Below are positions 1 to 64,000 of a stretch of DNA of 64,000 nt, one piece after another. Both the position numbers and the translations under genes were made by a program. This stretch comes from Saccharopolyspora rosea. Its GTDB lineage: Bacteria; Actinomycetota; Actinomycetes; Mycobacteriales; Pseudonocardiaceae. Position 1 is the stretch's first letter, and every line of letters begins with the position of its first letter. The notes under the pieces were generated by a model. The model saw nothing but the letters and a program-made list of their open reading frames with translations. It searched no databases and was not told the DNA's origin. The stretch is from contig NZ_CP102826.1 of NCBI RefSeq assembly GCF_025643595.1, forward strand, positions 1,984,001 through 2,048,000. The letters run 5' to 3'.

Positions 1-88
1 CCTCGATCCGCTCGACGCGGTTGCGGGGTGCCGCGAACAACCACAGCCGCCGGTCGAGGCGCACGTGCACCACGGCTCGTCCTCGCAC
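1..88 (-). CDS. Possible 5' end of a leftward gene (partial)
   Basis: Reading leftward from a GTG at 86-88, an open frame runs off the window edge. Its first residues include VHVRLDRRLW followed by LFAAPRNRVERIE, which resembles the beta-strand start of Mut7-C/ubiquitin-like actinobacterial proteins. This is a resemblance by eye only. Only about 29 codons are visible, no clear ribosome binding site decides the start, and the permease gene ends only 33 bases downstream of this start on the same strand. It could equally be non-coding. Confidence 0.25.
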   Translation of the reverse strand, partial: MRGRAVVHVRLDRRLWLFAAPRNRVERIE

Positions 89-121
89 CGCTCCATCGTC
101 GGCCGGGCGCCCGGGGCGCGG

Positions 122-1585
122 CTACTGCGCCGCCGCCTCGTTCGCGTCCTCGGGCAGCGCGGCCAGCTTGCTGTGCTTGATGCCGTAGCCGAAGTACAGG
201 GCCAGCGCCAGACCGATCCAGATCACGAACATCAGGTAGGTCTCCCACGGCAGTTCGACGATCAGGTAGACGCAGGCGGCGACGCTCAGGACCGGGACGA
301 CGGGGTAGCCGGGCACCCGGAAGCCGCGGTACATGTCCGGCCGGGTGCGGCGCAGGACGATGACGCCGATCGACACCACGGTGAACGCCACGAGGGTGCC
401 CATGCTCGTGAGGTTGGCCAGCGTGTCCAGCGGGACGACCGCGGCCAGCAGTCCCACGAACGCCGAGACCACCGCGGTGTTGCGGATGGGGGTGCGGCGG
501 CGCGGGTGCACGGTGTGGAAGAACTTCGGCACCATCCCGTCGCGGCCCATCGAGAACAGGATGCGGGTCTGGCCGTACAGCGTGGTCAGCGTGACCCCGA
601 AGATCGACACGACGCCGCCCGCCGCGAGCAGGATCGCCGGCCAGCCGGCGTGCGTGATGTCGCCGAGGATCGCGGCCAGACCCGCGCTCTGGCCCTCGAA
701 CCTGCCCCACGGCTGGGCGCCGACCCCGGCCAGGGCGACCAGGATGTAGATCGTCGTGACGATCACGATGCACCAGAAGATCGCCAGCGGCAGCGTCCGG
801 CGCGGGTTGCGCACCTCCTCGCCGGCGGTGGAGACGCAGTCCATGCCGATGTAGGAGAAGAAGACGGTCGACGCGGCGGTGCCGATGCCCGCGATGCCGA
901 ACGGGGTGAACGGGTGCAGGTTGGCGCTGTCGAACGCCCGCAGCGCCACCACCACGAACAGCAGCAGCACGCCCAGCTTGATGCACACGGTGATCGCGTT
1001 GATCGTCGCGGATTCCTTGGCGCCGCGCATCAACAGCACGCAGCACAGCGCGACGAGCACGGCCGCGGGCACGTTGACGATCCCGCCGTCGCCCGGTGGC
1101 GCGCTCAGCGCCGCGGGCAGCTGCCACCCGACCGTGTCGCCGAGCAGCGCGTTGAGGTACTCACCCCACCCCACCGCGACCGCGGACGTCGCGACGCCGT
1201 ACTCCAGCAGCAGGCAGGCGCCCACGACGTAGGCGATGATCTCGCCGAGCGTGGCGTAGGCGTAGGTGTAGGACGCGCCCGCGACCGGGATCGCCGAGGC
1301 GAGTTCGGCGTAGCACAGCGCGGTCAGCGCGGCGGTGATGCCGGCGAGCACGAAGGAGAGCACGACGGCCGGCCCGGCCTTGGGCACCGCTTCGTTGAGC
1401 ACGATGAAGATCCCGGTGCCGACCGTGGATCCCACCCCGATCATGGTCAGCCGTGCGGTGCCGATGCCGCGGCGCAGCTCGCCACCGCCGGTGTCCGCAC
1501 CGCTTTCGGCGTTGAGCATGCTGATCGGCTTGCGCCGCAGGACTCGGCGCCAGCCGAGGTGGGCGCCGGTCACGGATCCGGACAT
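122..1585 (-). CDS. APC-family cationic amino-acid permease
   Basis: An integral membrane amino-acid transporter of the APC superfamily, closest in look to the CAT/YfnA group, 487 residues with about 12 hydrophobic segments. After a basic cytoplasmic start (about residues 1-45) comes the family's first-helix glycine motif GVGSTVGTGIF (residues 50-60), then the conserved FFSYIGMD and GEEVRNPRRT stretch in the middle, typical of this family's helix 6 to 7 loop. The ATG at 1583-1585 is chosen because a strong GGAGGGG ribosome binding site lies just upstream. The gene is divergent from the amidohydrolase gene, with about 360 bases between them. The substrate (basic or other amino acid) cannot be read from sequence. 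Confidence 0.9.
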   Translation of the reverse strand: MSGSVTGAHLGWRRVLRRKPISMLNAESGADTGGGELRRGIGTARLTMIGVGSTVGTGIFIVLNEAVPKAGPAVVLSFVLAGITAALTALCYAELASAIPVAGASYTYAYATLGEIIAYVVGACLLLEYGVATSAVAVGWGEYLNALLGDTVGWQLPAALSAPPGDGGIVNVPAAVLVALCCVLLMRGAKESATINAITVCIKLGVLLLFVVVALRAFDSANLHPFTPFGIAGIGTAASTVFFSYIGMDCVSTAGEEVRNPRRTLPLAIFWCIVIVTTIYILVALAGVGAQPWGRFEGQSAGLAAILGDITHAGWPAILLAAGGVVSIFGVTLTTLYGQTRILFSMGRDGMVPKFFHTVHPRRRTPIRNTAVVSAFVGLLAAVVPLDTLANLTSMGTLVAFTVVSIGVIVLRRTRPDMYRGFRVPGYPVVPVLSVAACVYLIVELPWETYLMFVIWIGLALALYFGYGIKHSKLAALPEDANEAAAQ

Positions 1586-1945
1586 GCGGTGGTCTCCCCT
1601 CCGGGCGAGGTGTTTCGCGGCGGGAAAGATGGTGAAGCACCGTTCCCGCACGTCGAACACCGGGGCCCCACCTGGGTTTTCGGCGGGTCGGGTCGTTGTG
1701 TGGACCGAACTGTATGGACGGCAAGAACGCCCGTCAACGCGCAACGGCTCGCGAATTTCTTTGGGACTGCGCGAAGCGGACAGCAGTTTTTCCGGTGATT
1801 GCGCCGCACGGCGGCGCGGACGTCGAACGATCGGCGGTGTCACGCGGTGTGCCCGCGCGGCTACGGTTCTGCTGCCCGGCCGGAGAGGAGGGAGCCTCCG
1901 CGATGCTCCCGGGGCGGCGTTCGCCCATCCGACCGAAGGGCTGAC
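1586..1945. other. Divergent intergenic region
   Basis: This 360-base stretch separates the leftward permease from the rightward amidohydrolase. It must hold the promoters of both. Apart from the ribosome binding sites next to each start I see no convincing long palindrome, RNA fold or small gene. It is locally less GC-rich than the genes on either side. Confidence 0.5.
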
Positions 1946-3307
1946 ATGGCAGTTTCGTCCGAATCCGGGGTGTCCCGCCGCGCCGTCGTCCTGACGGCGC
2001 TGGCCAGTGCCGGGATCGCGGCGTGTTCGTCCGGAACGTCCGATGTGGACTCCGCGGCGGCGGCCGGGGGCGGCGGTGCCGGGTTGTTGTTGCGCGGCAC
2101 GACGTTGCCGGACGGTCGCCGGGCCGACGTGCTGCTGCGGGACGGCCGCATCGCGGCCGTCGGGGGCGGCGGCGCGGGCGCCGAGCAGCTCGACCTCACC
2201 GGGTACCTGCTGCTGCCGTCCGGCGTGGAGACCCATGCGCACCTCGACAAGGCGTTCCTCGGACGTCGCGTGCTCAACCCCGCCGGGGATCTCGACGGCG
2301 CGGTCGACGCGATGAAGGCGATCGCGCCGACCATGACGGAGCAGGACGTGCGGAGCCGGGCCGGCCGGGCGGTCGAACTCGCGGTCCGGCACGGCTACAC
2401 GGCGATCCGCACCCACGTGGACTGCAACGAGGGCACCCGCAACCGGTCGCTGCGCGTGCTGCTGGACCTCAAGCGCGAGTACGCCGACCTCGTCGACCTG
2501 CAGGTGGTCTGCTTCGTCGGGCCGGTGTCGGGCGCGCAGGGCGCGGCGGCCCGCGCGCTGCTCGACGAGGGCCTGCGGATGGGCGCCGACGTCGTGGGCG
2601 GGCTGCCCTACGAGGACCCGGACCCGGCGCAGGCGGCGCGCGAGTACCTGGCGGCCGCGCGGCAGTACGGGCGGATGGTCGACCTGCACACCGACGAGAC
2701 GACCGACCCGGCCGTGCTCTCGCTGCGCGAGCTGGTCGCCGAGACCGCGCGCACCGGGATGCGCGGCCGGGTGGCCGCCTCGCACTGCGTGAGCCTCGGC
2801 CAGCAGGACCCGGCCACCGCGCAGCGGGTCGCCGCCGACGCCGCGGCGGCCGGGGTCGCGGTGATCACGTGCCCGCAGACCAACCTCTTCCTGCAGGGCC
2901 GCCACGACCCGACGCGGGTGCCGCGCGCTCTGACCGCGATCGACGTGCTGCGCCGCGCCGGGGTGGTGCTGGCCGCGGGAGGCGACAACTGGCGCGACCC
3001 GTTCAACGCCGTCGGCCGCGCCGACCCGTTCGAGATCTCCTCGCTGCTCGTCAGCGCCGGGCACCTCACGCCCGAGGACGCCTACGCCGCGGTCTCCGAC
3101 CGGGCCCGCGCCGTGCTCGGGCTGCCCCCGGTGGGGCTGCGGCCGGGCGACCCCGCCGAGCTGCTGGCGGTCCGCGCCGCCGACGTCGCCGAGGCGGTGG
3201 CCGGGGCGACGGAGGACCGCGCCGTCTTCCACCGGGGACGGCTCGTGGCGCGCACCCAGGTCACCGCGGCGGTGCACCGGGCCGGGGCGGCGCAGCCGAC
3301 GCGGTAG
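1946..3307 (+). CDS. Tat-exported lipoprotein amidohydrolase (cytosine deaminase-like)
   Basis: A metal-dependent amidohydrolase of the CodA/AtzC type, 453 residues. The N-terminus has a twin arginine (R11, R12), a hydrophobic stretch and a lipobox ending in C27, so the protein is predicted to be exported folded by Tat and lipid-anchored. The metal motif HAHLDK is at 97-102, followed by HVD, an HTDE stretch, SHC and a late GGDN-RDPF segment, all characteristic of cytosine deaminase-like enzymes. Cytosine deaminases are normally cytoplasmic, so an extracellular lipoprotein version is unusual. It may deaminate or hydrolyse a nitrogen heterocycle outside the cell. The start is the ATG that gives the signal peptide. 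It converges tightly with the antiporter gene (stop codons adjacent). Confidence 0.85.
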   Translation: MAVSSESGVSRRAVVLTALASAGIAACSSGTSDVDSAAAAGGGGAGLLLRGTTLPDGRRADVLLRDGRIAAVGGGGAGAEQLDLTGYLLLPSGVETHAHLDKAFLGRRVLNPAGDLDGAVDAMKAIAPTMTEQDVRSRAGRAVELAVRHGYTAIRTHVDCNEGTRNRSLRVLLDLKREYADLVDLQVVCFVGPVSGAQGAAARALLDEGLRMGADVVGGLPYEDPDPAQAAREYLAAARQYGRMVDLHTDETTDPAVLSLRELVAETARTGMRGRVAASHCVSLGQQDPATAQRVAADAAAAGVAVITCPQTNLFLQGRHDPTRVPRALTAIDVLRRAGVVLAAGGDNWRDPFNAVGRADPFEISSLLVSAGHLTPEDAYAAVSDRARAVLGLPPVGLRPGDPAELLAVRAADVAEAVAGATEDRAVFHRGRLVARTQVTAAVHRAGAAQPTR

Positions 3308-4453
3308 TCACCGCACTGCCGGTCCGGGCGGGCCGAAGCACCACGTCACCAGCGGTCCCGCCACGGCCAGCAGCAGCACGTAGGCGGTGGCCAGCGCGAC
3401 CAGCTCGCCGCCGGGGCCGGTGACCAGACCGACGATGACGATGGAGAACTCGCCGCGCACGATGAGCACGCTGCCCGCCCGCAGCCGCCCTCGCGGGCCC
3501 GAACCGCCCCGGTGGGCGGCGTACCAGCCGGTGGCGACCTTCGTCGCGGCCGAGGCCAGCGCCAGCAGGCAGGCCGCGGGCAGGGCGGGCAGCAGCGTGG
3601 ACGGCGGGACGGAGAACCCGATCGCCAGAAAGAACGCGGCGGCGAACAGGTCCCGCAGCGGCGCGACGATGGTGCGCACCCGGTCGGCGAGCGGGCCCGT
3701 GAGCGCCAGCCCGACCAGGAACGCGCCGACCGCGGCCGACGTCCCGGCGAGCTCGGCGGCCGCCGCGATGACCAGCGCCAGCCCGACGATCCGCAACAGC
3801 AGCTGTTCGGCGTCCCGGTCGTCGACCAGCCGCCCGACCCGGTGACCCCAGCGGCGCGACGCGGCCAGCGCCAGCAGCAGCACGCCGACCGCGACGCACA
3901 CGCTGACCGCGCCGCGCAGCGGCGAGCCACCGCTGGCCAGCACCGCCAGCACCGGCAGGTACACGGCCATCGCGAAGTCCTCCAGCAGCAGGATCGACAG
4001 CACCACCGGGGTCTCGCGGTTGGCCAGCCGGCGCAGGTCGTCCAGCAGCCGGGAGACGATCGTGGACGACGACACCCAGGTGATCCCGGCCAGCGCCACG
4101 ATCCCGGTGGCGTCCAGCCCGAGCAGCACCCCGGCGACCGCCCCGGGCAGCGCGTTGAGCACCATGTCGACCAGGCCGGACGGCACGTGCCTGCGCAACG
4201 TCACGGTGAACTCGTCGACGGAGAACTCCAGGCCCAGCGTCAGCAGCAGGAGCACCACCCCGATCGACGCGCCGATGCGCACGAAGTCGCCCGCCGCGGG
4301 CAGCGGCGCGATCCCGCCCTCGCCCATCGCCAGCCCCACCAGCAGGTACAGCGGGATCGGCGACACGCCGAAGCGCCGGGTGACCGTGCCGGCCACACCC
4401 AGCACCGCCAGCACGGCCCCGAGCTCCAGCAGCAGCGCGACCGAGGTGTGCAC
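3308..4453 (-). CDS. CPA2-family K+(Na+)/H+ antiporter membrane subunit
   Basis: A 381-residue membrane protein with about 12 hydrophobic segments, of the monovalent cation:proton antiporter-2 family (KefB/KhtU type). The early RFGVSPIPLYLLVGLAMG segment and the LTLGLEFSVDEF stretch (about residues 95-105) are typical of the first half of CPA2 exchangers. It lacks the cytoplasmic nucleotide-binding RCK-N domain found in KefB/C; regulation instead seems to come from the separate TrkA-C protein encoded 3 bases upstream (4457-4936), as in KhtTU of Bacillus. It probably exports K+ or Na+ in exchange for protons for pH or osmotic homeostasis. The two genes almost touch and are surely co-transcribed. 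Confidence 0.88.
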   Translation of the reverse strand: MHTSVALLLELGAVLAVLGVAGTVTRRFGVSPIPLYLLVGLAMGEGGIAPLPAAGDFVRIGASIGVVLLLLTLGLEFSVDEFTVTLRRHVPSGLVDMVLNALPGAVAGVLLGLDATGIVALAGITWVSSSTIVSRLLDDLRRLANRETPVVLSILLLEDFAMAVYLPVLAVLASGGSPLRGAVSVCVAVGVLLLALAASRRWGHRVGRLVDDRDAEQLLLRIVGLALVIAAAAELAGTSAAVGAFLVGLALTGPLADRVRTIVAPLRDLFAAAFFLAIGFSVPPSTLLPALPAACLLALASAATKVATGWYAAHRGGSGPRGRLRAGSVLIVRGEFSIVIVGLVTGPGGELVALATAYVLLLAVAGPLVTWCFGPPGPAVR

Positions 4454-4456
4454 GTC

Positions 4457-4936
4457 TCAGCCCGCGAGGATGCTCTCCACCCCGGTGATGCCCTGCCGGG
4501 TGCCGATCACCACCAGGATGTCGCCGGCCCGCAGCGGCTGGCCGGGGCCGGGCGAGGCGATCACGTCCTCGCCGCGCACGATCGCCACGATGGACGCGCC
4601 GGTGCGGGTGCGGGCCCGGGTCTCGCCGAGCGTCCGGCCGTCGAACGCCGAACGCGCGGTGACCTCCACCTGACCGGCTTCCAGGCCGGGCACCTCGCGG
4701 GTCAGGTCCGCGAAGCGCTCGGCGATCCGCGGCGCCCCGAGGATCTCCGTGACCGCCTCGGCCTCCTCGGTGGTCAGCCGGAACAGCGGGTGCACCTCGT
4801 CCGGGTCGTGGCCGGGGTAGGAGACGAACTCGAACCCGCCACCGCGCCGCGCCACCACCCCGATCCGCCGCCCGTCCGCGGTGGTGAACTCGTAGCGCAA
4901 CCCCACCCCGGGCAGCAGCACTTCCTCGACGTCCAT
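4457..4936 (-). CDS. Antiporter regulatory subunit with TrkA-C domain (KhtT-like)
   Basis: A 159-residue soluble protein. Residues 1-75 form an actinobacterial N-terminal domain, and the second half (about 75-155) is a TrkA-C/RCK-C ligand-binding domain ending in the typical PLRAGDILVVIGTRQGI stretch. In KhtTU-type systems this domain binds a small ligand (cyclic di-AMP in Bacillus KhtT) and gates the membrane exchanger. Here it is the first gene of a two-gene operon with the antiporter, spacing 3 bases. The ligand is not visible from sequence. The ATG at 4934-4936 is the only good start before the TrkA-C fold. Confidence 0.85.
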   Translation of the reverse strand: MDVEEVLLPGVGLRYEFTTADGRRIGVVARRGGGFEFVSYPGHDPDEVHPLFRLTTEEAEAVTEILGAPRIAERFADLTREVPGLEAGQVEVTARSAFDGRTLGETRARTRTGASIVAIVRGEDVIASPGPGQPLRAGDILVVIGTRQGITGVESILAG

Positions 4937-5052
4937 GCGCTCATGATGGAGCCGCCGGTGTTCACCCGCCGGGCAGTGCAGCGCCGCCGACGATCAGCTC
5001 TCCGGACGAGCCGGGACGGCCGTGGTGGCGAACGTCCTGCCGGACAACGGGT

Positions 5053-6375
5053 TCACGGCTGTTCCCGGCCGGTCGTCGGGGCCGCGTTCCGGGGTGCGCT
5101 CGCGGACCTGCCGAGGTGGCGCGGGATCGCCGCGATGGCCACCAGGCTGATCAGGGACACGACCACCATGTAGCCGGAGATCGCCGTCGTGGTGCCGAAG
5201 TGGTCGAACAGCGCGGTGCAGACCATCGGCGCGAATCCGCCGCCGAGCACCGCACCGAGCGAGTAGGCCAGCGAGGCGCCCGAGTAGCGCCACTCCGGCC
5301 GGAACAGCTCGCTGAACAGCGCCGCCTGCGGGCCGTAGGTGGCCGACACGCCCAGCAGGTGCACCGCCTGGGCGAGCAGCACCAGCACCGCCGTGCCGGT
5401 GTTGATCAGCCAGAACATCGGGAACGCCCACACCAGGTTGAGCGCGGTGCCCCACAGGTAGGTGGCGCGGCGGCCGATGCGGTCCGACAGGTGCCCGAAG
5501 AACATGTTGGTGACCAGCCAGACCACCGAGCCCGCCGCGAGGTTGAGCAGCGCGGTGCGCTGGCTCAGGCCCAGCTGCTCGGTGGTGTAGCTGACCAGGT
5601 AGACCATGAAGATGTAGCCGAGGGTGTTGTTGCCGACGAAGGTGAAGGTGGCGATCAGCACCTGCCGGGGCTGGTGCCGCAGCAGCCGGGTCAGCGGCAT
5701 CCGGGCCTGCCGCTGCTGCGCCCGGACCTCGGCGAACACCGGGCTCTCCACCACGCGCAGCCGGATGTACAGCCCCAGCAGCACCAGCAGCAGGCTCAGC
5801 GCGAACGGGATCCGCCAGCCCCACCGGGTGAACTGCTCGGCGGTGACCGACGAGCGCACCGCCAGGAACACCAGCGAGGACAGGATCATCCCCAGCGGCG
5901 TGCCGACCTGGGCGTAGGAACCGAACAGCCCGCGCCGCCCGGCCGGGGCGTGCTCGACGGCCATGAGCGCCGCGCCGCCCCACTCGCCGCCCGCGCTGAG
6001 GCCCTGGACCAGGCGGCACGCCACCAGCGCCAGCGGGGCGGCCACGCCCCACGTCCGGTAGGTGGGCAGCAGGCCGATGGCGACCGTCGAACCGCCCATC
6101 ACCAGCAGCGAGAACACCAGCATCGACTTGCGGCCGAGGCGGTCGCCGAAGTGGCCCATCAGCACGCCGCCCAGCGGGCGGGCGATGAAGCCGATCGCCA
6201 GCGTGGAGAACGCGGCCAGCTTCCCCGCGGTGGGCGAGAGGTCCGGGAAGAACTGCGGTCCGAAGATCAGCGCCGATGCCGTGCCGTAGAGGAAGTAGTC
6301 GTACCACTCGATGGTGGTGCCGATCATGCTCGCCAGCCGGGCGCGCCGGGCGTGGTCGGGCGCGGGAGTGGTCAC
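5053..6375 (-). CDS. MFS transporter, metabolite:H+ symporter (MHS) family
   Basis: A 440-residue major facilitator with 12 predicted helices. The N-terminus reads MIGTTIEWYDYFLYGTAS, the hallmark of the MHS subfamily (citrate, alpha-ketoglutarate, proline, shikimate, aromatic acid symporters). The GHFGDRLGRKSML loop between helices 2 and 3 is the MFS signature. It starts with GTG at 6373-6375, 15 bases after the hpaD stop codon and on the same strand, so it is the second gene of the hpaD transcript. The position makes uptake of 4-hydroxyphenylacetate, homoprotocatechuate or a related aromatic acid the most likely job; this is an inference from context. Confidence 0.85.
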   Translation of the reverse strand: MTTPAPDHARRARLASMIGTTIEWYDYFLYGTASALIFGPQFFPDLSPTAGKLAAFSTLAIGFIARPLGGVLMGHFGDRLGRKSMLVFSLLVMGGSTVAIGLLPTYRTWGVAAPLALVACRLVQGLSAGGEWGGAALMAVEHAPAGRRGLFGSYAQVGTPLGMILSSLVFLAVRSSVTAEQFTRWGWRIPFALSLLLVLLGLYIRLRVVESPVFAEVRAQQRQARMPLTRLLRHQPRQVLIATFTFVGNNTLGYIFMVYLVSYTTEQLGLSQRTALLNLAAGSVVWLVTNMFFGHLSDRIGRRATYLWGTALNLVWAFPMFWLINTGTAVLVLLAQAVHLLGVSATYGPQAALFSELFRPEWRYSGASLAYSLGAVLGGGFAPMVCTALFDHFGTTTAISGYMVVVSLISLVAIAAIPRHLGRSASAPRNAAPTTGREQP

Positions 6376-6390
6376 AGCGGATCCGTCCTG

Positions 6391-7413
6391 TCAGGACCGG
6401 AGTTGGGCTTCGGTGACGACGCCGAGGCCGTCCGCGCCGACGTGCACGGTCTCCTCGGACGCCGCCGGGTGGACCAGCGGTTTCGGCCGACCGTCCAGGC
6501 CCAGGGCGGTGGAGCCCTCGCGGTACCAGGAGCTGACCACGTCGTGGCCCCAGAAGTCGCGGCGCCGGGGGTCGTGCACGTCCCAGCGGTAGGTCTCGTG
6601 GTCGGGGTCGCCGGTGTAGTAATCGCTGGTGTAGAGCTCCAGCCGGTGGCCGTCCGGGTCGCGCAGGTACAGGTAGAAGGCGTTGGACACGCCGTGCCGA
6701 CCGGGGCCGCGTTCGATGTGCGGGTGCTCGCCGAGCGAACCGAGGATGTCGCAGATGCGCAGGATGTGGTGCGACTCGGGGACGAAGAAGGCGATGTGGT
6801 GCAGTCGCGGCCCCGCGCCGCCGGTGAAGGCGATGTCGTGCACGGTCGGTTTGCGGAACATCCAGGCGGCGTAGAGGTTCTCGTCGTCCTCGATGGTCTC
6901 CGAGGTGCTGAACCCCAGGCGCGCGTAGAAGTCGTGCGCGGCGCGCACGTCCGGGGTCATCACGTTGAAGTGGTCGATGCGCGAGGGTTCCGCGCCGCGG
7001 CGCAGTTCGTAGCGCTGCACCAGGCGCGGTCCGCGTTCGGCGGCGTGGAAGAACTCGACGGGGAAGCCGAGCGGGTCCTCGACCCGCACCGCCTCGCCGA
7101 TGCCGCGGGTCGCCCCGGCGGGGACCTCCTGGACGGGCAGTCCTTCCGCGGCGAAGAAGTCCGCGGCGCGCCCCACGTCCTGCGGCGTGCGCACCCGGTA
7201 GGCCAGCCGGCGCAACCCCGCCCGCGCGCCCTGGCGCAGGACCAGGCTGTGGTGCAGGAACTCCTCGTAACCGCGCAGGTAGACGACCTCGTCGTCCTCC
7301 TCGATGGGTACGAAGCCGAGCACGTCCACCCAGAACCAGCGGGATCGCCGCAGGTCGGTGACGACCAGTTCGGCATCGGCCGCACGGACCACGTCGGGAA
7401 CGGGGACAGGCAT
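6391..7413 (-). CDS. hpaD: 3,4-dihydroxyphenylacetate 2,3-dioxygenase
   Basis: An extradiol ring-cleavage dioxygenase that opens homoprotocatechuate to 5-carboxymethyl-2-hydroxymuconate semialdehyde. It has two vicinal-oxygen-chelate modules (about residues 12-125 and 145-275) in 340 residues and closely follows my memory of the Brevibacterium fuscum type-I enzyme, with VVTDLxxSRxFYVDVLG early and GPGRHGVSNAFYLYL late. Likely iron ligands are H148 (RIDHFN), one of the HH pair near 205-206 (GPRLHHIAF) and E259 (HRLELYT). The ATG at 7411-7413 is preferred to a GTG six bases upstream because an AGG-containing site is better spaced. It is the first gene of the leftward arm, and an ATCATATATGAT palindrome lies 15 bases upstream. 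Confidence 0.92.
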   Translation of the reverse strand: MPVPVPDVVRAADAELVVTDLRRSRWFWVDVLGFVPIEEDDEVVYLRGYEEFLHHSLVLRQGARAGLRRLAYRVRTPQDVGRAADFFAAEGLPVQEVPAGATRGIGEAVRVEDPLGFPVEFFHAAERGPRLVQRYELRRGAEPSRIDHFNVMTPDVRAAHDFYARLGFSTSETIEDDENLYAAWMFRKPTVHDIAFTGGAGPRLHHIAFFVPESHHILRICDILGSLGEHPHIERGPGRHGVSNAFYLYLRDPDGHRLELYTSDYYTGDPDHETYRWDVHDPRRRDFWGHDVVSSWYREGSTALGLDGRPKPLVHPAASEETVHVGADGLGVVTEAQLRS

Positions 7414-7427
7414 GCGCACCTACCAAG

Positions 7428-7439
7428 ATCATATATGAT
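7428..7439. promoter_or_regulatory. Operator 1 of the hpa divergon (ATCATATATGAT)
   Basis: A perfect 12-base palindrome, strikingly AT-rich in this GC-rich DNA, lying 15 bases upstream of the hpaD start. A near-copy is found at 7547-7558. Both are natural candidates for binding by the FCD-type GntR regulator encoded at 9011-9685, whose family usually binds short AT-rich dyads of this kind. The assignment is inferred from position and duplication. Confidence 0.65.
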
Positions 7440-7546
7440 TGGCGTTGTCGGCAGGTTACGCAGATCACGTCGGCTTGGTCAACACTGGATAGATTTCGCA
7501 CGGCTCAACGTTTTTCGTGTTCGAGACCGGCGGCGCGATCGTTGAC

Positions 7547-7558
7547 ATCATATCTGAT
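7547..7558. promoter_or_regulatory. Operator 2 of the hpa divergon (ATCATATCTGAT)
   Basis: This differs from operator 1 by one base and its centre is about 119 bases away. It lies about 47 bases upstream of the GTG start of the FAH-RraA gene. The pair brackets the divergent promoter region, as expected for a repressor controlling both arms, possibly with DNA looping. Confidence 0.6.
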
Positions 7559-7604
7559 GCGCGGGCATCATCGGCCCGCGACGAACCGAGGACGGGAGGA
7601 TCCG

Positions 7605-9014
7605 GTGCCGCATCCCCTGGGGCTGGCGCCCAGCAAGATCATCGCGGTGCACCTGAACTACCGCAGCCGCGCCGCCGAACGCGGGCGGCAGCCCGCCGAG
7701 CCGTCGTACTTCCTCAAACCGCCGTCCTCGCTGGCCGCCGACGGTGGTGTCGCGCACCGCCCGCGCGGCGCGCGGGCGCTCGGCGTGGAGGCCGAGGTCG
7801 CGGTCGTCATCGGCCGGACGGCCCGCGACGTGCCGCTCGCGTCGGCGGCCGAGCACATCGGCGGCATCGTGGCGGCCAACGACATCGGCTGCTACGACCT
7901 GCGCCACGCCGACCGCGGGTCCAACGTGCGCAGCAAGGGCGCCGACGGGTACACCCCGGTCGGCCCGACCGTCCTCGATCCCTCCACTGTGGACCTCGAC
8001 GATCTGCCGGTCCGGCTGTGGGTCAACGGGGAGCTGGTGCAGTCCGACAGCACCGCCGGGCTGCTGTTCGGCTTCGACTACCTGATCGCGGACCTGTCCC
8101 GGTCGCTGACCCTGGAACCGGGCGACATCATCCTCACCGGCACCCCGGCGGGTGCGCCGGTGGTCGAACCCGGGGACGTGGTGGAGGTCGAGGTCGGCGA
8201 CGCCGGACGGCTGCGGACCGAGATCGCCGACACCGAACGGCCGCTCGCCGCCCCCGGTGCCCTGCCGAAGCTCTCCGAGAAGGACCGGCAGGACGCCTTC
8301 GGCAGGCCCGAAGGGCTGGGGCTGTCGGAGGAGACCGAACGGCTGCTGCGCGAGGTGGCCACCGCCACGCTGTCCGCGCAGCTGCGCAAGCGCGGCATCC
8401 ACCACGCCTTCATCGAGTCCGTGCGGCCCTGCGGTCCCGGTGTCCGGCTGCTCGGCCGCGCCCGCACGCTGCGCTACCTGCCGTTGCGCGAGGACCTGTT
8501 CGCCGCGCACGGCGGCGGTTACAACAAGCAGAAGTCCACAATAGACACGATTCGCCCGGGTGAGGTGCTGGTCATCGACGCGCGCGGGGACACCCGCGCC
8601 GGGACCATCGGCGACATCCTGGCGCTGCGGGTGCAGCGCGCCGGGGGCGCGGGCATCGTCACCGACGGCGCGGTGCGCGACAGCGGGTCGTTCGCCGACC
8701 TGGAGATCCCCACCTACGCCGCCGCCCGGCACGCCGCCGTGCTCGGCAACCGGCACGTGCCCTGGGAGGACGACGTCGCGGTCGCCTGCGGTGGCGCGCT
8801 GGTGGAGCCCGGCGACGTCCTCGTCGGCGACGAGGACGGGGTGGTCGTGCTGCCGCCGCGGCTGGTCGACGAGATCGCGGCCGACGCCGCCGAGCAGGAG
8901 CGCCAGGAGCGCTTCATCCACCAGCAGGTCGACGCCGGGCACCGCGTCGAGGGCCTCTACCCGCTCGGCGGGGAGTGGGAGGAACGCTACCGGAAGTGGG
9001 TGGAGCAGCAGTGA
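7605..9014 (+). CDS. Bifunctional FAH-family isomerase/decarboxylase fused to an RraA-like domain
   Basis: A 469-residue two-domain protein. Residues 1-220 are a fumarylacetoacetate hydrolase (FAH) fold like HpaG: metal-binding E62 and E64 in EAEVAVVIG, D93/D98 in AANDIGCYDLR, K111. Residues about 245-435 are an RraA/HMG-aldolase fold with the RAGTIGDILALR and GAVRD motifs that hold Mg2+ and substrate in pyruvate aldolases. In homoprotocatechuate breakdown, HpaG does decarboxylation and isomerisation; the RraA half might do a later aldolase or decarboxylase step. GTG at 7605 is preceded by GGGAGG at good spacing. The last four bases overlap the start of the GntR gene (GTGA). The exact division of labour is inferred. 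Confidence 0.85.
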   Translation: MPHPLGLAPSKIIAVHLNYRSRAAERGRQPAEPSYFLKPPSSLAADGGVAHRPRGARALGVEAEVAVVIGRTARDVPLASAAEHIGGIVAANDIGCYDLRHADRGSNVRSKGADGYTPVGPTVLDPSTVDLDDLPVRLWVNGELVQSDSTAGLLFGFDYLIADLSRSLTLEPGDIILTGTPAGAPVVEPGDVVEVEVGDAGRLRTEIADTERPLAAPGALPKLSEKDRQDAFGRPEGLGLSEETERLLREVATATLSAQLRKRGIHHAFIESVRPCGPGVRLLGRARTLRYLPLREDLFAAHGGGYNKQKSTIDTIRPGEVLVIDARGDTRAGTIGDILALRVQRAGGAGIVTDGAVRDSGSFADLEIPTYAAARHAAVLGNRHVPWEDDVAVACGGALVEPGDVLVGDEDGVVVLPPRLVDEIAADAAEQERQERFIHQQVDAGHRVEGLYPLGGEWEERYRKWVEQQ

Positions 9015-9685
9015 CCGCGGCGCACGGCGGCTCCAAGTCCGAGGCCGCCTACCGGCACCTGCGGCAGCGGATCGTGGACCGCGCGCTGCCGCCCGGCGAA
9101 CGGCTCGTGCTGGAGCAGATCGCGCGCGAGCTGGACATGAGCGTGGTCCCGGTGCGGGAGGCGGTCCGCCGGCTGGAAGCCGAGGGTTACGTCCAGTACC
9201 AGCGCAACGTCGGGGCGCAGGTCACCTCCATCGACCCGGACCAGTACCTGCACAGCATGCAGACCCTGGCGCTGCTGGAGGGGTACGCGACCGCCACCGG
9301 GGCGGCCCTCATCGGGGAGTCCGAACTGGACAGCGCCCGGCGCATCAACCGGGAACTGAAGCGCAAGGCCGAGCAGGGTGACGCCCGCGCCTACACCGAG
9401 CTCAACCGCGACTTCCACCGCACCCTGTGCGCGGCCAGCCCGAACACGCACCTGCTTGCGGTGCTGGAGCGGGAGTGGTCGCGACTGGACCTGATCCGGC
9501 GGTCCAGCTTCGCGCTGGTGCCCGCCCGTTACGCCGAATCCTTCGCCGAGCACGAGGCGCTGCTGCGGCTGGTCGAGACCCGGTCGCCGGAGGCCGTGGT
9601 CGAGCAGTTCGCCCGGGAGCACACGCTGCGCACCGCGCACGCCGCCATCGCCTCGTTGCAGGCCGAACCGGAGGGGAAGCCATGA
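9011..9685 (+). CDS. GntR-family (FCD) transcriptional regulator of the hpa cluster
   Basis: A 224-residue regulator. Residues about 10-75 are the winged helix (YRHLRQRIVDRALPPGERL, then ELDMSVVPVREAVRRLEAEG), and residues about 85-215 are an all-helical FCD ligand domain with the histidine and aspartate/asparagine positions that hold a metal and an acid ligand. It lies inside the catabolic operon, overlapping the genes before (GTGA) and after (ATGA) by four bases, so it is co-expressed and probably autoregulated. The duplicated AT-rich palindromes at 7428 and 7547 are the likely operators and a pathway intermediate the likely effector. Confidence 0.88.
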   Translation: MTAAHGGSKSEAAYRHLRQRIVDRALPPGERLVLEQIARELDMSVVPVREAVRRLEAEGYVQYQRNVGAQVTSIDPDQYLHSMQTLALLEGYATATGAALIGESELDSARRINRELKRKAEQGDARAYTELNRDFHRTLCAASPNTHLLAVLEREWSRLDLIRRSSFALVPARYAESFAEHEALLRLVETRSPEAVVEQFAREHTLRTAHAAIASLQAEPEGKP

Positions 9686-10602
9686 AGTTCCGCGCCGATC
9701 CCGCGCAGGTGCGCGGGTCCATCGCCCCGGTCGTCACACCGTTCACCGCCGACGGCGAACTCGACGAGGACGGGCTGCGCAGCCTGGTCCGCTGGCAGCT
9801 GGCGCACGGCTCGCACGGCATCTCCACCGGCGGGTCGACGGGGGAGCCCAGCGCCCAGACCCTGGAGGAGCGCAAGCGGGCGCTGCGCGTCGTCGCCGAG
9901 GAGACCGCCGACAGCGTGCCGTTCCTGCCCGGCACCGGATCGGCGAAGCTGGACGAGACCCTGGAGCTGACCGGCTGCGCCCGCGACCTCGGCGCCGACA
10001 TCGCCCTGGTCATCACGCCCTACTACGCCCGGCCGACGCAGGACGCGTTGTTCGCCTGGTACTCCACCGTCGCCGCCGAGTACCCGGACCTGCCGATCGT
10101 CATCTACAACGTGCCCAGCCGCACCGCGGTCAGCGTCGATCCGTCCACAGTGGCCCGGTTGCGCAAGGCGCACGACAACATCGTCGGCATCAAGGAGACC
10201 ACCAAGGACTTCGAGCACTTCTCCCACGTGCTCAACCTGGCGGGCCGGGACTTCCTGATGTGGTCCGGGATCGAGCTGCTGTGCCTGCCGCTGCTGGCCA
10301 TCGGCGGCGTCGGTTTCGTCAGCGCGGTCGCCAACCTCGCGCCCGGGGCCCTCGCCCGGATGTACGAGTCCTATGTGGACGGGAGAACCGAGGAGGCGAT
10401 CGACCTGCACTACCGGCTGCACCCGTTGGTGGAGCTGGTGTTCGTGGAGACCAACCCGGCACCGATCAAGGCGGTGCTGGCCGAGCGGGGCCTGATCGCC
10501 TCCGGCCACGTCCGCCCGCCGCTGCTGCCGCTGACCGACCAGGGCCGCACCAAGGCCGCCGCACTCCTGGACGCGGCCGGGGACCTCGTTCCCGGCGCGT
10601 GA
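9682..10602 (+). CDS. DapA/NAL-family class I aldolase (dihydrodipicolinate synthase-like)
   Basis: A 306-residue TIM-barrel lyase of the DapA/N-acetylneuraminate lyase family. The glycine-rich substrate loop GGSTGEPSAQT is at 50-60, the proton-relay tyrosine in IYNVPSRT is about Y142, and the Schiff-base lysine in GIKETTKD is K171. Members cleave or form bonds to pyruvate. In this operon it probably replaces or supplements the class II aldolase HpaI, which releases pyruvate and succinate semialdehyde from the 2,4-dihydroxyhept-2-enedioate intermediate. True lysine-pathway DapA is unlikely given the neighbours. The ATG overlaps the GntR stop (ATGA). Confidence 0.85.
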   Translation: MKFRADPAQVRGSIAPVVTPFTADGELDEDGLRSLVRWQLAHGSHGISTGGSTGEPSAQTLEERKRALRVVAEETADSVPFLPGTGSAKLDETLELTGCARDLGADIALVITPYYARPTQDALFAWYSTVAAEYPDLPIVIYNVPSRTAVSVDPSTVARLRKAHDNIVGIKETTKDFEHFSHVLNLAGRDFLMWSGIELLCLPLLAIGGVGFVSAVANLAPGALARMYESYVDGRTEEAIDLHYRLHPLVELVFVETNPAPIKAVLAERGLIASGHVRPPLLPLTDQGRTKAAALLDAAGDLVPGA

Positions 10603-10627
10603 CGCCACGATGGTCGAGGAGACCCGC

Positions 10628-12121
10628 ATGAGCATTCCTGCCGACGTGCCCGAACTGATCACCCACTACATCGGCGGGCAGCACGTGCCCAGCCTCGGCG
10701 GCCAGACCTTCGGGGCGCTCGAACCCGCCACCAACGCGGAGTACACCCGGGTCGCGGCCGGCCAGGCGGCCGACGTGGACCGCGCGGTGGCCGCGGCCTC
10801 GGACGCGTTCCGCGACAGCGGGTGGGCGGACATGCGCAACCGCGCCCGCGCCCAGGTGCTCAACCGCATCGCCGACGGCATCGAGGCCCGCGGCGAGCAG
10901 ATCGCGCGGTGGGAGTGCTTCGACACCGGGCTGCCGATCTCGCAGGTCGAGCAGCAGGCCAAGCGCGCCGCCGAGAACTACCGGTTCTTCGCCGACCTCA
11001 TCGTGGTGCAGACCGAGGAGGCGTACCGGGTCGCCGACGTGCAGATCAACTACGTGGTGCGCAAACCCAAGGGCGTCGCCGGGTTGATCACGCCGTGGAA
11101 CACGCCGTTCATGCTGGAGAGCTGGAAGCTGGCGCCCGCCCTGGCGTCCGGTTGCACCGTGGTGCTCAAACCTGCCGAGTGGTCCCCGCTGTCGGTGAGC
11201 GTGCTGCCGGAGATCTTCGCCGAGGCGGGCGTTCCGGCCGGGGTGTTCAACATCGTGCACGGCATCGGCGAGCAGGCCGGGGACGCGTTGGTCCGCCACC
11301 CGGACGTCCCGGTCATCTCCTTCACCGGGGAGACCACCACGGGGCAGATCATCATGCGCAACGCCGCCGACGGGCTCAAGGGCCTGTCCATGGAGCTGGG
11401 CGGCAAATCGCCCAACATCATCTTCGGCGACGCCGACCTGGACGCCGCGCTGGACAGCGCGATCTTCGGCGTGTTCTCGCTCAACGGCGAGCGCTGCACG
11501 GCCGGATCGCGGGTGCTGGTGCACCGCGACATCTACGACGAGTTCGTGATGCGGTTGGGGGAGCGGGCGGCCCGGTTCCGGGTCGGCCCGCCCGGCGAGG
11601 CGGCCACCGAGCTCGGCTGCCTGATCCACCCCGAGCACTTCGACAAGGTCCTCGGGCACGTCGAGAAGGCCAAGGCGGAGGGCGCGCGGCTGGTGACCGG
11701 CGGCAAGCGCCCGGAGCACCTGCCGGAGGGCAACTTCCTGGAACCGACGGTGTTCGCCGACGTCCGCCCGGAGCACGCGCTGTTCCGCGAGGAGGTCTTC
11801 GGGCCGGTCGTCGCGGTCACCCCGTTCGAGGACGAGGACGAGGCGGTCCGGCTGGCCAACGACACGAAGTACGGTCTGGCGGCCTACGTGTGGACCAACG
11901 ACCTCAAGCGCGGGATGCGGGTGGCCAACCGCGTCGAGTCGGGCATGCTCTGGCTGAACTCGCACAACATCCGCGATCTGCGCACCCCGTTCGGCGGCGT
12001 CAAGGCCAGCGGTGTCGGTCACGAGGGCGGCACCCGCAGCATCGACTTCTACACCGACCAGCGCATCGTCCACGCGTGGATCGCCGACGGCGGCCTGCCC
12101 CGCTTCGGCGGCGTCCAGTGA
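10628..12121 (+). CDS. hpaE: 5-carboxymethyl-2-hydroxymuconate semialdehyde dehydrogenase
   Basis: An NAD(P)-dependent aldehyde dehydrogenase of 497 residues. Key residues are visible: N158 in TPWNTP, the catalytic base E256 in MELGGKSPN and the nucleophile C290 in NGERCTAGSR. The HpaE assignment rests on context: it is the last gene of the rightward arm of a homoprotocatechuate cluster and would oxidise the semialdehyde made by HpaD. Other semialdehydes are possible. ATG at 10628 is chosen over ATG at 10610 because GAGGAG precedes it at the right distance; the upstream ATG has no such site. It starts 25 bases after the DapA-like gene. Confidence 0.88.
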   Translation: MSIPADVPELITHYIGGQHVPSLGGQTFGALEPATNAEYTRVAAGQAADVDRAVAAASDAFRDSGWADMRNRARAQVLNRIADGIEARGEQIARWECFDTGLPISQVEQQAKRAAENYRFFADLIVVQTEEAYRVADVQINYVVRKPKGVAGLITPWNTPFMLESWKLAPALASGCTVVLKPAEWSPLSVSVLPEIFAEAGVPAGVFNIVHGIGEQAGDALVRHPDVPVISFTGETTTGQIIMRNAADGLKGLSMELGGKSPNIIFGDADLDAALDSAIFGVFSLNGERCTAGSRVLVHRDIYDEFVMRLGERAARFRVGPPGEAATELGCLIHPEHFDKVLGHVEKAKAEGARLVTGGKRPEHLPEGNFLEPTVFADVRPEHALFREEVFGPVVAVTPFEDEDEAVRLANDTKYGLAAYVWTNDLKRGMRVANRVESGMLWLNSHNIRDLRTPFGGVKASGVGHEGGTRSIDFYTDQRIVHAWIADGGLPRFGGVQ

Positions 12122-12430
12122 CGTCCGTTCCGACCCTGCGGCGGTGTTCCCCGCACGGTCCGATGTGGACACCGCCGGTGGTGGCCGTCGAGCTCCGCCG
12201 GGACATCGGCGCCCCACCGGCCCGGCGCGGATCTCCACGACTGCGCGCGGCGCACTGCGACGCGCGGCGGCCTGGTCATCACGCTGAGCACCGGGAACAG
12301 TACGTACGGTGACGAGTCCGGGCCGGGGAGTGTGACGTCGGCTACATCCTGGTCCTGTTGGCTGAGAATTCACCGACTTGAGTTCACTCGCGGCAACCAC
12401 GAAGCGGGATCAGCGGGTTAGGATGAGCCG
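12122..12430. other. Long intergenic stretch downstream of hpaE
   Basis: Together with the next feature this forms a 650-base gap before the J-domain gene. The first 240 bases show no good coding frame or strong fold; a GTACGTAC palindrome sits near 12300. From about 12360 the base composition drops and probable promoter and RNA sequence begins: TAGGAT at 12419-12424 would serve as a -10 box. Confidence 0.5.
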
Positions 12431-12617
12431 AGAGTCGACATCGTGGTCCATCTCGCCAGACCTACCTCCGCGACGGAGGGACCGGCTGGCCGCGCGGGCC
12501 GCAGGCGCCACCATCTCGGCCGGGCGCGGCTGTTCCGGACGGCCTGAAGGGAGGGGCGGCACGCCGCCTCGGTCGTCCGCGTGGAAGCCCGCTGACCACC
12601 AGGTCAGCGGGTTTTTT
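12431..12617 (+). ncRNA. Candidate small RNA or attenuated leader with intrinsic terminator
   Basis: There is no coding frame, but several helices are possible (for example GGCGG/CCGCC at about 12556-12569). The stretch ends in a perfect 10-bp hairpin CCCGCTGACC (12588-12597), loop ACCA, GGTCAGCGGG, then six T residues (12612-12617). Such strong factor-independent terminators are uncommon in actinobacteria and usually mark small RNAs or riboswitches. The sequence TCAGCGGGTT also occurs near 12410, and could pair with the 5' arm of the terminator if transcription started further upstream. I do not recognise an Rfam family; T-box, glycine, TPP, cobalamin and SRP signatures were looked for and not found. 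The 5' end is a guess from the -10-like TAGGAT. Confidence 0.45.
12588..12617 (+). terminator. Intrinsic terminator (10-bp stem, ACCA loop, T6)
   Basis: The arms 12588-12597 and 12602-12611 are perfectly complementary and followed by TTTTTT. It ends the candidate RNA and insulates the downstream J-domain gene from readthrough. Confidence 0.85.
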
Positions 12618-12769
12618 CGTGCACTGATCGGCAGAACCGCCCGGTGGGGGATGGCGCGCCGGGTCCGGGCACGGCACGGTTCTCGGCGGGGATCCACCGG
12701 AACGCGGTTGATCATGGTTCCCGGCCGGGTCCTATCATGGCCGCGCAGTCGTGGGAGGTGGGCGAGTTC

Positions 12770-13870
12770 GTGCGCGGGGTCGACTATTACGAGCTGCTCG
12801 GGGTGCAGCGGGACGCGACCCCGGCGGAGATCAAGTCCGCGTACCGCTCGCTCGCGCGCACCATGCACCCGGACGTCGGCGGGACGGCGGGCACCTTCCG
12901 GCTGCTCCAGGAGGCGTACGAGACGCTGAACGACCCGGTGCGCCGGGCCGACTACGACGGCGCGCGCACCACCACGACCGCCCCGGCGCCCGCGGAACCG
13001 CCCCGGCAGCGGCAGCGGCGGCGTCGGCGGGACTTCGGCGCCGACCCGGACTTCGTGCCGAAGGCGCCCCGGCTGGGCCCCGACGACATCCCGTGGTGGG
13101 ACGCGGTGGACCCGCACGCGCGGGTCCGCTACGCGCCGTTCGACGGCCCCGAGCGGACCCCGACGCTGGCGCTGCTCGGCGGGTGGACGCTGCTGCTGCT
13201 CGCCGGGCTGGCCGTCGAGCTGACCACCGCGCTGCTCATGGTCTGGTTGTCCTTGCTGGTGGCCGCCGGGGCCGTGCTCGTGGTGCTGCTGCGCAGGCAC
13301 CTGCGCGCGCACCGGACCGACCGGGCGTTCGTCGCCGAGTTCGGCGGTCGCAAGGTCTTCGGCCTCCCGAACGCCGCGGACGAGAAGGTCCAGCAGCTCA
13401 CCGCCGAGCTGTGCACCAAGTACCTGACCCGCCTGCCCGGGCTGCGGATCTTCCACGGCCTGGCGTGGCCGGACTCGGTGTTCGCCGACGTCCACCACGC
13501 GGTGCTGTGCGGCCGCCGGCTCGTCCTGGTGGAGTCCCAGAGCTGGCTGCCCGGCCACTACACGGCCGACGGGAACGGCGCGCTGTGGCGCAACGGGCAC
13601 CCGTTCCGCGGCGGCGCCACGCGGTTGCCGGAGAGCGTGGCGGAGTTCGAGAAGATCCTGCCGGACGTGGAGATCCGCGGCGTCGTGCTGATCTACCCGA
13701 GCCGCGCGGGCGAGGTCACCACGGCCGACCACAACGGCACGGCCGTCACGCCCATGACCCCGGCCCAGTTCGTCCGCGAGATCGGCCGCTGGTTCGCCGA
13801 CGACCCGGCGACCGTCGACCGCGACGCCTTCACCACCGTCGTCGAGCAGGTGGTCAGCGCCGGCCGCTGA
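12770..13870 (+). CDS. Membrane-anchored J-domain protein with NERD-like nuclease domain
   Basis: A 366-residue protein in three parts. Residues 4-65 are a DnaJ J-domain with the HPD triad at 33-35, which would stimulate an Hsp70 ATPase. After a basic, proline-rich linker (RQRQRRRRR) come two adjacent membrane helices (about 130-180). Residues about 200-360 look like a NERD/restriction-endonuclease-like fold: ADVHHAVLCGRRLVLVESQSW followed by a glycine and tryptophan pattern. The usual acidic-x-lysine of nucleases reads E-S-Q here, so catalysis is uncertain. GTG at 12770 follows GGGAGG at good spacing; an in-frame ATG at 12737 lacks a binding site and overlaps a TATCAT -10-like box. The role is unknown, perhaps membrane-coupled chaperone quality control. 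Confidence 0.75.
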   Translation: MRGVDYYELLGVQRDATPAEIKSAYRSLARTMHPDVGGTAGTFRLLQEAYETLNDPVRRADYDGARTTTTAPAPAEPPRQRQRRRRRDFGADPDFVPKAPRLGPDDIPWWDAVDPHARVRYAPFDGPERTPTLALLGGWTLLLLAGLAVELTTALLMVWLSLLVAAGAVLVVLLRRHLRAHRTDRAFVAEFGGRKVFGLPNAADEKVQQLTAELCTKYLTRLPGLRIFHGLAWPDSVFADVHHAVLCGRRLVLVESQSWLPGHYTADGNGALWRNGHPFRGGATRLPESVAEFEKILPDVEIRGVVLIYPSRAGEVTTADHNGTAVTPMTPAQFVREIGRWFADDPATVDRDAFTTVVEQVVSAGR

Positions 13871-14017
13871 GCCCGGCGCGGTTCACTGCTGACCCGCGAC
13901 TCGGGGTGCGAATCCGGTCCGGTCCGCCAGGCGGGCGGAAGTCCGACAGGACGTCGGCGGGGTGACTGTGCCCGACGTCCTGGGCGGCCAGCTCGCCCGG
14001 ACCGATCACCGCTACCT

Positions 14018-15457
14018 TCATGACTCCCTCGCCAGTTCACTGTGGACGGACGTGGTGCGCTTGCCGGAGGTGGCCAGCGCGGTCGCGAGCAGCACCACCG
14101 CCGAGGCGGCGATGCCGTACACCGCGTACGGCACGGTCGTGCCGATCAGCTGCGCCGCGCCGCAGCCGACGATCCCGGCCAGCATCCCGGCGATCGCCGG
14201 GGCCGGGGTCAGCCTGCGGAAGCGGTGCAGCAGGTAACCCAGGAAGATCGGCGCGGCCAGCGCCGCCGCCGAGTAGGCGTAGGTCGCCACCAACCAGTCC
14301 AGCGCCTTCGGGAACAGGATCGCCAGCACCGCGGCCAGCAGCGCGACCGCCACCGTGATCACCCGGGACAGCGCCACCGTGCGGTGCTCGTCGCGGGAAC
14401 GGCCCGCGATGTTCTGGTAGACGTCGCGGGTCAGGTTGGCCACCACCGACTGCAGTGCGGCGCCCGTGGTGGACACGATCGTCGACACCAGGAACGCGCC
14501 GAAGACCACCACCAGCCAGGACGGCAGCCGGGTGAGCAGCCAGCCCGCCGCGTCCTCCTCGTTGAGCAGCGACGGGTTCATCGCGTGCACCGACAGGCCG
14601 ATGCACCCGGCGTAGACGCCGCCGACCAGCATCGTCAGCCCGGACAGCACCAGGCCGCGGCGGGCGTCGGAGACCTTCTTGGTGGCGAAGACCCGCTGGT
14701 AGTACAGCTGGTTGGTCAGCGTGCCCGGCAGGATCGCCGCGATCCACAACCAGATCTGCTGCCAGCCGACCGCGGTCAGCCCCTCCACGCCCCACAGCCG
14801 CCGGGGCACCACCGCGGCGATGTGACCCCAGCCGCCCGCGAGGTGCACCGCGTAGCCCGCCACGCCCAGCGACATCGCGATCATGAAGATGCCGAACACG
14901 AAGTCCGTCCAGGCCACCGACGTCAACCCGCCCGGCAGCACGAACAGCAGCGACGCGACCGTCATCACCAGGATCAGCGCGGTCGGCGAGATGCCGGTCA
15001 GCTGCCCGAAGAGCTGCGCGAACGCGACGAACTGCGTCGCCAGCCAGCCGAACGGCACCACCAGCGCGGCGAGCGCGGCGATGGCGGTCACCAGCCGGTG
15101 GCGGCCGAACAGCCGGGTCACGATGTCGGGCACCGTGGTGAACCGCTGCGTCCGCAACCACCGGGCGATCAGCGCCAGCACCAGGAAACCGACCAGCACG
15201 CAGCCCTCGTAGACGAACACCGACCAACCCGACCGGTAGCCGATGCCGACGTGGGCGATGAGCACACCGCCGCCGGTGGCGGTGGCGAACTGGGTGATGA
15301 TCACGACGATCAGCGGGAGGGACTCGCCGGCCGCGAGCCAGCCCGCGGATCCCCGCGCTTTGCGTCCGAAGTAGACCGACATGGCGATTCCGGAACCGAC
15401 CACCAACAGGCTGGCCACGACGATTCCGACGATCTGACCGGGAGAACCAGTCGACAT
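14018..15457 (-). CDS. Sodium:solute symporter (SSS family)
   Basis: A 479-residue membrane protein with about 13 hydrophobic segments. The start reads GIAMSVYFGRKARGSAGWLAAGESLPL, the SSS-family entry motif, and GGGVLIAHVGIGY and the NQLYYQRVFATKK segment in the middle are also typical. It would import a solute with Na+. It lies 118 bases downstream of the FAD-dependent amine oxidase gene on the same strand and behind a HutC-type regulator. A substrate such as sarcosine, a betaine or another N-methyl amino acid is therefore plausible, by inference. Its 3' end converges with the J-domain gene across 147 bases with no obvious terminator. Confidence 0.88.
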   Translation of the reverse strand: MSTGSPGQIVGIVVASLLVVGSGIAMSVYFGRKARGSAGWLAAGESLPLIVVIITQFATATGGGVLIAHVGIGYRSGWSVFVYEGCVLVGFLVLALIARWLRTQRFTTVPDIVTRLFGRHRLVTAIAALAALVVPFGWLATQFVAFAQLFGQLTGISPTALILVMTVASLLFVLPGGLTSVAWTDFVFGIFMIAMSLGVAGYAVHLAGGWGHIAAVVPRRLWGVEGLTAVGWQQIWLWIAAILPGTLTNQLYYQRVFATKKVSDARRGLVLSGLTMLVGGVYAGCIGLSVHAMNPSLLNEEDAAGWLLTRLPSWLVVVFGAFLVSTIVSTTGAALQSVVANLTRDVYQNIAGRSRDEHRTVALSRVITVAVALLAAVLAILFPKALDWLVATYAYSAAALAAPIFLGYLLHRFRRLTPAPAIAGMLAGIVGCGAAQLIGTTVPYAVYGIAASAVVLLATALATSGKRTTSVHSELARES

Positions 15458-15575
15458 TGCGCCTCCCTCCAGGGGGCGGTGCTGCGATCCGGGTTGATGT
15501 GCGTGGCGGCGCGAGACCGCCCGCCGAAAGCGCGAGCGGCCTCGCGCCGCTCGCCGTGACCCAGGCGGACGAGCC

Positions 15576-16703
15576 CTACCGGAAGCGGTTCGGGTCGAGG
15601 CGGGAGATGTCGTGCTCGGTGGTCCCGTGCAGGACGAGGTCCGCGCCGATCTCGCCGAACACCGGGGCGAGCTTGAAACCGTGGCCGGAGAAGCCGGTCA
15701 TGACCGTGGCGGCGGCCGAACCCGGCAGCGGGCCGAGGACCGCGTGCTCGTCGGGCGTGAACCCCTCGGCGAAGGTGCCGATGCGCACCGGGTGCGGCAC
15801 CACGCCCGGCAGCAGCCGGGCCGCGGCGGCGGAGGCCGCGCGGGCGAACTCCGAGTCGACCGTGCGCGGCAGCCCCGCCGGGTCGTCGAGCACCGGGAAA
15901 CCCAGGTGGTGCGGGACGATCTTGATCCCCACGCCGTCCAGCGCGGGGAAGCAGGAGAACCCGGCCTCGTGGTGGCGGCGGATCGCGATCGGCAGCCGGT
16001 CCGGGCGGTGCGCCGCGACGTCCCGCGCGGCGAACCAGCACGCGGTGATCTGGCGGACCTCCACCGGCAGGTCCCGCAGCGGCTCCAGCGCGCGGGCCCA
16101 CGGGCCCGGCGCGAACACCACGTGGTCCACGTCGAAAACCGCGTCACCGCACGAGATCCGCCAACCCGAGGCGGTCGGCTCCACCGCGTCGACGCGGTGG
16201 TACGGCAGCAGTCGCGCCCCCGCCGACTCCGCCGCCCGCAACGCGGCCTGCACCGCCGGTTCCGGACGCACCACCCCGGCCGCCGGGTCGAGCACGGCGA
16301 TCTCGCCGTCGTCCAGCCGGTGTTGCGGGAAGCGCGCGTTCGACTCGGCGGCGGTCAGGACCTCGTGGTCCAGGCCGTGCTCCTCGGCGCACCGGCGCAC
16401 GGCCGCGACGTCGGGATGCTCGGCCGGGCCGAGGGTGAGCCCGCCGCACATCGTCAGCAGGTCGGTCGCGGTGCCGCGCTCCAGCTCCCGCCACAGCCGC
16501 TCGGCGCGCCGCAGCAGCGGGACGTACTCGCCGCCCTCCTTGTAGGCGGTGCGGAAGATGCGGGACTCGCCCGCGGACGCGCCCCGGTCGTGGCCGGGGG
16601 AGTAGGTGTCGAAAGCCGAGACGGCCGCGCCCCGGTGGGCGAGCCGCCAGGCGGTCATCGCACCGACCACACCGGTGCCGACTACCGCAACACGTGGAGT
16701 CAT
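15576..16703 (-). CDS. FAD-dependent oxidoreductase, monomeric sarcosine oxidase/N-methyltryptophan oxidase type
   Basis: A 375-residue DAO-family flavoprotein. The Rossmann ADP-binding motif GTGVVG is at 9-14, followed by the RGASAGESRIFR segment that matches the GSSHGxxRxxR signature of monomeric sarcosine oxidases, and the C-terminal GFSGHGFKLAPVFGE motif. These enzymes oxidise N-methyl or other secondary amines to aldehyde, amine and H2O2. In the family, a cysteine a few residues before TPDEH binds flavin covalently; here the stretch is GTFAEGFTPDEH and the cysteine seems absent, suggesting non-covalent FAD. Start ATG with a GGGAGGG site. The 5' flank is a 54-base tandem array. The substrate is unknown. 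Confidence 0.85.
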   Translation of the reverse strand: MTPRVAVVGTGVVGAMTAWRLAHRGAAVSAFDTYSPGHDRGASAGESRIFRTAYKEGGEYVPLLRRAERLWRELERGTATDLLTMCGGLTLGPAEHPDVAAVRRCAEEHGLDHEVLTAAESNARFPQHRLDDGEIAVLDPAAGVVRPEPAVQAALRAAESAGARLLPYHRVDAVEPTASGWRISCGDAVFDVDHVVFAPGPWARALEPLRDLPVEVRQITACWFAARDVAAHRPDRLPIAIRRHHEAGFSCFPALDGVGIKIVPHHLGFPVLDDPAGLPRTVDSEFARAASAAAARLLPGVVPHPVRIGTFAEGFTPDEHAVLGPLPGSAAATVMTGFSGHGFKLAPVFGEIGADLVLHGTTEHDISRLDPNRFR

Positions 16704-16713
16704 GTTCCCTCCC

Positions 16714-16980
16714 GTCGCCCGGCCACCACCCCCCACGGAGGCGCTGACCGCGCCGCTGTTCTCTTCTGTCGCCCGGCCACCACCCCCCCACGGAGGCGCT
16801 GACCGCGCCGCTGTTCTCTTCTGTCGCCCGGCCACCACCCCCCACGGAGGCGCTGACCGCGCCGCTGTTCTCTTCTGTCGCCCGGCCACCACCCCCCACG
16901 GAGGCGCTGACCGCGCCGCTGTTCTTCCGTGGCCCGGCCACCGCGCCCCACGGGGTGCCGACCGCGCCGCTCGGTCGCTC
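16714..16980. repeat. Tandem repeat array, period 54-55 bases
   Basis: Units begin at 16714, 16768, 16823 and 16877 (each starts GTCGCCCGGCCACCACCCC and runs through ACGGAGGCGCTGACCGCG to CTGTTCTCTTCT) and a degenerate fifth begins near 16929. Three of the spacings are 54, 55 and 54, one unit having an extra C. The array fills the gap between the HutC regulator stop and the oxidase ribosome binding site, so it is the 5' leader of the oxidase-symporter transcript. In one leftward frame it reads as an 18-residue repeat, but the one-base indel breaks the frame, so I treat it as non-coding. Confidence 0.9.
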
Positions 16981-17022
16981 GACCACCGCCGCCGAGGAGG
17001 CGCCGGTCGCGGCGTCGTCGCG

Positions 17023-17739
17023 TCAGCGGTGTTCCAGCACGGACTGTTCGATGAAGAACTCGACGAGGTCCGGGCGGATGATGTGCCACATCGCCTCCGC
17101 GAGGCCGCCGTCGACCAGCCAGGTCAGCCGGCGGAGCCGGATCACCGCGCGGCCGGGCGCGCAACCCAGCCGCTCCGCGGTGGTGTCGTCGAGCAGGACC
17201 GGGTCGACGTAGACCCGGGACTTCGCCGCCCGGACGCCGTGGCGGGCGAAGTAGTCGTGGACGGTCAGGTTGGTCAGGTCCTCGTCGAAAAGCCGCGGGG
17301 CCAACGAGAACGGGACCGCGGACAGCTCGACGGCGATCGGGTTGCCGTCGACGTCGAACTTCAGCCGCCGCAGCCGGTGGACCGGGGTGTCGTCGGCGAT
17401 GCCGGGCATCGCCACCCCCGCGTCCGCGGCCGGGACGACAGCGGCGGACTCGACCTCGTGCCTGCCCGGGATCTCCGGGCCCCGCAGCGTCGGGTTCGCC
17501 ACGCGCAGCAGGTTCTCCTGCCGGGCGCCGGCGGCGACGAACGTGCCGCGCCGCCGGTGGCGCTCCACCAGCCCGGCCTGGGCCAGCTCGTGCAGTGCGC
17601 GCTGGGCCGTGGTGCGGCTGACCGAGTACTGCCGCTGGATCTCGGCCTCGGTCGGCAGTTTCGCGCCCGGCGGCAGGGCACCCGAGCGGATCCGCTCCTC
17701 CAGTTCGGCGCGGATGCGCAGGTACCCGGGAACCGCCAT
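17023..17739 (-). CDS. GntR-family regulator, HutC/UTRA type
   Basis: A 238-residue regulator. Residues 1-70 are the winged helix (LRIRAELEERIRSGALPPG, then YSVSRTTAQRALHELAQAGLVERHRRRGTFVA) and residues about 90-235 are a UTRA effector domain (PVHRLRRLKFDVDGNPIAVELS). UTRA regulators typically repress uptake and catabolic genes and release DNA on binding a small metabolite. It is divergent from the CoA-transferase gene and first in line before the oxidase and symporter genes. The intergenic region carries TTGACCGGTCAA and a separated inverted repeat, candidate operators. The start is the ATG with the family's usual GYLRIR-type beginning. Confidence 0.88.
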   Translation of the reverse strand: MAVPGYLRIRAELEERIRSGALPPGAKLPTEAEIQRQYSVSRTTAQRALHELAQAGLVERHRRRGTFVAAGARQENLLRVANPTLRGPEIPGRHEVESAAVVPAADAGVAMPGIADDTPVHRLRRLKFDVDGNPIAVELSAVPFSLAPRLFDEDLTNLTVHDYFARHGVRAAKSRVYVDPVLLDDTTAERLGCAPGRAVIRLRRLTWLVDGGLAEAMWHIIRPDLVEFFIEQSVLEHR

Positions 17740-17762
17740 GAACGGAACCTAAACCCGCGCAA

Positions 17763-17774
17763 TTGACCGGTCAA
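17763..17774. promoter_or_regulatory. Palindrome TTGACCGGTCAA upstream of the HutC gene
   Basis: A perfect 12-base dyad 24 bases upstream of the regulator start. It is a candidate operator for autoregulation. The TTGAC half also resembles a -35 box on either strand. Confidence 0.5.
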
Positions 17775-17804
17775 TAGTCTTTTCGTCGGGTCATGAGCGG
17801 CACG

Positions 17805-17898
17805 ATTTGTACGGCCATATCGATCCCGCAATCCGCCGTTCGATCGTTGACAAGTCAGAGCTCCCCGATGGATGCTGACGCCAATTGGCCGTACAAAT
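17805..17898. promoter_or_regulatory. Separated inverted repeat (ATTTGTACGGCCA ... TGGCCGTACAAAT)
   Basis: The arms lie at 17805-17817 and 17886-17898, 13 of 13 bases complementary, about 68 bases apart, in the regulator/CoA-transferase divergent region. The right arm ends 26 bases before the CoA-transferase start. The GTAC core and spacing suggest two oppositely oriented binding sites for one regulator, probably the HutC protein. Confidence 0.55.
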
Positions 17899-17924
17899 TG
17901 CGGTCGGGAAGGAGAGCGCGGCGA

Positions 17925-19073
17925 ATGCTCCCGCTGCAAGGTGTCACCGTGGTCTCGTTGGAACAGGCGGTCGCCGCCCCGTTCGCCACCCGGCAGCTCG
18001 CCGACCTGGGCGCCCGGGTGATCAAGGTGGAACGTCCGCAGGGCGACTTCGCGCGCGGTTACGACACCGCGGTCAAGGGCATGTCGAGCCACTTCGTGTG
18101 GCTCAACCGCAACAAGGAGAGCGTCGTGCTGGACCTCAAGTCCGCCGACGGGCAGCGGATCATGGGCAGGCTGCTGGAGCGCGCCGACGTGTTCGTGCAG
18201 AACCTCGCGCCCGGTGCGGCGGCGCGGCTCGGGTTCGGCGCGGACCAGCTGCGGGAGCGCTTCCCCCGGCTGATCGTGTGCGACCTGTCCGGCTACGGCA
18301 GCTCCGGGCCCTACCGCGACAAGAAGGCCTACGACCTGCTCATCCAGTGCGAGACCGGGTTGGTGTCGATCACCGGCAACGAGTCCGAACCAGCCAAGGC
18401 CGGGATCTCCGCCGCCGACATCGCCGGTGGCATGTACGCCTTCAGCGGGGTGCTGACCGCGCTCTACGAACGCGAACGCACCGGGCGCGGCAGCGCTTTC
18501 GAGGTGTCCCTGTTCGACGCGTTGGGGGAGTGGATGGGCTTCCCCTACTACTACGCGGCGTACGGCGGGCGCGCCCCGCGCCGCGCGGGCGCCCGGCACG
18601 CCGCCATCGCGCCGTACGGGCCGTTCACCGCGGGCGACGGCTCCCGGGTCTTCCTCGGCGTGCAGAACGAGCGCGAGTGGGCGACGTTCTGCGACCGGGT
18701 CCTGGGCCGCCCCGAACTCGCCGCCGACCCCCGCTTCGACTCCAACCCGAAGCGGGTCGACAACCTCGCCGAGCTGCGCGAGGCCATCGAGTCCGCGTTC
18801 GCCGGGCTGACCGGAGCCGAGATCGTCGACCGGCTGGAGGGGGCCGGGATCGCCAACGCCCGGATGCGCACCATGGCCGAGTTCGCCGACCACCCGCAGC
18901 TCGCCGCCCGCGACCGGTGGCGCGAGGTCGACAGCCCGGTCGGCCCGCTGCGCGCCCTGCTGCCGCCGGTCACGGTCGCCGGCCGGGAACCGCGCATGGA
19001 CCCGGTCCCCGAGGTCGGCGAGCACACCGACGCGGTCCTCGCCGAACTCGGGGAGGAACCGTTCGGCGCCTGA
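17925..19073 (+). CDS. CaiB/BaiF-type CoA-transferase (family III)
   Basis: A 382-residue family III CoA-transferase moving CoA between carboxylic acids. Seen: LGARVIKVERPQGDF near residue 31, WLNRNKESVVLDLK near 60, and the YDLLIQCETGLVSITG segment; the catalytic aspartate of the family is expected at the conserved YD (about residue 137). ATG at 17925 follows GGAAGGAGAG. It is divergent from the HutC regulator and faces the thiolase operon across dispersed repeat locus A. It may activate the same organic acid that the acyl-CoA genes downstream oxidise. No substrate can be named. Confidence 0.87.
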   Translation: MLPLQGVTVVSLEQAVAAPFATRQLADLGARVIKVERPQGDFARGYDTAVKGMSSHFVWLNRNKESVVLDLKSADGQRIMGRLLERADVFVQNLAPGAAARLGFGADQLRERFPRLIVCDLSGYGSSGPYRDKKAYDLLIQCETGLVSITGNESEPAKAGISAADIAGGMYAFSGVLTALYERERTGRGSAFEVSLFDALGEWMGFPYYYAAYGGRAPRRAGARHAAIAPYGPFTAGDGSRVFLGVQNEREWATFCDRVLGRPELAADPRFDSNPKRVDNLAELREAIESAFAGLTGAEIVDRLEGAGIANARMRTMAEFADHPQLAARDRWREVDSPVGPLRALLPPVTVAGREPRMDPVPEVGEHTDAVLAELGEEPFGA

Positions 19074-19082
19074 GCTGAGTGC

Positions 19083-19357
19083 CTGTCTTTGAACTCGTTT
19101 TGCGTGGCGGTGCCGGGAGCGGAACCTCAGCGGCCGTCTCGCTCCGGGAGCCCCTCCTGATGTATGTCCAATACACGGCGGAGGGGCTGTCCTCGCGAGA
19201 CGGCCGCTGAGAACCCGCGGCGGTGCGGGTTGCGAGACCGCTCACCGAAAGAGAAAGCGGCTCCGCCGCTTGCCACGCCCCTTCCGGGAGCAGGTTCAAA
19301 GACAGGCACTGAGGTTCCGCCGGCGGCACCGCCTCGCAGAACGAGTTCAGGGACAGG
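19083..19357. repeat. Dispersed repeat locus A (largest copy)
   Basis: This fills the convergent gap between the CoA-transferase and the thiolase-like gene. Modules: CTGTCTTTGAACTCGTTTTG at 19083, continuing to GCGGTGCCGG; a long hairpin with arms CTCAGCGGCCGTCTCG (19126-19141) and CGAGACGGCCGCTGAG (19196-19211) enclosing AGCCCCTCC/GGAGGGGCT; CTCACCGAAAGAGAAAGCGG at 19241; TTCAAAGACAGGCACTGAGG near 19296; and an inverted copy of the first module ending near 19357. The same modules recur at 22999-23078, 42682-42842 and 47060-47175. No transposase frame is present. Confidence 0.85.
19126..19211. terminator. Putative bidirectional terminator hairpin in repeat locus A
   Basis: Perfect 16-base inverted arms at 19126-19141 and 19196-19211, with a second 9-base nested stem (AGCCCCTCC and GGAGGGGCT) inside. 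It is placed between two convergent genes, so RNA from either side would fold into it. There is no T-tract, so the function as a terminator is inferred from position. Confidence 0.5.
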
Positions 19358-19369
19358 CGGGATGCTCGG

Positions 19370-20515
19370 TCAGAGCGTGCCCTCGGTGCCGAACAGGGCG
19401 GTGACCTGGCTGGACAGCACGCCGCCGTTGCCGTGCGCGAGCGCCACCTCGGCGCCGTCGACCTGGCGCGGTCCGCACTCGCCCCGCAGCTGGCGGACCG
19501 CCTCGATGATGGTGAAGATGCCGTACATCCCCGGGTGGCAGTAGGACAGGCCGCCGCCGTTGGTGTTGACCGGGAGTGCGCCGCCGGGCGCGATCCGGCC
19601 GTCCGCGACGAAGCCACCGCCCTCGCCCTTGGCGCAGAAGCCGAGATCCTCCAGGAACAGGACCGGGTTGATGGTGAACGCGTCGTAGAGCTCGACGACG
19701 TCTACATCGGACGGACGAAGTCCGGCCATCCGGAAGGCCCGGGCGCCCGAGTCGACCGCGGCGGTCGTGGTCAGGTCCGGCATCGCGGAGATGCTGCGGT
19801 GCGAGGTCGCCTCGCCCGCGCCGAGCAGGAAGACCGGCCTGCCCGGCGACCGCCGCGCCCGGTCCGCGCCGGTGACCACGACCGCCCCGCCGCCGTCGGT
19901 GACCAGGCAGCAGTCCAGCGCGGTCAGCGGATCGCTGATCATGCGCGAGGACAGCACGTCCTGCCGCGTCAGCGGTTCGCGCGCGAACGCCGCCGGGTTG
20001 AGCCGTGCCCACTGCCGCGCGGCCACGGCCACGTCGGCCAGTTGTTCGCGCGTGGTGCCGAACTCGTGCATGTGCCGGGCGGCGGCCAGGGCGTACATGC
20101 TGATCGGGTAGCGCGGCCGGTACGGCGCCTCGTACGGGTTCGGCTTGGACGGGGAGACGAGCCTGCCGCCGTCGGAGCGCTGGGTGCTGCCGTAGACGAT
20201 CAGCGCCGTGGTGCACAGCCCCGCCCCGATCGCGGCCGCCGCGTGCAGCAGGTGGCTGACGAACGAACTGCCGCCGATCGTGGATCCGTCCACGTAGGAC
20301 GGACGGATGCCGAGGTACTCGGCGGTGTCCATGCCGGACATCGGGTAGTACGACGACGCGGTGAACAGACCGTCCACTTCGGACTTCGGGATCCCGGCAT
20401 CGGCCAGCGCCCGCACCGCCGCCTGACCGGCCAGGTCCAGCGGGGACATGCCGGGCACCTCGCCCAGGTCGGACTCGGCGACGCCGACGACCGCGGTCGT
20501 CCCGCGCGGGCTCAT
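19370..20515 (-). CDS. Thiolase-like acyl-CoA acetyltransferase/lipid-transfer protein
   Basis: A 381-residue thiolase-fold protein of the SCP-x/lipid-transfer group. It begins TTAVVGVAESDLG and contains the ELYDAFTINP and GGALPVNTNGGGLSYCHPG signatures of the C-terminal half. The N-terminal nucleophile position, normally GGCG or similar, reads TIGGSSFVSH, so the classical cysteine is missing, as is common in this subgroup. These proteins are usually encoded beside a DUF35 partner, as here: the next upstream gene overlaps by four bases (ATGA). It probably cleaves or condenses an acyl-CoA side chain. The start is chosen from that overlap. Confidence 0.85.
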   Translation of the reverse strand: MSPRGTTAVVGVAESDLGEVPGMSPLDLAGQAAVRALADAGIPKSEVDGLFTASSYYPMSGMDTAEYLGIRPSYVDGSTIGGSSFVSHLLHAAAAIGAGLCTTALIVYGSTQRSDGGRLVSPSKPNPYEAPYRPRYPISMYALAAARHMHEFGTTREQLADVAVAARQWARLNPAAFAREPLTRQDVLSSRMISDPLTALDCCLVTDGGGAVVVTGADRARRSPGRPVFLLGAGEATSHRSISAMPDLTTTAAVDSGARAFRMAGLRPSDVDVVELYDAFTINPVLFLEDLGFCAKGEGGGFVADGRIAPGGALPVNTNGGGLSYCHPGMYGIFTIIEAVRQLRGECGPRQVDGAEVALAHGNGGVLSSQVTALFGTEGTL

Positions 20516-20877
20516 GCGGCTCCCTCCCGGAACACCGCCACCGGTGCCCCGTCTTCGTCGACGACGGCGAACGAGACCCGGGTGCCGATCGCGACCTCGT
20601 CCGGGGCCGTGCCGTCGATCCGGGTCATCATGCGGAATCCCTCGTCCAGGTCGACCAGTGCGACGTTGCGCACCCCGTCGCGGCCGCGCACCGCCGTCGT
20701 GGAGTAGACGGTGCCGCGCCCGCCACTGCGCTCCCAGGCCAGGTCGTCGGCGCCGCAGGACGGGCACAGGGCGCGGGGTGGGAACACCGCCGCCGCGCAG
20801 CCCCGGCACCGCTGGAACCGCAATTCCCCGGCGGCCAGGCCCTCCCGGAACACCCCGTCCGGAGACCGTTCGCTCAT
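20512..20877 (-). CDS. DUF35/OB-fold zinc-ribbon partner of the thiolase
   Basis: A 121-residue protein. Residues about 15-45 form a rubredoxin-like zinc ribbon with two CxxC pairs (CRGC and CPSC), followed by an OB fold (GTVYSTTAVRG, RMMTRIDG). In acyl-CoA and steroid metabolism such proteins form complexes with thiolase-like partners and are needed for their activity. It overlaps the thiolase gene downstream and the acyl-CoA synthetase gene upstream by four bases each, so all three are translated as a coupled unit. A strong GGGGAGGAG site precedes the ATG. Confidence 0.88.
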   Translation of the reverse strand: MSERSPDGVFREGLAAGELRFQRCRGCAAAVFPPRALCPSCGADDLAWERSGGRGTVYSTTAVRGRDGVRNVALVDLDEGFRMMTRIDGTAPDEVAIGTRVSFAVVDEDGAPVAVFREGAA

Positions 20878-22997
20878 CCTCGCTCCTCCCCACCGGTCAG
20901 CACCGCCAGGCAGTCCACCGCCACCGCGCCCCGGCCCTCGGCGCCCAGCAGCAGCGGGTTGACGTCGAGCTCGGCGACGTCGTCGGCCAGGTCGGCGGCC
21001 AGCCACGACAGGCGGGCCACCACGTCGGCCGCGGCGTCCAGGTCGCGCGCCGGTTCCCCGCGCACCGGGCCGAACAGCGCGCTGCCCCGCAGCGACAGCA
21101 GCAGCCGCCGCGCGCCGTCGACGTCCAGCGGCGCCACGGCCACCCGGCTGTCGGCGAGCACGTCCACCAGCACCCCGCCGACACCGACCACGACGACCGG
21201 GCCGAACGCGGGGTCGTGCTTGATGCCGACGAGCAGTTCGGTGCCGCCGTCGGCCATCCGCTGCACGAGCAGCCGGGCGTGCGGATCGCCCGCTCGCGCC
21301 GCGACGGCCCGCAGTTCCTCGGCGGCGGCGCGGATCTCCTCCGGTTCGGTCAGGCCCAGCCGGACTCCACCGATGTCGCTCTTGTGCCCGATGCGGTCGG
21401 ACAGCACCTTGACCGCCACCGGACCGCCGAGGTCGCGGGCCGCCGCGACGGCCGAATCCCCGTCGGTGGCGGGAAAAGCGCCCGCGCACCGGACGCCGTA
21501 GGCGGCGACGAGCCTGCTCGACTCGTGCTCGTCGAGCTGCACCCGGCCGCGCTCGCGGGCCGTCCGCACGACGGCGCGGGCCACCCGGTCGTCCACGTCG
21601 TCCGGGCGTCGCGGCGAGGGCAGCGGTGGGCGCAGGCTGAAGTCGGCGAGCGCGCCCAGCGCGGCCGCGGCCCGCCCCGGGTCGGTGAAGCACGGGATGC
21701 CCAGCTCCCGCAGCCGCTGCCGAGGACGTCCGCTGCCGCCGGTCCACACCACGACCAGCGGTCGGTCGGTGGCCCGGTGCGCCTGGTCGATCGCGTCGAC
21801 GATCAGTTCGGCCCCCTTGTCGGCGTTCCCCAGCAGGACCGCGATGAGGTCGGTGTCGGGGTGCTCGACGGTCACCCGCAGCGCCCGGCGCAGCATGTCC
21901 GGATCGCTGAGCAGCGTGGCGGTGAGGTCCACCGGGTTGGCCGGGGAGCCGTAGTCCGGGATGACCTCGGCCATCCGCCGCTGCCACGCCTGCTCCCACA
22001 CCGGTACCCGCAGGCCGTGACCGCCGGCGAGGTCGGCCATCAGCACCCCCGCGCCGCCGGACAGCGACAGCGTCGTCAAGCGCCGTCCCCGGGCGCGCCG
22101 CCGCGTGGCGAACACCTGCGCGGCGTCCAGCAGCGGCTCCATGCCGTCGAGCCGGACGATCCCGAACTGCCGTGCGGCGCCGTCGAAAACGGCGTCCTCC
22201 CCGGCCAGCGACGCGGTGTGCGAGCGGGCCGCGCGGGCGCCCGCGGCGGAGCGGCCGACCTTCACCGCGAGGATCGGCTTGTCCAGCTCGTGGGCCCGCC
22301 GCGCGACCCGCAGCAGGTCCCGGCCGCGGTGCACGCCCTCCAGGTAGGCCATCAGGACGGCGGTCGACTCGTCGTCCACCAGTCCGCCGAGGATCTCGGC
22401 GACCGACAGGTCCGCCTCGTTGCCGGTGTTGAGGTAGTGCGAGATGCCGATGCCGCAGCGCTGCGCCTCGCTGAAGATGAACGAGCCGAACGCGCCGCTC
22501 TGGCTGACGAACGCGACCGGTCCCTCCCGCAGGTCGACGTCCTCGTCCAGCGCCGAGGTGAACGTCGGCACCGCCCGGTCCCGGACGCTCAGCATGCCCA
22601 GGCAGTTCGGGCCGAGGACGCGGATGCCGGTCTCGGCGACGATCGCCTCCAGCTCCCGCTGGAGCACCGCGCCGCGCTCGCCGGACTCGGCGAAGCCGGC
22701 GGCGCCGACGATCGCGACCGCCACGCCGCGCCGCGCGCACGCCCGCAGCCCGTCGGCGACCTGGTCCGCGCTGAGCATGACCATGGCGACGTCGATGTCG
22801 CCGTCCACGGCGTCCAGGTCCGGGTGGGCGGGCAGGCCCTGCACCTGCGCCCGGTGCGCGTTGATCGGCAGGATCCGGCCGGTGAAGCCGAACCGCTTGA
22901 GGTAGTCGACGGGCCGGCCGGACAGCTTGACCGGGTTGTCGGAAGCGCCCAGGACGGCGATCGAGCGCGGGTGGAGGAGCTTGCGGATCGCGTGCAC
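20874..22997 (-). CDS. NDP-forming acyl-CoA synthetase (acetate-CoA ligase family)
   Basis: A 707-residue single-chain enzyme with the full domain order. The CoA-binding Rossmann domain starts LLHPRSIAVLGASDNP near residue 6; the succinyl-CoA ligase-like domain carries the phosphohistidine loop RSHTASLAGEDAVF; and a C-terminal ATP-grasp (from about residue 480, with DLGGPVAVKVLSDRIGHKSD) completes it. It would make acyl-CoA from acid, CoA and ATP via a phosphohistidine. The GTG at 22995-22997 is chosen because the frame further upstream runs into dispersed repeat B and no family sequence is lost; AGGGG lies just before it. First gene of the coupled three-gene unit. Confidence 0.87.
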   Translation of the reverse strand: MHAIRKLLHPRSIAVLGASDNPVKLSGRPVDYLKRFGFTGRILPINAHRAQVQGLPAHPDLDAVDGDIDVAMVMLSADQVADGLRACARRGVAVAIVGAAGFAESGERGAVLQRELEAIVAETGIRVLGPNCLGMLSVRDRAVPTFTSALDEDVDLREGPVAFVSQSGAFGSFIFSEAQRCGIGISHYLNTGNEADLSVAEILGGLVDDESTAVLMAYLEGVHRGRDLLRVARRAHELDKPILAVKVGRSAAGARAARSHTASLAGEDAVFDGAARQFGIVRLDGMEPLLDAAQVFATRRRARGRRLTTLSLSGGAGVLMADLAGGHGLRVPVWEQAWQRRMAEVIPDYGSPANPVDLTATLLSDPDMLRRALRVTVEHPDTDLIAVLLGNADKGAELIVDAIDQAHRATDRPLVVVWTGGSGRPRQRLRELGIPCFTDPGRAAAALGALADFSLRPPLPSPRRPDDVDDRVARAVVRTARERGRVQLDEHESSRLVAAYGVRCAGAFPATDGDSAVAAARDLGGPVAVKVLSDRIGHKSDIGGVRLGLTEPEEIRAAAEELRAVAARAGDPHARLLVQRMADGGTELLVGIKHDPAFGPVVVVGVGGVLVDVLADSRVAVAPLDVDGARRLLLSLRGSALFGPVRGEPARDLDAAADVVARLSWLAADLADDVAELDVNPLLLGAEGRGAVAVDCLAVLTGGEERG

Positions 22998-22998
22998 G

Positions 22999-23078
22999 GT
23001 GCCCCTAACTGTCTCGAACTCGTTTTGCGCGGCGGTGCCGGTTGCCGGACCGCTCACCGAAGGGGAGAAAGCGGCCAA
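22999..23078. repeat. Dispersed repeat locus B
   Basis: A short copy holding module 1 (CTGTCTCGAACTCGTTTTGC at 23009, then GCGGCGGTGCCGG) and the CTCACCGAAGGGGAGAAAGC module at 23053. It lies between the acyl-CoA dehydrogenase gene and the acyl-CoA synthetase gene on the same strand, directly abutting the synthetase start, so it forms that gene's leader or separates the two transcripts. Confidence 0.8.
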
Positions 23079-23129
23079 CTCTGCGCGCCGTCGCCCTCGC
23101 GGACCTGTTCGAAGACGTGCCCGCAGGCA

Positions 23130-24263
23130 TCAGCGGCGCAGGAGTTGCCTGGCGATGATGAGCTTCTGGACTTCGCTGGTGCCCTCGTAGATGCGGAACA
23201 GGCGCGCGTCGCGGTAGAAGCGCTCCACCGGAACGCCACGCATGTAGCCGGAACCGCCGTGGACCTGCACCGCCCGGTCGGCGACCCGGCAGACCATCTC
23301 GCTGCAGAACAGCTTCGCCGCGGACGGCGCGAGGCGGGTGTCGGTGCCCGCGTCGTACTCCTCGGCGGCCCGCAGCACCATGGACCGGCCCGCGTACAGC
23401 TCCGCCTGCGACTCGGCGAGCATGGCCTGCACGAGCTGGAACCGGCCGATCGGGGCGCCGCCCTGCTCGGCCTCGGCGGCGTGGTGCACCGCCTCGTCCA
23501 GGATGCGCGTGGCCAGCCCGACGCAGATCGCGGCGATGTGCAACCGGCCGCGCGCCAGCGACGCCATCGCCGCGCCGAACCCGGTGCCCTCCCGGCCGCC
23601 GACCAGCGCGTCGGCCGGAACCCGCACGTCGTCGAAGTGCACCTCGGCGGTGTGCGCCCCGGCCTGGCCCATCGTGACGTCCGGCGCGGCGATCCGGACG
23701 CCGTCCCGGTCGGTTTCCACGAGGAACACCGAAATCCCCCGCTGCGGTTCGGCGTTCTCGTCGGTCCGGGCGAACACCACCAGCAGGTCGGCTTCGGGCG
23801 CGTTGGTGATGAACCGCTTCGCGCCGGACAGCACGAACGCGTCGCCGTCGCGGACCGCGCGGGTGCGCACCCGGCTCGGGTCCGATCCGGCGCCGTCCTC
23901 GGTGAGCGCGAACGAGGCGACCGCCTCGCCCGCGGCCAGCCGCGGCAGCCACCGCCGACGTTGGGCGTCCGTGCCGTACCGGACGATCACCTGGCCCGCG
24001 ATGCCGTTGTTGGTGCCGAACATCGAGCGGAACGCCGGGGTCGTGTACCCCAGTTCCACCGCCAGCCGGACGTCCTGGCCCATCGACAGCCCCAGCCCGC
24101 CGTGCTCCTCGGGCAGCGCGAAGCCGAAAAGTCCCATCGCGGCGGCCTTCTCGCGAATCCGGTCTGGGATCGCGTCGGTCCGCTCGATCTCGTCCTCGGC
24201 GGGCACCACCTCGTCGCGGACGAACTCGCGCACGGTGCGCAGGATGTCGTCGAAGGGATCCAT
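23130..24263 (-). CDS. Acyl-CoA dehydrogenase
   Basis: A 377-residue FAD enzyme that introduces a 2,3-double bond in an acyl-CoA and passes electrons to ETF. Visible landmarks: FALTEDGAGSD and FITNAPEAD in the FAD/substrate region, and the late segment RIYEGTSEVQK, which contains the catalytic glutamate in YEGTSE, the position of E376 in medium-chain enzymes. Length is normal. It starts with ATG and is divergent from the LysR gene. Downstream on the same strand follow the synthetase, DUF35 and thiolase genes, giving an activation, dehydrogenation and cleavage set, although repeat B separates the units. Confidence 0.9.
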   Translation of the reverse strand: MDPFDDILRTVREFVRDEVVPAEDEIERTDAIPDRIREKAAAMGLFGFALPEEHGGLGLSMGQDVRLAVELGYTTPAFRSMFGTNNGIAGQVIVRYGTDAQRRRWLPRLAAGEAVASFALTEDGAGSDPSRVRTRAVRDGDAFVLSGAKRFITNAPEADLLVVFARTDENAEPQRGISVFLVETDRDGVRIAAPDVTMGQAGAHTAEVHFDDVRVPADALVGGREGTGFGAAMASLARGRLHIAAICVGLATRILDEAVHHAAEAEQGGAPIGRFQLVQAMLAESQAELYAGRSMVLRAAEEYDAGTDTRLAPSAAKLFCSEMVCRVADRAVQVHGGSGYMRGVPVERFYRDARLFRIYEGTSEVQKLIIARQLLRR

Positions 24264-24311
24264 CGCTCTCCTCTGCGGCGCGGGGTCGTCCCGACGCTAG
24301 GAGCAGCGGGT

Positions 24312-24366
24312 GTGTTCCGTCCAACACCAAATTCCGGTAGCTTTGATTCGGATTCGCGACAGAATC
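24312..24366. promoter_or_regulatory. LysR-type operator region in the divergent promoter
   Basis: Two interrupted dyads lie here: GTGTT-N6-AACAC (24312-24327) and GATTC-N6-GAATC (24351-24366). Their spacing of about 39 bases is what LysR regulators use for recognition and activation sites. The site is inferred. Confidence 0.45.
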
Positions 24367-24404
24367 GGCGCTGACCTGGGCGAACGTGCGCGCGGGAGGT
24401 GAGT

Positions 24405-25295
24405 GTGGAGCTGCGCCACCTGCGGGCGTTCGTGGCCGTGGCCGAGGAGCTGAACTTCCGCCGGGCGGCCGAACGCCTGCACATGTCGCAACCACCGTTG
24501 TCCCAGCAGATCAAGCGGTTGGAGGGGGAGGTCGGCGTCGCGCTGCTGCGGCGCACCACCCGCAACGTCGCGCTGACCGCGGCGGGCGAGGCGTTCCTGG
24601 TCGAGGCGCGCCGGACGCTGGAGGCGGCGCAGGCCGCGCCGCGGGTGGCGCGGCAGGCGGCGGCCGGTGAGATCGGCTCGATCCGGCTGGGGTTCAGCGG
24701 TCCGACGTCCTACCAGGTGTTGCTGCTGATCGTGCGCAAGTTCCGGGAGCGCCACCCGGGCGTGCGCTTCGACATCGTCAGCCCGCTCTACGGCGGAGAA
24801 CTCGTCGACCGGCTGCACCGGCACGAGATCGACGCCGGGTTGCTGCGGCTGCCGGTGGTGTCGACCGGGTTGCGCGTGCGGGAGCTGCAACGGCACGAAC
24901 TCGGCGTGGCGCTGCCCGCGGAACACCCGCTGGCCGACGGGAGGGAAGTCGGCCTGGCGGACCTGCGCGACGAGCGGTTCATCAGCTACCCGTCGCACCG
25001 CGGCTCGGTGGTGAACCAGGTCGTGCGGGCGGCGTGCCTGCGGCACGGCTACAGCCCCTGCTCCGCGCAGCAGGCGCCGGACACGCACACGATCCTGTCC
25101 CTGGTCGGTGCCGGCGCGGGTGTCGGCGTGGTGCCGCTGACGGCCGAGCACCTGGAGGTGCCGGGCGTGGTCCTGGTGCCGGTCCAGGACGCACCGCCGA
25201 TCCCGTTGGCGCTGGCCTGGCGCGAGGACGACCCGAACCCGGCGCTGCGCTGCCTGCTCGGACTGCTCGACGAGGTCGAGGCCGAGTGCCGGTGA
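24405..25295 (+). CDS. LysR-family transcriptional regulator
   Basis: A 296-residue regulator. The N-terminal winged helix is classical (ELRHLRAFVAVAEELNFRRAAERLHMSQ, split here only for reading: the recognition helix is PPLSQQIKRLEGEVG), followed by a periplasmic-binding-like effector domain from about residue 88 (IRLGFSG). The GTG at 24405 is chosen because GGGAGGTGA sits just upstream and it gives the standard LysR start. It is divergent from the acyl-CoA dehydrogenase gene, which it most likely controls in response to a pathway acid or CoA ester. Confidence 0.9.
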   Translation: MELRHLRAFVAVAEELNFRRAAERLHMSQPPLSQQIKRLEGEVGVALLRRTTRNVALTAAGEAFLVEARRTLEAAQAAPRVARQAAAGEIGSIRLGFSGPTSYQVLLLIVRKFRERHPGVRFDIVSPLYGGELVDRLHRHEIDAGLLRLPVVSTGLRVRELQRHELGVALPAEHPLADGREVGLADLRDERFISYPSHRGSVVNQVVRAACLRHGYSPCSAQQAPDTHTILSLVGAGAGVGVVPLTAEHLEVPGVVLVPVQDAPPIPLALAWREDDPNPALRCLLGLLDEVEAECR

Positions 25296-25316
25296 ATCCT
25301 CAGTGGACGCCAGGTG

Positions 25317-26009
25317 TCAGAGCACTGTGGACAGGTGCCACGGGACGAACTCCTCGTCGCCGTAGCCGAGTTCCTCGCTCCTGGTGGCCTCGCCCGAGGC
25401 GACGCGCAGGACGTGTTCGAAGATGCGCCGCCCCACCTCCTCGACGGTCGCCTCGCCGTCGGCGATGACGCCGCAGTTGATGTCCATGTCGTCGGTCATC
25501 CGCTCGTAGAGCGGGGTGTTGGTCGCCAGCTTGATGCTCGGCGCCGGTTTGCAGCCGAACGCCGAACCGCGCCCGGTGGTGAAGCACAGCACCTGCGCCC
25601 CGCCGGCGATCAGGCCGGTCGCGTAGTTGCGGGTGCCGACGCGGCCGTCCGGGCGCACGTAACCCCGGAACGTGGCGCGCTGGTCCGCCGGCACGTACGC
25701 GGTGGGGGTCGCGTCAGCGCCGAAGTCGTGCTCGCGCGCGAACTCCCGGTAGGCGAGGTTGTGCGTGTGCACGTGCTCACCTGCGCGGATCGGGCGGGAC
25801 GCGAAGCCGATGACGTGCCCGTACTTGCGCACCGGGGCGCCCTCGGGGAGATCGGCGACGGCGACCTTGTGCCCCCGGGGCACGGCGTCGGTGACCGCCA
25901 GCTCGGTCCCGTCACCGGCGGGGTAGCTCCCCGGTTCGATGTCGGACCGGGCGATGAGCACCGAATCCTCGGCGTGGAGCCGGAAACCCCACTCGTCTCG
26001 CGATGCCAC
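25317..26009 (-). pseudogene. UxaA/GarD-family dehydratase with a large internal in-frame deletion
   Basis: This encodes 230 residues where the family normally has about 500. Residues about 10-95 are a complete SAF domain (SVLIARSDIEPG). The second domain starts correctly (FRGYVRPDGRVGTRNY, about 133-148) but jumps within two residues to a segment normally near the C-terminus (GLIAGGAQVLCFTTGRGS, then the TNTPLYERM and MDINCGVI stretch and a regular tail). Roughly 270 residues of catalytic core, including the conserved cysteine region, are absent, yet the frame is intact. It starts with GTG after GGAGGGG. It is either a dead gene or a miniature protein. The parent would dehydrate a sugar acid such as altronate or galactarate. 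Confidence 0.75.
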
Positions 26010-26118
26010 CGAACCACCCCTCCACGAGGTGTGAAGCAGCTGCTGTGCGCCGAAACGGCATGCTACTGGCCGTGCCCCGCGTTGTCACCGCCAAGAAGCG
26101 GCACCGCCACCCGCGCCG

Positions 26119-26817
26119 TCAGGCGGGCGCGGGGCGGCCGTCGGCGAGGGCGGCGAGGCCCCACAGGTCGCGCCAGGTGTGGTCCGGGGACGGCCCGTCC
26201 GGCGGTTGCGGTTCGGCGTGCCGGTTGATCCAGGCCGTGGTCATGCCGAAGCGCTTGGCCGGGGCGTTGTCGTACTTGAAGCCGAACGCGACGTGGATGA
26301 TGCGGTCCGGGGCGACGCCGATGCGGTCGAGGGCCTGGTGGAAGAAGTCCGGGTCCGGTTTGTAGACGCCGCAGTCCTCGGCGGTGATGACGTCGTCGAA
26401 CGGCACGCGCAGGTGGCGGAGGCTGTGCTCGATGATGTCCCGATCGGTGTTGGACAGGATCACCAGCCGCACGCCGGCGGCGCGCACCCGGGTCAACGCC
26501 GGGAGGGTGTCGGGGAACGGCTGCCAGCAGCGCATCGAGTCGACGAACTCGGCGGCCAGCGCGTCGTCGAACGGCCAGCCGCGCTCGGCGCACACCTCGC
26601 GCAGGCTCTGCCCGAGAACCCGCTTGTAACTGCGGTATTCCTGGCGCAGGAGGGCGAACTGCGCCGCCTCCCACCGGTCGCGCAGCTCCAGGCCGGGGAC
26701 CAGTTCGGTGTCGCCGTTGCGCAGCGCGAGGCCGTAGAGGAACTGGGCGCAGCCGCCCTCCCAGTCGGTGAGCGTGCCGTAGTTGTCGAACGTGGCGACC
26801 TCGAACGGTGGTGCCAT
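26119..26817 (-). CDS. Haloacid dehalogenase-type hydrolase (HAD, type II dehalogenase-like)
   Basis: A 232-residue HAD enzyme. The nucleophile is D11 in TFDNYGTLTDW, motif II is the threonine/serine in VILSNTD (about residue 122), and motif III/IV lies in GVYKPDPDFF and the HVAFGFKYDNAPAKRFGM stretch. The pattern and length match L-2-haloacid dehalogenases, though many such actinobacterial proteins act on phosphate esters. GGAGG lies seven bases before the ATG. It is divergent from the MFS gene at 26964, with 146 bases between them. The substrate is unknown. Confidence 0.85.
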   Translation of the reverse strand: MAPPFEVATFDNYGTLTDWEGGCAQFLYGLALRNGDTELVPGLELRDRWEAAQFALLRQEYRSYKRVLGQSLREVCAERGWPFDDALAAEFVDSMRCWQPFPDTLPALTRVRAAGVRLVILSNTDRDIIEHSLRHLRVPFDDVITAEDCGVYKPDPDFFHQALDRIGVAPDRIIHVAFGFKYDNAPAKRFGMTTAWINRHAEPQPPDGPSPDHTWRDLWGLAALADGRPAPA

Positions 26818-26963
26818 CACTGAACCTCCACAAAGGACTGTTCGGCCCGGTCGCGTCGGGATGCCCTTGACACCGCCACGGCGGTTCCCGACAGTGTAGG
26901 ACCACCACGCCCCGCCAGCGTGGTCGTCGGCGCCGCGCCGCGGCACTGCGGAAGGACGACGCG

Positions 26964-28298
26964 ATGAAGCTCTCCTACGTCCGCGAACTCTCCGAGTACC
27001 CCACCGGATCCCGCCGGGTGCGCATCCTGTCGATGGCCGTGCTGGCGAGCCTCATCGGTTCCTACGAGGGGCAGATCGCGCCGGTGGTCCCGCTGCTGAC
27101 CCGGGATCTGGGCATCAGCCTGGTCACCTACGGTGCGGTCTCGGCGGTGGCCCTGACCGTCGGCGCGGTCGCGGCGGCGGTGGGCGGTCGGCTCACCGAC
27201 CGCTGGGGCCGGGTGCGGGTGCTGGTGCCGCTGATGCTGCTGACCGCCGTGCTGTGCTACGGCATGGCGCTCGTCGACTCGGCCGCCGAACTGCTGGTCG
27301 CCCGCGCCGTTCTGGCCATTGTGGACGGAATGGTGATGGCGGCGACCGCCCCGCTGGTGCGCGACTTCTCGCCGCGCACCGGGCGGGCGCAGGCGTTCGG
27401 CTTCTGGACCTGGGGACCGGTCGGCGCCAACTTCCTGGCCGCCGCGATCGCCGGGCTGACCCTGCCGCTGCTCGACGACCAGTGGCGCTCGCAGTTCGTC
27501 ATCATGGGCACCATCTCGCTGGTCGTCTCCGCGGTGATCGCCTGCAACATCGCCGACCTGGCGCCCGCGCTGCGGGCCCGGATCCAGCGCACCGAGCACG
27601 CTTCGCTGTCCGGCGCCGACACGGCGCGGCCGGTGCGGATGCGGACGTTGTTCGGCCACCGCGCGATGTGGGCGCACGTCGTCGGGATCTCCGTGTGGCT
27701 CGTGCTGTACCTGACGCTGTCGCTGTTCGGGCAGAGCATGCTCTCGGACACCTTCGGTCTCGACGCCGCGTCGGCCTCGGCGGTGATGAGCGGGTTCTGG
27801 GTGCTCAACCTCGGGACGCTGGTGGTCGTGGGACGCCTGTCCGACCGGCTCCAGCTGCGCAAGCCGTTCATCGCGGCCGGCACGGCGGTGGCGGTGGTGA
27901 TGACCGGTTACCTGGTCGTGCTGATGGGCGAGCCGTCGATCGCGCTGCCGCGGCTGCTGGTCACCGGCGCCCTGCTCGGGGCGGGCATGGGCACCGCGTA
28001 CGCGCCGTGGATGGCGGCCTTCTCGGAGAACACCGAGGACATCGACCCGCGGTTGCAGGGCAGCGCCTGGGGCGTCTACAACTTCCTGGCCAGGGCCGTG
28101 GCGGTGGCGGTGGCGGTGCTGATGCCCCGCGTGGTGGCGGTCGGCGGCTGGTCGGTGTGGCTGGTCGTCTGCCTGGCGTGCCTGGCCGTGTTCCTCCCGG
28201 TCACCGCCCTGTTCCGCGGCCCGTGGCGCCGCCGGCCGGACCTCCCGCACCGCGCGACCTCGCCCGCCGCGCAGGACCGCCCGCGCGGCGAGCGGTGA
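26964..28298 (+). CDS. MFS transporter
   Basis: A 444-residue major facilitator with 12 helices. The loop GGRLTDRWGRVRVL between helices 2 and 3 is the MFS signature, and RTLFGHRAMWAHV marks the start of the second half after a cytoplasmic loop. The N-terminus KLSYVRELSEYPTGSRRVRIL resembles a group of actinobacterial MFS proteins of unknown cargo. It is divergent from the HAD gene and converges with the GlxA-type regulator gene. Efflux or uptake cannot be decided from sequence. Confidence 0.85.
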   Translation: MKLSYVRELSEYPTGSRRVRILSMAVLASLIGSYEGQIAPVVPLLTRDLGISLVTYGAVSAVALTVGAVAAAVGGRLTDRWGRVRVLVPLMLLTAVLCYGMALVDSAAELLVARAVLAIVDGMVMAATAPLVRDFSPRTGRAQAFGFWTWGPVGANFLAAAIAGLTLPLLDDQWRSQFVIMGTISLVVSAVIACNIADLAPALRARIQRTEHASLSGADTARPVRMRTLFGHRAMWAHVVGISVWLVLYLTLSLFGQSMLSDTFGLDAASASAVMSGFWVLNLGTLVVVGRLSDRLQLRKPFIAAGTAVAVVMTGYLVVLMGEPSIALPRLLVTGALLGAGMGTAYAPWMAAFSENTEDIDPRLQGSAWGVYNFLARAVAVAVAVLMPRVVAVGGWSVWLVVCLACLAVFLPVTALFRGPWRRRPDLPHRATSPAAQDRPRGER

Positions 28299-28353
28299 CG
28301 CCGCGCACCACGCGAAACCGGGCGAACCCGCGGGTGCCACCGGGACCTCCCGC

Positions 28354-29295
28354 TCACCGCGCTCCGGGCGGATCGTTCGGACACGCCGGCCGCCGCGCGC
28401 GCAGCCGGCGGAGCATCCGGGCGTCGGCGAAACCCACCGCGCGGGCGGCGGAATCCACCGTGGCGCCGCCCGCGATCAGGTTCTCGGCGTGTTCCACGCG
28501 CAGCAGTTGCTGGTAGCGCAGCGGCGTCAAACCCGTCGCGCGGACGAACGAGCGGGTCAGCGTGCGTTCGCCGCACCCCGCGGCGGCGGCGAGTTCGGCG
28601 AGCGGGAGCCGTTCGGCGAACCGCGCGTCGACGAGGTCCTGCACCCGGTGCACCGCGTCGTCGAGGTGGCCGCGGTGCCGCAGCATCGCGCTGGCCTGCT
28701 GCTCGTCGCCGTTGCGGCGCGCGTGGACGACCATGGCGCGGGCGACCCGCGCCGCGGTGGCGGGTCCGTGCCGGGTGGCGATCAGGTCCAGCGCCAGGTC
28801 GATGCCGCTGGCGATGCCCGCCGAGGTGATGACGCCGCCGTCGGACACGAACAGCACGTCCCGCACCACCGCGGCGCGCGGGTAGCGCTCGGCGAGTTCG
28901 TCCTGCAACTCGTGGTGGGTGGTGCAGCGGCGGCCGTCGAGCAGCCCGGCCTGGCCGAGGGCCTCCGCCCCGGCGCACACGCTCGCCACCGTGCCGCCGG
29001 AGGCGTGGTGTTCGCGCAGCCGCCGCGCGGCAGGCTCGGTCAGCCGGGGCGACCGGGTCAGCCGCTCCGCGCGCCAACCGGGGACGAGCACGATGTCGTC
29101 CCCGGTGAGCGCGGGCCAGGTCGTCGTGGTGCGCAGTCCGAGCCCCTGCGCGCTGTCCACGGCGTCCCGCTCGGCGACGAAGTGCGGTTCGTAGCGGTGA
29201 CCGAAGTCGCCGACGGTCGAGAAGACCTGCGCGGGCCCGGCGAGGTCGAGCAGGTGCACCCCGGGAAGCAGCAGGAAGACGACACGGCGGGTCAC
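28354..29295 (-). CDS. GlxA-type regulator (DJ-1/PfpI domain plus AraC HTH)
   Basis: A 313-residue regulator. Residues 1-170 are a DJ-1/PfpI (glutamine amidotransferase-like) domain starting RRVVFLLLPGVHLLDLAGP, with the nucleophile-elbow cysteine in VASVCAGAEALGQAG (about residue 107). Residues about 215-310 carry two AraC helix-turn-helix units (LPLAELAAAAGCGERTLTRSF). Such proteins regulate amino-acid, nicotinate or amine catabolism. The isochorismatase-like gene lies directly upstream on the same strand and ends 7 bases before this start, so the two are co-transcribed. Confidence 0.88.
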   Translation of the reverse strand: MTRRVVFLLLPGVHLLDLAGPAQVFSTVGDFGHRYEPHFVAERDAVDSAQGLGLRTTTTWPALTGDDIVLVPGWRAERLTRSPRLTEPAARRLREHHASGGTVASVCAGAEALGQAGLLDGRRCTTHHELQDELAERYPRAAVVRDVLFVSDGGVITSAGIASGIDLALDLIATRHGPATAARVARAMVVHARRNGDEQQASAMLRHRGHLDDAVHRVQDLVDARFAERLPLAELAAAAGCGERTLTRSFVRATGLTPLRYQQLLRVEHAENLIAGGATVDSAARAVGFADARMLRRLRARRPACPNDPPGAR

Positions 29296-29302
29296 GATCC
29301 GG

Positions 29303-29911
29303 TCAGCCTAGCCCGGTCAGCTCGGCGACCGTGCGGATGGTCGCGAAGCGACCGGCCAGCGCGTACTCGGTGCGGGCGGTGATCTCCGCGCAGTGCAGCG
29401 TGCGCGGGTCGGCGAGCAGTTCGTCCAGCGGCCGGTCGGCGGGGGCGTCGCGGTGCGCGATGGGGTTCGTCGCGGTCGCGTCCGTCACGAACGTGACGTC
29501 GTAGCCCAGGTCGGAGGCCACCCGGGTGGTGGTCTCGCAGCACTGCTCGGTGCGGATGCCGGACACCGCGACCGAGCGCACCCCGTGCCGGGTGAGCAGT
29601 TGTTGCAGGTTCGTCGTGGTGAAGGCGTTGTGCGAGGTCTTGGTCAGCAGCGGGTCGTCGGGCTGGTGGGCCAGGCCGTCCATCAGCCGCACGTGCCCGA
29701 GCGCCGGGTCGAAGACCCCGCCCGAGCCCGGTTCGGTGTGCAGCACCCAGACGACCAGGTCGCCCTCGGCGCGCGCGAGCGCGACGAGCCGGTTGACCCG
29801 GTCCACGATGTCGGGGTTCGAGGTGGCCCGCCACAGCGGGCGCTGCCGGAAGGATTCCTGGACGTCGATGACGAGGAGCGCGTTGTTCACATCGGCCAGT
29901 CTCGTCGCCAC
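29303..29911 (-). CDS. Isochorismatase-family cysteine hydrolase
   Basis: About 195-202 residues. The catalytic triad of the family is visible: aspartate in ALLVIDVQ, lysine in LLTKTSHNAF and cysteine in the GIRTEQCCETT segment, consistent with an amidase such as nicotinamidase or a peroxyureidoacrylate-type hydrolase. Two starts are possible: GTG at 29909-29911 or GTG at 29888-29890. The second gives the more usual short lead into ALLVIDVQ, the first is given here as the longer option. Followed 7 bases later by the GlxA-type regulator. Confidence 0.85.
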   Translation of the reverse strand: MATRLADVNNALLVIDVQESFRQRPLWRATSNPDIVDRVNRLVALARAEGDLVVWVLHTEPGSGGVFDPALGHVRLMDGLAHQPDDPLLTKTSHNAFTTTNLQQLLTRHGVRSVAVSGIRTEQCCETTTRVASDLGYDVTFVTDATATNPIAHRDAPADRPLDELLADPRTLHCAEITARTEYALAGRFATIRTVAELTGLG

Positions 29912-29959
29912 CGCGCCCCGCGGACAGGCACGATCGCGGCCCGGACCGGAACGATCCGG

Positions 29960-30430
29960 TCAGCGACCGAGTTCGGTCAGCAGTTCCCGGGAGTAGGCGG
30001 TGCGCCCGGTGAGTTCCTCGGGCGGCCGGGTGCACAGCGCCAGCGCGGCCTCGCCCATCACCTCGGGTGGCTCGGCGTCGGGGTCGTCGGTGCCGGTCAG
30101 CTTGTGGAACAGGGTGCCCGGCGTGGGCACGACCTGGTCGGGCGCCAGCACGTCGATCCGTCCGAACCGGTCCAGCACGGCCGCCACCAGCGACTCCGGC
30201 TGCTCGGCCGAGGCCAGGTCCGCGGAGAAAGGTTCGGCCTGCCCGCCGTCCGCGACGATCCGCCGCGCGGTGTCGCCGACCGTGCCGGGCAACGGCGAAT
30301 CCGCCGCCGAAACGGTGCGCGCGCACACCGCGATCCGCGCACCCTCGCTCGCCAGGCGCCGCGCGATCGCCGCGCCGATCCCGCGGCTCGCCCCGGTCAC
30401 GAGCGCGACCCGACCGTCCAGCAGCCCCAT
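29960..30430 (-). pseudogene. Short-chain dehydrogenase with the catalytic core deleted in frame
   Basis: The predicted protein is 156 residues, where this SDR type has about 280. The start is intact (GRVALVTGASRGIGAAIARR, the NAD(P)-binding glycine motif, residues 5-24) up to DRFGRIDVL. Then, where NNAA should follow, the sequence continues with the C-terminal tail APDQVVPTPGTLFHKLTG and on to AYSRELLTELGR. The segment holding the Asn-Ser-Tyr-Lys catalytic residues, about 120-130 codons, is gone but the frame is kept. Catalysis is therefore unlikely. ATG start at 30428-30430. Confidence 0.75.
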
Positions 30431-30501
30431 CGGCGCCCCCTGGCATCCGCGGTAGGCGAATGATCCAGGATCACCCGGGGGATCGGCGGGGTCAAGGACG
30501 G

Positions 30502-31305
30502 CTACGACGTCCGGAAGGGCGGGTTCGCGACCGCCGTCGTGGTGCAGAAGCCGAGCGGACCGGCGGTGTCGTGGAGGGTGCAGTCGCCGACCGCGACGCC
30601 GTCGTCGCTGATGTGGCCGGTGGCTTCCACCCCGATGTCCGCGCCGAGGGGCGACCGGGCGAGGGTGAGCGTGTAGTCGGCGTTGATGAATTCCAGGGCG
30701 CGGGAGCCGAAGTGCGCCAGCGGACTGGCGAAATCGGCCGCGATCGCCGCGCGCACGAACGGCGACAGCGGTTCGCCGTCGATCAGCGCGTGGTACTCGC
30801 GGATCCAGGCGCGGCGGCGCGTCGCCGTCCAGTCGCCGCTCAGCCGACCCTCGTCGTCGAGCAACCACGTCCCGAACGGCGGCTGCCAGCCCGAGCCGAC
30901 CGGGGGCGGGCCGAGTTCGTCCGGTGTCGGTGCGTCCCACGGCCTGGTCGCGGGCACCTCGCCCGCGGGCTGTTCGGAGCTGCGCAGCAGGACGCCGCTG
31001 GCGCGCGCCACGGTGGTGCCGCCCGCCAGGACCGCGGCGTCGGCGACCCGGATGCGGCGCCCGTCGCGGATCCGCTCGGTCACCACCTGGACCGGAACCA
31101 TCCGGGTGTTGCGGAACAGGTCCACGGTCAGGCGGCTGAAGCGCAGCCCCGGTTCGGCGTGGTCGCGTTCCAGGGCGTGCGCGAGCAGTCCGCCGAGCAG
31201 CCTGCCGTGCAGCATGTCCTCCGCCCACGGGCTGCCCGCGTGCGGGGCCGGGATGAGCGCGTCGCCGTCGGGCGTGAAGAACCCGGCGCCGTCGGTTTCG
31301 GCCAT
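30502..31305 (-). CDS. Acyl-CoA thioesterase-like protein (double hot-dog)
   Basis: A 267-residue protein with two hot-dog folds, as in TesB-like and actinobacterial thioesterase-superfamily proteins: HGRLLGGLLAHALE near residue 33 and FSRLTVDLFRNTRM near 56 in the first, and INADYTLTLARSPLGADIGVEA with GVAVGDCTLHDTAGP in the second. It would hydrolyse acyl-CoA thioesters. Its 3' end lies 71 bases before the start of the deleted SDR gene on the same strand. ATG start after GGGGAGGA. Confidence 0.8.
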   Translation of the reverse strand: MAETDGAGFFTPDGDALIPAPHAGSPWAEDMLHGRLLGGLLAHALERDHAEPGLRFSRLTVDLFRNTRMVPVQVVTERIRDGRRIRVADAAVLAGGTTVARASGVLLRSSEQPAGEVPATRPWDAPTPDELGPPPVGSGWQPPFGTWLLDDEGRLSGDWTATRRRAWIREYHALIDGEPLSPFVRAAIAADFASPLAHFGSRALEFINADYTLTLARSPLGADIGVEATGHISDDGVAVGDCTLHDTAGPLGFCTTTAVANPPFRTS

Positions 31306-31389
31306 CTGTCCTCCCCTCGCTGCTCGGGGCCGTTCCCCGAGGGATGAGCGGTGTCGGTGCGCGGACCCAGGAGGCGGTCCGGTGTGGAC

Positions 31390-31878
31390 TCAACCGCGGG
31401 GTTTGGCGAAATCGTCCGCCTCGGCCCAGCTCTCGCCCGCCTCCGACCACGTGGCCGCGGTGGACAGGACGGCGATCCCGGCCGTCTTGAGCTCGGCCCG
31501 CTGCCCGGTCAGCAGCCGCACCAGGTCCTCCAGACCGGGGTTGTGCCCGACCAGCACGGCCGTCATCACCGGTCCCGGCAGGGCGCGCACCACGTCGAGG
31601 AGTTGGTGCGCCGTCGCGGCGTAGATCCGCTCGTCGTAGCGGACGTCCGGCGCCGCCGGGATTTCCGGGGCCGCCAGTTCCCACGTCCGGCGGGCCCGGG
31701 TGGCGGGCGAGCAGGCGACGACCTCGATGGCGGGCACGTTGTCCCGCAACCACCGGCCTGCGGCCGGGGCGTCGAGCGTGCCGCGCTTGGCCAGCGGGCG
31801 CTCGAAATCCGCCACGTCGTCGGGCGCCGCCGCTTTCGCGTGCCGGAGCAGGACCAGTTTCCGCCGAGCGTCGACCAT
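31390..31878 (-). CDS. SixA-type histidine phosphatase
   Basis: A 162-residue histidine phosphatase superfamily member. The phosphohistidine motif is LRHAKA with H13, further arginines lie in SPATRARRT (about 57-65), and the second histidine is in VGHNPGLEDL (about 109). Length and motifs fit the small SixA branch, which in E. coli dephosphorylates histidine phosphotransfer proteins; the target here is unknown. It is divergent from the large acyl-CoA dehydrogenase gene at 31993. Confidence 0.85.
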   Translation of the reverse strand: MVDARRKLVLLRHAKAAAPDDVADFERPLAKRGTLDAPAAGRWLRDNVPAIEVVACSPATRARRTWELAAPEIPAAPDVRYDERIYAATAHQLLDVVRALPGPVMTAVLVGHNPGLEDLVRLLTGQRAELKTAGIAVLSTAATWSEAGESWAEADDFAKPRG

Positions 31879-31992
31879 GGATCACACGGTAGGTGATCGG
31901 CGGTCCCGCGAGCGGGCCGGGGCGATTGAGTCGCCGGTCGTATCAGCGGGGCGCGGACTCCGTATTGGACCGCCCGGCGGATCGGTGGAAAC

Positions 31993-33639
31993 GTGCCCGG
32001 CATGAACTTCGCCGACGCCGACCCCGCGCTGCGCCCGCTGCTGTCCCGCCACGTCGACGCGATGCACCGCGTCGACCCGGTGCTGCACGACGTCGGCGAG
32101 GTCGCGGCGGGCAGGCTCGACGAACTGGCGGCCGTCGCCGACGCGAACCCGCCCCGGCTGCGGCAGTACGACGCGAACGGCGACCGCGTCGACGAGATCG
32201 TGCACCACCCGGCCTACGCCGAGATGTCCCGGCTGGCGTTCGAGCGGTTCGCCTTCGCCGCGATGTCGCACCGGCCCGGCGTGCACGGCTGGCCGACGAC
32301 CGTCCCGCACGTGGTGAAGTACGCGCTGTCCTACGTGTTCGTGCAGGCCGAGTTCGGGCTGTTCTGCCCGGTGTCGATGACCGACTCGGCCGCGCGCGTG
32401 CTGCGCCGGTTCGGCGATCCGGACGTCTTCGCCCGCGAGATCGACGGGCTCACCTCGACCAGCTTCGACTCGCTGCTGACCGGCGCGATGTTCATGACCG
32501 AGAAGCAGGGCGGCAGCGACGTCGGGCGGACCGCCACCGAGGCCCGGCCGGACGGTGCGCACTGGTTGCTGAACGGGCACAAGTGGTTCGCCTCCAACAC
32601 CGCCGCGGACGTCGTGCTGACGCTGGCGCGGGTTCCCGGCGGTGCGGCCGGGACCCGGGGGCTCGGCATGTTCCTGGTCCCCCGGCTGCGCCCGGACGGC
32701 AGCCGCAACAGCTACCGGATCGACCGGCTCAAGGACAAGCTCGGCAGCCGTTCCATGGCCAGCGGCGAGGTCACCCTCGCCGACGCCTACGCACTGCCGG
32801 TCGGCGAGTTGTCCGCGGGTTTCCGGCAGATGGCCGAGATGGTCAACGTCTCGCGGCTGTCCAACGCGATGCGCGCGGTGGCGCTGATGCGGCGCGCGGT
32901 GCACGAGTCGGTGTCCCACACCCGGCAGCGGATCGCCTTCGGCCGGCCGCTGTTCGACCAGCCGCTGATGCGCCGCACGCTGCTGCCGATGCTGCTGCGC
33001 GCCGAGGCGGGGCTCGGATTCGTCCTCGAAGCGGCGGCGACCCTGGACCGCGCCGACGCCGGGGACGACGAGGCCCGTCGGCTCGTCCGCGTGCTCACCC
33101 CGCTCGGCAAGCACCACCTGTGCAAGCAGGCGCGGGTGGTGACCGGGGAGGCGATGGAGGTCCGCGGCGGCAACGGCTACGTCGAGGACTGGGTGAACCC
33201 GCGCCTGGTCCGCGACGCGCACCTCGGCTCGATCTGGGAGGGGTCGAGCAACGTCATCGCCCTCGACGTGCTGCGCTGCGTGCGCAAGGACGCGGCGCAC
33301 GAACTGCTCGCGGACACCGCGCAGCGGTGGCTGGAGGGCATCGCGGACCCCGACGTCGCGGCCGTCGCCGAACGCCTGGCTCCCGACGTCGACCGGCTCC
33401 GCACCACCGGCAGGTCGCTGCTCGCGGCGCCCGACGAGCACGCCGAGGCGGCCTGCGGCGACTTCGCCGAGCTGGCCGCCGAGACGATCACGGCGGCGCT
33501 GCTGCTCGACCAGGCCGACCACGAGTCCCGCACCGGTCTCGGACCCCGCAAGCGCCTCGTCGCCGACGCCTACCTCGACCTCGTGCACACCCGCACCGCG
33601 TCGCCAGAGGCGCTGCACCACCTCCCCGACCTGGTATGA
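31993..33639 (+). CDS. AidB-like acyl-CoA dehydrogenase family protein
   Basis: A 548-residue protein, longer than ordinary acyl-CoA dehydrogenases and organised like E. coli AidB and its relatives: CPVSMTDSAARVLRRFGD, then MFMTEKQGGSDVGRT in the FAD region and SIWEGSSNVIALD with the catalytic glutamate position, followed by a C-terminal helical extension of about 100 residues. AidB proteins bind FAD and DNA in alkylation stress; other members act on branched acyl-CoA. GTG at 31993 or ATG at 32002 could start it; GGTGGA lies a few bases upstream. It converges with the GNAT remnant. Confidence 0.85.
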   Translation: MPGMNFADADPALRPLLSRHVDAMHRVDPVLHDVGEVAAGRLDELAAVADANPPRLRQYDANGDRVDEIVHHPAYAEMSRLAFERFAFAAMSHRPGVHGWPTTVPHVVKYALSYVFVQAEFGLFCPVSMTDSAARVLRRFGDPDVFAREIDGLTSTSFDSLLTGAMFMTEKQGGSDVGRTATEARPDGAHWLLNGHKWFASNTAADVVLTLARVPGGAAGTRGLGMFLVPRLRPDGSRNSYRIDRLKDKLGSRSMASGEVTLADAYALPVGELSAGFRQMAEMVNVSRLSNAMRAVALMRRAVHESVSHTRQRIAFGRPLFDQPLMRRTLLPMLLRAEAGLGFVLEAAATLDRADAGDDEARRLVRVLTPLGKHHLCKQARVVTGEAMEVRGGNGYVEDWVNPRLVRDAHLGSIWEGSSNVIALDVLRCVRKDAAHELLADTAQRWLEGIADPDVAAVAERLAPDVDRLRTTGRSLLAAPDEHAEAACGDFAELAAETITAALLLDQADHESRTGLGPRKRLVADAYLDLVHTRTASPEALHHLPDLV

Positions 33640-33645
33640 CCGGCG

Positions 33646-33960
33646 TCAGCCGGTGGGCAGCCGCTTCTCGAACCAGTGCTCGGCGTACCGGCCGTCGTTG
33701 TAGGCGGGGATCTCGGCGAACCCGTGCTTGGCGTACAGGTTGCGGGCCTCGACGAGGTCACCGCGGGTGTCCAGGCGCAGCGCGGCCGCGCCGAGGGAGC
33801 GGCCGTGCTGCTCGCAGGCCGCCAACAGCCGCCCGCCACCGCCGCGACCGCGCAGCTCGGGCCGCACGTACATCCGCTTGATCTCGGCGACGTCCGGGGA
33901 CAGCAGGCGCAGTCCGACGCATCCGGCGGGTTCGGTGCCGTACCGGGCCTGGGTCAGCGG
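33646..33960 (-). pseudogene. 5'-truncated GNAT acetyltransferase
   Basis: The frame encodes the second half of a GNAT fold: AGCVGLRLL, EIKRMYVRPELRGRGGGGRLL (acetyl-CoA pyrophosphate loop, RGRGGGG) and ARNLYAKHGFAEIPAYNDG. The only start codon is the ATG of MYVRPEL at 33871-33873, which would give 75 residues and cut off the first strands and helices. The homologous reading continues upstream (EPAGCVGLR) to about 33960 without a start and runs into the 3' end of the epoxide hydrolase gene. It looks like a beheaded gene left by a junction near 33950. Confidence 0.7.
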
Positions 33961-35075
33961 AAGAGGCGGAAGAACCCGCGCACCTGCTCGACCAGCGACT
34001 CCGGCTGCTCCAGGGCGGCGAAGTGGCCACCTCGCGGCAGTTCCTCGAACCAGCGCAGGTCGGTGAACCGCAGCTCGGCCTCCCGCCGCGAGGGGCGGGT
34101 TATGTCGCGCGGGTAGATCGACAGCCCGGACGGCGCGGTCACCTTGTCCCGGAAGTTGGCGAAGCTTTCCCAGTACAGGCGCGCCGAAGATGGGGCTGAC
34201 GCGGTGAACCAGTAGACCGAGATCTCGTCGAGGATCTGCTGCCGCGACACCGCGTCCTCGGGATGGCCGTTGTTGTCGGTCCAGGCCCAGAACTTCTCGG
34301 CGATCCAGGCGGCCTGCCCCGCCGGGGAGTCGGTGAGGCCGTAGCCGAGCGTCTGCGGCCGGGTCGACTGGATCGCCGAGTACCCCCGGCCGGTGCGCTG
34401 CATCTCCTTGTCGGCCTCCAGATTCGCCAGCTCCGCGGGCGTCGGGTCGTCGAACGTGCCCGCCGCCACGGATCCCAGGTTCAGGTGCACGCCGGCGACC
34501 CGCTCGGGCGCTACCTCGCCCAGCGCGCCGGACACCGCGGAACCCCAGTCACCGCCCTGCGCGCCGTAGCGCTGGTACCCCAGCGAGACCATCAGCGTGT
34601 CCCAGGCGCGCGCGATGCGCGTGATGCCCCACCCGGTCGCCGTCGGCTTGTCACTCCAGCCGTACCCGGGCAACGACGGCGCGACCACGTGGAACGCGTC
34701 CGCCGGGTCCCCGCCGTGCGCGCGCGGGTCGGTCAGCGGGCCGAGGACCTCCAGGAACTCCAGCACCGAACCCGGCCAGCCGTGCGTGAGCACCAGTGGG
34801 AACGCGTTCGGCTCCGGCGAGCGCACGTGCAGGAAGTGGATGCCCAGCCCGTCGACGGTGTCGCGGTACTGCGGGAAGGCGTTCAGCCGCTCGGCGAACC
34901 CGAAGTCGTAGTCCTCGGCCCAGCTACGGCACAGCTCCTGCGCATACGCCAGCGGTACCCCCTGCGACCAGTCGTCCACTGTCTCGGGCTCGGGCCACCG
35001 CGTCCGTCGCAACCGGTCACGCAGATCCGCGATCTCGGCTTCGGTGATGCTGACCTCAAAGGGCTCGGGGGCCAC
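33954..35075 (-). CDS. Epoxide hydrolase (EHN-type alpha/beta hydrolase)
   Basis: A 373-residue protein. Residues 5-110 are the epoxide hydrolase N-terminal domain (PFEVSITEAEIADLRDRL, YRDTVDGLGIHFLHVRS) and the rest is an alpha/beta hydrolase with the oxyanion motif HGWPGS (about 98-103), the nucleophile D176 in GGDWGS and the late histidine in PRGGHFAALE. It would open epoxides to diols by an ester intermediate. The GTG at 35073-35075 is chosen as the start closest to the family N-terminus; no strong ribosome binding site is visible. The MFS gene lies 17 bases upstream on the same strand, so this is likely co-transcribed with it and controlled by the CGNR operator region. Confidence 0.87.
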   Translation of the reverse strand: MAPEPFEVSITEAEIADLRDRLRRTRWPEPETVDDWSQGVPLAYAQELCRSWAEDYDFGFAERLNAFPQYRDTVDGLGIHFLHVRSPEPNAFPLVLTHGWPGSVLEFLEVLGPLTDPRAHGGDPADAFHVVAPSLPGYGWSDKPTATGWGITRIARAWDTLMVSLGYQRYGAQGGDWGSAVSGALGEVAPERVAGVHLNLGSVAAGTFDDPTPAELANLEADKEMQRTGRGYSAIQSTRPQTLGYGLTDSPAGQAAWIAEKFWAWTDNNGHPEDAVSRQQILDEISVYWFTASAPSSARLYWESFANFRDKVTAPSGLSIYPRDITRPSRREAELRFTDLRWFEELPRGGHFAALEQPESLVEQVRGFFRLFR

Positions 35076-35092
35076 AGCTGGCTCGCTTTCTG

Positions 35093-36520
35093 TCAGGACT
35101 TGCTGGGCTGAAAGTCGACGGCGTCGTGGGGTTCCGCTGGATATCGGGCGCCGGGGCGCCGGGTCACGGCGAGGACGAGTCCGGCCAGGGGAAGTACCGC
35201 CAGCCCGGCGAGGGCCACCGGCACCGACACGATGCCGGCCAGGCCCGCGACAGCGGCCGGACCGATCCCGCCACCCAGGTTGATCATGAAGGTGAGTAGG
35301 CCCTGTGCGGTGTCGCGATCGTGTGCGGTGACCAGTTCCGGTGCGAGGCCCACCAGCACGGCCTGGGCACCGGCGAACCCGCACACGGTCAGCGCCACGC
35401 CGACGACGACCGGGACCGGCCCGTTGAACACCCCGACCACGAGCACGCCGACGGCGGTGAGTGCCGCAAGCCCGGCCGAGACCTGCCACGCGGTGAACCG
35501 TGCGGTCACGGTGCCGGCCAGCCGCCCTGCCAGCACCGAGCAGGCGGCGGCCGGGACCAGCAGCGCGCCGGCTTCGAGGGCGTCACCGCCGGTGGCCTGC
35601 TCGATCAGGGACGGGGCGAGGAACAGCACCCCGTAGTAGCCGGCGAAGACGGTCCCGCCGACGAGCCCGGCCGCCAGGACGCCGCGGGCCGCGATCACCC
35701 GCCGAGGCACGAACCCGTCGGGCCTGCGCCGCACGCGCCACCACAGTCCCGCCGCGGCGAGCACCCCGGCGGCAGCCACGGCAAGCGTGACCGGAGCGGG
35801 CAGGCCGACCGAGTGCGCCTGCAACACCGTGATCAGCGACCCGGCGAGTACCGACAGCACGGCCGCGCCGACGACGTCCAGTCGCCCGGCCGCACCGTCG
35901 CGGTCACCGCCACCGATCCGCGTCAGCGCGCGCCTACTCGGCAATGCGGCCAGCAGGAGGGGCATCGCGAGGACCGGGATCGCGAGCACGGCACGCCACC
36001 CCAGCCACGCGGTGACCGCCCCGCCCACCAGGGTGCCGCACGCCGACGCCGTCGCGCTGGCGGCTGCGACCGTTCCCAACGCGCGCAGCCGGTGCTGCCC
36101 GGCAAGGGCGGTGGCCGCAGCGAAGACGGCGATCACGGTCGTACCCGCCCCGGCACCACCGATCAGTCGACCGACGATCACGGCCGGCAACGTCGGGCCT
36201 GCCGCCGCGAGCGCGGAGCCCGCGGCGAGCGCCACGACCCCGGCGACGAGGACCCGGAAGGGGCTCCACCGCGCCAGCAGCCGACCCGTGACCGGCATTG
36301 CCAGCGCCGAGGTCAGCGACCACGCGGCGAGGATCCATGCCGTGGCCGCGAACGGCACTCCGAGCGCGCGGCCGATCGCCGGCAGCGCCACCGACGGAGC
36401 CCCCAATGCGACGTACATCGGCAGCACCAGCATCCCCAGGACCAGTCCCAGCCGACGCCCGTCCGGGCCGTGGGCAGATCCCCCGCTGAGGGGCCCTCCC
36501 GACCGGATCGGCTGCGGCAT
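35093..36520 (-). CDS. MFS transporter (drug-efflux type)
   Basis: A 475-residue major facilitator with 12-14 hydrophobic segments, similar to DHA-type drug exporters: AATAWILAAWSLTSALAMPVTGRLLARW is the helix 2-3 signature region, and GAGAGTTVIAVFAAATAL follows. ATG at 36518-36520 has GGTGGAG six bases upstream. It is divergent from the CGNR-type regulator at 36601 and followed 17 bases later by the epoxide hydrolase gene. A regulator plus exporter plus detoxifying hydrolase set would suit a response to a reactive lipophilic compound; this is inferred. Confidence 0.85.
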   Translation of the reverse strand: MPQPIRSGGPLSGGSAHGPDGRRLGLVLGMLVLPMYVALGAPSVALPAIGRALGVPFAATAWILAAWSLTSALAMPVTGRLLARWSPFRVLVAGVVALAAGSALAAAGPTLPAVIVGRLIGGAGAGTTVIAVFAAATALAGQHRLRALGTVAAASATASACGTLVGGAVTAWLGWRAVLAIPVLAMPLLLAALPSRRALTRIGGGDRDGAAGRLDVVGAAVLSVLAGSLITVLQAHSVGLPAPVTLAVAAAGVLAAAGLWWRVRRRPDGFVPRRVIAARGVLAAGLVGGTVFAGYYGVLFLAPSLIEQATGGDALEAGALLVPAAACSVLAGRLAGTVTARFTAWQVSAGLAALTAVGVLVVGVFNGPVPVVVGVALTVCGFAGAQAVLVGLAPELVTAHDRDTAQGLLTFMINLGGGIGPAAVAGLAGIVSVPVALAGLAVLPLAGLVLAVTRRPGARYPAEPHDAVDFQPSKS

Positions 36521-36543
36521 CGTCGTCTCCACCCAGGTATATT

Positions 36544-36618
36544 GTGACATGTGAAAGCTAATACGCGTGTCACTGTACGAACGGTGGGGAGACACGTCAA
36601 ATGCTAGATGCGTGTCAC
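36544..36618. promoter_or_regulatory. Repeated GTGTCAC operator elements
   Basis: Three copies of a 9-base element: GTGACATGT (36544-36552, reverse orientation), GCGTGTCAC (36565-36573) and GCGTGTCAC (36610-36618, just inside the regulator gene). The first two form a dyad that overlaps the promoter region of the leftward MFS gene. They are likely binding sites of the CGNR regulator encoded next door. Confidence 0.55.
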
Positions 36619-37197
36619 AGGCCGTCGGCGGTGGAGACGGCCGTCGATCTCGCCAATACCTTGAGGCCGATCAAGGGAGAGGACGCGCTGGAGACCGTGG
36701 AACAGCTCCAGGGCTTCCTCGACGACCATCCGCCTGCCGGACCGGGCGAGCCTTCGAGTTCGGCCACGGACCGGGGGACCGGTCGATGGCGGCGTCTGAC
36801 CCGCACCGACCTGACGGAGGTCCGCGCACTGCGCGAAACGGTGCGCGGTGTGCTCGAACGAGCGAGCACCGACGCGGTCGGAGCTGCGATGCTGATCAAC
36901 GAGGGTCTGCGCCGCAGCCGAGCCACTCCGGCGCTGCGCCACGATCACGGCCGCTGGTGGACCGAGGTCACCTCCGACACCGACCGCTGCGCCGCGCACC
37001 TAGCCGCGACCACGCTCAGCGCGCTGGCTTCCGTGATCGCTGCGCTCGGTCCGACTCGTCTCGGCGTATGCGCCGGGCCCAGCTGCCGGGCCACCTTCGT
37101 GGACCTCTCACGCAACGGCTCGAAGCAGTACTGCACCCGAACCTGCGCGCACCGCGCCAGCGTCGCGGCCTACCGGAGCCGGCGCAGCAACAGCTGA
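36601..37197 (+). CDS. CGNR zinc-finger regulator (ABATE domain)
   Basis: A 198-residue protein. An N-terminal ABATE (putative stress-response ligand) domain (ETAVDLANTLRP, ALRETVRGVLERA) is followed by a C-terminal CGNR zinc finger with the pattern C-x4-C-x16-C-x3-C (CAGPSCRATF, QYCTRTCAHR) and a basic end. CGNR proteins are taken to be DNA-binding regulators. It is divergent from the MFS/epoxide hydrolase pair across 80 bases that contain repeated GTGTCAC elements. ATG at 36601; an in-frame GTG at 36631 is an alternative. Confidence 0.87.
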   Translation: MLDACHRPSAVETAVDLANTLRPIKGEDALETVEQLQGFLDDHPPAGPGEPSSSATDRGTGRWRRLTRTDLTEVRALRETVRGVLERASTDAVGAAMLINEGLRRSRATPALRHDHGRWWTEVTSDTDRCAAHLAATTLSALASVIAALGPTRLGVCAGPSCRATFVDLSRNGSKQYCTRTCAHRASVAAYRSRRSNS

Positions 37198-37589
37198 GCA
37201 TCGGAACATGACCCTCTCAGGTCGGCTCCGGGTCCCGTCGGAGCTGGTGGTCGGGGCCGGCGTGTGGATGGCAGCGGGTCTCGGCCAGGTAGGGCGTGAG
37301 CCCGAGGACGGTTGCTCGCTGGGTTGAGCGAGGTCGGGTCACGCCAGCCTTGACGCTGCCTGGCGGTGCCCACCGGTTCCAGCTGGACGACGTGGTCGAG
37401 CAGCTGCGGGCGCTCAGGGGTCACCAGGGAGACCAGCAAGCGCACCCGCAGCGCGATGGGCGGTTCCTGCGGGTCGACCCGCACTCGTTTTTCACGCGCG
37501 GGCCGCGCTTGTGCGCGCGAGCCGCGCGAGGAGGTTTCGCGACCTCGGCGTTGGGCACTCGTGGTGGGAGGAGTCCAGCGGAGGTGTCC
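37198..37589 (+). pseudogene. Remnant of a MerR/BldC-like helix-turn-helix gene in a 390-base gap
   Basis: From 37296 one frame reads SPRTVARWVERGRVTPALTLPGGAHRFQLDDVVEQLRAL, the recognition helix and wing of BldC/MerR-type small DNA-binding proteins. The expected N-terminal helix (T-x-x-EVA-x-x-LGV) is not in this frame: a TAG at about 37283 closes it, and a hint of the missing part (AAGLGQVG) is in another frame, implying a frameshift. After the wing the frame degenerates into basic low-complexity sequence. The rest of the gap shows nothing recognisable until the ribosome binding site of the next gene. Confidence 0.5.
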
Positions 37590-38054
37590 ATGGTTGAGCG
37601 CGCGACCGGGGCCCGCACCTGGAGCGCCGTCCTGGACGTCGAGGGTGCGTTCCTGGTGGCGTTGGGGCTGCTCGCGCTGGCCGGGGCGGGTTGGCACCCC
37701 TCGCACGACGTCGCCGTGCTGGGCGTGTTCCACCTGAACACCGCGCACGCCGTGCTGCTGGTCGTGGTCGGGGCGTTCGCCCTGGCGGCCTCGCCGTTCC
37801 GGCGCGGGATGCTGGTGTTCGCGACGGTGCAGATGGTCGGCGGGGTGCTGCTGTTCCTCTACGGCACCGCGGAGAGCACGGTGTCGCCGACGCGCACCGC
37901 CCTGGAACTGGGACCGGCGGAGAACTTCCTGCACGCCGGCTTGGCCGTCCTCGGCTTCATCGTCCTCTGTGGAGTGTCGGCGGCGCGTCCGGGGCGCGGC
38001 GAGCGGCACCGGCGGCGGCCCCCGTCCGGTTTGCGTCCCCGCATCGGCGGGTAG
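37590..38054 (+). CDS. DUF4383-type four-helix membrane protein
   Basis: A 154-residue protein with four hydrophobic segments: FLVALGLLALAGAG, the VFHLNTAHAVLLVVVGAFAL segment, MLVFATVQMVGGVLLFLYG and the FLHAGLAVLGFIVL stretch. The H-L-N-T-x-H motif between helices 1 and 2 and the N-F-L-H-A-G motif are typical of the actinobacterial DUF4383 family, of unknown function. GCGGAGG precedes the ATG. It is followed after 37 bases by the TPP-enzyme gene on the same strand. Confidence 0.75.
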   Translation: MVERATGARTWSAVLDVEGAFLVALGLLALAGAGWHPSHDVAVLGVFHLNTAHAVLLVVVGAFALAASPFRRGMLVFATVQMVGGVLLFLYGTAESTVSPTRTALELGPAENFLHAGLAVLGFIVLCGVSAARPGRGERHRRRPPSGLRPRIGG

Positions 38055-38091
38055 GCGGCCGGACGAGCCGACGAACCTGCGAGGTGAGCTG

Positions 38092-39876
38092 ATGGCGGAG
38101 CTGGTGTCCGACCACGTCCTGAAACGACTGCGCGAGTGGGGCGTCGAGAAGGTCTTCTCCTACGCCGGGGACGGGATCAACGGCCTGCTGGCGGCCTGGG
38201 ACCGAGCGGGTGACCGGCCGCGGTTCGTGCAGGCGCGGCACGAGGAGCTGGCCGCCTTCGAGGCCGTCGGCTACGCCAAGTTCTCCGGCCGCGTGGGGGT
38301 GTGCGCGGCGACCTCGGGGCCTGGCGCGATCCACCTGCTCAACGGGCTGTACGACGCCAAGCTCGACCACGTGCCGGTGGTGGCGATCGTCGGGCAGACC
38401 GCGCGCAGCGCGATCGGCGGTTCCTACCAGCAGGAGGTCGACCTGCACTCGCTGTACAAGGACGTCGCCGCCGACTACGTGCAGACCGTGACGGTGCCGC
38501 AGCAGCTGCCGAACGTGCTGGACCGGGCCATGCGGACCGCGATCGCGCGGCGCACCGTCACCGCCGTGATCATCCCCGGGGACGTGCAGGAGCAGCCGTA
38601 CGAACCACCGGCCCACGAGTTCAAGATGGTGCCCTCCAGCCTCGGGCTGTCCGGCACCCGGATGGTCCCGCCCGCCGACGAGCTGCGCCGGGCCGCCGAG
38701 GTGCTCAACGACGGGAGCCGGGTCGCGATGCTGGTCGGTCAGGGCGCCCGCGACGCCGCGGCCGAGGTGCGGGAGGTCGCCGACGTGCTCGGCGCCGGGG
38801 TCGCGAAGGCGTTGCTGGGCAAGGACGTGCTGTCCGACGAGCTGCCCTACGTCACCGGGGCGAGCGGCCTGCTGGGCACCCGCCCGTCGTACGAGCTGAT
38901 GCGCGACTGCGACACGCTGCTGGTGGTGGGGTCGAGCTTCCCGTACAGCCAGTTCCTGCCCCAGCTCGACCAGGCGCGGGCGGTGCAGATCGACATCGAC
39001 CCGACGTTCATCGGCATGCGCTACCCGTTCGAGGTCAACCTGCTCGGCGACGCCCGCGCCACGCTGCGCGAGCTGCTCCCGATGCTGCGGCGCAAGGAGG
39101 ACCGCTCCTGGCGCGAGAGCGTGGAGGAGGGCGTGCGCCGCTGGTGGACGGTGATGGAACGGCGCGCCGGGGTGGACGCCGAACCGATCAACCCGGAACG
39201 GGTCTTCCACGAGCTGGACCCGCTGCTGCCCGACGACGCGATCCTGACCTCGGACTCGGGGTCGGCCGCCAACTGGTACGCCCGGCACCTGCGGATCCGC
39301 GGCCGGATGCGCGGTTCGCTGTCCGGGACGCTGGCGACCATGGGGCCGGGGCTGCCCTACGCGACCGGCGCGAAGTTCGCCCACCCGGACCGGCCGGTGC
39401 TGGCGCTGGTCGGCGACGGCGCGATGCAGATGAACGGGATCAACGAGCTCATCACCATCGCGCACTACTGGCGCGAGTGGGCCGATCCGCGACTGGTGGT
39501 GGCGGTGCTCAACAACGGCGACCTCAACCAGGTCACCTGGGAACTGCGCGCGATGGGCGGAGCCCCGCAGTTCCTGCCGTCCCAGCGGTTGCCGGACTTC
39601 GGCTACGCCGCGTTCGCCGACTGCGTCGGCCTGACCGGGCGCAAGGTCGACGACCCGGCGGAGATCACCGGCGCGTGGCGGTGGGCGTTGGACGCCGACC
39701 GGCCGTGCATCCTGGAGTTCGTCACCGACCCGGCGGTGCCGCCGATCCCGCCGCGCGCCGACTTCGACCAGGTGGAGAAGGTCACCTCGGCGCTGCTCAA
39801 GGGCGATCCCGAGGCGTGGTCGGTGGTCCGCGAGGGCGTCAAGGCCAAGGTCCAGGAGTTCCTCCCCGAAAGATGA
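38092..39876 (+). CDS. Thiamine-diphosphate enzyme, pyruvate oxidase/dehydrogenase-like
   Basis: A 594-residue TPP enzyme with the three domains of the acetolactate synthase/PoxB family. The N-terminal PYR domain has the catalytic glutamate in QARHEELAAFEAVGYAK (about residue 49), a central FAD/NAD-like domain follows, and the C-terminal PP domain shows the TPP/Mg2+ motif GDGAMQMNG to LNNGDLNQVTWE. Overall it most resembles PoxB-type pyruvate oxidases, which convert pyruvate to acetate and CO2 and feed electrons to quinone; C-terminal membrane-binding features are not obvious. ATG after GAGGTGAG. The substrate is inferred. Confidence 0.85.
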   Translation: MAELVSDHVLKRLREWGVEKVFSYAGDGINGLLAAWDRAGDRPRFVQARHEELAAFEAVGYAKFSGRVGVCAATSGPGAIHLLNGLYDAKLDHVPVVAIVGQTARSAIGGSYQQEVDLHSLYKDVAADYVQTVTVPQQLPNVLDRAMRTAIARRTVTAVIIPGDVQEQPYEPPAHEFKMVPSSLGLSGTRMVPPADELRRAAEVLNDGSRVAMLVGQGARDAAAEVREVADVLGAGVAKALLGKDVLSDELPYVTGASGLLGTRPSYELMRDCDTLLVVGSSFPYSQFLPQLDQARAVQIDIDPTFIGMRYPFEVNLLGDARATLRELLPMLRRKEDRSWRESVEEGVRRWWTVMERRAGVDAEPINPERVFHELDPLLPDDAILTSDSGSAANWYARHLRIRGRMRGSLSGTLATMGPGLPYATGAKFAHPDRPVLALVGDGAMQMNGINELITIAHYWREWADPRLVVAVLNNGDLNQVTWELRAMGGAPQFLPSQRLPDFGYAAFADCVGLTGRKVDDPAEITGAWRWALDADRPCILEFVTDPAVPPIPPRADFDQVEKVTSALLKGDPEAWSVVREGVKAKVQEFLPER

Positions 39877-39938
39877 CCACAGTGGACAGTGGTGCCGATC
39901 CGGTGCTCCGGTCGGGGGCGGCGGGATAAGCTGCGGGC

Positions 39939-42311
39939 ATGGTGGGTTCGATGCTCGGGAACGAGGTCCAGCGGGTCGAGGACCCGGACCTGCTCCGCGG
40001 TCGGGGCACGTACGTCGGCAATCTCGCTCCGGAAGGGGTGGTGCACCTCGGCTTCGTCCGGTCGCCGCTGGCGCACGCCGAGGTGACCGCGGTCGACACG
40101 TCGGCCGCGGCGCAGGCGCCGGGGGTGATCACCGTGCGCACCGCGGCGGACCTGGACCTGCCCGCTCCGCAACCGTTCGGGGAGCTGAACCCGCGCTGCC
40201 GCCGCCCGCCGCTGGCCACCGACCGGGTGCGCTTCGTCGGCGAGCCGGTCGCGGTGGTCGTCGGCGAGTCCCCGGCGGCGGTCGCCGACGCCCTGGAGCT
40301 GGTCGACGTCGACTACGAGCCGCTGCCCGCCGTCGCCGACCCAGAGCAGGCCCTGCGGCCGGACGCGCCCCGGCAGTTCCCGGAGCTGGACGGCAACGTG
40401 GCCGGCGGCTACCGCGACCCCGCGGGCGCGGATGTGCTGTCCGGGGCCGACGTCGTGGTGCGCGCCCGGATCGAGAACCAGCGCGTCGCCGTCGTCCCGC
40501 TGGAGGGCAACGCGATCCTCGCCGAACCGGGCGGTCCGGACGCCGAGCACGACGTGGTCGTGCACGTGTCGACCCAGATGCCGCACGCGCTGCGCGATGC
40601 CGTGGCCGGGACGTTCGGCTGGCCCGCCGAGCGGGTGCGGGTCATCGCACCGCACGTCGGCGGTGCCTTCGGCGGCAAGGTGGGGCTGGTGCCGGAGCAC
40701 GCCGTCGCCATCGCGCTCGCCCGGGAGCTGGGGCGCCCGGTGAAGTGGGTCGAGACCCGCTCGGAGAACATGCAGGCGATGCCGCACGGGCGGGCCCAGG
40801 TGCAGTACGCGGAGCTGGGACTGCGCCGCGACGGCAGCATCGTGGGCCTGCGCTGCCGGGTCGTCGGCGACGCCGGGGCCTACGGCGGGTTCGGCGGTGG
40901 GCTGGCGCTGGGCCCGACGCGCACGATGGCGCAGGGCGTCTACGAGATCCCGCGGATCAGCTACGACGCGGTCGCCGCGCTGACCAACACCACTCCGGTC
41001 GGCGCGTTCCGCGGCGCCGGGCGGCCGGAGGCGGCGGCGATGCTGGAGCGGCTGATCGACCTGGCCGCGGTCGAGCTCGGCGAGGACCCGGTGGCGTTGC
41101 GGCGCAAGAACTTCCTGCACCCGCAGAAGTTCCCGTACACCACCGTGACGGGAGCCGACTACGACAGCGGTGACTACGACGTGCCGCTGACCGAGGCGCT
41201 GCGGCTGGCCGGGTACGAGCAGCTGCGCGCCGAGCAGGCCCGCCGCATCGAGGCCGACGAGCGGCTGCTGCTGGGCATCGGGGTGAGCACGTACGTGGAG
41301 ATCACCGGTGGCGGCAGCGGCGAGTACGCCGAGGTCGAGGTGCACGAGGACGGCGCCCGCATCAAGGTCGGCACGTCCGCGCACGGCCAGGGCCACGCGA
41401 CGTCGTTCGCCATGATCGTGGCCGACACGCTGGGCATTCCGATGCAGGCCGTGGAGTTCGTGCAGTCCGACACCGCGCGGGTGCCGCGCGGTTCGGGGAC
41501 CGGCGGGTCGCGGTCGTTGCAGATCGGCGGCAGCGCCGTGCAGCGGGCGGGCGAGGAGGTGCTGCGCCGAGCCAGGGAGCTCGCCGCGTCCCGGCTGGAG
41601 GCGTCGGTGGACGACATCGAGCTCACCGATGACGGCGAGCTCGGCGTGGCCGGGGTGCCCGCAGCGACGCTGACCTGGGCGGAGCTGGCCCGGGCCGCCG
41701 CCGAGGACGGCGGCGCGCTGGCCGCGCACGTCGATTTCCGGCCCGGTGGTGCGACGTTCCCGTTCGGCGCGCACGTCTCGGTCGTCGAGGTCGACGTGGA
41801 AACCGGGCGGGTCCGGCCGGTGCGGCACGTCGCGGTCGACGACTGCGGCCGCGTGCTCAACCCGCTCCTCGTGCGCGGTCAGCAGCACGGCGGCGCGGCG
41901 CAGGGCATCGCGCAGGCGCTGTGGGAGCAGGTCACCTTCGACGCCGAGGGCAACCCGGCCAACGGCACGCTGGCCGACTACACCATCCCGTCGGCGGCGG
42001 ACCTGCCGTCGCTGGAGACGGCCAACACCGAGACCCCGACCCCGCGCAACCCGTTGGGCGCCAAGGGGATCGGCGAGTCCGCCACCATCGGCTCCACCCC
42101 GGCGGTGCAGAACGCGGTGGTGGACGCGCTGCGCCACCTCGGCGTCCGCCACGTCGACATGCCGGCGACGCCGGAGCGGGTGTGGCGGGCGGTCCGCGCC
42201 GCCCGCGACGGGCGCGCCGGCGTGCCGTGGCAGGAGCCGCCGGAGGTGTTCGCGACCCTGCCGCTCCGCGACGCCGGCGCACCGGACGACGCCGACGAGG
42301 CAGTGGTCTGA
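39939..42311 (+). CDS. Lone molybdenum hydroxylase large subunit (xanthine/CO dehydrogenase type)
   Basis: A 790-residue molybdopterin-binding subunit. The N-terminal domain (EVQRVEDPDLLRGRGTYVG) is followed by Mo-cofactor motifs VGGAFGGKVGLVPEH (about residue 243), GAFRGAGRPEA and the catalytic glutamate in AKGIGESATIG near the C-terminus. The family oxidises CO, purines or aromatic aldehydes and normally needs an FAD subunit and a 2Fe-2S subunit. Neither is encoded next to it, which is odd. The aligned position of the CoxL active-site loop reads VPLEGNA. There is no ribosome binding site before the ATG, but TAAGCT lies seven bases upstream, suggesting a leaderless transcript. Confidence 0.85.
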   Translation: MVGSMLGNEVQRVEDPDLLRGRGTYVGNLAPEGVVHLGFVRSPLAHAEVTAVDTSAAAQAPGVITVRTAADLDLPAPQPFGELNPRCRRPPLATDRVRFVGEPVAVVVGESPAAVADALELVDVDYEPLPAVADPEQALRPDAPRQFPELDGNVAGGYRDPAGADVLSGADVVVRARIENQRVAVVPLEGNAILAEPGGPDAEHDVVVHVSTQMPHALRDAVAGTFGWPAERVRVIAPHVGGAFGGKVGLVPEHAVAIALARELGRPVKWVETRSENMQAMPHGRAQVQYAELGLRRDGSIVGLRCRVVGDAGAYGGFGGGLALGPTRTMAQGVYEIPRISYDAVAALTNTTPVGAFRGAGRPEAAAMLERLIDLAAVELGEDPVALRRKNFLHPQKFPYTTVTGADYDSGDYDVPLTEALRLAGYEQLRAEQARRIEADERLLLGIGVSTYVEITGGGSGEYAEVEVHEDGARIKVGTSAHGQGHATSFAMIVADTLGIPMQAVEFVQSDTARVPRGSGTGGSRSLQIGGSAVQRAGEEVLRRARELAASRLEASVDDIELTDDGELGVAGVPAATLTWAELARAAAEDGGALAAHVDFRPGGATFPFGAHVSVVEVDVETGRVRPVRHVAVDDCGRVLNPLLVRGQQHGGAAQGIAQALWEQVTFDAEGNPANGTLADYTIPSAADLPSLETANTETPTPRNPLGAKGIGESATIGSTPAVQNAVVDALRHLGVRHVDMPATPERVWRAVRAARDGRAGVPWQEPPEVFATLPLRDAGAPDDADEAVV

Positions 42312-42449
42312 AACGCCCGCCCGCGCAGCCGTCCCGGTCACCGCGGCCGCGGGCCCGCGAAGTCGCCGCGGTCCGGGACTTTCGGCCCTTCGGGCGGGAC
42401 GGGCGGTGTACTCCCGTGGAAGGTGTCCCGGAGCGCAGGGAGCCGCCGT

Positions 42450-42701
42450 ATGGACGATGTCCGGTGCGAACGCCGATGGGTGGGCGACGGGTGGCGCGAA
42501 GCCCGCTCGCAGCGCTGCATGACCAACCTCGGAATGCTGCGCGAGCCGCTGGCGGGCATCGAGCTCGACACCCGCGACCACGCCGCGCTGACCTGGCTGG
42601 CCGACCAGGACGTCGAGACGGTCGCGCTGATCCGCAGCCTGTTCGAGCGAGCCCGCGCAGCCGGGCCGATGTGCCCCAGCAGGTCTTTGAACTCGTTTTG
42701 A
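42450..42701 (+). CDS. Small hypothetical protein ending inside repeat locus C
   Basis: An 83-residue protein without recognised domain: MDDVRCERRWVGDGW at the start, then a helical segment TLGMLREPLAG-like (read NLGMLREPLAG) and DTRDHAALTWLADQDVETV with LIRSLFERAR. It looks like a genuine small actinobacterial gene: AGGGAG lies seven bases before the ATG. Its last codons (SRSLNSF and the TGA) are supplied by module 1 of the dispersed repeat, so the original C-terminus may have been replaced by repeat insertion. Confidence 0.55.
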   Translation: MDDVRCERRWVGDGWREARSQRCMTNLGMLREPLAGIELDTRDHAALTWLADQDVETVALIRSLFERARAAGPMCPSRSLNSF

Positions 42702-42842
42702 GTTGGACATACATCAGGAGGGGCTTCCGGAGTCGAGACGGCCGCTGAGGTTCCGCCGCCGGCACCGCCACCCAAAACGAGTTCGAAGACAGGCACTGAG
42801 GTTCCGCCACCGGCACCGCCTCGCAAAACGACTTCAAAGACT
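42682..42842. repeat. Dispersed repeat locus C
   Basis: This holds module 1 (GGTCTTTGAACTCGTTTTG, 42682), then the inverse of locus A's central module (TTGGACATACATCAGGAGGG at 42703 through GAGACGGCCGCTGAGG), and two tandem inverted module-1 copies (CGGCACCGCC to AAACGAGTTCGAAGAC, 42757-42790; and again at about 42799-42842). It lies between two convergent genes and provides the stop codons of both (TGA at 42699-42701 on the plus strand, TGA at 42834-42836 on the minus strand). Confidence 0.85.
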
Positions 42843-43367
42843 GGCTCTGCGGCGGGAGCGGTAGGTGCGCATCTTGTGGCGGGCTCCGCAGATGTCCATG
42901 CTGCACCAGGTGCTGTTGTTGGCGGGGGAGCGGTCGTAGAACAGCCACCGGCAGTCGGGTGCGCGGCACACCTTCAGCCGTCCGGCGCGTCCCGCCAGGT
43001 CCTCGGTCAGCAGCACGGCCAGCACTCGGCCGATCACGCCGTCCACCGCCGAACCGGCGCGCACCGGGATCGACGGCGCGCCGTGCTGCCAGCGCGGGGG
43101 CGCCAGCAGCCGGGCGGCGAACTCGTTGGCCGCCGCGGAGTCCTCCCCGGCCAGGTGGGTGCGGATCGCCTCGCGGGCGCGCACGAGTTCCCGCCGGGCC
43201 GCGTCGTCCAGTTCCACGGCGGCCTCGTGCCACTCGCGGTCGCGCAGCCACCGGCGGGTGCCGTCGAGGTCGGCGAAGGCGTCCTCCTCGTGCAGGAAGC
43301 GGGCCGAGTTGCCGAAATCCTCCACGGTCCGCAACGGTTCCGGGGCGGCAGGCCGGTCGTACACCAC
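42834..43367 (-). CDS. CGNR zinc-finger regulator
   Basis: A 177-residue protein of the same type as the one at 36601. An ABATE domain (RTVEDFGNSARFLHEEDAF, then LDDAARRELVRAREAIRTHL) is followed by a zinc finger with CRAPDCRWLFYDRSP, then CSMDICGARHKMRTYRSRR, where the CGAR variant replaces CGNR. The final residues and stop codon lie in dispersed repeat C. It is divergent from the alpha/beta hydrolase gene, with a perfect GGTAACGTTACC palindrome between them, so it probably represses that gene. GTG/ATG choice: the start at 43367 gives the complete domain. Confidence 0.85.
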   Translation of the reverse strand: MVYDRPAAPEPLRTVEDFGNSARFLHEEDAFADLDGTRRWLRDREWHEAAVELDDAARRELVRAREAIRTHLAGEDSAAANEFAARLLAPPRWQHGAPSIPVRAGSAVDGVIGRVLAVLLTEDLAGRAGRLKVCRAPDCRWLFYDRSPANNSTWCSMDICGARHKMRTYRSRRRASL

Positions 43368-43398
43368 GTCCCGATTTTACCGGTAGCGCCCAGCTGCC

Positions 43399-43410
43399 GG
43401 TAACGTTACC
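43399..43410. promoter_or_regulatory. Palindrome GGTAACGTTACC
   Basis: A perfect 12-base dyad in the 78-base gap between the CGNR regulator and the hydrolase gene, 35 bases before the hydrolase start. A related GTAACG half lies at 43429-43434. It is a likely operator for the CGNR protein. Confidence 0.6.
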
Positions 43411-43445
43411 CTCTAATGCGTAGAGCCAGTAACGAGGAGGTCGTC

Positions 43446-44264
43446 ATGGACTGGACGCTGCCGGAGCGGTACGACACGCCGCGGGGCGTGGTGCGGTGGG
43501 CGCGGTTCGGCGCGGGCGAACCCGTCGTCCTGCTGCACGGGACCCCGTTCTCCTCCTACGTGTGGCGCGAGATCGCCGCCGCGCTCGCCTCGCGGCACAC
43601 CGTGCACGTCTGGGACCTGCTCGGGTACGGGCAGTCGGAGATGCGCGACGGCCAGGACGTCTCGCTGGCGGCCCAGCAGGAGGTGTTCGCCGACCTGCTG
43701 CGCCACTGGGGGCTGGACCGCCCGGCGGTGGTGGCGCACGACTTCGGCGGCGCGGTCGCGCTGCGCACCGCACTGCTCGACGGAGCCCGCTACGGACGCC
43801 TCGCGCTGCTCGACGCGGTCAGCGTCCGGCCGTGGGGGTCGGACTTCTTCCGGCTGGTGCGCGACCACTCCGAGGTCTTCGCGGCGCTGCCGCCGCACCT
43901 GCACGAGGCCCTGGTCCGCCGCTACGTCAGCACCGCCGCGCACCGCGAACCGCGCCGCGAGGTCCTCGACGCGCTCGTCGCGCCCTGGCTCGGCGAGCGG
44001 GGGCAGGCGGCGTTCTACCGCCAGATCGCCCAGGCCGACGAGCACTACACCGCGGAGGTCGAGGACCGCTTCGGCGAACTCGACTGCCCGGTGCTGATCG
44101 CCTGGGGCGAGCAGGACGGGTGGCTCCCACCGGACCGCGCGAGGCGGCTGGCCGAGGCGATCCCGCACGCCCGCCTGGAGTGGCTGCCGGACGCGGGACA
44201 CCTGGTCCAGGAGGACTCCCCGGCCCGGCTGACCGCGCTGCTGACCGATTTCCTGGCGGCGTAG
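43446..44264 (+). CDS. Alpha/beta hydrolase (haloalkane dehalogenase/epoxide hydrolase-like)
   Basis: A 272-residue alpha/beta hydrolase. It has the oxyanion motif HGTPFSSYVW (about 36-45), an aspartate nucleophile elbow AHDFGGAVAL (D about 101; D rather than S places it with dehalogenases and epoxide hydrolases), the acid in WGEQDGWLPP and the histidine in DAGHLVQEDSP (about 252). The substrate could be a halogenated or epoxide compound, or a meta-cleavage product. ATG at 43446 follows GAGGAGG. It is divergent from the CGNR regulator, its likely controller. Confidence 0.87.
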   Translation: MDWTLPERYDTPRGVVRWARFGAGEPVVLLHGTPFSSYVWREIAAALASRHTVHVWDLLGYGQSEMRDGQDVSLAAQQEVFADLLRHWGLDRPAVVAHDFGGAVALRTALLDGARYGRLALLDAVSVRPWGSDFFRLVRDHSEVFAALPPHLHEALVRRYVSTAAHREPRREVLDALVAPWLGERGQAAFYRQIAQADEHYTAEVEDRFGELDCPVLIAWGEQDGWLPPDRARRLAEAIPHARLEWLPDAGHLVQEDSPARLTALLTDFLAA

Positions 44265-44269
44265 CCGGC

Positions 44270-45430
44270 TCAGCCCAGCGCCCGGTCCAGGCGGGTGAGG
44301 ATCTCGTCGAGCAGCGGCAGCGAGGTGGCGTGGTTGAACCGGACGAATCCCCGGCCGACGGCCGAGTCCGGGGGCGCGAAGTCGGTGCCCGGGTTGACCC
44401 GGACCCGCGCCTTCTCCAGCAGGATCCCGGCGGGGTCGGCGCCGAGACCGGTCGCGCGCAGTTCCAGCCACGCCAGGTAGCCGGCCTGGCCGGGATGCCA
44501 GCGCACGTCCGGGCGGTCGGCGACCCAGGTGCGCAGCCGGTCCCGGGTGCGGTCCAGGTAGGCGCGCACGGACGCGAGCCAGCCGCCGTCGTCGCGCCAC
44601 AGCGCCGCGGCCGCCGCCAGCCCCGGCACCGATGCCCGGCGCTCGTAAGGGGGCAGCCCGTCGACGACGTGGCGGGTGGCCTCCTCGCCGAGCAGCACCG
44701 CCGATTTCAGGCCCGGGATGTTCCACGCCTTCGACGCGCTGGTGACGGTCACCGCGTGGGAGGCGGCGAGGTCACCGGTCGCCGCGTAGGGGACGAACCC
44801 GGCGCCGTCGGCCAGCAGCGGCGCGTGCACCTCGTCGCTGACCACCGCGGCTCCGCGGCGGTCGGCCAGCGCGGCGAGGGCGCGCAGCTCGTCGGGGGTC
44901 CACACCCGCCCGGTCGGGTTGTGCGGGTGGCACAGCAGGACCGCCCGCGCCCCACCGGCCAGCGCGGCGTCGACGGCGTCGAAGTCGATCGCCCACCCCT
45001 CGTCGGTGTCGCGGAGCGGGCAGGCCCGCAGCGGGCGGTCCAGTTCCGCGAGCAGCCGCAGGAACGGCGGGTACGCCGGGGTCAGCAGCACGACGCCGTC
45101 GCCGGGCTCGGTCAGCGCCCGCAGCGCCGCCTCCAGTCCCGCCATGACGTCGGCGACCGGCGCCACCAGCGCCGGGTCCGGGCGGCGGCCGTGCTCGCGC
45201 GCGGACCAGTCGGCGAACGCGGCGGCGTAGTCGTCGGTGAGCGGGTACCCGAGCTCACCGCGTTCGATCACGGCGCGGGCGGCCTCCCGCGCGACCGGGC
45301 ACAGCGGGTAGTCCATCTCGGCGATCCAGGCGGGCAGCACGTCGTCGTCGACGTCGGCCCACTTCGTCGTCCGCCGCTGCCGGAGATCGGTCTCGCGCAG
45401 CGCGTCGAGGGTGGCGTGCAGATCGTCCAT
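44270..45430 (-). CDS. MalY/PatB-type aminotransferase (cystathionine beta-lyase-like)
   Basis: A 386-residue fold-type I PLP enzyme. The start RRTTKWADVDDDVLPAWIAEMD is the MalY/PatB signature; the PLP lysine lies in VTVTSASKAWNIPGLK (about residue 231), aspartate in VVSDEVHAPL and the C-terminal arginine in GFVRFNHATS. Such enzymes split cystathionine or cysteine S-conjugates by beta-elimination. The Nudix gene is upstream on the same strand with a 40-base gap. It converges almost directly with the hydrolase gene. Confidence 0.88.
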   Translation of the reverse strand: MDDLHATLDALRETDLRQRRTTKWADVDDDVLPAWIAEMDYPLCPVAREAARAVIERGELGYPLTDDYAAAFADWSAREHGRRPDPALVAPVADVMAGLEAALRALTEPGDGVVLLTPAYPPFLRLLAELDRPLRACPLRDTDEGWAIDFDAVDAALAGGARAVLLCHPHNPTGRVWTPDELRALAALADRRGAAVVSDEVHAPLLADGAGFVPYAATGDLAASHAVTVTSASKAWNIPGLKSAVLLGEEATRHVVDGLPPYERRASVPGLAAAAALWRDDGGWLASVRAYLDRTRDRLRTWVADRPDVRWHPGQAGYLAWLELRATGLGADPAGILLEKARVRVNPGTDFAPPDSAVGRGFVRFNHATSLPLLDEILTRLDRALG

Positions 45431-45470
45431 CCCGCGATTGTGCGATCCCGACGACCCGCGGGGCGAGGCT

Positions 45471-45947
45471 TCAGAGCCGTCCGGTCGCGCCCAGCAGGTC
45501 GAGCAGCCGGTCGACGAACGCCGCCTGCGCCGGGTTGATCTTCTCGCGGGCAGTGCCGGGGTCGAACCACTCGGCCCGGTCGACCTCCGGGAAGCGCTGG
45601 CGCCGCCCCGAGCGCGGCGGCCACTCGATCTCGAAGTCGTTGCTGCGCAACGCGGACGCGTCGAAGTCCCGTTCGGCGGCCCAGGCGGTGACCACCTTGC
45701 CGTTGCGCTGCCGGACCTCGCCGAGCTCGACCAGCTCGACGTCGTCGAGCGCGAGCCCGGTCTCCTCTTCGAATTCCCGCAGGGCCGCGGCGCGGGGCTG
45801 CTCGTCGGCCTCGTGCTCGCCCTTGGGCACCGACCAGGCACCGGCGTCCTTGTTCTTCCAGAACGGGCCGCCGGGGTGCACCAGCAGCACCTCGGGCCGT
45901 CCGGCGACGAGCCGGTACAGCAGGATTCCCGCGCTGCGCTTGCCCAC
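45471..45947 (-). CDS. Nudix hydrolase
   Basis: A 158-residue Nudix protein. The Nudix box fits G-x5-E-x7-REUxEExGU, seen as GEHEADE ... AALREFEEETGL (about residues 43-65), with KNKDAGAWSVPKGEHEA before it. It resembles small actinobacterial diadenosine polyphosphate or nucleotide pyrophosphohydrolases. A GTG start is used, with GGGAGGTG ending four bases before it. It is divergent from dinB. Confidence 0.87.
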   Translation of the reverse strand: MGKRSAGILLYRLVAGRPEVLLVHPGGPFWKNKDAGAWSVPKGEHEADEQPRAAALREFEEETGLALDDVELVELGEVRQRNGKVVTAWAAERDFDASALRSNDFEIEWPPRSGRRQRFPEVDRAEWFDPGTAREKINPAQAAFVDRLLDLLGATGRL

Positions 45948-46031
45948 CGGTCACCTCCCGCGTCGGTTCGCCGACCAGTGTCGCATGTGGACCGGTTGCC
46001 ACCGGCGGGGAACCCGCCCGATGCTGGCGGG

Positions 46032-47054
46032 GTGGAGCGGGTGGTGCTGCACGTCGACCTGGACCAGTTCATCGTGGCCGTCGAGCTGCTGCGCCGCCCC
46101 GAGCTGCGCGGACGGCCCGTGCTGGTCGGCGGCACCGGCGATCCCACCCGGCGCGGGGTGGTGGCCGGCGCCTCCTACGAGGCCCGCGAGCACGGTGTCC
46201 GCTCCGGGACACCGCTGCGCACCGCCGCCGCCCGCTGCCCGGACGCGGTGTTCCTGCCCGTCGACCGGGACGCCTACCTCGCTGCGTCGGCGACGGTGAT
46301 GGCCGCGTTGCGCGAGGTCGGCGGGGTGTTGGAGGAGGCCGGGTGGGACGAGGCGTTCCTGCTGGTCGACACCGCGGACGCCGAGCGGACCGCGCACGGG
46401 GTGCGGCGGCTGGTGGCCGACCGCAGCGGGCTGTCCTGCTCGGTCGGCATCGGCGACAACAAGCTGCGCGCCAAGCTGGCGTCCGGGTTCGCCAAGCCGG
46501 GCGGGGTGTTCCGGCTGGACGTGGGCAACTGGGTCGCGGTGATGGCCGACCGGCCCACCGACGCGCTGTGGGGCGTCGGGAGCAAGACCGCGCGACGGCT
46601 CGCCGCCCGCGGCATCGCCACCGTCGGCGAGCTGGCCCGCACGCCGATGACCGATCTCGCCGGGGAGTTCGGCCCGAACACCGGTCCGTGGCTGGTCGCG
46701 CTCGCGCACGGCTACGACTCGACGCCGGTCACCGCCGAGCCGTACCGGCCGCGCTCGCGCGGCCGGGAGGTGACCTTCCAGCAGGACGTGCGCGACCCGG
46801 GCACCCTGCGCGCCGAGGTCGACCGGTTGGCCGGGGTCGTCGCCGATGACCTGGCCGAGGACGGCGCGCTGGCGCGGCGCGTCGTGGTGAAGGTCCGCGA
46901 CGCGCGCTTCGCCACGCACACCCACGGCGTCGGCCTGGACTCGCCGACCCGCGACCGGGCCGCGCTCGCCGAAGCCGCCCGCACCGCCCTCGCGCTGTTC
47001 CCCCTCGACCGCCCCGTCCGCCTGGTCGGCGTCCGCGCCGAACTCGCCGCGTGA
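46032..47054 (+). CDS. dinB: Y-family DNA polymerase IV
   Basis: A 340-residue translesion polymerase. Catalytic acidic residues are in LHVDLDQF near the N-terminus (D8) and in AGWDEAFLLVD (about residue 104), followed by the helix-hairpin-helix region WGVGSKTARRLAARGI and a little-finger domain that ends soon after REVTFQQDV. There is no clear C-terminal beta-clamp motif. The chain is shorter than classical DinB (about 350-400), as in the actinobacterial DinB2 branch. Several GTG codons could start it (46032 or 46041); the first is given. It converges with the phosphoesterase gene across repeat locus D. Confidence 0.87.
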   Translation: MERVVLHVDLDQFIVAVELLRRPELRGRPVLVGGTGDPTRRGVVAGASYEAREHGVRSGTPLRTAAARCPDAVFLPVDRDAYLAASATVMAALREVGGVLEEAGWDEAFLLVDTADAERTAHGVRRLVADRSGLSCSVGIGDNKLRAKLASGFAKPGGVFRLDVGNWVAVMADRPTDALWGVGSKTARRLAARGIATVGELARTPMTDLAGEFGPNTGPWLVALAHGYDSTPVTAEPYRPRSRGREVTFQQDVRDPGTLRAEVDRLAGVVADDLAEDGALARRVVVKVRDARFATHTHGVGLDSPTRDRAALAEAARTALALFPLDRPVRLVGVRAELAA

Positions 47055-47059
47055 CGCCT

Positions 47060-47175
47060 CAGAGCCCGTCTTCGAACCTGGTACCGAAGGGTTCTCGGTA
47101 AGCGGCGTGAGCCGCTTTCTCTTTCGGTGAGTACACCCGCAACCGGCACCGCCACGCAAAAGGAGTTCAAAGACA
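47060..47175. repeat. Dispersed repeat locus D
   Basis: This fills the convergent gap between dinB and the phosphoesterase gene. It contains the inverse of the CTCACCGAAAGAG module (GCCGCTTTCTCTTTCGGTGA at 47111) and an inverted module 1 (CGGCACCGCCACGCAAAAGG to AGTTCAAAGAC, 47142-47173), plus a GGTACCGAAGGGTTCTCGG stretch with its own hairpin potential (AAGCGGCGTGAGCCGCTT at 47100-47117). Confidence 0.85.
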
Positions 47176-47178
47176 AGA

Positions 47179-48639
47179 TCAGGGCAGGTGGGGGCGGCTG
47201 CCCGGTTCCTGCTGGGGCGGTTTCTGGTCCTTGCCGGGGAATTCGGGTGCGGGCAGGTGTTCGGCCTCGTAGCGGGACAGCGTCAGCGGCCCGCTGGTGT
47301 CGGGCAGCACGGGCGGTTCCGCGCCCGGTTCGGCGAAGCGGAACGCCGAGGTGAGGTCGCCGAAGGTGTTGCGGCGCCAGGCCGAGATGTTCGGTTCCTC
47401 GACGCCGGTGATCTTCTCCAGGAACCGCAGCTGGGAGGTGTGGTCGAACGGCTCGCCGCACACCCAGCCGCCCGCGGTCCAGGGCGACACGATGATGCAC
47501 GGGACGCGGAACCCGCCGCCGACCCACAGGCCGTTGCCCGCGGTGCCGCCGGGCGAGGTGCCGTGCACGAACTCGTCCGGGGTGCCCTCCGGCGGGATCG
47601 GGGGCACGACGTGGTCGAACAGCCCGTCGTTCTCGTCATAGCTGAGGATGAACGCGGTCTTGGCCCACACGTCCGGGTTCGCCGCGATCGCGTCGATCTT
47701 GCTGGCGACGAACGCCGCGCCTTCGGCCGGGGTGTAGTCGGGGTGCTCGGACTGGGTGCTGGTGGTGATGATCCACGACACCGTGGGCAGCTTGTCGTGG
47801 CGCGCGTCGTACTCGAACCGGCCCTCCGGGCGGTGCGTGATCCCGTTGACCCGCAACGGCGAGTTCGGCCCCGAATTCCGGTACGCCGCGAAGTTCTCCA
47901 GCACGTTGCAGCCGTAGGTGTCGCTCTGCTCGTAGACCCGCCAGCTGACCCCGGCCTCGGTGAGCCGTTCGGCGTAGGTCTTCCAGCGGTATCCGCCGTC
48001 CGGCGCCTTGTTGTCCAGGATGGGGCCCGCGTGCTCGCCGTTCGGGTCGATGGTGCCGGTCATCCACATCATCCGGTTCGGCCAGGTGGGGCCGAGCACG
48101 GAGCAGAAGTAGCCGTCGCAGATGGTGAACGCCTCCGCCAGCGCGTACTGGAACGGCAGGTCCGCCCGGGTGTGGTAGCCCATCACGTACGGGCCGTTCT
48201 TGCCGTCGGCCTTGCGGTGCGCGGCCAGCCAGCCGTCCATCTTCCCGTGGTTGAGCGAGTCGTGCTGCACCTGCCAGGCGTGCGAGGTGGACGGGATCTT
48301 CTGCGCGTTCGTCGCGTGCGTGTCGAGGTGGAACGGCAGCGCGTACCCGGCCGGGTTCTGCTCGTCGGGCTGGTAGAACACCGACCTGCCGTCGGGCAGC
48401 GTGATCGCGTTCGGGTCGTCGAACCCGCGGACCCCGGACAACGTGCCGAAGTAGTGGTCGAACGAGCGGTTCTCCTGCATCAGCAGCACGACGTGCTCGA
48501 TGTCGCGCAGCGAACCGCGCGCCGGCGTCCCCTGCGCCAGCGCGCGCCGGACGTTGGGCGGCAGCAGGGACGAGGCGGCAGCGGCGGCCGCCGTTCCCGC
48601 GGTGGCCCCGAGCAGTCGACGACGAGTCATTCCGGCCAT
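47179..48639 (-). CDS. Tat-secreted phosphoesterase (phospholipase C/acid phosphatase family)
   Basis: A 486-residue exported phosphoesterase. The N-terminus has TRRRLLGATAG followed by an alanine-rich hydrophobic stretch and a likely cleavage site after RALAQ (about residue 36), a Tat signal. The catalytic domain starts EHVVLLMQENRSFDHYFGT, the hallmark of bacterial phospholipase C and AcpA-type enzymes, and continues with SWIITTSTQSEHPD, then SYDENDGLFDHVVPP in the metal-binding region. The length is close to mycobacterial Plc proteins and shorter than phosphocholine-specific PLC with extra C-terminal domains. It is predicted to act outside the cell on phospholipids or phosphate esters, perhaps for phosphate supply. 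Confidence 0.88.
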   Translation of the reverse strand: MAGMTRRRLLGATAGTAAAAAASSLLPPNVRRALAQGTPARGSLRDIEHVVLLMQENRSFDHYFGTLSGVRGFDDPNAITLPDGRSVFYQPDEQNPAGYALPFHLDTHATNAQKIPSTSHAWQVQHDSLNHGKMDGWLAAHRKADGKNGPYVMGYHTRADLPFQYALAEAFTICDGYFCSVLGPTWPNRMMWMTGTIDPNGEHAGPILDNKAPDGGYRWKTYAERLTEAGVSWRVYEQSDTYGCNVLENFAAYRNSGPNSPLRVNGITHRPEGRFEYDARHDKLPTVSWIITTSTQSEHPDYTPAEGAAFVASKIDAIAANPDVWAKTAFILSYDENDGLFDHVVPPIPPEGTPDEFVHGTSPGGTAGNGLWVGGGFRVPCIIVSPWTAGGWVCGEPFDHTSQLRFLEKITGVEEPNISAWRRNTFGDLTSAFRFAEPGAEPPVLPDTSGPLTLSRYEAEHLPAPEFPGKDQKPPQQEPGSRPHLP

Positions 48640-48958
48640 GGACGCAGCCTCCCGATCGGTGGTGGCAACGGCTCACACCCCGGTCGCCGGGCACGCGCGC
48701 CAGCGCCGTTCGGCGAACCCTCGCGGAACAACCCATGACAGTAGTGCCGGGGATCGTCACGCACGTTGGGCGCGTCGGAGTCGCACCGTGCGCGTTTCGG
48801 CCCAATCCGGTCCGAACTTCCCACCGGGTCCGGCGAATCCGGCAACGGTTCCACTGTGGACGCGACACCTGGTCGACGCGGTCCGTTGCTTCAGTGCAGG
48901 ATGAAATCAACGGAAGGGGTCGCGCGCGGGCCCGCAGCGGGCACGGGAGGATCGGGCC

Positions 48959-49258
48959 GTGGACATCGACGACCGCGACATCCTGCTCACCGCGGCGGAG
49001 CGCATCGAGCGGCTGGCCGCGTCCGCCACCTCCGGTGACTGGCGCACCGGTGGTCTGCTGGCGACCCGCCCGGAGGTCATCGCGCACCGCTCCGACGGCT
49101 CGACCGAGCACGTGGCCGAGGCGCGCGCGGGCAGCGCCCGGTGGATCGCCGCGTTCTCCCCGGAACTCGCCGGACCGCTCGCCGACTGGCTGCGGTCCAC
49201 ATCGGACGATTCCGCGGTCGAGTTCGCCCGCGCGGTGCTGCGACGGCTTCCCGGATGA
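48959..49258 (+). CDS. Small conserved actinobacterial protein, function unknown
   Basis: A 99-residue protein that starts with GTG after GGGAGG at eight bases. It reads DIDDRDILLTAAERIERLAASA, then GDWRTGGLLATRPEVIAHRSDG and a helical C-terminus (PELAGPLADWLR, SAVEFARAVLRRLPG). I have a sense of similar short proteins in other actinobacteria but know no function. No membrane segment or cysteine pair is present. It lies before the FNT gene with 147 bases between them and is divergent from the phosphoesterase gene. Confidence 0.65.
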   Translation: MDIDDRDILLTAAERIERLAASATSGDWRTGGLLATRPEVIAHRSDGSTEHVAEARAGSARWIAAFSPELAGPLADWLRSTSDDSAVEFARAVLRRLPG

Positions 49259-49405
49259 GCGTTTCGCCCCGTTCGTCGCGGTTCAGCTCGGCCGCGGCGC
49301 CGGTGTGAGCGCCCGGAAACCGGCCGCGCACCGCGCCGCCACGCGGACGACATCGGCCCGGGATCGAATGGCCGAGCCCCTTCACCCGATCCCAGGAGGA
49401 CGTCG

Positions 49406-50230
49406 ATGCCGATTCCCGTGTCCGCGGCGCTGGCCGACCAGGCGCAGGTCGCCGCGGCGAAGACCGACGAGCTGCGCCGCCCGGGGCGCTACCTCGTCAG
49501 CGCGATGCTGGCGGGTGCCTTCATCGGGGTCGCGGTCGTGCTGCTGTTGCAGGTGACCGCTCCGCTGAACGCCGTGCACTCGCCGTGGACGAAACTCGTG
49601 CAGGGCCTGGTGTTCGGGATCGCGCTGACGTTGGTGGTGTTCGCCGGGGCGGAGCTGTCCACCGGCAACATGATGACGTCGGTGCACGGACTGGTGACCG
49701 GCCGGATCCGGTTCGGTCCGGCCGTCGGGCTCGTCGTCGCCTCGTTCGTCGGCAACCTGCTCGGTTCGGTGCTGTTCGCCGCGGTGGTGCACCACAGCGG
49801 GGTGCTCTCGGCGGGCGGCTCGGTGCCGCTGCTGGCGAGCCTGGTCGCGGCCAAGGCGGGCGCCCCGGCCGGTGCGGTGTTCCTGCGCGGCGTGCTGTGC
49901 AACTTCCTGGTGTGCCTGGCGGTCTGGATGGCCGCGCGCACCCGGTCCGACGGGGCGAAGCTGGCGGTGCTGTGCTGGTGCCTGCTGGCCTTCGTCGCCT
50001 CCGGGTACGAGCACGTGGTCGCGAACATGACGATCTTCTCGCTGGGCCTGTTCGAGCACGTCCCGGCCGCCGGGATCGCCACCTTCGGCCGGAACCTGCT
50101 GCTGGCGGGGCTGGGCAACCTCGTCGGCGGCGGCCTGCTCGTCGGTGCGGCCTACGGCGTGCTGGGTCGGTCCCGCCGGAGGTCCCCGGCTCCGGCGGAG
50201 GTCGCCGAACCGGAGGCGGTTGCCGCGTGA
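49406..50230 (+). CDS. Formate/nitrite transporter (FNT) family channel
   Basis: A 274-residue membrane protein with six helices, of the FocA/NirC family. Seen: LSTGNMMTSVHGL (the omega-loop region, normally LFTGN), VGNLLGSVLFAAVV and the VANMTIFSLGL stretch, equivalent to the conserved N-M-x-F segment, with the central histidine expected nearby. It exports or imports formate, nitrite or a similar small anion. ATG follows AGGAGG. No formate or nitrite enzyme genes are adjacent; a remnant of a nitrate reductase alpha chain lies 7 kb away at 57310. Confidence 0.87.
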   Translation: MPIPVSAALADQAQVAAAKTDELRRPGRYLVSAMLAGAFIGVAVVLLLQVTAPLNAVHSPWTKLVQGLVFGIALTLVVFAGAELSTGNMMTSVHGLVTGRIRFGPAVGLVVASFVGNLLGSVLFAAVVHHSGVLSAGGSVPLLASLVAAKAGAPAGAVFLRGVLCNFLVCLAVWMAARTRSDGAKLAVLCWCLLAFVASGYEHVVANMTIFSLGLFEHVPAAGIATFGRNLLLAGLGNLVGGGLLVGAAYGVLGRSRRRSPAPAEVAEPEAVAA

Positions 50231-50231
50231 G

Positions 50232-51410
50232 TCAGTCCCGGGCGACGTCGGCGGCGATCAGGGCGTCGATCTCGGCGTCGGCGTAGCCCAGCGACCGCAG
50301 GATGCGGCGGGTGTCCGCGCCCCGGTCGCGTGGTGCGGAGCGGACGGCGCCGGGCGTGCGGTGCAGCGTCACCGGGAGTCCGATGCCCCGGTAGCCGTCG
50401 TGGTCGACGACCATGCCCCGGTGCCGCACGTGCGGGTCGGTGAGCGCCTCCCCGACGTCGTGCACCGCGGTCGCCGGGACGCCGCGGGCGAGCAGGGCGC
50501 GGGCCAGCTCGTGGCGCTGCCAGGTCGCGATGCGCCCGGCCAGCAGCGGACGGAGTTCGGCCACGTTGCCGATGCGGTCGGAGTTGGCGGCGAACCGCGG
50601 GTCCTCGGCGAGTTCGGGCACGCCGAGCAGGTCGGTGAGGTCGCGGAACTGGCGGTCGTTGCCGACGCCGACGAACAGCAACCCGTCGGCGGCCTCGAAC
50701 GTGTCGTACGGCGCGATCGAGGGGTGCGCCGATCCGGTCCGGCGCGGGGTGCGGCCGTCGGCCAGCCAGGCCGCGGAGTGCGGGTGCAGCAGCGAGATCG
50801 CGGTGTCCAGCAGGGCGCACTCGACGAGTTGGCCGCGACCGCTGCGGTGCCGTTCGTGCAGTGCGAGCAGGATCCCGGAGAACGCGTGGATCCCGGTGAC
50901 CATGTCGACGATCGGGACCCCGACGCGCAGCGGCGGTCCGCCCGGTTCGCCGTTGATGCTCATCAACCCGCCGTAGGCCTGGGCGATCGCGTCGTAACCG
51001 GGCATTCCGCCCATCGGCCCGTCGACGCCGAACCCGGTGATGCGGCAGTGCACGAGCCGGGGGAACCGGCGGCGCACCTCCTCGTCGGGCAGCCCCCAGC
51101 GGGCCAGCGTGCCCGCCTTGAAGTTCTCCACCACGACGTCGGCGGAGGCGAACAGTTCGCCGAGCAGCCGCCGCCCGTCGGCAGTGGTGAGGTCCAGGCA
51201 GACGTTGGTCTTGTTGCGGTTCAGCGCGTGGTAGTAGGCGCTCGTGCCGTCGTCGACGAACGGTGGTCCCCAACCGCGGGTCTCGTCGCCCGCGGGCGCC
51301 TCGACCTTCACGACCTCGGCGCCGTGGTCGGCGAGCAGCTGGCTGCACAGCGGTCCGGCGAGGACCCGGGACAGGTCCAGCACCCGGATTCCGGTGAGGC
51401 TGGCGTTCAT
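50232..51410 (-). CDS. CaiB/BaiF-type CoA-transferase
   Basis: A 392-residue family III CoA-transferase, with TGIRVLDLSRVLAGPLCSQ at the start, KVEAPAGDETRGWGPPF, ALNRNKTNVCLDL, and the PGYDAIAQAYGGLMSING segment holding the catalytic aspartate (about residue 165). It is clearly different in sequence from the copy at 17925. It lies 15 bases downstream of the acyl-CoA dehydrogenase gene on the same strand, so the pair forms a small operon to activate and oxidise one organic acid. It converges with the FNT gene with one base between stop codons. Confidence 0.88.
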   Translation of the reverse strand: MNASLTGIRVLDLSRVLAGPLCSQLLADHGAEVVKVEAPAGDETRGWGPPFVDDGTSAYYHALNRNKTNVCLDLTTADGRRLLGELFASADVVVENFKAGTLARWGLPDEEVRRRFPRLVHCRITGFGVDGPMGGMPGYDAIAQAYGGLMSINGEPGGPPLRVGVPIVDMVTGIHAFSGILLALHERHRSGRGQLVECALLDTAISLLHPHSAAWLADGRTPRRTGSAHPSIAPYDTFEAADGLLFVGVGNDRQFRDLTDLLGVPELAEDPRFAANSDRIGNVAELRPLLAGRIATWQRHELARALLARGVPATAVHDVGEALTDPHVRHRGMVVDHDGYRGIGLPVTLHRTPGAVRSAPRDRGADTRRILRSLGYADAEIDALIAADVARD

Positions 51411-51425
51411 GGCGGCTCCCGTCGG

Positions 51426-52592
51426 TCAGTAGGACTTGGGCAGGCCGAGGACGTGGTGGGCGACGTAGTTGAGCACCATCTCCTGGCTGACCGGCGCCAG
51501 CCGGAGGATGCGGGCTTCGCGGAAGTAGCGCTCGACGTGGTATTCGCGGGCGTAGCCCATCCCGCCGTGGGTCTGGACGGCCTGGTCGGCGGCCTGGAAA
51601 CCGGCGTCGGCGCACAGCCACTTGGCCATGTTGGCCTCGCGCCCGCAGGACAGGCCCCGGTCGTAGCGCCACGCCGCGTTGCGGGCCATCAGCTCGGCCG
51701 CGTCGAGGCGGGTGACGGCCTCGGCGAGCGGGAAGGCGATGCCCTGGTTGCTGCCGATGGGCCGGTCGAACACGACGCGTTCCCCGGCGTAGCGGACGGC
51801 GCGGTCCAGGGCGGCGCGGCCGATGCCGAGCGCTTCGTGGGCGAGCAGGATGCGTTCCGGGTTGAGGCCGTCGAGCAGGTGGCGGAATCCGCGGCCCTCC
51901 TCGCCGATGCGCGCGCTGTCGGGCACGAAGAGGTCGTCGATGAGCACCTCGTAGGAGGCCACCGCGTTGCGGCCCATCTTCGGGATGGGCGCCAGGTGCA
52001 CGTGCGCGGGATCGATGTCGACGAGGAACAGGGTCATCCCGTCGGTCGGCCGCGCGGACTCCGCGCGCGGGGTGGTGCGGGTGATCAGCACCATCTTCTG
52101 CGACTGGCCGGCCTTGGTGATCCACACCTTGCGGCCGTTGAGGACGTAGCCGCCGTCGACGCGGCGGGCGGTGGTCGACACCCGCGTGGTGTCGGTGCCC
52201 GCGTCGGGTTCGGTGACGCCGAAGCACACGTGCAGCGACCCGTCGGCCGCGGCGGGCAGCACCTCGCGCCGGAGCTGCTCGCTGCCGTGCTTGACGATGG
52301 TGTTGAGGCCGAAGATCGTCAGGTGCATCGTGCTGCAACCGTTCATGCCGGCCCCGGACGCGGCGACCTCCTCCAGCAGCAGCGAGGCTTCGAGGATGCC
52401 GAGCCCGCCACCGCCGTACTCCTCGGGGATGGCGATGCCGAGCCACCCGCCGTCGGCGAAGGCGCGGTAGAACTCCCACGGGAACGCGCCGTCGGCGTCG
52501 TGCCGCGCCCAGTAGTCGTCGGAGAAGCCGCGCGCCAGCTCGCGCGCTCCGGCGCGCAGGTCCCGCTGGTCGGCGGTGAGCTCGAAGTCCAT
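51426..52592 (-). CDS. Acyl-CoA dehydrogenase
   Basis: A 388-residue acyl-CoA dehydrogenase: MDFELTADQRDLRAGAREL at the start, FGVTEPDAGTDTTRVSTTA in the FAD region, and TVQTHGGMGYAREYHVER-like (read AVQTHGGMGYAREYHVER) near the end. The late EGT segment is replaced by VSQEMVLNY, so the usual glutamate is not at its normal position; some branches place the base elsewhere. ATG after GGAAGAGG. First gene of the unit with the CoA-transferase. A 20-base dyad lies about 90 bases upstream. Confidence 0.88.
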   Translation of the reverse strand: MDFELTADQRDLRAGARELARGFSDDYWARHDADGAFPWEFYRAFADGGWLGIAIPEEYGGGGLGILEASLLLEEVAASGAGMNGCSTMHLTIFGLNTIVKHGSEQLRREVLPAAADGSLHVCFGVTEPDAGTDTTRVSTTARRVDGGYVLNGRKVWITKAGQSQKMVLITRTTPRAESARPTDGMTLFLVDIDPAHVHLAPIPKMGRNAVASYEVLIDDLFVPDSARIGEEGRGFRHLLDGLNPERILLAHEALGIGRAALDRAVRYAGERVVFDRPIGSNQGIAFPLAEAVTRLDAAELMARNAAWRYDRGLSCGREANMAKWLCADAGFQAADQAVQTHGGMGYAREYHVERYFREARILRLAPVSQEMVLNYVAHHVLGLPKSY

Positions 52593-52680
52593 CCGATCCT
52601 CTTCCCGCGCGTTCCCAAATACGTATGACTGTGATCCAGTCCTAGCTGTGATCGGCCACACGTGTCAACCGGCAAGATCG

Positions 52681-52700
52681 TCGTTCGTATATGCGAACGA
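52681..52700. promoter_or_regulatory. Dyad TCGTTCG-N6-CGAACGA
   Basis: A perfect 7-base inverted repeat around TATATG, about 90 bases upstream of the acyl-CoA dehydrogenase start. It fits a TetR- or IclR-type operator in size. No regulator gene is adjacent, so the controlling protein is unknown. Confidence 0.5.
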
Positions 52701-52715
52701 GCCGAGACATGGGAA

Positions 52716-52744
52716 AGCCCGGAGGACGCGCGGTCCTCCGGGCT
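52716..52744 (-). terminator. Intrinsic terminator after the amino-acid permease
   Basis: A perfect 12-bp hairpin, AGCCCGGAGGAC (52716-52727) and GTCCTCCGGGCT (52733-52744), with a five-base loop. In the leftward direction it lies 20 bases past the permease stop codon and is followed by TTTCCC. Confidence 0.75.
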
Positions 52745-52764
52745 GTTCGGCGCGAGGTGGGTGG

Positions 52765-54219
52765 TTACTCGACGGCTTCCTCGCCCGCGGCGATGCGCTG
52801 CACCCGCTTGCGCACGGCGAACCAGCCGACCACCAGCAGCAGGACGATGCCGGGCAGGCCGTAGATCATGATCCGGCCGGCCGGGTAGTCGAAGTAGCTC
52901 AGCGCCAGCACCAGCAGCAGGAACGCCAGCGTGACGTAGTTCGTGACCGGGGCCAGCGGCAGCCGGTAGGACGGCCGCTCGATTTCGCCGCGCCGGGCCC
53001 TGCGGACCATCACCAGGTGGCTGATCATGATCATCGACCAGGTGCCGAGGATGCCGACGGCGGAGAAGTTCAGCGCGATCTCGAAGGCGTGGCTGGGCAC
53101 CACCATGTTGAGGATGACGCCGAGCAGGTAGATGCCCGCGGTCAGGAACACGCCGCCGTAGGGCACGCCGGTGCGGCTCATCTTCGCGGTGAACTTCGGC
53201 GCCGACCCGGCCACCGACAGCGACCGCAGGATGCGGCCGGTCGAGTACAGCCCCGAGTTGACGCTGGACAGCGCCGCGGTCAGCACCACCAGGTCCATGA
53301 TCCCGGCCGCGCCGGGCACGCCGAGCTGGCTCAGGAAGGTCACGAACGGGCTCTCGCCGTCGTGGTAGGCGCTCCACGGCAGCAGCATCACCAGCAGCAG
53401 CACCGAGCCGATGTAGAACACCGCGATGCGCCAGCCGACCGCGTTGACGGCCTTGGGGATGACCTTGCGCGGTTCGCCGGTCTCCCCGGCGGTCACGCCG
53501 ACCATCTCGATCGCGGCGTAGGCGAAGACCACGCCCTGCAGGATCATCAGCGCGGGCAGCACGCCGGCGGGGAAGAAGCCGCCGTTGTCGGTGATCAGGC
53601 TCGGGCCGGGGACGTGCCCGCCGACCGGCTGCTGGGTGACCAGCACCACGATGCCGATCACCATGAACACCACCAGCGCCAGCACCTTCACGGCGGCGAA
53701 CCAGAACTCCAGCTCGCCGAACAGGCGCACCGACACCATGTTGACGCCCAGCACCACCAGGAGCGCCACCAGCGCGGGGATCCACTGCTGCACCTCGGGC
53801 CAGAAGAACTGGACGTACTTGGCGGTGGCGGTCACGTCGGCGATGCCGCTGGTGGCCCAGTTCAGGAAGTACATCCAGCCGGCGAAGAAGGCGGCCTTCT
53901 CGCCGAGGAACTCCCGCGAGTAGGAGACGAACGAACCCGAGGAGGGCCGGTGCATCACGAGCTCGCCCATCGCCCGCACCACGAAGAACGCGAACACGCC
54001 GGCGATCGCGTAGACGACCGCGAGGGCGGGGCCCGCGCTGTGCAGGCGGGAGCCGGCGCCCAGGAACAGGCCGGTTCCGATCGCGCCACCCATGGCGATC
54101 ATCTGGACCTGCCGGTTGCGCAGCCCCTTGCGGTAGCCGACGTCTTCCTGGCCGAGCCTGGTGGCGGTGGGCCGATCGGGACGTTCGTCCTCGGCCGGAA
54201 TCGCGTGGTGGTTGGCCAT
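52765..54219 (-). CDS. APC-family amino-acid permease (AAT type)
   Basis: A 484-residue permease with 12 helices of the amino-acid transporter (AAT) family like AnsP, CycA and GabP. Typical are YRKGLRNRQVQMIAMGGAIG and TGLFLGAGSRLHSAGP at helix 1, EMVGVTAGETGEPRKVIPKA in the middle, and SSVNSGLYSTGRILRSL later. It probably imports a neutral amino acid with protons. A strong leftward terminator follows the gene. A 485-base gap separates it from the two-component system. Confidence 0.88.
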   Translation of the reverse strand: MANHHAIPAEDERPDRPTATRLGQEDVGYRKGLRNRQVQMIAMGGAIGTGLFLGAGSRLHSAGPALAVVYAIAGVFAFFVVRAMGELVMHRPSSGSFVSYSREFLGEKAAFFAGWMYFLNWATSGIADVTATAKYVQFFWPEVQQWIPALVALLVVLGVNMVSVRLFGELEFWFAAVKVLALVVFMVIGIVVLVTQQPVGGHVPGPSLITDNGGFFPAGVLPALMILQGVVFAYAAIEMVGVTAGETGEPRKVIPKAVNAVGWRIAVFYIGSVLLLVMLLPWSAYHDGESPFVTFLSQLGVPGAAGIMDLVVLTAALSSVNSGLYSTGRILRSLSVAGSAPKFTAKMSRTGVPYGGVFLTAGIYLLGVILNMVVPSHAFEIALNFSAVGILGTWSMIMISHLVMVRRARRGEIERPSYRLPLAPVTNYVTLAFLLLVLALSYFDYPAGRIMIYGLPGIVLLLVVGWFAVRKRVQRIAAGEEAVE

Positions 54220-54704
54220 GCTTCCTTTCCTTCACGCCGTGCCGTGGTTCGGCGCATCGGCGCCGGCCGTCGTCGCGGATGATGCCTGAGCGAGCGAGGA
54301 GACCGGCGTCACACCGGTTTCGCGGTCCTCGTCACGCGTTTCCCGGATCGTAAGACCGGGTTCGGAGCAGGTGTGCGCGGGGGAGTCGTGCGCGTTCGCC
54401 GACGCCCTCGTGCAGTGTGCCCGAGAACGCAGCGCGGCGTGCCGAGATCAGCCGAAAACCGTTGGGCCGAACGGGTTTGGCGATCTCCGCTCCGCGGGTG
54501 CGCCGGAGGTCGGAGCACGGGAGCGACCGCTACTCGGCGTAGTGGGATCGGCACTGGCTGGAGTGTCCACAGTGGCTCGGCGTGACCTGGGTCAAATGAT
54601 CGTTTCGATCCCTATGTCCGCTTTTCCGGCTGATCCACTGTGGAGTCCCGATCTCCACCCGAGGGTTGAGGACGCCCACCCCCGACTCCTCCAGAATAGG
54701 GCGG
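54220..54704. other. 485-base divergent intergenic region
   Basis: It holds the promoters of the leftward permease and the rightward sensor kinase. Two TCCACAGTGG-type palindromes are at 54566-54576 and 54634-54644, and a GATCTCCACCC element of the response-regulator dyad is at 54650. I find no supported gene; the open frames present lack binding sites and family resemblance. Confidence 0.5.
54650..54673. promoter_or_regulatory. Imperfect response-regulator dyad GATCTCCACCC-GA-GGGTTGAGGAC
   Basis: The left arm is identical to the left arm of the dyad at 56538-56561; the right arm has mismatches. It lies 32 bases upstream of the sensor kinase start, overlapping its promoter region, consistent with autoregulation by the NarL-type response regulator. 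Confidence 0.55.
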
Positions 54705-55889
54705 ATGGCGGCGGACGGGGGTGTGACGATGGCCGGTGCGGGTAGCGGCAGCCTGGGGCGGGCGGCCGAGTGGCTGGAGCCCGACTCGGTTTGGCGCCGC
54801 GTGGTGGGCCTGTTCGTGCTCGGCTGCGTGGACTACGGGATCGTCGCGGCCGGGGGCGCGCGGGACCCGGTGGTGCTGGCGTTGACCGCGGCCGCCTCGG
54901 TCGCGTTCCTGTTCCGGTCGGTGGGGCGCGGGTCGCGCCCGTGGGCCGCGATGGCGGCGCTGACGACGACGGGCGTGGCCGGGGGAATGCTCGGGGTGCT
55001 CACGCTGGGACCGGCGTTCTTCTTCCCGTTCGTGGCCGCGCACGTGGCCGGGCGCTGGCTGTCCCCGCGGCTGGCGGCCGCGCAGGTGCTGCTGACCATG
55101 GCCACCATCGCGGTGCCCGGGCTGCTGCTCGGTCGGCTGGGCCCGCTGGCGGTGCTCGGCCTGTCCGTCGCGCTCGTGGCCGCCGCCCTGACCGGGGTGA
55201 ACCAGGCGGCCCGGGTGCGGGTGCAGGAGCAGGCCGAGCTCATCGTCGCCGAGCACCAGGTGATCCTCCAGGAGCGGGCGCGCACCGCCGCGCTCGACGA
55301 GCGGGCCCGCATCGCCCGGGAGATCCACGACGTGCTCGCGCACAGCCTGTCCGGGCTGTCGGTCCAGCTGGAGGCCGCGCACCTGTTGCTGACCCGGCAC
55401 GACGACCAGGACCGCGCCGCCGAGCACGTCGAGCGGGCGCGCGGTCTGGCGCGCACCGGGCTGGAGGAGACCCGGCGGGCCCTGCGGGCGCTGCGCGGCG
55501 GGACCGCGCGGCCGGACACCGCGGTGGCCGAGCTGGTGGAGTCCTACCGCGCGGACACCGGGTGCGCCGCGTCGCTGCGCGTCGAGGGGACCCCGCGCCC
55601 GCTGTCGGCCGAGGCCGGCAACACCGTGCACCGCGTCGCGCAGGAGGCGTTGACCAACGCCCGCAGGCACGCCCCCGGATCGGGAGTCGAGGTGCGGATC
55701 GCCTACGAGGAGGAGGCCGTTCGGCTCACCGTGGCCGACCACCGCTCGGATCCGCCCGCCGGGCCGCCGGAGCCCGGCAGCGGGTACGGGCTGGTGGGCA
55801 TGCGCGAACGCGCCGAACTGCTGGGCGGGCGGCTGTCCGCCGGGCCCGACGGGGACGGCTGGCGCATCGACCTGACGGTGCCCGCGTGA
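54705..55889 (+). CDS. Sensor histidine kinase (HisKA_3, NarL partner)
   Basis: A 394-residue membrane sensor kinase. About five to six hydrophobic segments (residues 33-165) are followed by a short coiled region (VRVQEQAELIVAEHQVILQE) and the HisKA_3 dimerisation domain with phosphoacceptor H208 in REIHDVLAHSLSG, then a HATPase domain with RVAQEALTNARRHAPG (N box) and GYGLVGMRERAELLGG (G boxes). No extracellular sensor domain exists, so the signal is probably sensed in the membrane. The ATG at 54705 is used; ATG at 54729 is possible. The stop overlaps the response regulator start (GTGA). Confidence 0.88.
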   Translation: MAADGGVTMAGAGSGSLGRAAEWLEPDSVWRRVVGLFVLGCVDYGIVAAGGARDPVVLALTAAASVAFLFRSVGRGSRPWAAMAALTTTGVAGGMLGVLTLGPAFFFPFVAAHVAGRWLSPRLAAAQVLLTMATIAVPGLLLGRLGPLAVLGLSVALVAAALTGVNQAARVRVQEQAELIVAEHQVILQERARTAALDERARIAREIHDVLAHSLSGLSVQLEAAHLLLTRHDDQDRAAEHVERARGLARTGLEETRRALRALRGGTARPDTAVAELVESYRADTGCAASLRVEGTPRPLSAEAGNTVHRVAQEALTNARRHAPGSGVEVRIAYEEEAVRLTVADHRSDPPAGPPEPGSGYGLVGMRERAELLGGRLSAGPDGDGWRIDLTVPA

Positions 55890-56539
55890 GCGCCCTGCGG
55901 GTCGTCGTCGCCGACGACCAGACCGTGGTGCGGGAGGGGCTGGTGGTGCTGGTCGGCCTGCTGCCGGACGTGGAGGTCGTCGCCGCGGCGGCGGACGGCG
56001 AGCAGGCGGTGGCGCTGGTCGGCGAGCACCGCCCGGACGTCGTGCTGATGGACCTGCGGATGCCGCGGCTGGACGGGGTGGCCGCCACTCGGCTGGTCCG
56101 CGAGCGCCACCCGGGGGTCCACGTGGTGGTGCTGACCACCTACTCCGACGACGAGTCGGTGTTCGCCGCGCTGCGGGCGGGCGCGCGCGGCTACCTGACC
56201 AAGGACGCCACGGCGACCGAGATCGAGCAGGCGCTGCGCACCGTCGCGGCCGGGCAGGCGCTGCTGGCGCCGGACGTGCAGCGCCGCCTGGTCGAGGAGC
56301 TCGCGGTGCGGGAGGAGAGCCCCCCGCCCCGGGCGGTGCCGGACGGGCTCACCGCGCGCGAGGCCGAGGTGCTGGCGCTGATCGCCGACGGGCTGTCCAA
56401 CTCCGAGATCGCGGCCGCGCTGGTGGTCACCGAGGCGACCGTGAAGACCCACGTCAACCACCTGCTGGCCAAGACCGGCCGGCGCGACCGCGCCCAACTC
56501 GTCGCCTACGCCTACCGCCACGGAGTCGCCGGCGGCTGA
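55886..56539 (+). CDS. NarL/FixJ-family response regulator
   Basis: A 217-residue response regulator. The receiver domain (1-120) has acidic pocket D10/D11, phosphoacceptor D56 in VVLMDLRMP, threonine in LTTYS (about 83) and lysine in YLTKDA (about 105). The LuxR-type HTH (about 150-212) reads LTAREAEVLALIADGLSNSEIA-, then TVKTHVNHLLAKTG. It starts with GTG, overlapping the kinase by four bases. Dyads at 54650 and 56538 are the probable binding sites, giving autoregulation plus control of the next gene. Confidence 0.9.
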   Translation: MSALRVVVADDQTVVREGLVVLVGLLPDVEVVAAAADGEQAVALVGEHRPDVVLMDLRMPRLDGVAATRLVRERHPGVHVVVLTTYSDDESVFAALRAGARGYLTKDATATEIEQALRTVAAGQALLAPDVQRRLVEELAVREESPPPRAVPDGLTAREAEVLALIADGLSNSEIAAALVVTEATVKTHVNHLLAKTGRRDRAQLVAYAYRHGVAGG

Positions 56540-56561
56540 TCTCCACCCGGGGGTGGAGATC
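56538..56561. promoter_or_regulatory. Response-regulator dyad GATCTCCACCC-GG-GGGTGGAGATC
   Basis: A perfect 11-base inverted repeat starting at the response-regulator stop codon and ending 93 bases before the next gene. It shares its left arm with the element at 54650. It could also act as a hairpin, but there is no T-tract. Confidence 0.6.
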
Positions 56562-56653
56562 GCGGAATCCACCCGTGGACCGACGATTCCGCGCAGCGGC
56601 CCGGCGTAGCGTTCCTCGGCGTCGGCTTCGACTTCGACTTCGAGGAGGACGTG

Positions 56654-57298
56654 ATGGTTCCATCCGATGTGGACGTACGAGGCGGTGCGGCGCGCTCGCC
56701 GCTCGTGCGGACGCTGCTGATCAACGCCGCGGCCCCGTTCGCCGCCTACGAGGTCCTCACCTCCGCCGGGATGTCCGAACTCCCGGCGTTGGCCGCGGGG
56801 GCGGTGTTCCCGCTGGCCGCGATCGTGGTCGGGGTGGTGCGCGCCCGGCGGGTGGACTGGATCGGCGCGGTGTCGCTGTTGGCGATCGTGCTGAGCCTGG
56901 TCGGCGCCGTGGTGCTGGACAGCCCCCGGCTGCTGTTGCTGCACGGTTCGCTGGTCACCGCCTCGGTGGGGCTGGCGTTCCTGGCGTCGCTGGCGGCTCC
57001 TCGCCCGGTGGCGTTCGTCATGAGCCGCCAGCGGTTCGCGACCGAGGACGCCCGCGCGGCCCACGACCGGCGCTGGGCGATCCCCGCGGTCCGCCGCGCG
57101 TTCCGGGTGGCGACCGGGGTGTGGGGCGGGGGATTGCTCGCCGAGGCGGCGCTGCGCGTCGCACTGTCCTATGTGGTCGGTCCGGGTGCGCTGATGCTGT
57201 TGTCGCCGGTGCTGGCGGTCGCCGTGTTCGGTGCGCTGGTGCTGTGGAGCCGCGGCATGCGGGCCCGCGTCCGGGCCCTCGCGCCCGTGCACGCCTGA
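56654..57298 (+). CDS. Six-helix membrane protein (VC0807/DUF3159-like)
   Basis: A 214-residue protein with about six hydrophobic segments: TLLINAAAPFAAYEVL, then LAAGAVFPLAAIVVGVVRARR, WIGAVSLLAIVLSLVGAVV, and LVTASVGLAFLASL. The R-x-D-W-I-G motif and the later FVMSRQRF stretch match the group annotated as VC0807-like in actinobacteria; no function is established. GAGGAGG precedes the ATG (the GTG three bases earlier is an alternative). Placed behind a response-regulator dyad, it is the probable target and perhaps the effector of the two-component system. Confidence 0.75.
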   Translation: MVPSDVDVRGGAARSPLVRTLLINAAAPFAAYEVLTSAGMSELPALAAGAVFPLAAIVVGVVRARRVDWIGAVSLLAIVLSLVGAVVLDSPRLLLLHGSLVTASVGLAFLASLAAPRPVAFVMSRQRFATEDARAAHDRRWAIPAVRRAFRVATGVWGGGLLAEAALRVALSYVVGPGALMLLSPVLAVAVFGALVLWSRGMRARVRALAPVHA

Positions 57299-57309
57299 AG
57301 GGGCGCCCG

Positions 57310-57453
57310 GTGGCGCGCGGGCCTGCCTGCGGCGCGGTGTTGAAACTCGGCAGACTCCTTTTCCGGGAGTGGACGTCGCCGGATCTGCGGGAGGTGCACC
57401 GGCGGGGTGGTCGTGCCGGGGACGCCTTCTACCGGGACCGCTGGAACCACCGG
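57310..57453 (+). pseudogene. N-terminal remnant of nitrate reductase alpha chain (narG)
   Basis: One frame beginning with GTG at 57310 reads LKLGRLLFREWTSPDLREVH, then RRGGRAGDAFYRDRWNH. This matches the beginning of actinobacterial NarG (x-GRFxRxxxxSxDxRxLHRxGGREGDxFYRDRWSHDK). After RDRWNH the similarity stops abruptly at about 57447, where KVVRSTHGVNCTGSCSW should follow; a TCCACAATGGAC palindrome lies at the break (57459-57470). The remaining 1,180 or so codons are missing. The other 100 bases up to 57552 hold no recognised feature. Confidence 0.6.
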
Positions 57454-57552
57454 GGAAGTCCACAATGGACGCGGAAGCGTTTCAATCCCGGATCGACCGG
57501 ATTTTCGCGTCGAGCGGTGCGGAAGTCCCGTCGCCTCACCACTTTCCCGGTG

Positions 57553-58980
57553 TCAGTCAGCGGATTCCTCGTGCCGGTCGGTGTCCCAGCGGGTGTGGAA
57601 GACGCCGTCGCGGTCGGTCCGCCGGTAGGTGTGCGCGCCGAAGAGGTCCCGCTGGGCCTGCACCAGCGCGGCAGGCAGCCGCTGCGCGCGCAGCGAGTCG
57701 TAGTAGGCCAGCGCGGCCGAGAACCCGGGGGCGGGCACGCCCAGCCGGGCCGCGGTCGCCACCACGCGCCGCCAGGCGTCCTGGGCCGCGTCGAGCTCGG
57801 CGGCGAACTCCGGGTCGACCAGCAGCGTGGGCAGCGCGGGGTTGGCGCGGAACGCGGCGCGGATGCGGTCCAGGAACGCGGCGCGGATGATGCAGCCGCC
57901 GCGCCAGATCGACGCCATGGCGGCCAGGTCGATGTCCCAGCCGTACTGGTCGGCGCCCGCCGCGATCATGTTCCAGCCCTGCGCGTAGGAGACGATCTTC
58001 GACGCGTACAGCGCCTGCTCGACGTCCTCGGCCAGCCCGGCGACCTCCCCGGCGCCGACGGTCGGACCGGCCAGCCCCTGCGCCGCCTCCCGCAGGTCGG
58101 CGTGGCCGGACAGCGACCGCGCGAACACCGCCTCGGCGATCCCAGGCACCGGGACGCCCAGGTCCAGGGCGGTGTGCACGGTCCACCGGCCGGTGCCCTT
58201 CTGCTCGGCCTGGTCGAGCACGACGTCGACGAACGGTTTCCCGGAGGCGTCGGCGTGGGCCAGGATGTCCGCGGTGATCCCGATCAGGTAGGAGTCCAGC
58301 CGCCCGGAGTTCCACCGCGCGAACACCTCGGCGGCCTGCTCGGGCCGCAGCCCGCCGGCGCGCCGCAGCAGGTCGTACGCCTCGGCGATGAGCTGCATGT
58401 CGGCGTACTCGATGCCGTTGTGCACCATCTTGACGAAGTGCCCGGCGCCGTCGGTGCCCACGTGGGTGCAGCACGGTTCGCCGTCGACGTGCGCGCTGAT
58501 GCTCTCCAGCAGCGGCCCCAGCGTGCGGTACGACTCGGCCGACCCGCCGGGCATGATCGACGGGCCGTGCAGCGCGCCTTCCTCGCCGCCGGAGATGCCG
58601 CTGCCGACGAAGTGGACCCCTCGTTCGCGCAGCGCGGCCTCGCGCCGCCGGGTGTCGTCGAAGTGCGCGTTGCCGCCGTCCATGATGATGTCGCCGGGCT
58701 CCAGCAGGGCGGCGAACTCGTCGATCACCGCGTCGGTGGGATCGCCCGCCTTGACCATGACGACCAGCCGCCGCGGCCGTTGCAGCGCGGCGACGAACTC
58801 CTCGGGCGACTCGGCGGGCACGAACGCCCCTTCCGCGCCGAACTGGTCCACGAGGTCCCTGGTCCGCTGCGGGGTCCGGTTGTGCACGGCCACGGTGTGC
58901 CCGCGCCGCGCGAAGTTGCGGGCGAGGTTGCGCCCCATCACCGCAAGCCCGGTGACCCCGATGTCCGCCTTCTCCGCCAT
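57553..58980 (-). CDS. gnd: 6-phosphogluconate dehydrogenase, decarboxylating
   Basis: A 475-residue enzyme of the oxidative pentose phosphate pathway, converting 6-phosphogluconate to ribulose 5-phosphate, CO2 and NADPH. The coenzyme-binding start GVTGLAVMGRNLARNFARRG (8-27), the substrate motif FVGSGISGGEEGALHGPSIMPGG-like region (about 125-147, contains the catalytic S/G-G-G-E) and the lysine in GHFVKMVHNGIEYADMQ (about 183) are all present. The length is the standard 470 or so of the long form. The NRT (rather than R-T-x-K) after the second strand may matter for NADP/NAD choice. Likely monocistronic, ATG start. Confidence 0.92.
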   Translation of the reverse strand: MAEKADIGVTGLAVMGRNLARNFARRGHTVAVHNRTPQRTRDLVDQFGAEGAFVPAESPEEFVAALQRPRRLVVMVKAGDPTDAVIDEFAALLEPGDIIMDGGNAHFDDTRRREAALRERGVHFVGSGISGGEEGALHGPSIMPGGSAESYRTLGPLLESISAHVDGEPCCTHVGTDGAGHFVKMVHNGIEYADMQLIAEAYDLLRRAGGLRPEQAAEVFARWNSGRLDSYLIGITADILAHADASGKPFVDVVLDQAEQKGTGRWTVHTALDLGVPVPGIAEAVFARSLSGHADLREAAQGLAGPTVGAGEVAGLAEDVEQALYASKIVSYAQGWNMIAAGADQYGWDIDLAAMASIWRGGCIIRAAFLDRIRAAFRANPALPTLLVDPEFAAELDAAQDAWRRVVATAARLGVPAPGFSAALAYYDSLRAQRLPAALVQAQRDLFGAHTYRRTDRDGVFHTRWDTDRHEESAD

Positions 58981-59117
58981 GTCGGTCCCTCCCGCGTCGG
59001 CTCTGCCCCGGATGCTTCCACTCCCGGTGCGCCGGGGCATCCGCGTCCTGCGGGAGGCCGCGCAGAGCGCGCCGCCGGCGCCCTGGACGTTGCGGCGGGG
59101 CGCCGGCAACGCGTGTG

Positions 59118-60077
59118 TCAGAGGATGATGACGGTGCGCTCGCCGGGTGCCTCCTTGTGGGTCCAGGCTGCCTCGACCTGGTCCAGCGGGAACGGATGCG
59201 GGCGCACGGCCATGCCGCCCGCGGCGATCGCGGCGATGAGCTCGGTGAATTCCCGGTGCATGACCTGCATGGCCACCGAGCCGAAGCCGCTGCCCAGGAT
59301 CCGGAACGCGTTGGAGCGCAGCGCGTGCCCGGACAGGGTGATCGCGTCTCCGCCCATGCCACCGATCTGCACCCAGTCGAGCAGACGGGTGTGCTGGGTA
59401 CGCGCTCCGAGGACGGCACGCATAGCGAGTTCGGTGGGTGGCCCCCATACGTAGTCGAGGACCACGTCGACTTCGGCGGCGGCCTCGGCGAGCGCGGCCG
59501 CGGTGGCGTCCTCGTCGGGGGTGAGCTGAACGATGTCGTCCGCGCCCTCGGCGGTGAGTTCGTCGAGGCGGGATCGATTGCGTCCGGCGGCGATCACTCG
59601 CCCCGCGCCGAGGTGCTTGGCGACCTTGACGGCCATCGATCCGGCGTTGCCGGTCGCGCCGTGCACCAGGACCGACTGCCCTGCTTGGAACGGGACGCGG
59701 GTGCGCAGCGCACACCATGAGGACAGGGCGGGGTTCATGGTGGCGACCAGGAGTGCGGGATCGGCTCCGGCCGGGACCGGGATGACGGCGGCCGGATCGA
59801 TGACGATGCGCTCAGCCAGGGTGCCGGCGCCCATGACCATAACGTAGCCGAGGCTGCCGTCCGCCCGGCGGACGACGGCGTCCGCACCCGCTAGGGCGGG
59901 CAGTGCCTTGGGACTCGTGTAGTGCTTACCCGCGGCGATGCCCCGGGTGGCCGGGTGCACGCCGACGGCGAGCACGTCCACCACCTCCTGGCCGGGGGCG
60001 GCCTCTGGGGCAGGGATGGACCGGAAGCGCGGCGGCTCGTCGAAGGACTCCACGAGCGCGGCATTGATCATGGACAT
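59118..60077 (-). CDS. Quinone oxidoreductase-like zinc-independent alcohol dehydrogenase
   Basis: A 319-residue MDR-superfamily oxidoreductase. The N-terminal GroES-like part is followed by the NAD(P)-binding motif VHGATGNAGSMAVKVAKHLGA (about 137-157). No zinc-binding cysteine cluster is present, which fits quinone oxidoreductase-type members. It would reduce a quinone or unsaturated carbonyl with NADPH. It is divergent from a TetR gene, with TAAGATACG dyads in between, so it is very probably the TetR target, induced by a reactive compound. Confidence 0.87.
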   Translation of the reverse strand: MSMINAALVESFDEPPRFRSIPAPEAAPGQEVVDVLAVGVHPATRGIAAGKHYTSPKALPALAGADAVVRRADGSLGYVMVMGAGTLAERIVIDPAAVIPVPAGADPALLVATMNPALSSWCALRTRVPFQAGQSVLVHGATGNAGSMAVKVAKHLGAGRVIAAGRNRSRLDELTAEGADDIVQLTPDEDATAAALAEAAAEVDVVLDYVWGPPTELAMRAVLGARTQHTRLLDWVQIGGMGGDAITLSGHALRSNAFRILGSGFGSVAMQVMHREFTELIAAIAAGGMAVRPHPFPLDQVEAAWTHKEAPGERTVIIL

Positions 60078-60100
60078 GCGCGTTTCCCTACGCGGTCGGC

Positions 60101-60160
60101 CCGTTTAGAAACGGTGTCGTATCTTATTGACCCGAGCGTACGGCCTCGGATTAAGATACG
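60101..60160. promoter_or_regulatory. TetR operator region
   Basis: Two structures: CCGTTT-AG-AAACGG (60101-60114), and CGTATCTTA (60118-60126) inverted against TAAGATACG (60152-60160), nine of nine bases. The latter arms lie between the divergent oxidoreductase and TetR starts, and the AT-rich TCTTAT/TAAGAT parts probably double as promoter elements. Confidence 0.6.
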
Positions 60161-60216
60161 CAAGCGAACCTAATCGCACGGCTACATGCTGTGAAAACGG
60201 ATATGTGGGGGTAGTG

Positions 60217-60843
60217 GTGAGTGAGCGGCGCGCGGAGGGCACGCGGCGCAGGGGCGCCGCCCTGGAGAACGCGATCACCGATGCCGCCTGGGAGGTGCTC
60301 GTTGAGCAGGGTTACAACGGCTTCACCTACGAGGCCGTCGCAGCGCGCGCCGGAACCAGCAAACCGGTGCTCTACCGGCGCTGGCCGCAGCGCGAGGACC
60401 TCCTCATCGCCACACTCACCCGGTACTGGCGTCCACTCGACATCCCTGACACCGGCAGCCTGCGCCAGGACGCCCTCACCCTCCTGCGCACGGTCAACGC
60501 CGAGCGGGCCCGCGCGGTGATACTCATGCGCATCCAGCTAGCGGACTACTTCCGCGAGACCGGCACCAACTTCAGCGACCTGCGCAGCCGCCTCCGCCCC
60601 GCGGACCAGACGCCCCCCTTCGCGACGCTCGTCGACCGCGCCATCCAGCGCGGCGAGCTTACGGATGTACCGCGACCCGAACGCGTGGTGAACCTGCCCT
60701 TCGACCTGGTGCGCCACGACATGCTGATGACCATGGGCGCGGTGCCGGACGAGGCGATCGTCGAGATCGTGGACTCAGTGTGGCTACCCCTGCTCTCTCA
60801 TGAGGGGGAACCTCACAGCACCACGATCGAGCAGCTCAGCTAG
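60217..60843 (+). CDS. TetR-family transcriptional regulator
   Basis: A 208-residue regulator. The N-terminal HTH (residues about 15-65) reads ALENAITDAAWEVLVEQGYN, then FTYEAVAARAGTSKPVLYRRWPQREDLL, classic TetR; a C-terminal ligand domain (TetR_C, with RARAVILMRIQLADYFRETG) follows. The GTG at 60217 is preferred, with GGGGG upstream. Base use here is somewhat less GC-extreme than in its neighbours. It is divergent from the oxidoreductase gene and ends overlapping the glnK stop codon on the other strand by four bases. Confidence 0.88.
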   Translation: MSERRAEGTRRRGAALENAITDAAWEVLVEQGYNGFTYEAVAARAGTSKPVLYRRWPQREDLLIATLTRYWRPLDIPDTGSLRQDALTLLRTVNAERARAVILMRIQLADYFRETGTNFSDLRSRLRPADQTPPFATLVDRAIQRGELTDVPRPERVVNLPFDLVRHDMLMTMGAVPDEAIVEIVDSVWLPLLSHEGEPHSTTIEQLS

Positions 60844-61178
60844 AGCGCGTCGGCGTCGCGTTCCCCGGTGCGGACGCGGACCGCGGTCTCCACCGGGGTG
60901 ATCCAGAGCTTGCCGTCGCCGACCTCGCCGGTGCGCAGCGCGGCGGTCAGGGCCTCCACGGCGCGTTCGACCTGGTCGTCGGTCAGCAGCACCTCGATGC
61001 GGCACTTGGCGACGAAGTCGACCTGGTACGTCGCGCCCCGGTAGACCTCGGTGTGGCCCTGCTGCCTGCCGCAGCCCTCGGCCGCGCTCACGGTCATGCC
61101 GACCGTGCCGAGCGCGCGCAGCGCCTCGCGGGCGGTCTCCACCGCGTCCGGGCGCACGACCGCTGTCAGCAGCCTCAC
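60840..61178 (-). CDS. glnK: PII nitrogen regulatory protein
   Basis: A 112-residue PII protein, the exact family length. The T-loop GHTEVYRGATYQVDF carries both Y46 and Y51, the site modified by uridylylation in enterics and adenylylation in actinobacteria. The B-loop region TGEVGDGKLWITPVE binds ATP/ADP and 2-oxoglutarate. It starts with GTG overlapping the ammonium transporter stop (GTGA), so it is the second gene of an amtB-glnK operon and would plug the transporter when nitrogen is plentiful. No glnD-like gene is visible within the window. Confidence 0.92.
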   Translation of the reverse strand: MRLLTAVVRPDAVETAREALRALGTVGMTVSAAEGCGRQQGHTEVYRGATYQVDFVAKCRIEVLLTDDQVERAVEALTAALRTGEVGDGKLWITPVETAVRVRTGERDADAL

Positions 61179-62503
61179 GAGGCGCTGCCGCTCGGCACGC
61201 GCTCGGTCACGGCGTGCGGGTGCGCGCCGCCGCGGAAGTCGTAGCCGCTCTCGGCGTGCTCGGCCTCGTCGATGCCGCTCGACTCGGCGTCGTGGTGGAC
61301 CCGGAAACCCATGAGCCAGTGGATAACGCGTGCGATGAGGTACGTCAACACCAGCGAGTAGACCAATGTCACCGCGGCCGCGACGCACTGCCGCCACAGC
61401 TGGTCCGCGCCGCCGCCGTACAGCAGCCCGTCGGCGCCGGCGGGGTTCACGCCGCGGGTGGCGAAGACGCCGATCAGCACCGTGCCGACCAGCCCACCGA
61501 CGCCGTGCACGGCCACCACGTCCAGCGAGTCGTCGAAACCGAACCGGTACTTCAGCCCGACGGCCAGGGCGCAGACCACCCCGGCGGCGACGCCGATCGC
61601 CGCCGCGCCCAGGGGTTCGACGTACCCGCAGGCGGGCGTGATCGCCACCAGCCCGGCCACCGCACCCGAGGCGCCGCCGAGGGTGGTGGGCGTCCCGTCG
61701 CGCAGCTGCTCGACGACGAGCCAGCCGAGCACGGCGGTGGCGCCGGCGGCCATGGTGTTCACGAACGCGGTGGCCGCCAGCGGTGTGGCGCCCAGCGCGG
61801 AACCCGCGTTGAACCCCAGCCAGCCGAACCACAGCAGCCCCGCGCCGAACATCACGAACGGCAGGTTGTGCGGCCGCGCCTGGTGGTGCGGCCAGCCGTG
61901 CCGGCGCCCGAGCACCACCGCCAGCGCCAGCCCGGCGGCCCCGGAGTTGATCTCGACGGCGGTGCCTCCGGCGAAGTCGAGCGCCTTGAGCCGGTTGACC
62001 ATCCACCCGCCCGCCGAGCCGGGCCCGCCGAACCCGTCGACCGCGAAGATCCAGTGCGCCACGGGCACGTACACCGCGGTGAACCACACGGCGGCGAATA
62101 CCACCCACGGCCAGAACCGGGTCCGCTCGGCGACCGCCCCGACCAGCAGCGCCACGGTGATCACCGCGAACATCAGCTGGAACGAGGCGTAGGCGAACAG
62201 CGGCACCCGCTGCCCGGCCGAACCGACCCCGACGTCGGAGAGCCCCCGCATCCCGGCGTGCGCCAGGTCCCCGATCAACCCGCCGAACGCGTCGCTGCCG
62301 AACGCCAGCGAGTAGCCGTACAGCACCCACAGCGTCCCGACGACGGCCAGGCACACGAACGTCAGCATCATCACGTTGAGCACGCTGCGGGACCGCACCA
62401 TCCCGCCGTAGAACAGCGCCAGTCCGGGAGTCATGAACATCACGAGCGCGGCGCTGAGCAGGACCCAGGCGGTGCTTCCGGTGTCGATGACGGCCTCCTC
62501 CAC
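61175..62503 (-). CDS. amtB: Ammonium transporter
   Basis: A 442-residue Amt/Rh channel with 11 helices, starting TAWVLLSAALVMFMTPGLAL, then FYGGMVRSRSVLNVMM, typical of Amt. The twin pore histidines are in VPVAHWIFAVDG (about 150) and VVAVHGVGGLVG (about 320), and the FGWLGFNAGSAL segment is conserved. Followed by a long cytoplasmic tail rich in acidic residues and histidine. GTG at 62501-62503 has AGGA at proper spacing; the frame ahead of MxDTGS lacks ATG. It overlaps glnK by four bases. A GlnR-like box lies about 65 bases upstream. Confidence 0.92.
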   Translation of the reverse strand: MEEAVIDTGSTAWVLLSAALVMFMTPGLALFYGGMVRSRSVLNVMMLTFVCLAVVGTLWVLYGYSLAFGSDAFGGLIGDLAHAGMRGLSDVGVGSAGQRVPLFAYASFQLMFAVITVALLVGAVAERTRFWPWVVFAAVWFTAVYVPVAHWIFAVDGFGGPGSAGGWMVNRLKALDFAGGTAVEINSGAAGLALAVVLGRRHGWPHHQARPHNLPFVMFGAGLLWFGWLGFNAGSALGATPLAATAFVNTMAAGATAVLGWLVVEQLRDGTPTTLGGASGAVAGLVAITPACGYVEPLGAAAIGVAAGVVCALAVGLKYRFGFDDSLDVVAVHGVGGLVGTVLIGVFATRGVNPAGADGLLYGGGADQLWRQCVAAAVTLVYSLVLTYLIARVIHWLMGFRVHHDAESSGIDEAEHAESGYDFRGGAHPHAVTERVPSGSAS

Positions 62504-62566
62504 GCGTCCTGGCTGACTCGGCCGCACAGCATCGCGCCGCCGCGTTACGCGAAACGGCCACCGGAC

Positions 62567-62582
62567 GTTTCGCCGGTGTAAA
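62567..62582 (-). promoter_or_regulatory. Putative GlnR box upstream of amtB
   Basis: On the leftward strand the sequence TTTAC-N6-GAAAC fits one half of the actinobacterial GlnR consensus (gTnAC-N6-GaAAC). A GTTAC-GC-GAAAC arrangement lies at 62544-62555 between it and amtB. GlnR control of amtB-glnK is standard in Streptomyces and Mycobacterium; here it is inferred. Confidence 0.45.
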
Positions 62583-62605
62583 ACTCCCGGCGCGAGCCGG
62601 GAGTT
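62582..62605. other. Perfect hairpin AACTCCCGGC-GCGA-GCCGGGAGTT
   Basis: A 10-bp stem with a GNRA tetraloop in the divergent region upstream of amtB, adjacent to the GlnR-like site. There is no T-tract on either strand. It may lie in the amtB leader or act as a barrier between the divergent units. Confidence 0.6.
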
Positions 62606-62782
62606 CGTTACCTTCCGGACATTTCTCGGCAATCCCGGTCCACCGTTCGTCCAGTGTGGACATCCGTGGGCGCCGGGCGGGTCGGTTCGGGCGCTCCCGC
62701 CCCATCGGCGCAGTTGACGGCACGCGCCCGCAGCTTCCAGAATGTGGTCACGCCGCGTTCGGGAAAACCACGCGCAGCCACC

Positions 62783-62894
62783 TGCGCGGCCGCTCGCCGA
62801 GAGGCGCTGCAACGGACCTGGGTCCGCCACGCTCGGCCAGCGGTACGGACGACAGAGCACGGTAAGGGCGCCTCCTGCGAGGAGGCGCTTTTTT
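62783..62894 (+). ncRNA. S-adenosylhomocysteine (SAH) riboswitch with terminator
   Basis: The leader of ahcY folds into the SAH aptamer: P1 CCGCT/AGCGG (62790-62794, 62839-62843), P2 GCCGAG/CTCGGC (62796-62801, 62832-62837), the core GAGGCGCTGCAAC, a small hairpin CGGAC-CTGG-GTCCG (62813-62826), and the 3' pseudoknot strand GGTAAGGGCGCCTC (62861-62874). The pseudoknot pairs GAGGCGC (62801-62807) with GCGCCTC (62868-62874). The latter is also the 5' arm of the terminator GCGCCTCCT-GCG-AGGAGGCGC-T6 (62868-62894). SAH binding would therefore block termination and turn ahcY on, as known for this class. Confidence 0.85.
62868..62894 (+). terminator. Regulated terminator of the SAH riboswitch
   Basis: Nine-bp stem GCGCCTCCT/AGGAGGCGC with a three-base loop and six T residues. 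Its 5' arm overlaps the pseudoknot strand of the aptamer, so the two structures exclude one another. Confidence 0.85.
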
Positions 62895-63021
62895 CATGTC
62901 ATCGCCGTGAACGCGTCGCGGGTCGCTTCCCCGGCCGGGGACCCGGGCGAGCCGACCCGCGAAATCCGGAAGTCATCCGCGCCCGTCGGCGCGACCATTC
63001 GTGAACGCGAGGAAGGAAGTC

Positions 63022-64000
63022 ATGAGCGTCAAGCTGCAGAAGGCCAACGGCCTGGAGTTCGCTGTGAAGGATCTGGGGTTGGCTGAGGCTGGTCGGCATC
63101 AGATTCGGTTGGCTGAGCATGAGATGCCGGGGTTGATGGCGACTCGGAAGGAGTTCGCGGACAGCAAGCCGCTCAGGGGTGCGCGGATTGCGGGTTCGTT
63201 GCACATGACGGTGCAGACCGCGGTGCTGATCGAGACGTTGGTCGCTTTGGGTGCTGAGGTCCGCTGGGTGTCGTGCAACATCTTCTCGACCCAGGACGAG
63301 GCTGCGGCGGCGGTGGTGGTCGGCCCGAACGGGAGTGCTGACAAGCCGGAGGGTGTGTCGGTGTTCGCGTGGAAGGGGGAGACGCTTGAGGAGTACTGGT
63401 GGTGCACTGACCAGCTTTTCCAGGGTTTCTCGGGGGGCCGGGGTCCGAACATGATCCTGGATGATGGTGGCGATGCCACGTTGTTGGTGCACAAGGGTGT
63501 GGAGTTCGAGAAGGCGGGTGCGGTGCCGCAGCCGTCCGTTGACGACCCGGAGGAGTACCAGGTCGTCTTGGAGACGTTGCGTCGGAGTCTGGCTGGTGAC
63601 GGGCAGCGGTTCACGACGTTGGCCGGGCAGATCAAGGGTGTCACCGAGGAGACGACCACGGGTGTGCACCGGTTGTACGAGCTGGCCAAGACTGGTGAGT
63701 TGTTGTTCCCGGCGATCAATGTCAACGACTCGGTGACGAAGTCGAAGTTCGACAACAAGTACGGGTGCCGGCATTCGTTGGTGGATGGCATCAACCGGGC
63801 CACGGATGTGCTCATCGGGGGCAAGGTCGCGGTGGTGTGCGGGTTCGGTGATGTCGGTAAGGGTTCGGCGGAGTCGTTGCGCGGGCAGGGTGCGCGGGTG
63901 ATCGTGACCGAGATCGATCCGATCTGCGCGTTGCAGGCGGCGATGGAGGGTTACGAGGTCAAAACGATCGAGGACGTCGTCGACTACGCCGACATCTTCA
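63022..64000 (+). CDS. ahcY: S-adenosylhomocysteine hydrolase (3' end beyond the window)
   Basis: It hydrolyses SAH to adenosine and homocysteine, recycling the product of methylation reactions. Visible are residues 1-326 of an expected 480 or so: the N-terminal substrate domain with [15 protein letters not shown] (about 60) and [15 protein letters not shown] (about 84), [17 protein letters not shown], and the NAD-binding [20 protein letters not shown] (about 270). The ATG follows GGAAGGAAG. Upstream lies an SAH riboswitch. Between about 63040 and 63800 codons ending in T and TTG are much commoner than in the neighbours, although the last visible part returns to the usual GC bias. Confidence 0.95.

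Follow-up and report, generated by a model that had tools for sequence, protein, structure and literature searches.

Why does one set of sequence modules recur, in different orders and orientations, at gene ends of a Saccharopolyspora chromosome (6.56 Mb, 72% GC)? The question arose from a window of 64,000 nucleotides (the whole stretch of DNA that was analysed), in which a sequence-only reading had placed such modules at four loci, here A to D (19083-19357, 22999-23078, 42682-42842 and 47060-47175), and had taken them for either a genome-specific, non-autonomous element or a repeat-derived terminator system. All modules were recovered within a few bases of these coordinates, and according to our gene calls the four loci are indeed intergenic, with A, C and D lying between convergent genes and B between codirectional ones. 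The features of the four loci and of the neighbours of locus A are as follows (window coordinates).

17925 to 19073, plus strand: upstream gene of locus A, CoA-transferase family III, with its TGA stop codon at 19071-19073.
19076 to 19078, no strand: left target-site duplication of locus A, TGA, read directly and identical to the right one.
19079 to 19309, plus strand: complete MITE of locus A, 231 bp, TIR GTGCCTGTCTTTGAAC...GTTCAAAGACAGGCAC, whose 14-bp end is also the end of an IS5-family IS.
19095 to 19238, minus strand (2003095-2003238 of the genome, minus): structured core of locus A, matching covariance model R1 with 163 bits, itself one of the 37 sequences in R1; it shows covariation, and the minus strand is the one apparently selected as a single strand.
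19255 to 19271, minus strand: second hairpin with T-rich tail at locus A, terminator-like, facing left.
19310 to 19312, no strand: right target-site duplication of locus A, TGA.
19313 to 19358, minus strand: inverted left-module remnant of an older copy, in whose CTGAG the MITE sits.
19370 to 20515, minus strand: convergent neighbour of locus A, thiolase-like, its stop facing the element.
About 23009 to 23120, plus strand: locus B, short form in a codirectional gap, left end and right arm without the central hairpin (model positions 6-43 joined to 140-232).
About 42682 to 42848, minus strand: locus C, composite of left end, inverted half hairpin and left module, followed by a further left module (model positions 1-102 and 1-53).
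About 47059 to 47178, minus strand: locus D, short form without the central hairpin, between convergent genes (model positions 141-237 joined to 4-45).

The modules belong to a genome-wide family that far exceeds these four places: the left module had 207 matches in the genome with up to 3 mismatches, compared with 0 for a reversed-pattern control, and this number is accordingly beyond chance. The complete unit was a MITE of ~231 bp; the sequence of locus A folded far more stably (-188.7 kcal/mol; z = -9.94) than its shuffles, which averaged -127.75. Identical triplets flanked 25 of the 32 complete MITEs (mean of 13.2 under shuffled pairing; none of 2000 shuffles reached 25), and 59 of the 64 flanking triplets were TNA; most of the complete copies in this genome came from the best-scoring fetched loci, which biases these counts toward intact copies. 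The same genome also contained a partner IS of ~962 bp (960-963 bp; ends GTGCCTGTCTTTGATC...GATCAAAGACAGGCAC), of which 10 copies were found, all 10 with identical 3-bp TNA flanks and nine hosted by sequence of the repeat family. The IS transposase matched NF033580 (IS5 family) with 167.3 bits, compared with a cut-off of 110 (E = 4.5e-49), as well as PF01609; its TNA-duplicating group within IS5 is presumably IS1031-like. Fourteen identical bases are common to the right end of the MITE and the IS end, and the identity between MITE and IS is smaller at the left.

These results support the view of a non-autonomous element, with TIRs, TNA target duplications, nested insertions and a partner of the IS5 family, and the shared ends suggest that the MITE was most likely moved in trans by the IS transposase. 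The absence of a transposase, as noted previously, holds for the four loci themselves; the matching IS, however, is located elsewhere in the same genome. A match to a known IS-derived MITE applies only in part: the element is IS-derived, as judged by comparison with the IS of its own genome. A RAYT/REP system was set aside because the element has TIRs, TNA duplications and a partner of the IS5 family.

The module orders can be followed at individual copies. At locus L002 the MITE was inserted in an older copy, the MITE and IS insertion sites CTCAG/CTGAG lie at module borders, and in the consensus the part missing from loci B and D is flanked by two direct repeats, GCGGTGC. The shuffled orders result from insertion of MITEs and ISs into one another at CTNAG and from deletions; the short forms may have arisen by recombination or slippage between the internal GCGGTGC repeats. 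By sequence comparison, loci A to D represent copies of a single ~231-bp MITE, some complete, others shortened or nested.

We analyzed how the target site relates to the location at gene ends. CTNAG occurred at 36.6 sites per kb at stop codons (73 sites), 1.2 in intergenic DNA (142 sites), 0.56 in coding DNA (410 sites) and 9.0 inside repeats (88 sites); its density at stop codons accordingly exceeded that in the remaining intergenic DNA and in genes by a factor of 30 to 65. By number, most sites fall in coding DNA. In 864 kb of sampled sequence (the window and two 400-kb blocks, G+C 0.72, with genes called by a purpose-made codon-usage finder), 95 hits formed 55 islands, of which 28 lay in convergent, 21 in codirectional and 6 in divergent gaps, compared with 126, 425 and 125, respectively, among all 676 gaps (Fisher's exact test for the convergent excess, P = 1.3e-8). 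None of the 55 islands fell within a predicted gene. Insertion at a TGA stop codon would duplicate the stop and spare the gene, and a TNA duplication that regenerates the stop in this manner would be a simple route to a harmless transposon in a GC-rich genome. Exact insertion at a stop codon was found for eight of the 36 left ends and five of the 32 right ends; because 55 of the 68 MITE ends are not exactly at a stop codon and most CTNAG sites are coding, the placement follows the stop-codon rule only in part. For the remainder, insertions between genes would have to be tolerated and those within genes lost; together, the density of CTNAG at stop codons and in repeats, and loss inside genes, would lead to both the gene-end location and the self-nesting.

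Inside the MITE lies a structured core of ~144 nt, which 35 of 150 relatives possessed by BLAST, so that the modules cannot be called genome-specific as had been proposed. A pattern scan of genome contigs detected at least 113 core stretches, and the hosts among the 80 stretches listed included Saccharopolyspora species, Halopolyspora and Amycolatopsis. With covariance model R1, matches were obtained in 33 of 397 genomes of the order, including the window's own, all 33 belonging to the same family, and in 2 of 394 genomes in a sample of the class, namely the own genome and one more of the family; these large searches scored 5-8 candidates per genome, and per-genome counts are accordingly not copy numbers. 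In the own genome, 122 of 150 scored candidates were core matches at E ≤ 0.001. The NCBI taxonomy assigns S. hirsuta and A. bartoniae to the Pseudonocardiaceae and leaves Halopolyspora unplaced. Among the genomes sampled, the core is confined to the window's family; no match was found in phages, plasmids or viral contigs, a collection from which records very near the window's genome were possibly left out. A group of matches in the own genome (for example 4789069-4789264, 3381177-3381371 and 117756-117950) extended over ~195 nt as compared with 144, as if ~50 nt had been inserted.

Against Rfam 15, the window gave no core match at the gathering cut-off, and five core loci searched at E ≤ 10 gave sub-threshold matches only; identity with an Rfam family was rejected for the core, as no score exceeded any gathering cut-off in the loci searched. 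The one match in the window at the gathering cut-off lay elsewhere, namely a SAH riboswitch at 62793-62867 (39.8 bits; gathering 37). A tRNA-Glu(ttc) called by ARAGORN at 22146-22215, inside a predicted gene on the minus strand (20874-22997; CoA-binding/ATP-grasp protein), is probably a false call, with no Rfam tRNA match at the gathering cut-off.

We next describe the core structure. Of 138 copies, 46 passed a limit of <86% identity; removal of nine truncated or interrupted copies and addition of L001 gave an alignment of 38 sequences, and omission of L139 one of 37. Family-wide, both sides had changed in 21 of 35 pairs (37 sequences; none of 500 shuffles was as high), and double changes amounted to 166 cells compared with 52.5 expected, with none of 500 shuffles as high on any of five measures. 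When the structure was slid along the core, only 38-48% of cells remained paired. The core also contains conserved unpaired bases, in particular invariant internal-loop bases.

Such conservation could be explained by an ordinary IS5-derived MITE and nothing more, in which the hairpin is conserved because the copies are recent descendants of few masters. The TIRs, the target duplications and the IS partner are in line with this, as is the finding that the best-scoring copies are mostly 87-96% identical to locus A. However, compensatory changes were also found where few copies exist. In one genus, all seven genomes contained 1-4 core matches, and in five of these genomes the core lies 15-34 nt after gatB (GatB was HMM-checked at one locus). 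Among the five gatB-linked orthologues, 96.8% of cells were paired and both sides had changed in 9 of 37 pairs; no shuffle of 500 was as high on four measures, and 69 of 500 were on the fifth. As judged from these alignments, the gatB-linked covariation points to selection in place, beyond descent from a recent master, and if the core has no host function, it would need another explanation.

The mismatches in the core are strand-asymmetric, which would also be unexpected under neutral descent. In 72 non-redundant copies, the non-Watson-Crick cells of the gene-sense strand comprised 97 C·A and 22 G·U, a count that used the antisense-derived structure, possibly favouring antisense, and that omits pairs with few standard pairs, including two in which C·A prevails almost without exception. 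The antisense strand folded better in 64 of the 72 copies (P = 2e-12 for the C·A/G·U asymmetry and 6e-12 for the antisense-folding excess, with cells and copies treated as independent). With a sense-derived structure, the 38 sequences displayed the same direction (27 C·A and 11 G·U). The consensus energies were -58.6 (antisense) and -42.9 (sense) for the 38 sequences, but in the alignment of 72 copies the two strands hardly differed (-27.4 and -27.7). Taken as sequence evidence, these patterns indicate that selection acts on one strand of the core, the one that is antisense with respect to the gene usually found upstream. The C·A and G·U counts and the better antisense folding accordingly imply that the orientation in which locus A had first been read is the complement of the selected strand.

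The core is older than the window's MITE, and in other species it occurs apart from the ends of that MITE. S. hirsuta possesses a second MITE (63 end matches, compared with 0 in a reversed control) with ends GTTTCAATGAGGTTTTTCC / GGATGAAAAAGGCTCAATTGAAAC, which are unrelated to those of the first, and the same core lies between them. The core was present in 25 of 30 fetched loci of this second MITE, contig ends having cut three of the other five, and both ends were visible in 15 copies from several loci. Copies of this second type frequently do not coincide exactly with a stop codon; no partner transposase was found among the predicted proteins of the 30 fetched loci, compared among themselves. 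Our best guess is that no fewer than two MITE families have carried the core as cargo and thereby spread it. Both the same core between unrelated ends and its retention where TIRs are mostly unrecognisable (see below) argue against recent descent from a few masters as the whole explanation, and together with the gatB-linked changes and the mismatch asymmetry they render it unlikely. Overall, these comparisons make it probable that the family is an IS5-mobilised MITE that carries an older, structured and strand-selected core. Should the core in addition act at gene ends, this would be a tangible example of a structured module that serves the host and is transported by MITEs.

The position of the core in relatives shows a polarity. 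Of 169 copies, 76 lay between codirectional genes in the sense orientation and 22 in the reversed one (P = 4e-8; orthologous copies among these relatives are not independent), 52 were convergent, 6 divergent and 13 at locus edges. No core was located inside a gene among the 156 relatives' copies with both neighbours. A stop codon of the sense gene was present within 60 nt upstream of the core in 108 of 174 copies, and among 100 copies chosen for a gap of 20-60 nt, 82 had a stop-to-core gap of 34-47 nt. The stop codons of these 100 copies were TGA in 72, TAG in 22 and TAA in 6, compared with a background of 792/134/35 (P = 0.04). TGA is accordingly not preferred, and the TNA-target rule cannot explain all anchoring, as TAG is not TNA. 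A recognisable 12-nt TIR (at least 10 of 12) was found in 5 of the 100 stop-anchored copies, with about 0.6 expected. As a separate observation, the convergent gaps at L018 (own genome) and L117 (Halopolyspora) have homologous flanking genes and both contain the element; its orientation relative to these genes seems to be opposite in the two, which hints at independent insertion.

Regarding the function at gene ends, one candidate is a sense-direction terminator of the preceding gene, co-opted from a repeat as has been suggested for the pneumococcal SPRITE. The frequent site just after stop codons, the stable hairpins and the enrichment in convergent gaps of the own genome (28 of 55 islands) are consistent with this candidate, and at locus A a crude scan detected a sense-direction, terminator-like stem that spans the gene end (19060-19081). 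However, selection falls on the strand opposite to the sense strand of the usual upstream gene, the loop sequence is invariant, and a second hairpin with a sense-direction tail of at least 5 T was found in 0 of 28 own copies and 0 of 137 copies of relatives. Since the antisense strand is selected and the sense T-rich tail is absent in these copies, this was rejected as the main explanation, and we consider it improbable.

For the repeat-derived terminator proposed earlier, the results are divided: on the antisense-facing strand, a second hairpin followed by a T-rich tail was present in 27 of 28 scored copies of the own genome, but a tail of at least 5 T was found in only 3 of 137 scored copies of relatives. 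A plain intrinsic terminator therefore does not explain the conservation of the core. On the antisense strand, the flanks of the core are rich in C (0.49 and 0.45) and poor in G (0.22 and 0.21) against a background of 0.34 and 0.36, as are Rho-loading sites. The pattern used to gather the relatives' core copies required conserved flanks and missed divergent copies, so that the invariance of the flanks is partly by construction.

On the basis of the polarity bias after stop codons, the antisense T-tailed hairpin and the C-rich, G-poor flanks, we tentatively favour a core that acts as a directional element, stopping or disarming antisense transcription that enters the gene from its 3' side, although we regard this as possible rather than probable. 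The core would then close gene ends to antisense transcription in the manner of a one-way block, and, if this is true, it would offer a handle on how GC-rich actinobacteria limit antisense transcription. The main rival to such a block is an expressed antisense or small RNA read from the minus strand of the core and having a protein partner of its own, such as RNA polymerase or Rho, with the gene end being where antisense transcripts start or pass. Conservation of unpaired bases, the G·U bias and the covariation all fall on one strand, in favour of such an RNA; no promoter-like site was found near locus A by a crude sigma-70 scan, which speaks against it, and we consider an RNA of this type rather unlikely. 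For the directional block, the invariant internal-loop bases are a difficulty: they suggest a specific partner, and termination leaves them unexplained. The near absence of the T-rich tail in relatives and the sense-direction stem at locus A also speak against the block.

Integron attC sites follow stop codons with a fixed polarity, and it is their bottom strand that folds. A single-stranded DNA site, in which a bottom-strand hairpin is used by a recombinase in a manner functionally like attC, would account for the one-strand folding, the adjacency to stop codons and the polarity bias of the core. In contrast to integrons, no integrase or array was noticed (attC boxes were judged by eye), and the window element has TNA duplications and TIRs. 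Moreover, no linked recombinase was noticed among the neighbours at 15 core loci of 16 fetched (first 60 residues, by eye), and the gatB-linked copy stays put in five genomes. We consider a site of this type very unlikely. HEARO/IscB, TnpB-guide, bridge-RNA and retron elements were considered as further candidate readings and tentatively set aside.

Short of an even chance, though a real possibility, is that the core represents an undescribed structured family of the Pseudonocardiaceae (RNA or single-stranded DNA) that is selected on the antisense strand. A genome could then contain up to a hundred or more copies, each immediately following a stop codon and forming a one-way 3' barrier, and unrelated MITEs would repeatedly have captured the module and spread it as cargo. 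Provided that it functions at gene ends, the core would be a standard, transposon-spread 3'-border part of many genomes in the Pseudonocardiaceae, a family that includes the producers of erythromycin and spinosyn.

Several known systems resemble the window family in part. IS5-derived MITEs in general are, like this one, short and intergenic, with TIRs shared with an IS and a short target duplication; the present MITE differs in its structured core, which is common to a second MITE and to TIR-poor copies, and in nesting at its own CTNAG. The mycobacterial MIRUs are likewise dispersed repeats of actinobacteria, with TGA-containing insertion sites and a fixed orientation to genes, and in these traits they resemble the window family; they are shorter and lie in operons. 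The closest described behaviour is that of the pneumococcal BOX, RUP and SPRITE repeats. BOX is modular, RUP and BOX were proposed to be mobilised by ISs, the repeats insert into one another, and SPRITE is enriched at 3' ends, with a suggested co-option as terminators (PMC3049150). These repeats occur in a different host and are likened by behaviour; unlike them, the core has one-strand covariation and a post-stop polarity across genera. A review of MITEs likewise mentions repeats that insert into one another and terminator-like elements (PMC10969869), and a word search of its main text returned neither 'stop codon' nor 'actinobacter'. The titles and abstract openings that searches of the open-licence PMC literature brought up contained no description of the window repeat family; this literature includes a study of sRNAs in S. 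erythraea (PMC3827479).

A second repeat was observed in the window, namely a 54-bp tandem repeat (CCCGTCGCCCGGCCACCACCCCCCACGGAGGCGCTGACC...) at 16703-16951. Sequence that closely resembles it, and that may accordingly be either an additional module or a separate family of repeats, also occurs beside or within the MITE copies L004, L015, L017, L027 and L028, and beside the IS copies L054, L058 and L060.
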